Source: a virus
DNA: 24,608 bases
Direction: 5' to 3' (one strand)
Virus record (IMG/VR): IMGVR_UViG_3300025030_000402
Location: 1 to 24,608 of that record
Part shown: one piece after another, positions 1 through 24,608 of the stretch
Layout: every line of letters starts with the position of its first letter
How positions within the stretch are numbered: the stretch's first letter is position 1
Notes under the pieces: generated by a model
The model's input: only the letters and a program-made list of their open reading frames with translations
What the model was told of the DNA's origin: nothing
Databases searched by the model: none
Program-made: the position numbers and the translations under genes

Positions 1-26
1 GTTCTAATTATCCTCAATGATTTCAG

Positions 27-791
27 CTACTTAGAAGAACCTAGAAACTTTTCTCTGTAACTTTTTTCAAATTCAATGCGAAAATTTTGCTTGACACTTT
101 TTGAAATAGTTCCTTCGAGATTCATTTTTGATTTGTAACTTGGCATAGAAATAAAATTTAAAAACGGTTCAATATTTATGCCTGTCCTTTTCCAGATCCC
201 TATTGCCTTCCCTTTAAACCTCATTACAAAAAAAACTCCCGTTTTTTTTCGTTTCGCTTTTGATCGTTTAGATGTTGTTGCGTTTTGCATTGCGTCTGGA
301 TTTGCTTGAAGATCCGATAACATTTTAGTTAGTATTGCGCCTGATACGTTGCCGTATTTATCTAGTGTCAAGCCTCTTGCTGGAGCAGTAACTTGATCTG
401 ATGACAGTATGCCTGCGCGTTGTAATGCCCGCTCAAATCGTTTGACAACTCTATTGCCACCTTGGAAATGGGGTCTTAGCATACGCTCGACGTTCGGCAC
501 ACCGCCCATACCTAAATCCTTTAGTCCTACGATAGCAACCATCGGTATCTTTTTTTTGTCAGCAGGAGTGACGAAAAGAGAACCTCTGATGTTGCTATAG
601 CGATCTGAGAAAGACGGTACGATAAAGGGGGTCGGTCTATCAATTTTATCTCTCATCTCCGCATAGAGATCCGCTCGTGCCGAGTTAGCAGCATTAGTCA
701 GTGATTTTGCGATGATTGAAGGCGTTGATTTTTGAAGACCATTAATTTGTTTGATGACTGCTTTCATATCAGCTTTTATCGAGATTTCCAT
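27..791 (-). CDS. Phage minor tail protein Z-like
   Basis: A 254-aa basic protein. The N-terminus is typical of lambda gpZ/HK97 gp10-like tail-completion proteins (alanine-rich helix, then a DRPTPF segment near residue 52). The middle carries HFQGGNRVVKRFERALQRAG (about 108-127), followed by a LDKYGNVSG stretch, a very basic SKRSKAKRKK linker (about 173-182) and a GIWKRTG motif. From memory this arrangement is shared by phage proteins annotated as minor tail Z or hypothetical, so the structural role is a family-level inference. The ATG at 791 overlaps the upstream 67-aa gene by 23 bases, suggesting co-transcription. In lambda, Z sits between FII and U; here that slot (22878-23396) holds a different protein and this gene lies far away beside the early promoter. 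Confidence 0.6.
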   Translation of the reverse strand: MEISIKADMKAVIKQINGLQKSTPSIIAKSLTNAANSARADLYAEMRDKIDRPTPFIVPSFSDRYSNIRGSLFVTPADKKKIPMVAIVGLKDLGMGGVPNVERMLRPHFQGGNRVVKRFERALQRAGILSSDQVTAPARGLTLDKYGNVSGAILTKMLSDLQANPDAMQNATTSKRSKAKRKKTGVFFVMRFKGKAIGIWKRTGINIEPFLNFISMPSYKSKMNLEGTISKSVKQNFRIEFEKSYREKFLGSSK

Positions 792-972
792 TTGATTTTA
801 TTGGATTAAATTTTATTCTTAGATGACCAACTAACTCCTGCATTTTGGCATGATACATGCAGTTCCACGCTGAACCATAATTTGCATAATTGCAAAAGGC
901 GTGCCTTTTCACCTCATTGTTTGCAAATTTTTCTGCTATTAAAATTGCTTTAGCAATATTTTTTTTATCCAT
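769..972 (-). CDS. Small hypothetical phage protein
   Basis: A 67-aa basic protein that I do not recognise. It contains two cysteines, a His/Tyr/Asn-rich centre (FCNYANYGSAWNCMYHAKM) and a helical N-terminus rich in Lys and Ala. AGGGAT lies a few bases before the ATG and could serve as ribosome site. It is the first gene of a leftward pair with the gpZ-like gene, overlapping it by 23 bases, and is divergent from the rightward early unit. No membrane segment or signal peptide is apparent. Confidence 0.55.
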   Translation of the reverse strand: MDKKNIAKAILIAEKFANNEVKRHAFCNYANYGSAWNCMYHAKMQELVGHLRIKFNPIKSNGNLDKS

Positions 973-1002
973 ATCATCCCTAAAAAAAACTAATTTTGAC
1001 TA

Positions 1003-1031
1003 TTTTTATCATTAACAGCGTTTTTTTTCAA
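1003..1031 (-). promoter_or_regulatory. Weak candidate promoter for the leftward gene pair
   Basis: On the minus strand TTGAAA (1031-1026) is followed after 17 bases by TAAAAA (1008-1003), a 4/6 match to the -10 box. It lies 30-60 bases upstream of the ATG at 972. In such AT-rich sequence this could be chance. Confidence 0.3.
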
Positions 1032-1060
1032 TAAATAATTTTTTTATTTTAAAATATCGC

Positions 1061-1089
1061 TTGACATATTACGCATAAAAGACTATATT
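1061..1089 (+). promoter_or_regulatory. Strong sigma70-type promoter
   Basis: A perfect -35 box TTGACA (1061-1066), a 17-base spacer and a near-consensus -10 box TATATT (1084-1089). Transcription should start near 1096, run through the 87-aa gene at 1157 and the hairpin-rich region, and stop at the terminator at 2057-2094. This is the best promoter match in the window and probably serves an early or constitutive transcript read by host polymerase. Confidence 0.8.
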
Positions 1090-1156
1090 TAATCATAAGG
1101 TTGAGACAGTCTTGACCCAGGTAATTATGAAACATTAAATAAAAAATGAGGTAATT

Positions 1157-1420
1157 ATGAGCAAATTTTATCCAATTTTTTCTGAACAACAAAAAATCCA
1201 GGCGCGAAAAATTGCCAGAAATCAAGGTTTCAAGACGTACACTAAAATCGTTATCGGAGACAAAGATGAGATTTTGCATTGTCTATCTTCGGGCATGAGG
1301 AAATTGACAAATGGAGAATACGTAAACAAAACTTACCAAAAAAAGTGCTTTGGAAAAGGAATTTACTACCAACACGCGGTATGTGAAGTTTCGGTACGGA
1401 CTTTTCCATACCCATATTGA
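1157..1420 (+). CDS. Hypothetical 87-aa phage protein
   Basis: The first gene after the strong promoter, with a GAGG ribosome site at 1149-1152 and ATG at 1157. A similar AGGTAATTATGA string occurs 31 bases earlier in front of a three-codon ORF (MKH), so the leader carries a duplicated start region. The protein is basic (many Lys/Arg, QQKIQARKIARNQG near residues 11-24), has three cysteines, and ends in an aromatic/proline tail (FPYPY). I recognise no family. Its position as a promoter-proximal early gene suggests a host-takeover or regulatory role, but that is context only. Confidence 0.6.
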   Translation: MSKFYPIFSEQQKIQARKIARNQGFKTYTKIVIGDKDEILHCLSSGMRKLTNGEYVNKTYQKKCFGKGIYYQHAVCEVSVRTFPYPY

Positions 1421-1432
1421 CCCGGCCGGCCG

Positions 1433-1491
1433 GCTGCTTGCCATAAAGCAGCAAACCTGTGCTCTCTTTCACTGAGAGAGGGCAGAGGTTT
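1433..1491 (+). repeat. Two-hairpin module, copy 1
   Basis: GCTGCTT-loop-AAGCAGC (1433-1452) is followed directly by a long stem from AAACCT (1453-1458) to AGGTTT (1486-1491), with one G-G mismatch. A 12-base palindrome CCGGCCGGCCGG (1422-1433) abuts it. After the module comes an A/T-rich spacer, AAGGAG and the ATG at 1551. The same order recurs at 1701-1766. Confidence 0.7.
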
Positions 1492-1550
1492 ATGGGTTTA
1501 TGATTCCCTAAAAATCAAATTTTTTAATCTCAAAAAAAAAGGAGAAAAAT

Positions 1551-1691
1551 ATGAAAAAGAAATTATCTCGGTGCTGCAAAGCACCAATAAGAAAAACGAC
1601 CTTCTTTTCCCCCTCCGAGGCTTGGTATGGAGCCTCTGAAGGGACTGTCTGCACTTTGTGCAGAAAAATTATCGTCTGGCCTTCCCAGTAA
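1551..1691 (+). CDS. Small zinc-ribbon-like phage protein
   Basis: A 46-aa ORF with a strong AAGGAG site (1539-1544) and ATG at 1551. It has a Cys-Cys pair at residues 8-9 (SRCCKAPIRK) and a CTLC knuckle at 34-37, a common pattern in tiny phage and bacterial zinc-ribbon proteins. Three or four hairpins (1570-1585, 1617-1636, 1648-1664, 1675-1698) fall inside the reading frame, which is unusual for so short a gene. Metal binding is inferred from the cysteine spacing; no further function can be assigned. Confidence 0.55.
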   Translation: MKKKLSRCCKAPIRKTTFFSPSEAWYGASEGTVCTLCRKIIVWPSQ

Positions 1692-2053
1692 AGCCAGACT
1701 GCCGCTGTTCAGGCACAGCGGCTAAACCTGTACTCTCTCTATCTATGAGAGAGAGAGTAGAGGTTTTCGTGAGCTACACACGCAAAAAAAAGCGGTTTTT
1801 TAACTCTTTTTTAAAGAGGAAATTATGGAAGCGTCTTTTTTTCAGTCACGTAATTGTAACTCAGCAGCAAGAAGCGTTCCTTGCTGCGTCTATAAAGGAA
1901 AATCGTCAATTTGACGACCTTGATGATCTTCAGCGAACTTATTGGTTTTGGGAGTTAGAAAACTCACTCTTTGACGACAGCTCTACGCTCTCTACTGAGA
2001 GCGAGGAGCGTTTACCTGATCGGCCAGCCGCTGGCTTGAAGCGGCAAACATGA
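1658..2053 (+). CDS. Uncertain reading frame in hairpin region
   Basis: A 131-codon open frame starting at a GTG without a visible ribosome site. Its first half runs through hairpins and is probably not translated from that start. Its second half reads like protein (acidic QFDDLDDLQRTYWFWELENS, about residues 86-105). A better start signal, AGAGG with ATG at 1825, opens a different frame that stops at 1912-1914 after 29 codons. The hairpin GCAGCAAG/CTTGCTGC (1864-1887) lies in the overlap of the two frames. The real gene may be broken, frameshifted or absent. Confidence 0.25.
   Translation: MQKNYRLAFPVKPDCRCSGTAAKPVLSLSMRERVEVFVSYTRKKKRFFNSFLKRKLWKRLFFSHVIVTQQQEAFLAASIKENRQFDDLDDLQRTYWFWELENSLFDDSSTLSTESEERLPDRPAAGLKRQT
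1701..1766 (+). repeat. Two-hairpin module, copy 2
   Basis: GCCGCTGT-TCAGGC-ACAGCGGC (1701-1722) is followed by a long stem from AAACCT (1724-1729) to AGGTTT (1761-1766), with the same G-G mismatch as copy 1. One pair differs in a compensated way: G-C in copy 1 is A-T here. The module again precedes an A/T-rich spacer, an AGAGG ribosome-site-like string and an ATG (1825). A diverged, reordered relative lies at 1981-2045. Confidence 0.7.
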
Positions 2054-2056
2054 ACT

Positions 2057-2094
2057 AACTCAATGTCTTTTTTTAAGGCATTGAGTTTTTTTTT
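2057..2094 (+). terminator. Rho-independent terminator
   Basis: AACTCAATG (2057-2065) pairs with CATTGAGTT (2079-2087). With the inner TCTT/AAGG pairs the stem is about 13 bp with a T5 loop, followed by an uninterrupted T run to 2094. It ends the unit begun at 1061. The stem base is the same AACTCAAT motif repeated as far as 2484. Confidence 0.85.
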
Positions 2095-2124
2095 GTCCAA
2101 AAAAAGGCTTAAAATGGCCTCTCT

Positions 2125-2484
2125 TATACTGAGTTTTTTGATAACGTGATGAAATCATTCATCTTTTTTTGCCAAAAAAACTCAATAAAATTCAATAAAA
2201 GGGCTTTTTTATACTGAGTTTGGAGGATAACCAATTGAAATAATTGATAAAAACAAACTCAATATTTCAATAAAAGGGATATCCCTAATATACCTCTATA
2301 TTTTAGGGGAATGATATACATATACAGGTAATGATATACATATATATATATTAATATATTGAGTTTTTTTCTTCAATGATTTCAGTTAGTTAGCGGAAAA
2401 CTCGATATAAACTAAGTAAACTCAATATATACTGAGTCCCACAAGTATATGAAATTATTAACTTTTCGCAAAAAACTCAGTACA
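2125..2484. repeat. Array of AAACTCARTA motifs; candidate origin or operator region
   Basis: The gene-free stretch 2095-2636 contains repeated short motifs in both orientations. TATACTGAGTTT or TATATTGAGTTT occurs at 2125-2136, 2210-2221 and 2355-2366. AAACTCAATA or a close variant occurs at 2178-2187, 2255-2264, 2398-2407 (ACTCGATA variant), 2418-2427 and 2473-2482 (ACTCAGTA variant). TATACTGAGT at 2428-2437 forms an inverted pair with the 2418 copy. Two copies are followed by TTCAATAAAAGGG. The surroundings are extremely AT-rich. This looks like iterons of a replication origin or a multi-site operator, perhaps for the HTH protein at 2713; the function is inferred. Confidence 0.6.
2310..2344. 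repeat. Direct repeat AATGATATACATATA in AT-rich core
   Basis: Two exact 15-base copies (2310-2324 and 2330-2344) with 20-base periodicity run into a TA-alternating tract, next to a 12-base palindrome AGGGATATCCCT (2275-2286). Such sequence would melt easily and suits an origin unwinding element beside the motif array. Confidence 0.55.
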
Positions 2485-2636
2485 AAAAAGCGTTTTTGAA
2501 TTAAAACACTTACGCAGATAGTATTGATTTTATTACGTTTTTTCAAAAAAATGGTATTTTCACTGTTTGGAAGTCCTTTTTGAGATTTTCAAAAACACTA
2601 TAAAATCAGTTAGATAAAATATTATAAATAAAACCC

Positions 2637-2665
2637 TTGACAAAAAATAAAAAACCATAGATTTT
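2637..2665 (+). promoter_or_regulatory. Candidate promoter of the replication operon
   Basis: A perfect -35 TTGACA (2637-2642) is followed after 17 bases by GATTTT (2660-2665), or after 15 by TAGATT. The -10 is weak, which would suit activator control or repression from the adjacent motif array. The first gene starts at 2713. Confidence 0.5.
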
Positions 2666-2712
2666 GATTGAAAATCAATTTTTTAATTTTTAACTTTTTT
2701 GAAAGGAAAAAA

Positions 2713-2892
2713 ATGGAAAATCCATCTGATCTGGTCTTCAAGGCTAGATTTAAGTTGAATTTGTCACAACAGGAATTTGCGGCATTGATAGGAGTCCACC
2801 AAGGAACAATTTCCGCATGGGAGACGGGTGCCATGTGTCCCAATAGGATTCACATGGCAAAAATAAATCTTTTGTTGGAGAAAAAGCCATGA
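2713..2892 (+). CDS. Small XRE/Cro-type HTH regulator
   Basis: A 59-aa protein almost entirely made of a Cro/CI-type helix-turn-helix: FKARFKLNLSQQEFAALIGV, then HQGTISAWETG (about residues 8-40). The ATG at 2713 is chosen over an upstream TTG at 2668 because GAAAGG (2701-2706) precedes it. The stop overlaps the next start (ATGA at 2889-2892), so the two genes are translationally coupled. It sits immediately downstream of the AAACTCARTA array and is the obvious candidate to bind it, as regulator or origin-binding factor. Binding is inferred from location. Confidence 0.8.
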   Translation: MENPSDLVFKARFKLNLSQQEFAALIGVHQGTISAWETGAMCPNRIHMAKINLLLEKKP

Positions 2893-3269
2893 CTCCTACA
2901 ATGATTGACCTTCTCTCTTTTGAGTGGGAGGAGCAAAAAGAGATTGAAAATCATGCCGCTTCAAAAAGGCGGGAAATCGAAGCAAAGATTTTGGAATTGA
3001 TAAAAAAACCTGACTCTGCGGAGGGAACGACTCATGAGGAAGGGATTTTTTACAAGGTTTCCACGACTTTTTCACTTAATCGAAAATTATTAGATGTTGA
3101 AGAGGTGAAAAAGATTTGTCATCTCCTGCCAGCGGAACTTTTCAGGTGGAAGCCGGAAATTTCAGTTTCCGAGTTCCGCAAACTTGATGCGGAACAAGGA
3201 CGGATTTTGTCGTCTGCTTTGACTATATCTGAGTCGAAGCCATCACTAAAAATCGTTAGAAAAGGATAA
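2889..3269 (+). CDS. Conserved phage protein of the Sak4/SSB module
   Basis: A 126-aa protein with an acidic coiled N-terminal helix (EEQKEIENHAASKRREIEAK, about 14-33), then a beta-rich segment (IFYKVSTTFSLNRKLLDVEE) and a C-terminal part containing LFRWKPEISVSEFRKLD. From memory, similar proteins with an FRWKPE/FRWKAE segment lie beside Sak4-like ATPases and DUF669 proteins in many phages and have no established function. It is coupled to the HTH gene by ATGA, with five bases before the Sak4-like start. A role in recombination or replication is contextual. Confidence 0.65.
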   Translation: MTPTMIDLLSFEWEEQKEIENHAASKRREIEAKILELIKKPDSAEGTTHEEGIFYKVSTTFSLNRKLLDVEEVKKICHLLPAELFRWKPEISVSEFRKLDAEQGRILSSALTISESKPSLKIVRKG

Positions 3270-3273
3270 AAAA

Positions 3274-4029
3274 ATGGAAATAAAAAAGCCTGATCTTTTG
3301 CCTGTCCGAACCATTATTTACGGGTCGGACAAAGTAGGGAAGTCCAGTTTTGCGGCCTCCGCTCCGAATCCCCTTTTTTTGGATCTTGAAGGCGGTCTTG
3401 GAGAGTTGGCAGTTGACTGCGTAGATTTACGTAGTCAGGATTTTTCAGCTGTCATGTTAGTCATGGCAGAAATTTACAAGGACTCCAGGGGTTACAAAAC
3501 TCTTGTGATAGACTCCTTGGACTGGCTTGAGTCCAAGATTTTTGCTTCTGTTTGTTTGGCCAATAAGGTCAAAAACATTGAGGAGATTGGGTACGCAAAG
3601 GGGTATATATTTGCGCTCAATTTCTGGCATCAATTTATTCAGGGACTCGACGCCATCCGCTCCCAGTGCGGGATGGAAATCATTTGCATCGCACATGCGC
3701 AGATTGTGCATGTCGATGACCCCGCGCAAGTTCCTTATGATAAATGGGGATTAAAACTTCACAAAAAGGCGCACGCTTTATTTTGTGAGTGGGCTGACGC
3801 GATTCTTTTTGCGTCTTATGAAACTTACACTCGTCAAGTGGGTGAGAGTTTCAATCAAAAAATCAACCGTGCTTACTCAGCGGGAAACAGAGTGATTTTT
3901 TGTGAAGAGCGACCGTCTTTTGACGCTGGTAATCGTTTTGGCCTGCCAGAAAAACTTGAATTATCTTACTCGGCCTATGCTGCCGCTATTGCGCAATCAC
4001 GCGCAAATAAAACTCAAAAAGGAGAATAA
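3274..4029 (+). CDS. Sak4-like RecA-fold ATPase (phage recombinase)
   Basis: A 251-aa single-domain ATPase. Walker A is GSDKVGKSS (residues 17-25) and the Walker B-like strand is TLVID (76-80, Asp80); a sensor-like strand IICIAHAQ follows. This is the AAA_24/Sak4 pattern, the family of phage RecA-like single-strand annealing and strand-exchange proteins that act on ssDNA with an SSB partner. Genes two and three downstream are a DUF669 SSB-like protein and then a nuclease, the usual company of Sak4. The next start is only two bases after the stop, with AAGGAG inside the 3' end of this gene. Some phage annotations simply say AAA family ATPase. Confidence 0.82.
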   Translation: MEIKKPDLLPVRTIIYGSDKVGKSSFAASAPNPLFLDLEGGLGELAVDCVDLRSQDFSAVMLVMAEIYKDSRGYKTLVIDSLDWLESKIFASVCLANKVKNIEEIGYAKGYIFALNFWHQFIQGLDAIRSQCGMEIICIAHAQIVHVDDPAQVPYDKWGLKLHKKAHALFCEWADAILFASYETYTRQVGESFNQKINRAYSAGNRVIFCEERPSFDAGNRFGLPEKLELSYSAYAAAIAQSRANKTQKGE

Positions 4030-4031
4030 AA

Positions 4032-4298
4032 ATGTTTAAATTAACAGAAGAAACTGAAAATCGACTTTTAGTTGAAATTACCCTTCCAGAAGGGAGACCG
4101 CAAATCGCTTTGGTTCAAGAGGCAAAAACAGAAATCAAGGAATTGAAAGACCATTTTTACGGAAAAAAAGTCCGTCTTAATGGCCGGCTGACTACCGGCA
4201 TGGCATTGATGTTGGGGCATGAATTATGCCATATCTGCAAAAGTGTAGAAATTTTCGACCCCAAAGAGAATGCCTACCTTACGTGCATTTCTCATTAA
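4032..4298 (+). CDS. Csx3 (Crn3)-like small protein, candidate ring nuclease
   Basis: An 88-aa protein with AAGGAG before its ATG. The layout matches the Csx3 fold as I remember it: N-terminal strand (NRLLVEITL), a central VRLNGR strand-turn (47-52), a helix with His63 and His67, then VEIFDPK (Asp76, Lys78) and a terminal His88. In Archaeoglobus Csx3 the catalytic region has His60, Asp69, Arg71 and His80; the His-to-Asp spacing of nine and Asp-to-basic spacing of two are the same here, with Lys replacing Arg. Csx3/Crn3 degrades cyclic tetra-adenylate made by type III CRISPR systems, so a phage copy could be an anti-CRISPR. It lies between Sak4-like and SSB-like genes, so a housekeeping recombination role is the main alternative. 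Confidence 0.6.
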   Translation: MFKLTEETENRLLVEITLPEGRPQIALVQEAKTEIKELKDHFYGKKVRLNGRLTTGMALMLGHELCHICKSVEIFDPKENAYLTCISH

Positions 4299-4323
4299 TT
4301 TTAACCTCAAAGAAAGGAAAAAT

Positions 4324-4779
4324 ATGTCTAGTTATGAATTTGATGCAACGCAGGTTGATCCTCGCAGATCTTTTGAGCCTATCCCTGCTGGCACCTACCG
4401 AGTTATTATTTCTGCCTCAGAGATGAAGGACACAAAAGCTGGCGATGGAAAATACCTGAAACTCGAAATCGAAGTAATTGAGGGAGAGCATCAGGGGGCA
4501 AAGATTTTTGATAACTTGAATCTTGTAAACAAAAACAAAGAGACTAAGGAAATCGCTGACGCCAGTTTGTCGGCAATTTGCCATGCCGTAGGCAAGCTGC
4601 GAATCATGGATTCGGAAGAGTTGCACAATTTGCCGCTCATGGCAAAAGTCAGCCTGTCCAAAGCTCAAGACGGCTATGAGGCAAAAAATAAGATTTCGGG
4701 CTATTCGGCTTGTGAGTCCACTAAAACCTCAGCCAAACCCGCTCCACCTGTCACTACGTCAAAGCCTCCTTGGATGTAA
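4324..4779 (+). CDS. DUF669-family protein, probable phage ssDNA-binding protein
   Basis: A 151-aa protein. The ATG at 4324 is preferred over 4270 because GAAAGGA precedes it at proper spacing and the family usually begins as MSSYEFDATQV. Family features are the FEPIPAGTYRVIISASEMKD strand pair (about 18-37), GDGKYLKLEIEVIEGEHQGA, and a low-complexity tail of Lys, Pro and Thr ending PPWM. DUF669 proteins are widespread next to Sak4-like recombinases and are proposed to be phage SSBs. The tail here lacks the acidic IPF tip of bacterial SSB, whereas the nuclease and helicase downstream have one. Confidence 0.75.
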   Translation: MSSYEFDATQVDPRRSFEPIPAGTYRVIISASEMKDTKAGDGKYLKLEIEVIEGEHQGAKIFDNLNLVNKNKETKEIADASLSAICHAVGKLRIMDSEELHNLPLMAKVSLSKAQDGYEAKNKISGYSACESTKTSAKPAPPVTTSKPPWM

Positions 4780-4790
4780 AAAAAATCATG

Positions 4791-4812
4791 GGCGCATCTA
4801 AAAAGGTGCGCC
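4791..4812 (+). terminator. Hairpin after the SSB-like gene; attenuator candidate
   Basis: GGCGCATC and GGTGCGCC (4791-4812) pair around a TAAAAA loop and are followed by CTCTGTTTGG, only partly T-rich. It is too weak to be a sure terminator and may reduce read-through or protect the upstream message from 3' decay, lowering nuclease expression relative to the SSB-like protein. Confidence 0.5.
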
Positions 4813-4845
4813 TCTGTTTGGAAATCATTTTTGAAATAGGAAAAA

Positions 4846-4998
4846 ATGACTCAGTGTGAAAAAAATTGTCTCAGATTGATTCTTTGGGAACTGGAAGAAG
4901 CAAAAGGGAAACTCAAAAGTGATAGAAGAAAAATTTTAGGCGAATTTTTATGCACGCTCATGAATGATCCGGCGCGGATCATCAGGAGGAGCAAATGA
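4846..4998 (+). CDS. Small hypothetical protein coupled to the nuclease
   Basis: A 50-aa ORF with ATAGGAA before its ATG and an ATGA overlap with the nuclease start (4995-4998). The protein is charged and helical (LILWELEEAKGKLKSDRRK, about 11-29) with three cysteines and a basic C-terminus (ARIIRRSK). No family is recognised. Its likely purpose includes translational coupling of the nuclease. Confidence 0.55.
   Translation: MTQCEKNCLRLILWELEEAKGKLKSDRRKILGEFLCTLMNDPARIIRRSK
4966..4989 (+). promoter_or_regulatory. Palindrome and strong Shine-Dalgarno before the nuclease
   Basis: GATCCG-GCG-CGGATC (4966-4980) lies immediately before AGGAGG (4984-4989), a perfect ribosome site five bases from the nuclease ATG at 4995. 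Folding of the palindrome could expose or occlude the site, giving translational control. Confidence 0.5.
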
Positions 4999-5840
4999 AA
5001 CTACCTGAGCGGAAAGATCTAGTCGCAGAGGCCATATATGCGACTTATAAAAAAGGTGAACATCGCGCTCACCTCGGAGCTTCGCAGATAGGCACTGAGT
5101 GCGAGAGATCGTTGTGGTACACTTTTTTTTGGTGTACTGCTGTACAGCATGAGCCGCGCATACTGCGGCTTTTTGAGAGTGGGCATCTTTCTGAAACTCG
5201 TGTGCTGGACGAGCTTAGACGGGCAGGATTTGAGGTTTTTGATAAAGAGGTAGGCACAGGTAAACAGTTTTCTTTTAGTGCCTGCAATGGCCATTTTGGC
5301 GGTTCCCTTGATGGTTTTATCAAAGGAGTCCCCGATGCTGAAAAAACCGTGCATGTTTTGGAACTTAAAACCAGCAATGATAAAAATTTCAGGACTTTAG
5401 AAAAAGATGGAGTCTTGAAAGCTCATCCTGTCCATTATGCACAAATGATGTGCTATATGGGAGCGTTTGGGCTTGAGCGTGCGCTTTACATATCCGTGAA
5501 TAAAAACACTGACGAAATCTATTCTGAGCGCGTCCATTTTGAAAAGAGCGTTTATAACGCTCTTCTGGAAAAGGCTCTGCGCGTTATTGAATCAAAAAAA
5601 CCTAGTCCAAAAATCAGCGAAGATCCGTCTTGGTACCAGTGCAAACTCTGTGATCATGCTGGAGTTTGTCAAAATCATCAAAATCCAGAAAAAAACTGCC
5701 GCACCTGTGAATTTTCCCAGATCGGCGGAAATGGAACTTGGTTTTGCGGAAAAACAGACCAAATTTTGAGTTTTGAAGAACAGCTAAAAGGCTGTCAGAA
5801 ATACCAACTTAAAATTTTATTAGACGATATTCCATTCTGA
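4995..5840 (+). CDS. PD-(D/E)XK nuclease with Cas4/AddB-like Fe-S pattern
   Basis: A 281-aa nuclease. The catalytic core is GGSLDG (Asp106) and LELKTS (Glu123, Lys125), followed by HYAQ (Gln150). Cys36 plus CKLCDHAGVC (Cys216, 219, 225) reproduces the one-plus-three cysteine arrangement that holds a 4Fe-4S cluster in Cas4 and AddB. A second cysteine group (235, 238, 251, 267) resembles a zinc knuckle seen at the end of other phage proteins. It probably resects DNA ends to make ssDNA for the Sak4-like recombinase. The last residues are DDIPF, matching the SSB C-terminal tip. It is coupled by ATGA to the small gene upstream and followed by the helicase after ten bases. Confidence 0.82.
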   Translation: MKLPERKDLVAEAIYATYKKGEHRAHLGASQIGTECERSLWYTFFWCTAVQHEPRILRLFESGHLSETRVLDELRRAGFEVFDKEVGTGKQFSFSACNGHFGGSLDGFIKGVPDAEKTVHVLELKTSNDKNFRTLEKDGVLKAHPVHYAQMMCYMGAFGLERALYISVNKNTDEIYSERVHFEKSVYNALLEKALRVIESKKPSPKISEDPSWYQCKLCDHAGVCQNHQNPEKNCRTCEFSQIGGNGTWFCGKTDQILSFEEQLKGCQKYQLKILLDDIPF

Positions 5841-5850
5841 TCTGAGTATT

Positions 5851-7626
5851 ATGATTTTACGTCCTTATCAAGAATCAGCAATCAATGCTCTCGAAATGCA
5901 CTTAGCATTGCGTTCAGATAATCCCTGCGTAGTGATCCCAACGGGCGGAGGCAAAACTATTGTGATTGCGGAATTTATTAAACGTCAAATCGAAAAACGT
6001 TTCGACATTCGCATTTGCGTTTTAGTTCATACAAAAGAACTAATTGAACAGAATTTTGAAAAATTTTGTCTTCATTTTCCGTTTGCGGATGTTGGGGTTT
6101 TTTCTGCGGGCTTGAAGCGCAAAGATGATGCTCAGATTCTTTTTGCAGGAATTCAGAGCATTGTTAATGCTGAAATAAAACCGTTTGATGTCATCATTAT
6201 TGATGAAGCTCATCGAATTCCGGTTGAGGGCGAAGGGCAATACAGACGCTTTCTAACGGATCAGTGGTATGCCAACAATTCACTGCGAATTGTTGGCATG
6301 ACTGCAACGCCATTCAGAATGAAAAACGGTATGATCTGCGATTCAAAAAATATCCTTAATAAAATCGTGTATGAGGCCAGCATCCCGCGCCTCATACATG
6401 ACGGTTTTTTGTGCCACATTACCTCTGCCAGAGGTTCTGTCAAAGTGGATTTTTCTGGTGTAAAAATTCGCTCAGGAGAGTATGCAGAGGATGAGGTCCA
6501 GGACGTTATGACGGCATCTGGAACAACTCAAAAAATTGTGTCAGATATTTTGAGTATAGCTAGCGATAGAAAGCATTGGTTGATTTTTTGTGCTGGGATA
6601 AAACACGCAGAAGAAGTTAATCAAGAACTCATCGCAAGAGGCATATTATCCTGCGTTGTCCATAGCCTCTGTGGTGATACAGAGAGAGACGAACGCATCA
6701 ACGCCTTAAAAGATAAAAAAATTCAGGCATTGGTCAATGTATCACTTTTGACGGAGGGGTTTGATGCCTCCCATATTGATTTGATTGCGTTGTTACGTCC
6801 AACAAAATCCCCTGGATTATATTATCAAATGGTTGGTCGGGGTCTACGGATTGATCCCGAAAAAAAGGACTGCCTAATCCTAGATTATGGTCAAAATATC
6901 TCGCGCCACGGCGCTATTGACGCAATTTCTATTAGCAAAAAAAAGGTTCTTGTAACTGACAAAAAAGCACCTTCTAAAAAATGTCCTTCCTGCGGATACC
7001 CTAACGCTACGGCTGTACTCGAATGTATCGAATGCGGTTTTATTTTTCCTGAAAGAGAAATTGAATTAACCGAAAAATCAGCAGATAGCTCTATTTTATC
7101 AGTTAATGGATGGGTAAAAGTCCAGGATGTGAGTTATGAATATCATCACTCGCGAAAAGAGGGAAAACCTGACTCTCTAAAAATCACCTATCATTGTGGC
7201 TGGAATGATAAGTTTTCAGAATGGATTTGTTTGCTTCATCCAGGGTTTGCCGGAGAAAAAGCTAAGGACTGGTTTTATCGGGCAACGCAGGGAAAAATAG
7301 AATGGGATTCTACATGCATTGAGGATCTCGTTGAATTAGGCGAAAACGGATTTTTATTTGATCCTATTGAAATTTTTGTAAAGAAATCAAAGGACTCAAA
7401 ATTTTTTGAGATAAAAAACAAAAAATTTGATTATGCTCAAGCCGTCCCTCACGCGTACTGCATGAAGTGTGAAAAATTTATGGGCATGGTTGAGCAAAAT
7501 AATGGTTTTATTTGCGAGTGTGGATATTTACTCAGAGTAAAAAAAATTGATAGCAAAAAAAGCCATATTTCTGATGAAAATGAATATGAAATGAGTCACG
7601 AAGTAAATTCGGAAATACCATTTTGA
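5851..7626 (+). CDS. Superfamily 2 DEAH-type helicase with zinc ribbons
   Basis: A 591-aa helicase with clear motifs: PTGGGKT (30-36), IDEAH (117-121), TATPF (151-155), and QMVGRGLR (326-333) in the second RecA domain. A zinc ribbon CPSC...CIEC lies at 378-395, and a second CMKC...CEC group at 537-557. The region between them (about 420-530) is an accessory domain found in phage helicases of this kind. It probably unwinds or remodels DNA in recombination-dependent replication. The C-terminus is acidic and ends NSEIPF, similar to the SSB tip and to the preceding nuclease. The start is the ATG at 5851 with a weak GAG site; the stop is followed by AAAGGA for the primase. Confidence 0.85.
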   Translation: MILRPYQESAINALEMHLALRSDNPCVVIPTGGGKTIVIAEFIKRQIEKRFDIRICVLVHTKELIEQNFEKFCLHFPFADVGVFSAGLKRKDDAQILFAGIQSIVNAEIKPFDVIIIDEAHRIPVEGEGQYRRFLTDQWYANNSLRIVGMTATPFRMKNGMICDSKNILNKIVYEASIPRLIHDGFLCHITSARGSVKVDFSGVKIRSGEYAEDEVQDVMTASGTTQKIVSDILSIASDRKHWLIFCAGIKHAEEVNQELIARGILSCVVHSLCGDTERDERINALKDKKIQALVNVSLLTEGFDASHIDLIALLRPTKSPGLYYQMVGRGLRIDPEKKDCLILDYGQNISRHGAIDAISISKKKVLVTDKKAPSKKCPSCGYPNATAVLECIECGFIFPEREIELTEKSADSSILSVNGWVKVQDVSYEYHHSRKEGKPDSLKITYHCGWNDKFSEWICLLHPGFAGEKAKDWFYRATQGKIEWDSTCIEDLVELGENGFLFDPIEIFVKKSKDSKFFEIKNKKFDYAQAVPHAYCMKCEKFMGMVEQNNGFICECGYLLRVKKIDSKKSHISDENEYEMSHEVNSEIPF

Positions 7627-7637
7627 AAGGATTTTTT

Positions 7638-9794
7638 ATGATACCATTTCCAACAGAATTTTTATCAACATCTTCGCTTTTGGAGAACGCAAAAACCCTG
7701 CAAAAAAATGGTTTTTCCCTTGTACCCGTAAAGGGGAAGGATATCCCTGTTGTTAAATGGGGAATATATCAACAGAAACAATCTACGCTTGTTGAAATTG
7801 AAGCATGGAGTCGTCAACATCATGATATTAATTTCGCACTCGTAACTGGCTTGGTTCACGACTACGAAGAAAAAGTTTGTGTGGTTGATGCAGATAGTCA
7901 TAGCGCAATTGAATGGGTTGAAGAAAATTTGCCACAAACGCCGTGCAAAACAAAATCTAACAAAGGAATGCACTATTATTACAAAATAACGCATTCTCAG
8001 CGTAATTTTGCAAACAAAAACAAAGGTTTTCCTGATCCATTCAGGACTATTGATGTTCGCTGCGAGGGTGGATACATTATGATCGCTGGCTCCCGCCATC
8101 CGTCCGGTAGGCTTTATGAGCAAATTGGAGACCTTCCGCACATGGATATTTTGCCATTTTTGACACGTGAGCAGCTACGTTATATTGAGTTGGGAGGAAG
8201 GGAAGAACCACAACCGCAACTTGTCGCAAAAATTCAACACGAAAATTTAGCTATCAACCCCGATTTTCACGCAATTTATAGCAATTTATGTACTAGATTA
8301 GGAGTTCCTGAAAAAGATCAGGTTCTTACGAAATGTCCAGCGCACGCAGAAAAAAACCCTTCGTTTTCAATGGGAAAAAGTGATGGAAAGATTAAATTTT
8401 TTTGTCATGCAGGATGCACAAAAGAGGCTATTTTAGCGGCATTAGGCGTAGAATTTAAGGATTTATTTGAATATCACTATGAATATTCAAAACATAGTCC
8501 AGTAGTTCACGTTGTTGAAGAAGAAATTTATTCAGTTGATGAAGAAACAAAACTAAGCAAAAACCTCTATAAACCTCCTGGTTTTGTTGGAGAAGTTGCT
8601 GATTTTATCAATCAGAATGCGATAAAAGAACAACCAATTTTAACGTTAGGGGCGGCTTTTGCTTTTTTGGGGGCACTGCTTGGCCGTAAAATTTGCTCAG
8701 AAACGGATATACGTACAAATCTTTATATGGTCGGAGTGGGCGAATCTGGATGTGGCAAAGAGGCAGCTAGAACTTTCATCAAAAAATCTTGTGAACAAGG
8801 ACACCTTGAAAAATATTTGATTGAAGATATTGCTTCCGATGTTGCGCTTTTTAACGCTGTAAAAGAGCATCCATCATCTCTTTTTTTAATCGACGAGTTG
8901 GGAGCCTTTTTTGCGACAATTGCTGGAAAAAGCGCTCCGCCACATCTTCAAAACGTTATCACTACACTGATGAAAATGTACTCGTCATCTAATTCGATTT
9001 TAATGGGAAAAAATTACGCAAATCGTGACGGAAAAAATCCTCGTTATGAAATTACTAGTCCTAACTTGTGTATGTATGCGACAACAACTCAAGAAAGTTT
9101 GCTGAAACGGATTGCTTCATCCTACATTTTAGACGGTTTTTTGAATCGAATTGTTTTCTTGTTTTCTGAAACAAAAAATCCTGAAAAACGGGTAAAATTT
9201 TTTGATAAAATTCCTGAGTCCTTTCTTGAGCAATTTATTGACTTTCATAAAATGTCCACAAACTCTGAGCCAGGCACGGGTAATATTGAGGAAATAACGG
9301 TTGTTCGTCCACAAAAAATTATGTTTGCTGAAAATGCCAGCAAACGAGCGCTTGAAATTGATCATTATTTTTCTGACCTTCAAGATAAAATGACACATCC
9401 TTTTAATGTGATGGTCACTCGCGCATATGAAAACACAGTAAAAATTGCGTTAATTTTGGCGGTTGCAAATGGATTCCAAAAAATTGAAATGTGCCATCTT
9501 GATTATGCTTTTGAGTTTATAGATCAGACTGGAAAAATCACTTGTGATAAGTTTAAAGATTCGATTTATGATTCGGAAATGCAACGTCTTACGCAAAAAG
9601 TAAAAAAGATATTACGAGAGTCAGGCAGGGATGGTTTAACGCAATCTCAGTTATATTTAAAGACTCAGTTTTTGACGAAAAAAGAAAGAGAAGAAATTAT
9701 TGATTGTCTTTTACAGAGTGAAGAAATCAGCTTTAAAATGGTTAAAAACTCTCAACGGGAGAGTAAAGTTTTTTTTGCATTAAAAAAGAAGTGA
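7638..9794 (+). CDS. Prim-pol / DUF3987 primase-helicase
   Basis: A 718-aa replication protein, with ATG 7638 chosen because AAAGGA (7626-7631) precedes it; a TTG at 7623 would add five residues. The N-terminal archaeo-eukaryotic primase-polymerase domain shows VVDADS (Asp84, Asp86), SNKGMHYYYK (His112) and DVRCEGGYIMIAG (Asp139). A CHC2-like zinc-binding segment follows (Cys233, His236, Cys256, Cys260). The C-terminal half matches DUF3987 ATPases: Walker A-like GESGCGK (368-374) and LFLIDE (415-420). It should prime and unwind at the phage fork. A winged-helix-like tail (QSQLYLKTQFLTKKEREEII) may bind DNA. Confidence 0.85.
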   Translation: MIPFPTEFLSTSSLLENAKTLQKNGFSLVPVKGKDIPVVKWGIYQQKQSTLVEIEAWSRQHHDINFALVTGLVHDYEEKVCVVDADSHSAIEWVEENLPQTPCKTKSNKGMHYYYKITHSQRNFANKNKGFPDPFRTIDVRCEGGYIMIAGSRHPSGRLYEQIGDLPHMDILPFLTREQLRYIELGGREEPQPQLVAKIQHENLAINPDFHAIYSNLCTRLGVPEKDQVLTKCPAHAEKNPSFSMGKSDGKIKFFCHAGCTKEAILAALGVEFKDLFEYHYEYSKHSPVVHVVEEEIYSVDEETKLSKNLYKPPGFVGEVADFINQNAIKEQPILTLGAAFAFLGALLGRKICSETDIRTNLYMVGVGESGCGKEAARTFIKKSCEQGHLEKYLIEDIASDVALFNAVKEHPSSLFLIDELGAFFATIAGKSAPPHLQNVITTLMKMYSSSNSILMGKNYANRDGKNPRYEITSPNLCMYATTTQESLLKRIASSYILDGFLNRIVFLFSETKNPEKRVKFFDKIPESFLEQFIDFHKMSTNSEPGTGNIEEITVVRPQKIMFAENASKRALEIDHYFSDLQDKMTHPFNVMVTRAYENTVKIALILAVANGFQKIEMCHLDYAFEFIDQTGKITCDKFKDSIYDSEMQRLTQKVKKILRESGRDGLTQSQLYLKTQFLTKKEREEIIDCLLQSEEISFKMVKNSQRESKVFFALKKK

Positions 9795-9800
9795 TAAAAA

Positions 9801-9881
9801 ATGGGTCTCTACTATGTTCTCTGTGTCAGATATCTAAGTAAACTGTGTGAAAAAAAAGGAAATAATGAGAAAAAAAACTGA
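9801..9881 (+). pseudogene. Remnant of a DUF1566-type C-terminus
   Basis: Bases 9811-9831 match the end of the intact DUF1566 gene (10478-10498) at 20 of 21 positions. In frame they read YYVLCVR, compared with HYVRCVR in the intact gene. The frame (from ATG 9801) continues for 26 codons without further similarity. It looks like the stump of an earlier DUF1566 copy left by duplication or recombination; it is not a template repeat, because sequence upstream of it is primase coding DNA. Confidence 0.55.
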
Positions 9882-10131
9882 TCTTAATCAAAAAAATCTT
9901 GTCCGCACACTAAAACAAATTCCTGGAGTTTCAGTTGTCGATTTATCGGCAGTTGGGCAGGGTTGTCCAGATTTGTTAGTCGGCTATAAAGGCAAAAATT
10001 TTCTATTTGAAATCAAAAATCCTGAGACGAAAGGAAAACTAACTGAGTGTCAGAAAAACTGGTTTTTATTTTGGAAAGGAAGTGCTTTTGTTCTTTATGA
10101 CATTAATGATTTTTTTGAATTAACGGAATAA
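9865..10131 (+). CDS. VRR-NUC-type PD-(D/E)XK nuclease, copy 1
   Basis: An 88-aa protein. ATG 9865 is chosen over GTG 9847 because AAAGGA precedes it and copy 2 begins with the same MRK-TDLNQK sequence. The VRR-NUC core is visible: GQGCPDLLVGYKG (catalytic Asp), FLFEIKN (Glu-x-Lys), then CQKNWFLFWKG with the conserved Gln. Stand-alone phage VRR-NUC proteins are thought to be junction-resolving or structure-specific nucleases. Its stop abuts the DUF1566 start. A second copy at 11615 shares 123 identical bases but has diverged ends, suggesting recent duplication or gene conversion. Confidence 0.8.
   Translation: MRKKTDLNQKNLVRTLKQIPGVSVVDLSAVGQGCPDLLVGYKGKNFLFEIKNPETKGKLTECQKNWFLFWKGSAFVLYDINDFFELTE
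9898..10020 (+). repeat. 123-bp exact repeat, copy in VRR-NUC 1
   Basis: Identical over 123 bases with 11648-11770, ending abruptly after GAAATCAAAAAT at both places. It covers the nuclease core and could support recombination that deletes or duplicates the intervening DUF1566 and methylase genes. Confidence 0.9.
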
Positions 10132-10500
10132 ATGACAGATAGATTTATTGATAATGGTGATACAATCACTGACACAGAGTCAGGATTGATGTGGCAGAAA
10201 GAGACACTAGACAAAACATTTAGTTTTGAGGAGGCAGAAAAATATGCAGCAGAACTGTCTTTAGCAGGTTTTTCTGATTGGAGAGTGCCTACGGTGGATG
10301 ATTTTTATTCTATGATAAAATATTATAAGTCTAATCCCATTTGTGATTCGATTTTTGCACTAAACTCTTTAAGTTATTGGTCGTCTACCGCAGATGTTGA
10401 TAGTATATACTATGCTTGGGGCGTGTACTTCAGCTGCAGCTACGTTGGCTACATCGACTACAATAAGAAAAGTAGCCACTATGTTCGCTGTGTCAGATGA
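10132..10500 (+). CDS. DUF1566 (Lcl C-terminal domain) protein, probable DGR-type variable protein
   Basis: A 122-aa, single-domain protein: DTESGLMWQKE (13-23), LAGFSDWRVPT (44-54), SYWSST (81-86), and a C-terminal AWGVYF...HYVRCVR ending (95-122). This is the DUF1566/FGE-related C-type-lectin-like fold used for ligand display, and one of the fold groups hit by diversity-generating retroelements. Codons 93-110 end in C in 13 of 18 cases, against 6 of the first 92 codons, as expected if AAC codons of a template had been randomised at adenines. No signal peptide is present. It begins one base after the VRR-NUC stop and its stop overlaps an ATG at 10497. No reverse transcriptase or template repeat is in the window. 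Confidence 0.75.
   Translation: MTDRFIDNGDTITDTESGLMWQKETLDKTFSFEEAEKYAAELSLAGFSDWRVPTVDDFYSMIKYYKSNPICDSIFALNSLSYWSSTADVDSIYYAWGVYFSCSYVGYIDYNKKSSHYVRCVR
10408..10498 (+). other. Candidate DGR variable region with IMH-like end
   Basis: Codons 93-110 (10408-10461) are mostly NNC (tac, ggc, agc, tgc, atc, gac) in an otherwise A/T-ending gene. The following conserved block encoding HYVRCVR (10477-10497) could be the initiation-of-mutagenic-homing site. A 20/21 copy of its end lies at 9811-9831. Confidence 0.5.
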
Positions 10501-10508
10501 GGAAATCT

Positions 10509-11186
10509 ATGACTAAAAAAAAAGCACGAGTTTTAGTTGCATGTGAAGAGTCACAAGCAGTAACAAAAGAACTGCGAGCCTTGGATATTGAAGCATATTC
10601 TTGCGATATAGAACCGTGTTCTGGCGGTCATCCTGAATGGCATATTCAAGGCGATGTTATTCCACTCATTAATCAAGATTGGACTATGATTATTGCTTTC
10701 CCATCTTGCACACATTTAGCTGTGAGCGGAGCAAGATATTTTGAAAAAAAAAGAAAGGATGGCAGTCAGCAGCAGGCCATAGATTTCTTTATGCTTTTCG
10801 CAAATGCAAAATGTGAAAAAATTGCTATTGAAAATCCAGTTGGAATTATGAGTTCTGTGTGGCGAAAACCAGACCAAATCATCCAACCTTGGATGTTTGG
10901 ACACAATTTTTCAAAAAAGACATGTCTGTGGTTAAAAAATTTACCAATCTTAAATCCAGGTGAATATGCTGATTTTACACAATATAGATGTAAATGTAAC
11001 CATATTTTTCCTGCTCATTTAGGTAAAAATGGCTGTTGTTCAAAAGCAAAGCCTTTGCGTGATAATCAAACAAAATCTGGGCAAAATAATTTAACACCAT
11101 CACCTGACAGAGCAAAAAAACGCTCAAAAACTTATCCTGGTATTGCAAAAGCTATGGCTGAGCAGTGGAGTAGATGTTTAGTTTGA
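10509..11186 (+). CDS. Phage cytosine-C5-methylase-like protein
   Basis: A 225-aa protein. ATG 10509 is preferred to 10497 because GAGGAAA (10499-10505) lies just before it. The N-terminus KARVLVACEESQAVTKELRA is a SAM-binding-like strand-loop-helix. It is followed by SCDIEPC, a PSCTHLAVSGARYF block in place of the PC motif, and an IAIENPVG motif corresponding to ENV of C5 methylases. From memory this is a widespread phage family annotated as DNA cytosine methyltransferase. An inserted cysteine cluster (CKCNHIFPAH...CC, about 174-191) may bind zinc. It probably protects phage DNA from host restriction; activity is not assured since PPC is replaced by PSC. Confidence 0.75.
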   Translation: MTKKKARVLVACEESQAVTKELRALDIEAYSCDIEPCSGGHPEWHIQGDVIPLINQDWTMIIAFPSCTHLAVSGARYFEKKRKDGSQQQAIDFFMLFANAKCEKIAIENPVGIMSSVWRKPDQIIQPWMFGHNFSKKTCLWLKNLPILNPGEYADFTQYRCKCNHIFPAHLGKNGCCSKAKPLRDNQTKSGQNNLTPSPDRAKKRSKTYPGIAKAMAEQWSRCLV

Positions 11187-11221
11187 CGAGAATAAAAAAC
11201 AATAACATAAAATAGGAAACT

Positions 11222-11488
11222 ATGAATATTTCAATTAAACAAATTGTGTCAGATTACCTGAAAAAAACAGGCTATGACGGTCTTAGGCATCCCGATTTTG
11301 AATGCGCATGCTGTCTTGAGGATCTTATGCCCTGCTCTGGATTTGTAAACGGGAGTCTGTCAGATGGATGTGTTGCAGGATATAAAATTATCTGCACTTG
11401 TAACAATCATGACGTTGATTGTATGTGTGATTATGACCATGATAATCATGGGTTTCATATTTTAGACAAAAAAGAGGTATTAAAATGA
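11222..11488 (+). CDS. Small cysteine-rich conserved phage protein
   Basis: An 88-aa protein with ATAGGAAA before the ATG. It contains YLKKTGYDGLRHPDFECACC (13-32), LEDLMPCSG, and a second half with CTCNNHDVDCMCDYDHD. The GYDGL-x-x-PD-x-ECxC and DLxPC pattern recurs in small phage proteins of unknown function and probably binds a metal. It is coupled by ATGA to the next small ORF at 11485. Confidence 0.65.
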   Translation: MNISIKQIVSDYLKKTGYDGLRHPDFECACCLEDLMPCSGFVNGSLSDGCVAGYKIICTCNNHDVDCMCDYDHDNHGFHILDKKEVLK

Positions 11489-11637
11489 TTGATACACAAA
11501 AAATTGGCATGTTTTTGGAGCACGCTAAAAAAGTGTTGACCCAATATAATGATAGGCTTTTGGATATTGCTCATCGAGATGAGATTGGTGAGATTGATAA
11601 GAATGAGAAAAACTATGAGAAAAAGAACGGATCTTAA
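11485..11637 (+). CDS. Small hypothetical protein
   Basis: A 50-aa ORF with start overlapping the previous stop (ATGA, 11485-11488) and end overlapping VRR-NUC copy 2 by 23 bases. It is helical and charged, with ILE/LYS-rich C-terminus (EIGEIDKNEKNYEKKNGS). No family is recognised. The overlaps on both sides suggest it belongs to a translationally coupled chain. Confidence 0.45.
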   Translation: MIDTQKIGMFLEHAKKVLTQYNDRLLDIAHRDEIGEIDKNEKNYEKKNGS

Positions 11638-11893
11638 TCAAAAAGAGCTTGTCCGCACACTAAAACAAATTCCTGGAGTTTCAGTTGTCGATTTATCGGC
11701 AGTTGGGCAGGGTTGTCCAGATTTGTTAGTCGGCTATAAAGGCAAAAATTTTCTATTTGAAATCAAAAATACTAGAACAAAAGGGAAACTGAATGAGCGT
11801 CAAGAAGAGTGGTTTTCCGCATGGAAAGGTCAGGTTTGTGTTGTTAGAGATATTGATGATTTGCTAGATGTTTTGTGGTTGGAATATAACTAA
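11615..11893 (+). CDS. VRR-NUC-type PD-(D/E)XK nuclease, copy 2
   Basis: A 92-aa paralogue of the gene at 9865, with the same PDLLVG, FEIKN and Gln-Trp motifs. The ATG at 11615 gives the same N-terminus as copy 1 (MRK-RTDLNQKELVRTLKQ); an in-frame start at 11549 would add 22 unrelated residues. The central 123 bases (11648-11770) are identical to copy 1 while both ends differ (TRTKGKLNERQEEWFSAW versus the copy 1 tail), so only the catalytic core has been homogenised. Confidence 0.8.
   Translation: MRKRTDLNQKELVRTLKQIPGVSVVDLSAVGQGCPDLLVGYKGKNFLFEIKNTRTKGKLNERQEEWFSAWKGQVCVVRDIDDLLDVLWLEYN
11648..11770 (+). repeat. 123-bp exact repeat, copy in VRR-NUC 2
   Basis: Direct repeat of 9898-10020, 1750 bases downstream in the same orientation. 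Flanking sequence on either side has diverged, including third positions, which favours gene conversion of the core or an older duplication with purifying recombination. Confidence 0.9.
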
Positions 11894-11904
11894 ATAAGGA
11901 TTTT

Positions 11905-12072
11905 ATGAAACTGAAAGAAAATCTTATTAGGAAAGCATGGCTGATGAGTTGGGGAGTGCTTTGTCTCGCTTTATTTTGCTTAGGTGTATTCTTCGGAATT
12001 ATGCTATCTGAGCAAAAATATGGTTTTTCCGAAAAGCAAAAAATGGAATACCAGGAGTTAGAAAAAAGATGA
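11905..12072 (+). CDS. Small single-pass membrane protein
   Basis: A 55-aa ORF with AAGGAT before its ATG. A basic start (MKLKENLIRKAW) precedes one hydrophobic helix (about 13-34, rich in Leu, Phe, Cys, Gly), then a charged cytoplasmic-type tail (SEKQKMEYQELEKR). It could be an inner-membrane accessory protein such as a superinfection-exclusion or lysis-related factor, but no family is recognised. Its stop overlaps the next start (ATGA at 12069). Confidence 0.5.
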   Translation: MKLKENLIRKAWLMSWGVLCLALFCLGVFFGIMLSEQKYGFSEKQKMEYQELEKR

Positions 12073-12179
12073 ACTATCATAAAATGATTATTGCTCAAAT
12101 GAAACTGAAAAATATTTTGTTGCAAGGGGAAATTGAGCAAGACAAACGGATGAAAGAAAGAAAAAGGGACTTGTTATGA
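12069..12179 (+). CDS. Tiny basic ORF coupled to methylase
   Basis: A 36-aa Lys/Met/Ile-rich helical ORF linked by ATGA overlaps both to the membrane protein upstream and to the adenine methylase downstream (12176-12179). No function is recognised; its main effect may be to carry ribosomes onto the methylase start. Confidence 0.4.
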   Translation: MNYHKMIIAQMKLKNILLQGEIEQDKRMKERKRDLL

Positions 12180-12733
12180 AAGCACCATTTCCTTATTTTG
12201 GCGGAAAATCTGCTGTTGCAAAACAGATATGGTCTGCGTTAGGAGACCCTGATCATTATATTGAACCTTTTTTCGGTTCAGGAGCAGTTTTGCTAAATCG
12301 TTCCTGGACTCCCATCTCTGATTATTGTGAGACCGTCAACGACAAGGACGGCCTGCTATGCAACGTTTGGAGAGCTTTGCAAGCTGATCCAGACGCAGTT
12401 GCAAAATATTGTGATTGGCCTGTAAATCATGCCGATCTTTGCGCTAGACGCCGAGCAATGATTGCTGACCAAAATAATCTTTTAGAAAAATTTATTGCTG
12501 ATACGTCATATTATGACGCAAAACTCGCAGGTTTTTGGATTTGGTCTGCGTCCTGCTGGATCGGTTCAGGTTTAACCAATCTAAATGCAATACCTCATAT
12601 CAGTCATTCAGGCATAGGCGTACATGCTATTGGACAAATACCTCATATCAGTCATTCAGGCATAGGCGTACATGCAATAGGTCAGATTCCGCACATAAGT
12701 AATGCTGGCAAGGGAGTCCAAGACCCCCTATAA
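12176..12733 (+). CDS. Phage DNA adenine methylase, N-terminal part (frameshifted)
   Basis: 185 aa up to a stop in the shifted frame. KAPFPYFGGKSAVAKQIW (2-19) is the D12-class (Dam-type) SAM-binding motif, IEPFFGSGAVLL (28-39) follows, and NDKDGLLCNVWRAL continues the fold. The C-terminal residues are a tandem repeat of a 16-residue IPHISHSGIGVHAIGQ unit. The remaining half with DPPY is in the next frame from about 12729. Removing one C from the CCCCC run at 12724-12728 joins the halves as GKGVQDPYKLSIYEWF, so the intact gene would be 12176-13154. It would methylate adenines to evade restriction or regulate phage DNA; as written it is broken unless the frame is recovered. Confidence 0.8.
   Translation: MKAPFPYFGGKSAVAKQIWSALGDPDHYIEPFFGSGAVLLNRSWTPISDYCETVNDKDGLLCNVWRALQADPDAVAKYCDWPVNHADLCARRRAMIADQNNLLEKFIADTSYYDAKLAGFWIWSASCWIGSGLTNLNAIPHISHSGIGVHAIGQIPHISHSGIGVHAIGQIPHISNAGKGVQDPL
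12590..12721 (+). repeat. 48-bp tandem repeat inside the methylase
   Basis: Units at 12590-12637 and 12638-12685 are identical over the first 38 bases; a third, diverged partial unit runs from 12686 (IPHISNAGKGV). The period is 16 codons, so copy changes keep the frame. Related phage methylases carry IPHI/LPHL-type repeats in this region from memory, probably part of the target-recognition segment. Confidence 0.85.
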
Positions 12734-13154
12734 ATTAAGCATTTATGAATGGTTCCGTGAGTTATCAGAACGGTTACGTTATGTTCGTGTTGTGTGTGGC
12801 GATTGGTCACAGGTTTGTGGTGGGAATTGGCAAAATAAAATAGGAACATGTGGCATTTTTTTTGATCCGCCTTATTCTGCAGAGGCTGGAAGACTAAAAA
12901 AAATTTATGCTTGCGAGTCAACAACTGTAGCACATGATGTTAGAAAATGGGCAATCGAACGAGGATCAAAAAATGACTATAAAATTGTGATTGCAGGTTA
13001 TGAAGGCGAGCATGAATCTTTGTTGAATTATGGGTGGACTAGTGAGTTATGGAGTGCTAACGGAGGCTATAGTACAGCAGAAAATAAAAATCGGCATAAG
13101 GAAGTTTTGTGGTATTCACCATATTGTAAGAGAAGTCAACTAACTCTTTTTTAG
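12702..13154 (+). CDS. Phage DNA adenine methylase, C-terminal part (frameshifted)
   Basis: The frame carrying the catalytic motif FFDPPYSAEAG of N6-adenine methylases, preceded by LSIYEWFRELSERLRYVRVV and CGDWSQVCG. It is followed by a KIVIAGYEGEHE strand, GGYSTAENKNRHKEVLWYSP and a basic end. The ATG at 12702 overlaps the previous frame and probably is not a real start. The two halves together resemble a complete phage adenine methylase. Explanations are sequencing error, phase variation at the C run, or a recent inactivating mutation. The gene ends seven bases from the convergent lysis gene. Confidence 0.78.
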   Translation: MLARESKTPYKLSIYEWFRELSERLRYVRVVCGDWSQVCGGNWQNKIGTCGIFFDPPYSAEAGRLKKIYACESTTVAHDVRKWAIERGSKNDYKIVIAGYEGEHESLLNYGWTSELWSANGGYSTAENKNRHKEVLWYSPYCKRSQLTLF

Positions 13155-13160
13155 ATTAAA

Positions 13161-13496
13161 TTAAGATAATTTTTCCAGTCTATCATGCTTTTCCCTGCTT
13201 TCTCTGCGCTTTATCCTTACACACTCAACTGTTGAAAGGTCAGATCGCAACTCGTAAATAGCAATCGTTAGTTCACGTTGAACAGCGTTTGAATTTTCGA
13301 TTGCTCCTAAAAGATTGTTCATTGTTTCTTTTTGCAAAACCCTTGTTTCTTTTCGCTCTTCAGTTTGTGCTTCTGCAACTGCTATACGCTCTTCCCGATG
13401 ACATTTATCTTTCCAGTATATGTATACTAGACAAGCTGCCAAAACAACGCCTGGAAGTCCAAATTGCAAAAATCCATCAATGATTTTATCCAGCAT
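13161..13496 (-). CDS. Membrane-anchored coiled-coil protein, candidate holin or spanin-like
   Basis: A 111-aa protein with one hydrophobic helix (about residues 8-27, FLQFGLPGVVLAACLVYIYW) followed by a long charged coiled coil (about 28-105, rich in Glu, Arg and Lys). The small anchor-plus-charged-tail layout resembles BhlA/UviB-like holins and other lysis-cassette proteins. It overlaps the next membrane gene by 11 bases and lies two genes from the lysozyme, so a lysis role is likely. The exact class is not certain. Confidence 0.5.
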   Translation of the reverse strand: MLDKIIDGFLQFGLPGVVLAACLVYIYWKDKCHREERIAVAEAQTEERKETRVLQKETMNNLLGAIENSNAVQRELTIAIYELRSDLSTVECVRIKRRESREKHDRLEKLS

Positions 13497-13734
13497 CTAC
13501 ACGCTCCTGGACTGCAAAATGGAGTGCAACTCCTACACCTTTTGCATTAGACATCTCTGATGCAATCTTCTTCAATTCTTTTCCTGATGCGTGATACGCT
13601 TTGCTATGAATCTCTATAGCATCAATCAACACATCAGCAATCTTTTTCACGACTACAAAACGTCCTCCTGCAACGGTCAATGCGACAATGCCAATAATCT
13701 CCAGTCCTAATCGGATTAATTCTAAATTTGTCAT
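13486..13734 (-). CDS. Small membrane protein, candidate holin
   Basis: An 82-aa protein with a single hydrophobic segment near the N-terminus (LGLEIIGIVALTVAGGRFVVV, about 8-28) and an amphipathic remainder with IADVLIDAIEIHSKAYHASG and a KKIASEM helix. It sits between the lysozyme end and the coiled-coil membrane protein; a GAAAA-rich leader precedes its ATG. A holin role is the leading guess from context. One membrane segment and no clear family match keep confidence low. Confidence 0.5.
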   Translation of the reverse strand: MTNLELIRLGLEIIGIVALTVAGGRFVVVKKIADVLIDAIEIHSKAYHASGKELKKIASEMSNAKGVGVALHFAVQERVDAG

Positions 13735-13745
13735 GGTATTTTCCT

Positions 13746-13964
13746 TTATGCATCTATATTGTGTTTTTTACGCATAAAATCTGCACTTTTAACGCATTTT
13801 ATCGTCTCATAACTTTCAATTTTATCGTAAATTTCCCGTACATTCATAGCCTGCTTTTCTGCATACCAAAAAATGAAGTCATCGTGAAATTTCTTTGGAA
13901 TGATCTTCAGAAAAATCACAATGAGCCTATTTTGCATACGTCTGAATTTTAGTTCCTGGTTCAT
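13746..13964 (-). CDS. Hypothetical protein in the lysis cassette
   Basis: A 72-aa basic protein whose start overlaps the lysozyme stop (ATGA arrangement at 13961-13964), so it is translationally coupled. It contains a hydrophobic stretch (LIVIFLKIIPKKF, about 14-26) too short for a sure membrane helix, then FIFWYAEKQAMNVREIYDKI. No family recognised. Position between lysozyme and candidate holin suggests lysis or regulation of it. Confidence 0.55.
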   Translation of the reverse strand: MNQELKFRRMQNRLIVIFLKIIPKKFHDDFIFWYAEKQAMNVREIYDKIESYETIKCVKSADFMRKKHNIDA

Positions 13965-14386
13965 GTTTCTTCAAATTTATTGTTCAGCATGGCTTTTGCC
14001 AGTTCTTCAGAACGTTGTCCTACTTGTTTTGTCCAGAGTGAGTCCTTCATTTCTATGGCTGCCTGACTCCAATTCCCTAGCTCAACTGCTTTCAGAAATT
14101 TTACGAATTTTTTTAACTTTGTAATGCCCAGGTTAAAACACATGTTCATCAGAACTTCCTGCCGTACATCTGAGAGATTAGGAAACCACTTAAAATTAGT
14201 GCATAATTCTTTCTCTACACGATCAAGATCATTCAGGAACATAAGACCTGCCTCTTCATGAGAAATGCCTATATCGTCAAGATTTCGGCCTATTCCGATG
14301 GTAATTTTTCCTACAGAGTCCTTGTAGGGTTTTAATCGAATGCCCTCATGCCTGATGAGGGTTTCTTTTAATCTGTCTTTGTTCAT
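13961..14386 (-). CDS. T4-type lysozyme (endolysin, GH24)
   Basis: A 141-aa muramidase that cleaves the glycan of peptidoglycan at the end of infection. The catalytic triad is in the usual spacing: Glu14 (RHEGIRLKPYKD), Asp23 and Thr29 (GKITIGIGRNL). RQEVLMNMCFNLG and the C-terminal WTKQVGQRSEELAKAML helix are also family-typical. There is no signal peptide, so export should depend on a holin. The first 13 residues are almost duplicated in the 45-aa ORF just upstream (14395-14532). Confidence 0.92.
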   Translation of the reverse strand: MNKDRLKETLIRHEGIRLKPYKDSVGKITIGIGRNLDDIGISHEEAGLMFLNDLDRVEKELCTNFKWFPNLSDVRQEVLMNMCFNLGITKLKKFVKFLKAVELGNWSQAAIEMKDSLWTKQVGQRSEELAKAMLNNKFEET

Positions 14387-14394
14387 ATTATTTC

Positions 14395-14532
14395 TCAGTA
14401 TTGAATTTTTTTAGTCGCAGATATTTTATATTGTATTTTTTTGGTTGCTACAATTTGTGAGATAGCGCCACCAAAGCTAAAAAAGTCAGTATTATGCCTG
14501 ATTAATGTTTCTTTTAGTCGTTCTTTGTTCAT
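14395..14532 (-). pseudogene. 45-aa ORF with duplicated lysozyme start
   Basis: The ORF begins MNKERLKETLIRH, compared with MNKDRLKETLIRH of the lysozyme, then diverges completely and ends with an internal repeat (ATKKIQY twice). Its ATG overlaps the fibre gene stop as TAATG. It is probably the relic of a former or recombined lysozyme gene, kept perhaps as a leader ORF that carries ribosomes toward the true lysozyme start nine bases after its stop. Confidence 0.5.
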
Positions 14533-15389
14533 TAAATTCCTTCCAATCCCAAAATAAAACCAATGCTATCATATCCAATTTTCCCACCACCACCCGCATT
14601 ATCTTCATGATATAGCGTAGATGTACTTTTTAAAGCAATAACTGCTGGAAATTTCACTTTTCTTGATGTAGAATCGGCAACTATTGAAAATTGGTTTTGC
14701 TCCCACGTATTATCACTTCCCGTTCCGCCTATGTTCCATGTACCATTAGTTGTTGTACCTGTAGAAACAAGCACTTCAAGAATAATTTGTTTTGCAATTG
14801 TTGGAACAACTGTAGCAATTGAAACAGTTCCATTTGAAGCCGTTTCTGCCTGTAATGTTGTCCTAACGGTTTTTACATAATTATCTATTTGGTTAAATTC
14901 TGTAAAAACAACATCAGCAGTATTAGTCACACAATAGACAGCACCAACCAATTTTTTGAAAGTGTATCCAGATGGCATTGCAGGAGCAGTTGCACTCGTT
15001 GAGGCTAAACAGGCAGTTGTTGCAGTTGTTGCATTGTAAATCACATAGAGATAGTACCATGTAGTCGCAGCAAAATCACCAGTATCAATTGCGTTTACAC
15101 CTGCGGCAGCAGAAGAGACCATAGTGAGGTTTACAGTAGATAAGACGATGCCTAAATTATTTGTATCAAAAACTGTTAAAAAATCAGCATCAATATCCAC
15201 GTCATCATCAGTAACATTAGGCACCTGTTTCACAACCAGTCCAGCATTGCGAGGCATCGTCATGGCTTTTGCGAAGATCACGCTTTGATCATCTTTATCA
15301 ATTGTAATTGCTGTTGCTCCACCAGCTTTTAAAACCAAATCTGTTGAATCGTCAATGGGTTGAATTGTATTGACTTTCATCATACTCAT
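14532..15389 (-). CDS. Tail fibre or receptor-binding protein
   Basis: A 285-aa Thr/Ala/Val-rich beta protein. The N-terminus VNTIQPIDDSTDLVLKAGG (about 6-24) is a common start of phage tail fibres, followed by AITIDKDDQSVIFAKAMTMP. The middle (FAATTWYYLYVIYNATT, about 105-121) and the C-terminus (NAGGGGKIGYDSIGFILGLEG) complete a likely trimeric fibre. It lies after the tail-tip genes and before the lysis genes, the usual slot for adhesins. The start overlaps the upstream gene end by four bases (ATGA). Confidence 0.7.
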   Translation of the reverse strand: MSMMKVNTIQPIDDSTDLVLKAGGATAITIDKDDQSVIFAKAMTMPRNAGLVVKQVPNVTDDDVDIDADFLTVFDTNNLGIVLSTVNLTMVSSAAAGVNAIDTGDFAATTWYYLYVIYNATTATTACLASTSATAPAMPSGYTFKKLVGAVYCVTNTADVVFTEFNQIDNYVKTVRTTLQAETASNGTVSIATVVPTIAKQIILEVLVSTGTTTNGTWNIGGTGSDNTWEQNQFSIVADSTSRKVKFPAVIALKSTSTLYHEDNAGGGGKIGYDSIGFILGLEGI

Positions 15390-16423
15390 AAAACCTCAAT
15401 TAATCGTAATGTTATGTTTCTCAATGTTCCTAAATATCCCCAAAATGTCATATTCGGAAATTGCGAAATAGTTGCAAAAACTGAAAACTCTTTTGTTTCA
15501 TTTTGTCCGCTTGGCATTCCGTCCAACAATAAACAGGCAAACGGTTTTTTGCGATATGCTCTTGCAAACGCAATTATTGCATCGGAATTTGTGATAGTCG
15601 CTGAAATCGAAAAATCATAAATTCTTGCGACATTTCGATTTATTCTTGTAAAACCGCCATTTTGAATTTCTGATTGAAACGAATAGTCAGAAAATCCCGC
15701 ACTAAAACCTGGAGTTGCGTTTTCAATGCTCATTAAACTTCCCGCTCTTAAAATCCCAAGTTTGCATGGATTTTTGATAGATGACACTGCCGCGCTTGCG
15801 ACCGCGCTTGATAGAGTAATCGCTCCGCTCGCTGTGCCATCTCCAATAATTTTTGTTATTTGATAATTTGATGCTGCAATCGTGACTATAGATCCCAACA
15901 TTACCCGTCCATGCGATTCTAACGATACAGTCGTAGGAGTTGAGTCTGTAAAATGTCCTGTGGCAGCAGAGTCTTGAACCCAGTTTGCAATTGCGTTACC
16001 TTCAACTTGAGAGCTTTTTCTGTCTGTTGTACTCTGCATCCTGATTTTGAGACCATTACCAGTAGTCATGGACACAGAGATAAAAAACGATTTTGTTAAA
16101 ATCCTTGAGTTAAGAAAAAATTGCGGATTTGAAGAGATGAAATTTTGATCTGCTGTTGAGAGTGAAACCCAATTTGCGCCTGCGTCGATTGAGTATTCCA
16201 AAACATCGGCTAGCCAGTTGTGCAAAAAAAACGCCGCGCTTGTGGCACTCAGTGTTGCTGTAACAGTGATAGACGAGGAGACTCCCGCGTTATCAATATA
16301 TGCTTGCCCAGGATAGTCTGTGAGCATATTTGCGACCGCATAGACGCTACTCATTGCTGTGCCGCTGCTCGCAACTGCTGAGATATAATTTTTGTCAATG
16401 ATTTTCATTTTATGCTGCTTCAA
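15386..16423 (-). CDS. Tail tip protein of unknown type
   Basis: A 345-aa beta-rich Ser/Thr/Ala-rich protein overlapping the upstream 663-aa gene by 14 bases and the fibre gene by 4. The N-terminal half has immunoglobulin-like features (SSSITVTATLSATSAAFFLH, LEYSIDAGANWVSL, about 49-92). The second half contains IYDFSISATITNSDAIIAF and RKKPFACLLLDGMP. The location between a hub-like protein and a fibre suggests a tail-tip or adhesin-adaptor component. No specific family recognised. Confidence 0.55.
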   Translation of the reverse strand: MKQHKMKIIDKNYISAVASSGTAMSSVYAVANMLTDYPGQAYIDNAGVSSSITVTATLSATSAAFFLHNWLADVLEYSIDAGANWVSLSTADQNFISSNPQFFLNSRILTKSFFISVSMTTGNGLKIRMQSTTDRKSSQVEGNAIANWVQDSAATGHFTDSTPTTVSLESHGRVMLGSIVTIAASNYQITKIIGDGTASGAITLSSAVASAAVSSIKNPCKLGILRAGSLMSIENATPGFSAGFSDYSFQSEIQNGGFTRINRNVARIYDFSISATITNSDAIIAFARAYRKKPFACLLLDGMPSGQNETKEFSVFATISQFPNMTFWGYLGTLRNITLRLIEVL

Positions 16424-18401
16424 GTTGAGTTAAAACCGCGTCTCCTGCAAAGGTAGTTTTTCTGTCACGAAAATTATAGACGATCTTCCGTACTAAAAAA
16501 TCTGCGGTGATATAGTCCACTGCTCTACTGTATTGGATTCTATCGCCAAAAGTCAGACTTTCATTGATATCATTAACAGTAATTGATACAACTGGTTTTT
16601 TTGCTACTGCTAAAATATTTTCTAAATATGCGGTTACTGCCTGTGGATTTTGATGATAAGATTTTACATTAATGTCTTGTCCAGACGCCATAAAGGACGC
16701 AATCGCATTTTGTGGGATAGTTACAAGTTTAGGATATCCTTGCTCCGGTGCCCCACCTGTCACTGCCTCACCTGTCGCCTGTTTTATTTCCCAATTTGAT
16801 ATTATAGAGCGAATCGGAGGAATTATTTCATAGTTTGCTTCTTCAATTTCATAGTCATAAAAAGTGTTAATTGTTGCGGGATTATAGCCACGATCAATCA
16901 AATAGAAAACCGTGCCCTTAATATAAAACTGATAATTTATCGAATGCGCAAGATCAGAAACAAAACTTAAAAAAGAAGTTTGTTTCGTCTCGTAAAAAGC
17001 AAGTGCATCTACAAAAGTCGGAAAAATTGAAGGCACGAGATACGTTCCAACTGTCAAAATAAATCCAGAATTAATTTTTAAAGTGTCTCCTGAAGAAATT
17101 GTAACATCAGAAATTGACGTGTCTCGTGAAATATAGATATCGTCTGTTGTCGTGAAGTCTGTCTCACTGACCATACTTGAAATAATTCCATCAGCATATT
17201 GCTGAAAACCTGGTGTATAAGATGCTGCCTGTGGCGCTTTTGTTACATCTAAAGTGATCGTTGATTCAAGCGATAACGTTGCAACAACTAGATCAAAAAA
17301 ATCTTTTATTGTTGTTCCGTGTATTCCCACACCATTTAAAGATACTTCTCCTTTAAACCCTGCGTTTAGCGTGATTAGATCAGTTGTTGGAGTCGTTGCA
17401 AAAGTTGTACTCTGCGCTGCCTGCGCTGTGCCGATTTGTACGCCATCTTCATACGCTGTCAGATATGTATCTATTACAGATGGTGACGAAGACAAAAATT
17501 CAAACTCTGGATTCAGCAAAAGTCCAAGTGTTTTAGATCTGGTCGTAATTGGGGTTACATGAGAAACTTTTCCGAAAGCCAATGGCCTCCCCGTCGATTC
17601 CCCGCAAACTGCTGTATTAGTCGTTAGAACCGTTACTGTTACACCTGAATTTAACGTAATTGTTGAACCGCTAGGCACAGAAAAACCAGGCGATAGGCTT
17701 CCGCTCGCAGTGATAACACCATCGTTTATTTCGTTATCCATGATTGCTAAAAACGTCTCTGGAACCGCGACACCATCACGATCTTTGATTGTCATTGTTA
17801 GATCAGTTACGCGATTGACAGTATAAAAATTATCTGTAGTCACAACATAACCTAACTCTGTGCCAACTAATGTCATTCCTGAAAAAAGAACTTTTTGTCC
17901 AGGAAAAAAAGTGTGGTCTGAACTGAATTCAATCTCTACTTCATTATCTACATTTTTATTGATTTTTGATACGACTGTTCCTGTCGAGTCCAGCCCTTTT
18001 TTCAAAAATAAAATATCATTGATAGATGATGTTTCCTCAAAAATTTGAAAATTTAACTCGTTTTGAGTTAGTCCAACCAGCGCTAAATTGCCCGTAAAAA
18101 GCGCAGTCGCTTTTTCGGACATAAAAATTGAAAAGGGAATTGCTATTGCTTGATTAATTAGCCGTGAATAATTTGTTCCATGAAACGGATGATTTATGTC
18201 GCGCGGTAAGTTCAGAATCTTTAGAGAACCTAACGAAACCCTCAAAAAACCGCTTGCAGTGCCGCCAATTTCTAAAACCGGAACATCTGAAAGAAAAGGA
18301 AAATAAAAATTAACGCCTTCATACGACTCATTTGAAAGATAATATATTGAATCATTCCACGGTGTCCCAGACAGATTAATTTGCAGAAGAAGTGGATTCA
18401 T
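16410..18401 (-). CDS. Large tail tip/hub-like protein
   Basis: A 663-aa protein directly following the tape measure, with a four-base ATGA-type overlap. The N-terminal part is beta-rich (YEGVNFYFPFLSDVPVLEIG). A long centre has Ig-like and loop-rich stretches with ITLNSGVTVTVLTTN, and the C-terminal part contains INYQFYIKGTVFYLIDRGYN, NWEIKQATGEA and LTFGDRIQYSRAVDYITADF followed by VRKIVYNFRDRKTTFAGDA. The closing segment resembles the end of gp27-like hub domains, which close the tail tube and anchor fibres. Assignment rests on position and fold impression. Confidence 0.55.
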   Translation of the reverse strand: MNPLLLQINLSGTPWNDSIYYLSNESYEGVNFYFPFLSDVPVLEIGGTASGFLRVSLGSLKILNLPRDINHPFHGTNYSRLINQAIAIPFSIFMSEKATALFTGNLALVGLTQNELNFQIFEETSSINDILFLKKGLDSTGTVVSKINKNVDNEVEIEFSSDHTFFPGQKVLFSGMTLVGTELGYVVTTDNFYTVNRVTDLTMTIKDRDGVAVPETFLAIMDNEINDGVITASGSLSPGFSVPSGSTITLNSGVTVTVLTTNTAVCGESTGRPLAFGKVSHVTPITTRSKTLGLLLNPEFEFLSSSPSVIDTYLTAYEDGVQIGTAQAAQSTTFATTPTTDLITLNAGFKGEVSLNGVGIHGTTIKDFFDLVVATLSLESTITLDVTKAPQAASYTPGFQQYADGIISSMVSETDFTTTDDIYISRDTSISDVTISSGDTLKINSGFILTVGTYLVPSIFPTFVDALAFYETKQTSFLSFVSDLAHSINYQFYIKGTVFYLIDRGYNPATINTFYDYEIEEANYEIIPPIRSIISNWEIKQATGEAVTGGAPEQGYPKLVTIPQNAIASFMASGQDINVKSYHQNPQAVTAYLENILAVAKKPVVSITVNDINESLTFGDRIQYSRAVDYITADFLVRKIVYNFRDRKTTFAGDAVLTQLEAA

Positions 18402-20923
18402 ACTGCTACAACTCCACGGCTCGCCATCTCATTGATTTGAGTCCTGAACATTGATAACGGAGCTTGTACCTGACCCTCTAAATCCAAATAGATGTTAATT
18501 TGAGGTTGTGATTGTTCATTCGCTAACCTCAAATTTCTACCCCAAACACCGGCAACGCCCTGTTTTATAATAGAAACCCCATCATTCATTGATTTCGGAA
18601 CACGTCCGCCAACATCTTTTGCTGGATTTAGTGCGTCAGCGATGTCCTGAAAAACGCCTAATAATAAATCTAATCTTCCCACTATATCATTTATTGTTGG
18701 GAAATTCTTCACTAGTGATTGAAATTCTGTTAGAATTTTTAACATCACGTCATAAACTAATGCCCCCAAAATCTCTTTTATCGTATTTAACCCTTCTACA
18801 GCTATGTCAAGAGCTTCTTGAAATTTGATAAAAGATGATCCCTTAAAAAATTCTGCAATTGGTTCAAATTGATTTGCAAAATTAATGAATGGTTTTGTAA
18901 TCACTTCCCAAACAGCCGATAGCTTTTCTGGAAGTTCATCAAAATATTTTATTAATGACGGTAAAGCTGAATCGTTTACAAAAAGTTCTATCCATCTGGC
19001 AAGTTCTTCAGTTATTGGAAGTAGTGCTTCAATTAAAGGCAAAAATGGTCTTATAATTTCTACTAATTCTGTAATTATTGGTGCTAAAACCTCTCCAAGA
19101 GTTGCATTTAATTCGTTTGTAAGACTAGCAAATTCTTCATTTTTTAGCAAAATTGCGGTTAATGCCGCTATTGCTATCGCTAACGGTCCCGCACCTGCGG
19201 AAAACGCAGTTAAACCCTCATTTAACCCTGTAATGCCTGAAACCACGCTAGTTCCTGCTGATCCGAGAACGTCCTGATCTGCTACTGATTGATTAGTTTC
19301 AGTTTTTCCCAGACCAATAGAATTTAGATTTGTTGATAAATCGCTTGCATTTGTTGCCGCTATACCGAGAGAATCTTTCAATAAATCCACATTTTCAGTT
19401 GTAGGTAAAATAAATTTTTCACTTGCTTCTTTCAAACCTTTTATTTCACCCCCAAGCGTTGTGGCGTCGTCTACCGCAGTCGAAAAAAGACCGCTCATGT
19501 CCTGCGTTGTCATTGCGACTATTGCACCGTCAAATGATTTTTCAATTTCCACGATAGCCGATTTTATCGGATTGCTAATTTCAGTTCCAATTTTTGTCAT
19601 TTTTTTGGTGACTGATGTTGCGGCAGATTCTCCTAAATTATCACTGATAATAGTTTTAAAAGTGCCAAAATTTTTACTTGCTTCGTCCATTGCAGTTTTT
19701 GATTTTGTCTTTGTTCTTATCAAAATTTGATCCATGCTACTTGAAACGGATTTTGCTGCTACATCAACGGGTTCTGAAATCAGAACTTTTGTTCCGTCCT
19801 TCAAATCGCCTAAAATTTTAACTGCATCATCTACACCTTTTTTAAGACCTTTCGGCAATTGATCAGTCATAAAATCAGGCAATGAATTGAGTAATTTTTG
19901 AATGCCACTGACAACAAAAGAAATTGGTGTAACAATCACGGAAACAAGTCCATTAAAAACCTGTGTTGCAATTTGTTTTATGTCCAGCATTGTAATGCCG
20001 AAATAATCAATTGCAGCTGTTATACCCACAATTGCTGCTAGTGCCAAGCCGATAGGCCATGTAATCGCGCCTATAGCAACTGCGGCAGTAGTTAACGGAG
20101 CACTCAGTAACGACCATGCAACAGCTAACGCTCCAACAGCTATAGCTAATTTCGTAATTGTAGGATGCTCTTTTGCAAATTCTCCAAAGATTTTTGCAAA
20201 TTTACCGATTATTTCTGCACTTGAAATAATTATCGGCAGAAGCGACTCAAGAGCTTTTGTAAAACCTACTTTTATGGAGTTTGTCGCTGTATCTATTGCG
20301 TCATTAGTAGCCTCAGCGTTTTTAATAAAAGAGTTTGACATGATTCCGCCAGTTTCCTCCAATTTTTTACCCATCTCATCAAGTCCTGCTGCGCCACCAG
20401 CCAGTAATGGCACTAAATCAACTCCCGATTTTCCGAAAATATCAAATGCTGCTTTTGCTCGTAAAGTTGGATCTGAAATTTTTGAAATTGCTTCGACTGT
20501 CTCCCTAAAAACATCAGCATTGCCTTTCACTTTTCCAGTCGAATCTATTGCAGAGATACCAAGTTCGGCTAAAGTTTTTATCATAGTTTTATTGCCAGTA
20601 GCAGCTTCGCCGATATTGACTGTAAATTTTTTCATAGCAGCATTAAATTTATCAGTTTCAACACCTGATTGTGAAGCAGCAAATTGAAATTTTTGCAAAT
20701 CTTCCGCACCAATACCGATTTTTTGAGATGTTTTAGCAATTGAATCGGCTGTTGAAAGAACTTCTTTTGAAATTGCACCGAATCCCGCTGCGCCGATAAG
20801 CGATGAAATTTTTCCCATTGTCGAAGTCATAGCGTCATTCAGCCTGCTAAAACCTTTTTTTATCGCATCAAACGCAGCCTGGGTTTTGTCCTCTGCTGTG
20901 ATAATAACTTCTGCGCTAGCCAT
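18398..20923 (-). CDS. Tail length tape measure protein
   Basis: An 841-aa protein that sets tail length and is ejected during DNA entry. The N-terminus (AEDKTQAAFDAIKKGFSRLN) and the segment ADSIAKTSQKIGIGAEDLQK, then AFDIFGKSGVDLVPLLAGG, are typical of TP901/lambda-type tape measures. Hydrophobic segments lie at about 257-305 (TKLAIAVGALAVAW, GLALAAIVGITAAI). The rest is mainly helical with repeated FFE/LPE stretches. Its ATG lies inside the end of the gpGT frame (stop 20918-20916), the normal relation for chaperone and tape measure. Confidence 0.9.
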   Translation of the reverse strand: MASAEVIITAEDKTQAAFDAIKKGFSRLNDAMTSTMGKISSLIGAAGFGAISKEVLSTADSIAKTSQKIGIGAEDLQKFQFAASQSGVETDKFNAAMKKFTVNIGEAATGNKTMIKTLAELGISAIDSTGKVKGNADVFRETVEAISKISDPTLRAKAAFDIFGKSGVDLVPLLAGGAAGLDEMGKKLEETGGIMSNSFIKNAEATNDAIDTATNSIKVGFTKALESLLPIIISSAEIIGKFAKIFGEFAKEHPTITKLAIAVGALAVAWSLLSAPLTTAAVAIGAITWPIGLALAAIVGITAAIDYFGITMLDIKQIATQVFNGLVSVIVTPISFVVSGIQKLLNSLPDFMTDQLPKGLKKGVDDAVKILGDLKDGTKVLISEPVDVAAKSVSSSMDQILIRTKTKSKTAMDEASKNFGTFKTIISDNLGESAATSVTKKMTKIGTEISNPIKSAIVEIEKSFDGAIVAMTTQDMSGLFSTAVDDATTLGGEIKGLKEASEKFILPTTENVDLLKDSLGIAATNASDLSTNLNSIGLGKTETNQSVADQDVLGSAGTSVVSGITGLNEGLTAFSAGAGPLAIAIAALTAILLKNEEFASLTNELNATLGEVLAPIITELVEIIRPFLPLIEALLPITEELARWIELFVNDSALPSLIKYFDELPEKLSAVWEVITKPFINFANQFEPIAEFFKGSSFIKFQEALDIAVEGLNTIKEILGALVYDVMLKILTEFQSLVKNFPTINDIVGRLDLLLGVFQDIADALNPAKDVGGRVPKSMNDGVSIIKQGVAGVWGRNLRLANEQSQPQINIYLDLEGQVQAPLSMFRTQINEMASRGVVAV

Positions 20924-21068
20924 TTTTTTGACTCATTTCCTTTTTGATTTCAAAATATGCAGTCCAGCCGTTGATTTCGTCTATTGAAAAATCCATCACA
21001 TCCAATATTTTTAGATGCAAATTTTCTGCAAGAAAAAAGATTAAAAACATTGATGGATCTTCCGTCAG
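20916..21068 (-). CDS. gpT-like extension reached by -1 frameshift (gpGT)
   Basis: Fifty codons in the -1 frame of the gpG-like gene, from the slippery site to TAG at 20918-20916. The sequence has LAENLHLKILDVMDFSIDEI (14-33) and NGWTAYFEIKKE (33-44), resembling the T part of lambda GT-type chaperones. Fusion with gpG gives a 168-residue product. An internal ATG (codon 7) could start a 44-aa stand-alone peptide but has no clear ribosome site. The stop overlaps the tape-measure start by six bases. Confidence 0.75.
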   Translation of the reverse strand: MTEDPSMFLIFFLAENLHLKILDVMDFSIDEINGWTAYFEIKKEMSQKNG

Positions 21069-21421
21069 TTTTTTTTAATGTCTTCTTCATCTTGAGACAA
21101 AGCGCGCATCTGCAAAACTATATCTGATACAATTTCAGGATCATATGTATTGAGAATATCAGTTAGACAGGCATCACTAAAAATCCGCTTACCTTCAGCG
21201 TCCAGCGAACGAGTGATAAAAGTCATGATCACGGTTTTTGCCTGATCCTGTTCATTTGCAAATTTCAGGATTTTTTGCTGTTGTTTGAAAGTCATTGACG
21301 GTTTGAAATAAATTTTTACTGGTTGTCCTGTTTCGTCCTTCCATTTCTCAACTTCAATATGCAAAAGCTCTCCGCTCATGCGTTCAGAAAATTGTTGCTT
21401 CGCTATCTCATCAATATTCAT
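21065..21421 (-). CDS. Tail assembly chaperone gpG-like
   Basis: A 118-aa protein that should bind the tape measure with the frameshift product GT during tail assembly. A mid-segment PVKIYFKPSMTFKQQQKILK (about 34-53) and the later ITRSLDAEGKRIFSDACLTD region (about 69-88) recall tail chaperones annotated as phage tail assembly protein. The C-terminus ends DEEDIKKN on the slippery heptamer. It lies between the tail tube gene and the tape measure, the fixed location for gpG. Confidence 0.8.
   Translation of the reverse strand: MNIDEIAKQQFSERMSGELLHIEVEKWKDETGQPVKIYFKPSMTFKQQQKILKFANEQDQAKTVIMTFITRSLDAEGKRIFSDACLTDILNTYDPEIVSDIVLQMRALSQDEEDIKKN
21068..21074 (-). promoter_or_regulatory. A AAA AAC slippery sequence
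   Basis: At the end of the gpG frame, ATT AAA AAA AAC TGA carries the heptamer A AAA AAC (21074-21068) directly before the zero-frame stop. A -1 slip changes to an open frame of 50 codons. The position, next to a stop and between gpG and tape measure, is that of the conserved tail-chaperone frameshift. Confidence 0.78.
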
Positions 21422-21446
21422 TTTTTTCCTTTTTTTGAATAAAATT

Positions 21447-21830
21447 TTAATGCCATGTAATCACGCCATTGACCACAAAACTAAATGACCTTGTAACGAC
21501 CCCGCCTTTTGCCGCAGAGACTCCGACACTTGTAATGATTGCAGACATAGATGCCCAGGTTGCGCCTGTTCCCGTTCCCTCTGGATAGATGTTGAGTGTC
21601 ACAGTTGCGCCCACAGTCAGCGCCTGTTGCCCGTTCGTATCTGTTTCATCCCAGTAGCACTCCATTGATCCCGCTGCGCTAACCTCATCTGCGTAAACTG
21701 TTTTTGACGCTGCTCCCATCGCAGCCGCTTCAATCGTCCCTGCTGTCTCCGTAATTTGATAACTCAAAATCTCTGCGATTGTGTTTGTCGTAACCTTAAC
21801 GACGCCCTCTCGTCCTGAATGCATGCTCAT
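21447..21830 (-). CDS. Major tail tube protein, copy B
   Basis: A 127-aa beta-rich protein of a phage tail tube family: GREGVVKVTTNTIAEILSYQ (6-25), a MECYWDETDTNGQQALTVGA stretch (55-74), and GGVVTRSFSFVVNGVITW at the end. It should polymerise into the tail tube. It is a close paralogue of the preceding gene, differing mainly at the first 15 residues and in one loop (TGTGATWASM versus ATTGDQYGTC). Gene order (terminator, tube, gpG, tape measure) supports the call. Confidence 0.8.
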   Translation of the reverse strand: MSMHSGREGVVKVTTNTIAEILSYQITETAGTIEAAAMGAASKTVYADEVSAAGSMECYWDETDTNGQQALTVGATVTLNIYPEGTGTGATWASMSAIITSVGVSAAKGGVVTRSFSFVVNGVITWH

Positions 21831-21854
21831 TTTTCTACTCCATCAAAAAAAATA

Positions 21855-22247
21855 TTAACTTACAGCGCCCCACGTAATCACGCCATTGACCACAAAACTA
21901 AATGACCTTGTAACGACCCCGCCTTTGGCTGCTGAAACTCCGACACTCGTTATAATTGCGCTACAGGTACCGTATTGGTCTCCCGTAGTTGCGCCCTCTG
22001 GATAGATGTTGAGCGTCACCGCCGCGCCCACAGTCAGCGCCTGTTGCCCGTTCGTATCTGTTTCATCCCAGTAGCACTCCATCGAGCCTGCCGCACTCAC
22101 TTCATCCGCAAAAACTGTTTTGCTGGCCGCTCCCATCGCCGCCCCTTCAATTGTTCCTGCCGTCTCCGTTATTTGATAACTCAAAATCTCTGCGATTGTG
22201 TTTGAACCTTTTTTAACTGTTCCTTCTCGTCCTGCGTGCGTTCCCAT
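21855..22247 (-). CDS. Major tail tube protein, copy A
   Basis: A 130-aa paralogue of the gene at 21447-21830, separated by 24 bases. The central part (about residues 16-83) and the C-terminal strand pair are nearly identical to copy B. Copy A ends in WGAVS where copy B ends in WH. Which copy forms the tube, or whether both do, cannot be read from sequence. Both have intact frames and their own start codons after A-rich leaders. Confidence 0.8.
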   Translation of the reverse strand: MGTHAGREGTVKKGSNTIAEILSYQITETAGTIEGAAMGAASKTVFADEVSAAGSMECYWDETDTNGQQALTVGAAVTLNIYPEGATTGDQYGTCSAIITSVGVSAAKGGVVTRSFSFVVNGVITWGAVS

Positions 22248-22252
22248 TTTTT

Positions 22253-22432
22253 TTACTCCACTTTTTTGTTATTTTGATTAGCGTCAAATTTTGACGTATT
22301 AGTTTTTACATTTTTTTTTCTTGGTTCCATTTTTTCTGTTGTCCAGCCCTGAGCCAGCATCTCATTTACTTTTGCCGGATGTGCGTCTACAGAAGAACTT
22401 CCTTTTTCATTATACAAAAAAAGCATTGTCAT
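22253..22432 (-). CDS. Small phage structural-region protein
   Basis: A 59-aa ORF between tail terminator and tail tube genes, with tight spacing on both sides (6 and 5 bases). The N-terminus MTMLFLYNEKGSSSVDAHPA, then KVNEMLAQGWTTEKME, matches the pattern of tiny phage proteins in which a peptide presenting VDAHP is followed by an MLA-GW helix; function is unknown. The rest is a Lys/Asn-rich tail. An alternative ATG lies two codons in. Confidence 0.65.
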   Translation of the reverse strand: MTMLFLYNEKGSSSVDAHPAKVNEMLAQGWTTEKMEPRKKNVKTNTSKFDANQNNKKVE

Positions 22433-22438
22433 TTTTTT

Positions 22439-22885
22439 TTATACCGCACTTGTTGGAGATGTTTCCAGATTGCGATAAAGTGCAATATATGTCATTGTCA
22501 TAAAACCAACTTTTTGAGATGATTCCCTATCGTACTGAATTTTTGTATCCAATAATTTTGAGTCGATAACCAAATTTCCAAGCGATAAATCAGCACTCAT
22601 TGCAACCTCGATTTCTTTTGCGATTGTGTCCAGTGTGTCATCAAGATTTGTTGTGCCCATCGCAAGTGCTTCAATCATTACTGTCAATTCACGCTCTAAA
22701 ATTCTGCCATTGCCAAAACTCGACACATCCACACTGTCTGAGAGCGTATAGATAAGCAGACAAGGCAATTTCGATTCTTCCTGCGGATAGACACGGCTCT
22801 GAAAAACATTACTTCCTGTGGTCGTTAAACCCGTTAAAATAGTTCCTATTTTTTCTCTGATTTGTTGTCTTAAATGATTAGCCAT
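22439..22885 (-). CDS. Tail terminator (lambda gpU-like)
   Basis: A 148-aa protein capping the tail tube and joining it to the head. Typical features are the N-terminal helix LRQQIREKIGTILTGLTTTG, the VFQSRVYPQEESKLPCLLIY strand (about 24-43), a strand with ERELTVMIEALA, DTLDTIAKEIEVAM and a KVGFMTMTYIALYR end. The order FII-like, this gene, tube protein follows lambda-type tails. It overlaps the upstream MptE-like gene by eight bases. Confidence 0.8.
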   Translation of the reverse strand: MANHLRQQIREKIGTILTGLTTTGSNVFQSRVYPQEESKLPCLLIYTLSDSVDVSSFGNGRILERELTVMIEALAMGTTNLDDTLDTIAKEIEVAMSADLSLGNLVIDSKLLDTKIQYDRESSQKVGFMTMTYIALYRNLETSPTSAV

Positions 22886-23396
22886 TAAATACCGCGTTCA
22901 AATTTTTATCGAATGAAATTATTTTTCCGCTGCCTGGAAGAAGCTCTTTGATCCGTTTGTATTGCACCAGGTTTTGTTCGATTGTCCAAATTGGTTTTTT
23001 TTCATCAGATATTTGATACCAATAGATTCGCTCTCGTGAGTAGCAATCAAACCCTGCTAGATAAATTTCCGAAAAACCCATAAATGACGCAATCCAGATA
23101 GCTAAAACTCCTGAATACATGCACGCAGGTGCGTTACCACAATAAATAATGTTTTCGCCCGTTGTTAAGGGTGTAATTTTCTGAGCCGGATGAATCGCCG
23201 TTATCTTATGTGCAAAATTATCTTGATAAACGATATATTTTAGATCAGGCAAAATCATCGCGTGATGATTTATTCCGATTAAAACACAATCTCTAGGACA
23301 CTGCCAGAATTCCTGTGGCAAACTCTCTGAACCGCCCAAAATTGCGCAGCGCTTTCCTTCATAAAATTTTTCGTAGGCGTCCAAATATTCCATCAC
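22878..23396 (-). CDS. MptE/DUF115-like Rossmann protein in the head-tail region
   Basis: A 172-aa protein with a nucleotide-sugar or pterin-type Rossmann pattern: GKRCAILGGSESL (14-26), VLIGINHHAM (38-47), PDLKYIVYQD (51-60), CGNAPACMYSGVLAIWIASF (86-105) and GFSEIYLAGFDCYS (107-120). This layout matches MptE-like/DUF115 proteins, which include enzymes of pterin synthesis and flagellin-glycosylating Maf proteins. It sits exactly where lambda-type phages keep Z, overlapping the FII-like gene by four bases and the terminator by eight, so it is well integrated in the operon. A role in modifying virion or host surface glycans is speculation. Confidence 0.65.
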   Translation of the reverse strand: MMEYLDAYEKFYEGKRCAILGGSESLPQEFWQCPRDCVLIGINHHAMILPDLKYIVYQDNFAHKITAIHPAQKITPLTTGENIIYCGNAPACMYSGVLAIWIASFMGFSEIYLAGFDCYSRERIYWYQISDEKKPIWTIEQNLVQYKRIKELLPGSGKIISFDKNLNAVFNG

Positions 23397-23707
23397 TGTT
23401 TTTCCAGTTCTAAAATTGTGATTAACTGTCCATCGGGATGAATACCTACAACCTTATACGTAGTGCCAGAAACAACTAGAGTATCAGCATGAGCTACACC
23501 CACAACATCCGAAGATTTGCATGAGGCCATTGGATTAGTTGACTCTAACCCAACTTCGCCCAAATTGATTAAATTAAAGGCGTTATCAAAAAGAACTTTT
23601 ATTGTCGTCGCGCTTCCGCCCGTTTTTGTAAAAGTCGCTGAAAGCGCAAAATCATCTGTATTAAAAAAAACGCTCAGGTCAGTGGTCATGTCTGTCAAAA
23701 AGCTCAT
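23393..23707 (-). CDS. Head-tail joining protein (gpFII-like)
   Basis: A 104-aa beta-barrel-type protein: MSFLTDMTTDLSVFFNTDDF (1-20), ALSATFTKTGG with TIKVLFDNAF, a polar centre, then TLVVSGTTYKVVGIHPDGQL (75-94) and a final ILELEKQ strand. The VxGxxYxVxxxxPDGxG-like ending is usual in lambda FII/“ATP-binding sugar transporter-like” phage proteins which connect the head to the tail. Its ATG touches the stop of the upstream gene, and its stop overlaps the MptE-like start. Confidence 0.78.
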   Translation of the reverse strand: MSFLTDMTTDLSVFFNTDDFALSATFTKTGGSATTIKVLFDNAFNLINLGEVGLESTNPMASCKSSDVVGVAHADTLVVSGTTYKVVGIHPDGQLITILELEKQ

Positions 23708-24078
23708 TATTTTTCACGTTTTTTTGGAGTTAAGAAACTTTTTCTTGGCCGACCTCTTCCACGTTTTTCCTTAATCTGAGGCAATCCAAAATCTGAATCT
23801 GTTTCAATTTTTTCTTCAAGAAGAATTTCCGTTTTTTCTTCGTCTTCTTCAACAAAATCTGAAATTGGAATCACAGATTGATTTTCCAAAATAATATTGA
23901 TTTCAAAAATTTCGCCACACTTAAAACCAGTCTGTTTTAAAACCTGAAAACAATTTTCTTGCCCTTCATTGACACTCAAACAATGCTGTCTACGTCTAAA
24001 TTGATCCGTACTCAAGCGCAGTTCACAACCTTCAGGAACGGTTATGTATTTGCCTACAACCTCATATTTATAAAACAT
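23707..24078 (-). CDS. Small head-region protein with AT-hook-like tail
   Basis: A 123-aa protein between major capsid and head-tail joining genes. The N-terminal part has MFYKYEVVGKYITVPEGCEL (1-20) and an LSTDQFRRRQHCL stretch. An acidic segment lies at about 76-95, and the tail is strongly basic with RGRGRPRK (106-113), the core of an AT-hook that binds the minor groove of AT-rich DNA. AAGGA precedes the ATG. A DNA-contacting head component is possible; the N-terminal part is not a recognised family. Confidence 0.55.
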   Translation of the reverse strand: MFYKYEVVGKYITVPEGCELRLSTDQFRRRQHCLSVNEGQENCFQVLKQTGFKCGEIFEINIILENQSVIPISDFVEEDEEKTEILLEEKIETDSDFGLPQIKEKRGRGRPRKSFLTPKKREK

Positions 24079-24093
24079 TTTTGTCCTTGTAAA

Positions 24094-24166
24094 TTGAGCC
24101 AGATAAAATATTTATTTTAATCATCGATAAAAAACGATCATTGAATATATAAATTTTCTGGCTCAA
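24094..24166 (-). terminator. Large inverted repeat after the capsid gene
   Basis: TTGAGCCAGA and TCTGGCTCAA (24094-24103 and 24157-24166) are exact 10-base arms around a 53-base AT-rich loop containing a smaller ATCG/CGAT dyad. On the minus transcript it lies in the 98-base gap between capsid and the next gene. It may partly terminate or stabilise the abundant capsid message; no T run follows directly. Confidence 0.55.
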
Positions 24167-24176
24167 ATTTTTTTGA

Positions 24177-24608
24177 TTATACCATCGTTACATAACATGC
24201 GTGTTGCCAGAGGCCATAGCCGACATTACGTTCAGCACGAACTCCGTATTGATGTCTGTCAGTGTCATGCTCAAACTCGCTGCCTTCTGCTTTTGCAGAC
24301 ATTGTGACACCCGACCGAGATTGTTTGATCAGAGCCAAAGAGTTTTCATCACTTCTGAAAACCGCAAAAGAATCAGTCCAGGTCAGACGAGCATTAGGCG
24401 CAACGTCAATTCCGAAATTACCCTGATTCAGCACGATATTAGATTCGCCGCCGCCGAGTAAAGGCAGTGAAACCGCCTTAAGCGCCGCTGGCCAAAGTCC
24501 CATTGGTACCATAACCAAAAAGCGATTTGCCATTTCATTCATCGGCTCACCTCTATCATCTTTAAAACCATAGATTGCCTGAACAGCTTTTAAAATTGCA
24601 CCCTGCAT
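24177..24608 (-). CDS. Major capsid protein, C-terminal part (partial, Mu gpT-like)
   Basis: 144 codons including the stop, open to the window edge; the first Met is probably internal. A segment MANRFLVMVPMGLWPAALKA (25-44), then DSFAVFRSDENSLALIKQSR (79-98), AEGSEFEHDTDRHQYGVRA and NVGYGLWQHACYVTM follow the C-terminal half of Mu gpT-like major head subunits, which have the HK97 fold. It is the most upstream late gene seen here, so decoration, protease, portal and terminase genes should lie to the right. Confidence 0.75.
   Translation of the reverse strand: MQGAILKAVQAIYGFKDDRGEPMNEMANRFLVMVPMGLWPAALKAVSLPLLGGGESNIVLNQGNFGIDVAPNARLTWTDSFAVFRSDENSLALIKQSRSGVTMSAKAEGSEFEHDTDRHQYGVRAERNVGYGLWQHACYVTMV

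Follow-up and report, generated by a model that had tools for sequence, protein, structure and literature searches.

The gaps between early cistrons of phage T7 hold well-established sites of RNase III processing. The gap between T7 genes 1.2 and 1.3 folds into 4 bp, a 1x1 mismatch, 13 bp and a 3-nt loop, and several T7 gaps have related arms. ROOL and GOLLD RNAs are large, highly structured and phage-associated, and REP-like or other mobile palindromes are recognised by their multiple dispersed copies. The put sites of phage HK022 consist of two adjacent stem-loops on the early transcript, ahead of terminators, and their stems have a 5' triplex strand, G35/A9 and a U28 bulge (PMC9378689).

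Here we describe a phage locus dense in hairpins, in which a two-stem module occupies matching positions in both gaps among three small open reading frames, and we compare it with each of these systems.

Genomic context of the hairpin region

The window (the whole stretch of DNA that was analysed, 24.6 kb, from an IMG/VR virus record) belongs to a tailed, unclassified phage. The minus strand carries the structural genes (capsid, tail, lysozyme-like), which run from the right end and occur again at 27-791, and the plus strand carries the early genes between 1157 and about 13150. The hairpin region forms the beginning of the early strand, directly past the point where the two gene sets diverge.

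The sequence-only reading had placed at least eleven inverted repeats between a consensus promoter and a strong terminator, and all three elements were recovered. The sigma70-type promoter (TTGACA-17-TATATT, 1061-1089, plus strand) matches the consensus at 11 of 12 positions, and no plus-strand match near the beginning of the early region is better. The intrinsic terminator (2057-2094, plus strand) has a stem of 13 pairs at 2057-2087, followed by a T run, with a pairing probability of 0.98. The region 1422-2094 holds 13 non-overlapping perfect-stem hairpins, one of which (1674-1699, plus strand) adjoins the second module on its 5' side; dinucleotide shuffling (200 shuffles) gave 2.0 +/- 1.4 and never more than 6. 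Folding stability is also in excess over shuffled sequence: the minimum free energy of the 673 nt at 1422-2094 is -263.5 kcal/mol (z -10, from only 20 shuffles), folding 1096-2094 gives z -9.9 (again only 20 shuffles), and the single modules give z -4.4 and -5.5 (200 shuffles). When hairpins were counted with an identical counter in the window and in 256 loci from phages and prophages, only the 100 most hairpin-rich tiles being shuffled, the region ranked first among 8,798 tiles, at 11.5 sd above its own shuffles, and the next best other locus reached 7.0 sd. A hairpin cluster in locus L098, upstream of and within a capsid gene, had a lower excess than the window region and was set aside. The unit from 1061 to 2087 would be the 5'-most polycistronic early mRNA, about 1 kb long and coding three small proteins.

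Downstream of the unit, 12 AAACTCARTA sites (at most one mismatch, seven exact) lie in both orientations in AT-rich DNA at 2079-2531, out of 26 in the whole window, where 5.6 are expected. This array is a candidate replication origin or operator array. Directly past it, a small HTH_3 (XRE-type) regulator gene (2713-2892) is the first of the next early operon. Elsewhere in the window, two closely similar small genes (9847-10131 and 11549-11893) represent a duplication; they presumably encode VRR-nuclease-like sequence, and a Pfam search with the gene at 9847-10131 gave no match. The window also encodes an Lcl C-terminal domain protein (10132-10500, E 1e-25), a D12-type adenine methyltransferase match (12176-13154) that extends across two overlapping frames and includes an internal repeat of a short peptide, and two adjacent similar genes in the tail region (21447-22247).

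Three small genes and two copies of a two-stem module

The three small open reading frames, all on the plus strand, differ in how strongly they resemble genes. ORF1 (1157-1420, 87 aa) has coding-like codon use (+8.4 bits) and matches no known family in PHROG or Pfam; its structure model (pLDDT 50) was too low in confidence for a structure search. ORF2 (1551-1691, 46 aa) has the ribosome-binding site (RBS) AGGAG, a zinc-ribbon-like motif (CCxAP...CxxC) and internal hairpins, and its codon use is not coding-like (-8.5 bits). ORF3 (1825-2053) has its RBS and ATG (1825) in one frame and its body (1844-2053), which is coding-like (+11.4 bits), in another. The two frames join in a stretch of seven T (1836-1842), and the frame change may reflect slippage, an error in the sequence or a broken gene. 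The structure model of ORF3 has two helices and a disordered tail.

The module had been described as a GC hairpin followed by an AAACCT...AGGTTT stem, present at 1433-1491 and 1701-1766 with a common G-G mismatch, and this description proved correct. In module 1, stem I (1433-1452, plus strand) has 7 bp and a 6-nt loop and is followed without any spacing by stem II (1453-1491), which has 6 bp, the G.G mismatch, a further 11 bp with two G-U pairs among them, and a 3-nt loop. In module 2, stem I (1701-1722, plus strand) has 8 bp and a 6-nt loop and is separated by 1 nt from stem II (1724-1766), which has 6 bp, the G.G mismatch and 10 bp plus an apical extension. Both stems II have in common the 6 bp, the 1x1 G.G mismatch and a CTCTC/GAGAG upper stem.

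Pairing is maintained between the two copies. Among 24 aligned pairs there are three double changes, namely the compensatory G-C to A-T change that had been noticed from the sequence and two more in stem I (T-A to C-G and T-A to G-C). Two further pairs differ on one side only and still pair (U.G to U-A and U.G to C-G), which leaves the apical pair as the single one that is lost. The structural alignment of these pairs was made by hand, and the counts for stem I rest on this hand-set register because MAFFT fails to align stem I in register. The covariation statistic for stem II alone was 234/500 shuffles, and two sequences give no power to it. The third, rearranged version proposed at 1981-2045 (plus strand) does contain two hairpins, placed within the tail codons of ORF3; its relation to the module is weak, since the stretch at 1979-2012 scores only 10.3 bits against the stem II model (E = 1.7), and it was therefore left out of the module copies.

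The two strands of module 1 differ in folding: the sense strand reaches -41.0 kcal/mol against -28.9 for the antisense strand, on which the U.G pairs are lost. Module 2 folds alike on both strands (-39.1 and -38.7 kcal/mol). The much better fold of the sense strand of module 1 suggests that RNA is the likely functional form.

The placement of the copies is equally regular. The distance from the upstream stop codon to the module is 12 nt after ORF1 and 9 nt after ORF2, such that the modules start just beyond the footprint of a ribosome halted at that stop codon. The A/T spacer, ribosome site and small ORF that had been reported after each copy are indeed there, in a tighter geometry than had been described: 59 nt separate stem II from the next RBS-preceded ATG in the first gap (ATG 1551) and 58 nt in the second (ATG 1825).

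Structure across the early genes

The excess of structure continues beyond the terminator. The mRNAs of the next early genes (DUF7173, Sak4, SSB, nuclease and helicase; 2889-7626, plus strand) have more sense-strand structure than shuffles of synonymous codons, a test that preserves the protein and the codon use and is limited by not preserving the dinucleotides at codon junctions. The sense z-scores are -3.7 for DUF7173, -5.6 for Sak4, -3.3 for the nuclease and -6.75 for the helicase, and the corresponding antisense values are -2.1, -2.1, -3.6 and -4.4. The excess ends at Prim-Pol (z -1.1), and the late genes are near zero save one at -2.1. A perfect 13-bp hairpin lies at 6269-6299, inside the structured early genes. 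The early genes of T7 have no such excess. The Sak4 homologues of 46 other phages average z -1.95 on the sense strand and -1.0 on the antisense strand, which suggests that a milder form of the excess may be general.

One can imagine that the early mRNA of this dsDNA phage, from leader to helicase (about 6 kb), is selected for ordered secondary structure that peaks in the hairpin leader and allows it to survive host ribonucleases or RNA-directed defence. We regard this as rather unlikely; other Sak4-type phages may have such structure too. If the hairpins work as RNA, the contrast between early and late genes would provide a testable case of structure selection on the mRNA of a DNA phage.

Search for relatives

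No counterpart of the hairpin region was found in any of the DNA, peptide, profile, stem-pattern and covariance-model searches. At the DNA level the region matched nothing in phage and plasmid sequences, and Rfam, with GOLLD and ROOL included, gave nothing at gathering or permissive thresholds. ORF1 and ORF2 had no match or only chance matches in phages. A weak match of ORF3 in locus L184 was rejected because it sits within an unrelated long ORF. An exact-peptide search of IMG/VR with ORF1, ORF3, Sak4 and the helicase returned no relative, and a scan of GTDB with Sak4 returned no closer one. Among the matches listed, profile scans gave relatives for Sak4 (about 43%) and for the capsid (up to 62%), in different phages, none of them with the hairpin region. 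One identical fragment (L093) carries the capsid end only.

The module itself was equally confined. Patterns of stem II had no hit in IMG/VR and GTDB, and a looser pattern gave only chance matches, all within one group of unrelated sequences. The covariance model found no further copy in about 2.05 Mb of related phage and prophage loci, and there is none elsewhere in the window. The collections may leave out records very near the window and the IMG/VR profile results are those among the matches listed, so these absences are not proof.

Possible roles of the module

We tentatively favour, by analogy with the RNase III sites of T7, the possibility that the module is an intercistronic element for mRNA processing or a barrier to decay. 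The short GC hairpin and the abutting long, 17-bp hairpin with its G.G mismatch would form one RNA element in each gap. The long irregular hairpin would be cut by RNase III, or would block exonucleases, and the outcome would be separate, end-protected mRNAs, as at the early sites of T7. The additional hairpins within coding sequence, like the excess structure over the following 5 kb of early genes, fit selection for a compact, nuclease-resistant early mRNA. The production of this RNA, its cutting or protective action and the enzyme concerned are all inferred.

This preference for processing or end protection stems from the repeated placement of the hairpins in the gaps between small early genes, and from the T7 gaps, which fold alike and have related arms. 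As in T7, the hairpins at 1433-1491 and 1701-1766 lie between cistrons of a (here inferred) early polycistronic transcript, and the long stem with its 1x1 mismatch (6 bp, G.G and 10-11 bp) corresponds to the irregular stem of about 17-20 bp of T7-type sites. The hairpin excess, the equal geometry of both gaps, the changes that keep pairing, the strand bias of module 1 and the early/late contrast all argue in the same direction. However, there is no recognised sequence relation to the T7 sites, each long stem is joined directly by a GC hairpin, giving two adjoining hairpins per gap where a single RNase III site would need fewer, and the hairpin-packed coding regions are without precedent in T7. 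The failure to find a homologous locus also counts against processing.

Antitermination of the put kind, in which nascent module RNA would bind host RNA polymerase and let it pass the terminator (2057-2087) and continue through the early genes, is a serious rival even if we think it improbable. It is serious because the layout of two adjacent stems is that of HK022 put and a terminator follows here: on the early transcript the stem-loops adjoin with 0 and 1 nt between them, and that strong terminator lies downstream. The 11/12 promoter is located ahead of the unit, and the plus-strand candidates before the next operon have 10/12 matches and 15-nt spacers. Yet weak promoters at 2580-2663 could alone serve the downstream operon, and when putL was located in HK022 and compared by inspection, neither its sequence nor its detailed stem features were recognised in the module. 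Moreover, stem II is nearly fully paired here, and two copies are present, between genes, although one put site suffices. Translational control is less likely, and slightly more improbable still. Stem II would hide the ribosome site AGAGG, or a phage protein would bind stem II, for which the G.G mismatch and the loop could be the site. In both copies AGAGG is in the 3' arm of stem II, and a start codon (ATG 1492 or GTG 1769) comes 3-5 nt later, directly after or overlapping the stem. These starts lead to little, however: ATG 1492 opens an ORF of only three codons, the sequence at 1772-1843 is not coding-like (-8.1 bits), and the RBS-preceded starts lie 58-59 nt further downstream. The proposal that the small genes are preceded by RNA switches agrees with the placement, and a ligand domain and switching are putative.

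The two remaining readings are also less likely, and we give both low probability. The hairpins could be palindromes acting as DNA, either mobile, as REP-like elements are, or produced where template switching corrects quasi-palindromes close to a replication origin. The neighbouring AAACTCARTA array could be such an origin, and the equal folding of module 2 on both strands also speaks for this reading; the U.G pairs that module 1 forms in its sense strand, together with the sense bias of most early genes, point instead to RNA. For the mobile hairpins proposed from the sequence, multiple dispersed copies would be expected, and the searches described above found only the two, which counts against them. 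Slightly less probable again is a single large, ornate structured RNA of the ROOL or GOLLD sort that would span the entire unit and make its small ORFs incidental. The z-score of -10 over 673 nt would fit, and long-range pairing is possible between the arms of stem I of module 2 and the last hairpin, which could close a domain; the unit differs from these RNAs in being mostly coding and built of local hairpins. Given the lack of an Rfam match and the coding-like codon use of two of the three ORFs (ORF1 and the body of ORF3), the earlier proposal of an ornate phage RNA is unlikely in a purely non-coding form, and the remaining one, ORF2, has its RBS and zinc-ribbon-like motif.

Returning to processing or end protection as the preferred role, no known family fits the module by sequence, while the mechanism would belong to a known kind. 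Provided that the hairpins function as RNA, this phage, which lies outside the well-studied model groups, would offer a compact set of natural intercistronic elements and would help in asking whether phages fold their early messages against ribonucleases, Rho or RNA-targeting defence.

Follow-up and report, generated by a model that had tools for sequence, protein, structure and literature searches.

The window, by which we mean the whole 24,608-nucleotide (24.6-kb) stretch of an IMG/VR virus record analysed here, carries an HTH regulator and recombination, helicase, primase, replication and tail genes. The original prediction had singled out an 88-aa open reading frame at 4032-4298 as a Csx3/Crn3-like gene between a Sak4-like recombinase and an SSB-like protein. 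The frame and its length were exact, and the two neighbours proved to be AAA_24/Sak4 and DUF669/SSB proteins. All features of this early region lie on the plus strand:

2714..2892, plus strand: XRE/HTH_3 regulator, first in the early gene cluster (PF01381, E 1.1e-9)
2889..3269, plus strand: phrog_2480, a conserved early protein encoded ahead of Sak4 (E 2.5e-23)
3274..4029, plus strand: Sak4-type recombinase, AAA_24 (phrog_124, E 1.1e-42; PF13479, E 3.5e-42)
4020..4024, plus strand: good ribosome-binding site, AGGAG, 7 nt 5' of the ATG (from the sequence)
4032..4298, plus strand: Csx3/Crn3-like gene of the phage branch, 88 aa, ATG start, TAA stop (protein MFKLTEETENRLLVEITLPEGRPQIALVQEAKTEIKELKDHFYGKKVRLNGRLTTGMALMLGHELCHICKSVEIFDPKENAYLTCISH)
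4324..4779, plus strand: SSB-like DUF669 protein, 151 aa (phrog_6015, E 6.8e-45; PF05037, E 8.2e-24)
4995..5840, plus strand: Cas4-domain exonuclease of the recombination cluster (phrog_1990, E 8.9e-98)

The Sak4 stop codon lies 2 nt upstream of the Csx3-like ATG, and the SSB ATG follows 25 nt downstream of the Csx3-like stop. For the SSB, the start at 4324 is better placed than the ORF start at 4270; for the regulator, the ORF listing begins at TTG 2668 and the ATG is at 2714. "Cas4-domain exonuclease" is PHROG naming and does not denote a CRISPR gene. No link to a type III CRISPR locus was found within the window, as expected of a phage gene, and the tail, recombination and replication genes mark the Csx3-like gene as phage-encoded, as an AcrIII should be.

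Several other genes in the window are described here in their own right. Two adjacent tail-region proteins on the minus strand (21447-21830 and 21855-22247) are identical at 108 of 126 positions, a tandem gene duplication, and a 172-aa protein amid the tail genes (GKRCAILGGSESLPQEFW...; 22878-23396, minus strand) lacks a Pfam match. On the plus strand, a small nuclease-like protein (QGCPDLLVGYKGKNFLFEIKN), also without a Pfam match, occurs in two copies (9847-10131 and 11549-11893; 66/92 identical), and genes for an Lcl_C protein and a methyltransferase-like product lie between them. A D12-class adenine methyltransferase (12176-13154, plus strand) is apparently split into two overlapping frames and adjoins an in-frame repeat (IPHISHSGIGVHAIGQ, repeated).

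The Csx3 (Crn3) family, known from bacteria and archaea, comprises enzymes that break down the alarm molecule of type III CRISPR immunity. The product of 4032-4298 is securely a remote homologue of this family, and the similarity that profile searches had been expected to reveal was found. The PADLOC Csx3 model PDLC01040 matched residues 7-88 over model positions 8-81/84 (E 3.4e-6). When five close phage proteins were compared with 15 canonical Csx3 sequences, hhalign returned a probability of 97% and a score of 58, against maxima of 32 and 25 in 300 column shuffles and a score of 9.8 for the reversed profile; the window protein alone reached 95.8%. A tblastn search of plasmids with the window protein matched an annotated Nostoc Csx3 (E 6e-5). 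PF09620 gave no match to the window protein even at E 10, and searches of Pfam, NCBIfam, PHROGs and the PDB (phmmer) with the single window sequence returned nothing meaningful. Short, low-scoring Kelch and alcohol dehydrogenase matches were dismissed, as was membership of the SAVED domain (PADLOC E 0.03), for which Csx3 was far stronger.

The predicted fold is that of Csx3, as the original prediction had anticipated. An AlphaFold (AF2) model from a six-row phage alignment (pLDDT 87.3, pTM 0.73) has the element order b-b-a-b-a-b-b, and its best 13 Foldseek matches in the PDB were all Archaeoglobus Csx3, AfCsx3 (probability 1.00, E 2.3e-4 to 1.8e-3, TM 0.59-0.69), including the cA4-bound 6YUD and the RNA-bound 3WZI. 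The next PDB match was the STAS protein SpoIIAA (E 0.07), and a search of BFVD with the window model found nothing under E 0.028.

Alignment with AfCsx3 places the key residues as follows:

4179..4187, plus strand: N50-G51-R52, equivalent to AfCsx3 S44-G45-R46, a cA4-contacting loop (alignments; AfCsx3 contacts from PMC7371418)
4218..4220, plus strand: His63, equivalent to H57 (alignment; invariant across the phage family)
4230..4232, plus strand: His67, equivalent to H60, putative Mn2+ ligand in HxxxH spacing (alignment)
4257..4265, plus strand: Asp76-Pro77-Lys78, equivalent to D69-P70-R71 (alignment)
4293..4295, plus strand: His88, equivalent to H80 (alignment)

According to the AfCsx3 study (PMC7371418), H57, H60 and H80 are absolutely conserved and the key residues are H57, H60, D69, R71 and H80; H60A or D69A abolishes activity, R71A or H80A severely impairs it, and two dimers together build the active site. 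The catalytic layout given in the original prediction was therefore correct, and His67, Asp76, Lys78, His88 and the VRLNGR strand all stand where it had placed them. It omitted His63, the counterpart of the absolutely conserved H57. Across six divergent phage proteins, H63, H67, D76, P77, K78 and H88 are invariant in the alignment, and His88 is the final residue in five phage members; Cys66 varies (A or L in relatives).

The phage proteins also depart from canonical Csx3. The H57 and H60 equivalents are one residue further apart (HxxxH vs. the usual HxxH), and Arg71 of AfCsx3 is Lys78 in the window protein. P48 and W50, invariant in our alignment of canonical Csx3, are absent from the phage branch, which has no GPIW motif, and likewise from the cyanobacterial HxxxH clade described below; NGR is present in the window protein. 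The window protein stops at His88 without the C-terminal strand (GDxI), a tail kept by L180, an intermediate viral sequence, and by cyanobacterial sisters. Because the window protein misses PF09620 and the phage branch lacks both GPIW and the tail, we regard it as a divergent viral variant rather than a textbook Crn3. The Arg-to-Lys change had been named as a weak point, and the accessible text of PMC7371418 describes no variant with Lys at position 71. Still, it is no special weakness, because cellular Csx3 also carry DPK, namely the sister cyanobacterial proteins (Nostoc copies among them) and two others, L134 from an archaeon and L116 from a planctomycete. HxxxH and DPK occur together in L134 and in the cyanobacterial subfamily.

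Scanning IMG/VR with two patterns and a profile retrieved four close relatives (L176, L177, L178 and L179; 49-54% identity) and the intermediate L180. The latter (L180/P0004) passes Pfam Cas_csx3 with 43.7 bits vs. a cut-off of 21, and PADLOC Csx3 also matches three relatives (1.5e-7, 7.2e-9 and 3e-15). Single-sequence searches of phages, viral contigs and genome contigs found no relatives, the Nostoc protein used as a scan query brought up none among viruses, and an alignment built from seven mixed sequences proved too divergent for scanning. One pattern match (L187) was by inspection an unrelated HNH-like protein. The relatives' contigs are mutually unrelated, range from 12.6 to 161 kb and flank the gene with small early-type or hypothetical genes; no neighbour was shared among them, and neither Sak4 nor SSB was seen beside the gene.

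A scan of IMG/VR for Sak4 relatives yielded 80 loci, all of them lacking a Csx3-like gene; 75 were usable as Sak4-SSB loci, and in all but one of these SSB lay close behind Sak4. None of the 75 carried a Csx3-like gene, nor did the odd locus L076. The survey suggested to establish whether the gene is fixed in this operon thus gave a negative answer, and the gene is therefore accessory. A recent insertion is not arguable, as identity to the Sak4 relatives does not exceed 46%.

In a tree of 34 sequences, five phage proteins grouped together (support 100/99). In the same tree these form a clade with the cyanobacterial HxxxH Csx3 and L180 that is distinct from canonical Csx3 (100/99); no branching order inside that clade is settled. 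The cyanobacterial HxxxH subfamily was present in 9 of 20 cyanobacterial genomes, all 20 preselected as Csx3 carriers. In Nostoc UHCC 0302 the gene order is TIGR03985, csx3, csx3-AAA, cas10, csm2, csm3, csm4, csm5. Besides adjoining cas10/csm in this strain, sister genes are found no more than about 3 kb from cas10 in two other cyanobacteria. Of eight cyanobacterial neighbourhoods, two had cas10 and csm3 matching the Nostoc queries, and two or three had TIGR03985 without a cas10/csm3 match; cas10 linkage is therefore established for some of the cyanobacterial sisters only. Among sampled genomes with canonical Csx3, 9 of 10 had a match to a Cas10 palm family that also matches the E. coli control. 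Synechocystis slr7080, which probably belongs to the HxxxH/DPK subfamily, has been described only as a "putative ring nuclease", and deleting it left interference unaffected (PMC9676260). We found no biochemistry on any HxxxH/DPK member.

Two further cellular forms were observed. A Pseudanabaena galeata plasmid protein (L195 3587-4912), a few kb from cas10, has two tandem HxxxH-type Csx3 domains fused to another, AAA-like domain, and its first Csx3 copy lacks the first His of HxxxH (AAKVGH). A large planctomycete subfamily (L097-L119, genome loci; YSIGV..PLPPLPEIPRG..VVIEGRAPIWRYG) groups with Pyramidobacter prophage copies in the tree, and most of its sampled genomes have a Cas10 palm match.

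These prophage copies are canonical:

L088 3902-4186; L092; L096 8001-8276: canonical Csx3/Crn3 of Pyramidobacter prophages

They lie between a repressor and replication or recombination genes, with Sak4 downstream in strain C12-8, and another contig of the C12-8 genome carries cmr1, cas10/cmr2, cmr3, cmr4 and CARF-type genes (type III-B). The prophage clusters are early, with a LexA-type repressor and Sak4 or DUF2800/DUF2815, and one of the prophages is filed as a plasmid (NZ_CP133039.1). L093 is one more Csx3, and its contig also encodes a phage-type helicase.

Among 28,114 phage genomes surveyed in 2025, 36 were reported to have AcrIII-1, four Csx20 and two Csx16, while Crn3 was not named (PMC12409355). 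Our tblastn searches over 50,697 phage records found no Crn3/Csx3, and the accessible portions of open-licence papers on Crn4, Csx15 and AcrIII-2 contained no mention of a viral Crn3. The tail-less, divergent proteins described here are a previously unreported viral branch of Csx3/Crn3.

We consider it probable, if well short of certain, that the window gene encodes a viral Csx3/Crn3-type ring nuclease that hydrolyses cyclic oligoadenylate and so blunts type III immunity. A role in cyclic oligoadenylate signalling is supported by the residue conservation in six phage proteins and by the type III neighbourhood of sister genes. We also count as precedent the canonical Csx3 with Sak4 in an early Pyramidobacter prophage cluster of a cmr-bearing genome, and as support the mechanism and in vivo effect described for Csx3 (PMC7371418); counted against the ring-nuclease reading are Lys for Arg71, HxxxH for HxxH, the missing P48/W50 and the missing C-terminal strand. 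The protein would be produced early, together with the phage recombination proteins, and its dimers, as in AfCsx3, would form a head-to-tail stack enclosing a cyclic oligoadenylate, which is most likely cA4. One dimer face would give N50-G51-R52, D76 and K78; the other would give His63 and His67 as the site of a predicted metal dependence, and His88, which would touch the 2'-OH of the ribose. With cA4 hydrolysed, CARF effectors such as Csx1/Csm6 would no longer be activated, and loss of the signal would blunt the host's type III CRISPR immunity.

Csx3/Crn3 has so far been viewed as a host off-switch rather than an anti-CRISPR, and the discoverers of AfCsx3 considered its cooperative mechanism a better fit for a cellular regulator than for an Acr (PMC7371418). 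An anti-CRISPR role of the window gene is a well-founded candidate. The branch, phage-only in the contigs searched, together with the canonical prophage Csx3 would add another viral ring-nuclease family, and raises the question of how a cooperative dimer-sandwich enzyme could serve as a weapon, when its cooperativity had been seen as a safeguard of host immunity.

There is still scope for a sponge or for a different cyclic nucleotide, given Lys at position 71 and the absence of both the GPIW loop and the tail. We think it unlikely that the tail-less branch, scattered among unrelated phages and with its remodelled site (HxxxH, Lys for Arg71, no GPIW), intercepts a cyclic nucleotide other than or additional to cA4; if it did, it would be an anti-signalling enzyme bridging type III CRISPR and CBASS. 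More specifically, cA3, cA5, cA6 or a CBASS product might be cleaved or bound, which could make the protein an anti-CBASS or broad anti-signalling enzyme. Consistent with this are the loss in the phage branch of the C-terminal strand and of GPIW, a loop in which I49 makes contact with cA4, a weak likeness to the C-terminal part of SAVED sensors (the PADLOC match above; PDB 6vm6, E 1.5) and the action of a phage-borne Crn4b on both cA3 and cA4 (PMC12830947). However, some cellular sisters in the same clade occupy type III loci, the Csx3 matches are orders of magnitude above SAVED and AfCsx3 is cA4-specific (PMC7371418), making such a switch of signal unlikely.

Stacked dimers could also act as a sponge that binds cA4 and cleaves it poorly or not at all. 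AfCsx3 R71A and H80A lose most of their activity, with Lys at the former position in the window protein, and H60A still makes cA4-bridged fibres (both from PMC7371418); Acb2-type phage sponges are also known. Yet the equivalents of H57, H60 and D69, residues of cleavage rather than binding, are invariant in 6/6 phage proteins, which argues against a pure sponge, as this would have no need of them, and DPK occurs in cellular Csx3 as well. We therefore judge a sponge decidedly unlikely.

A role on RNA or inside the phage's replication cluster, for instance in 3' trimming of RNA or in binding nucleic acid beside Sak4 and SSB, with the likeness to an alarm enzyme incidental, seems quite improbable. 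AfCsx3 was originally reported to be an RNA deadenylase dependent on Mn and has been crystallised in complex with RNA (PMC7371418), and the gene lies inside a recombination gene cluster, but the scattered, unrelated contigs of its relatives and its absence from all usable Sak4-SSB loci offer no indication that it is functionally linked to recombination. Chance likeness of a small unrelated phage protein could explain the lack of meaningful Pfam, NCBIfam, PHROG or PDB sequence matches to the single sequence, but is already refuted at the level of homology by the agreement of independent profile, profile-profile, fold and tree results and is next to impossible.

Returning to the proposed viral ring nuclease, its closest known counterparts are the cyanobacterial HxxxH/DPK Csx3 (Nostoc WP_341531926.1 and WP_341531664.1; pSYSA WP_011153748.1, probably Slr7080), which are alike in sequence and share HxxxH, DPK and mostly (S/T)H as well as the clade. 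They differ in that they are encoded by cells, either within type III loci or next to TIGR03985, and in having the C-terminal GDxI tail, often an AAA fusion and in several cases NGP instead of NGR. AfCsx3 (Archaeoglobus fulgidus AF_1864; PDB 3WZI, 6YUD) shares the fold, the H57/H60/D69/H80 layout and the G45-R46 loop with the window protein, but has the GPIW motif, HxxH, Arg71 and the C-terminal strand, and is CRISPR-linked and termed a cellular regulator, not an Acr. The Pyramidobacter prophage Csx3 (WP_317539484.1) likewise sits in a temperate-phage early cluster, one copy upstream of Sak4, but with its canonical GRAPVW/HxxH/DPR it falls on the other side of the tree and is an independent capture. 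In the proposed role, the window protein resembles AcrIII-1 (DUF1874/Crn2), a phage enzyme removing cA4 with an unrelated fold and mechanism (PMC7371418). AcrIII-2, a viral SAVED ring nuclease, is also a phage enzyme against cA4; it differs in its SAVED fold (PMC12751052), which matches the window model weakly (E 0.2), and head-to-tail multimers have been reported for both AcrIII-2 and Csx3 (PMC13148439).
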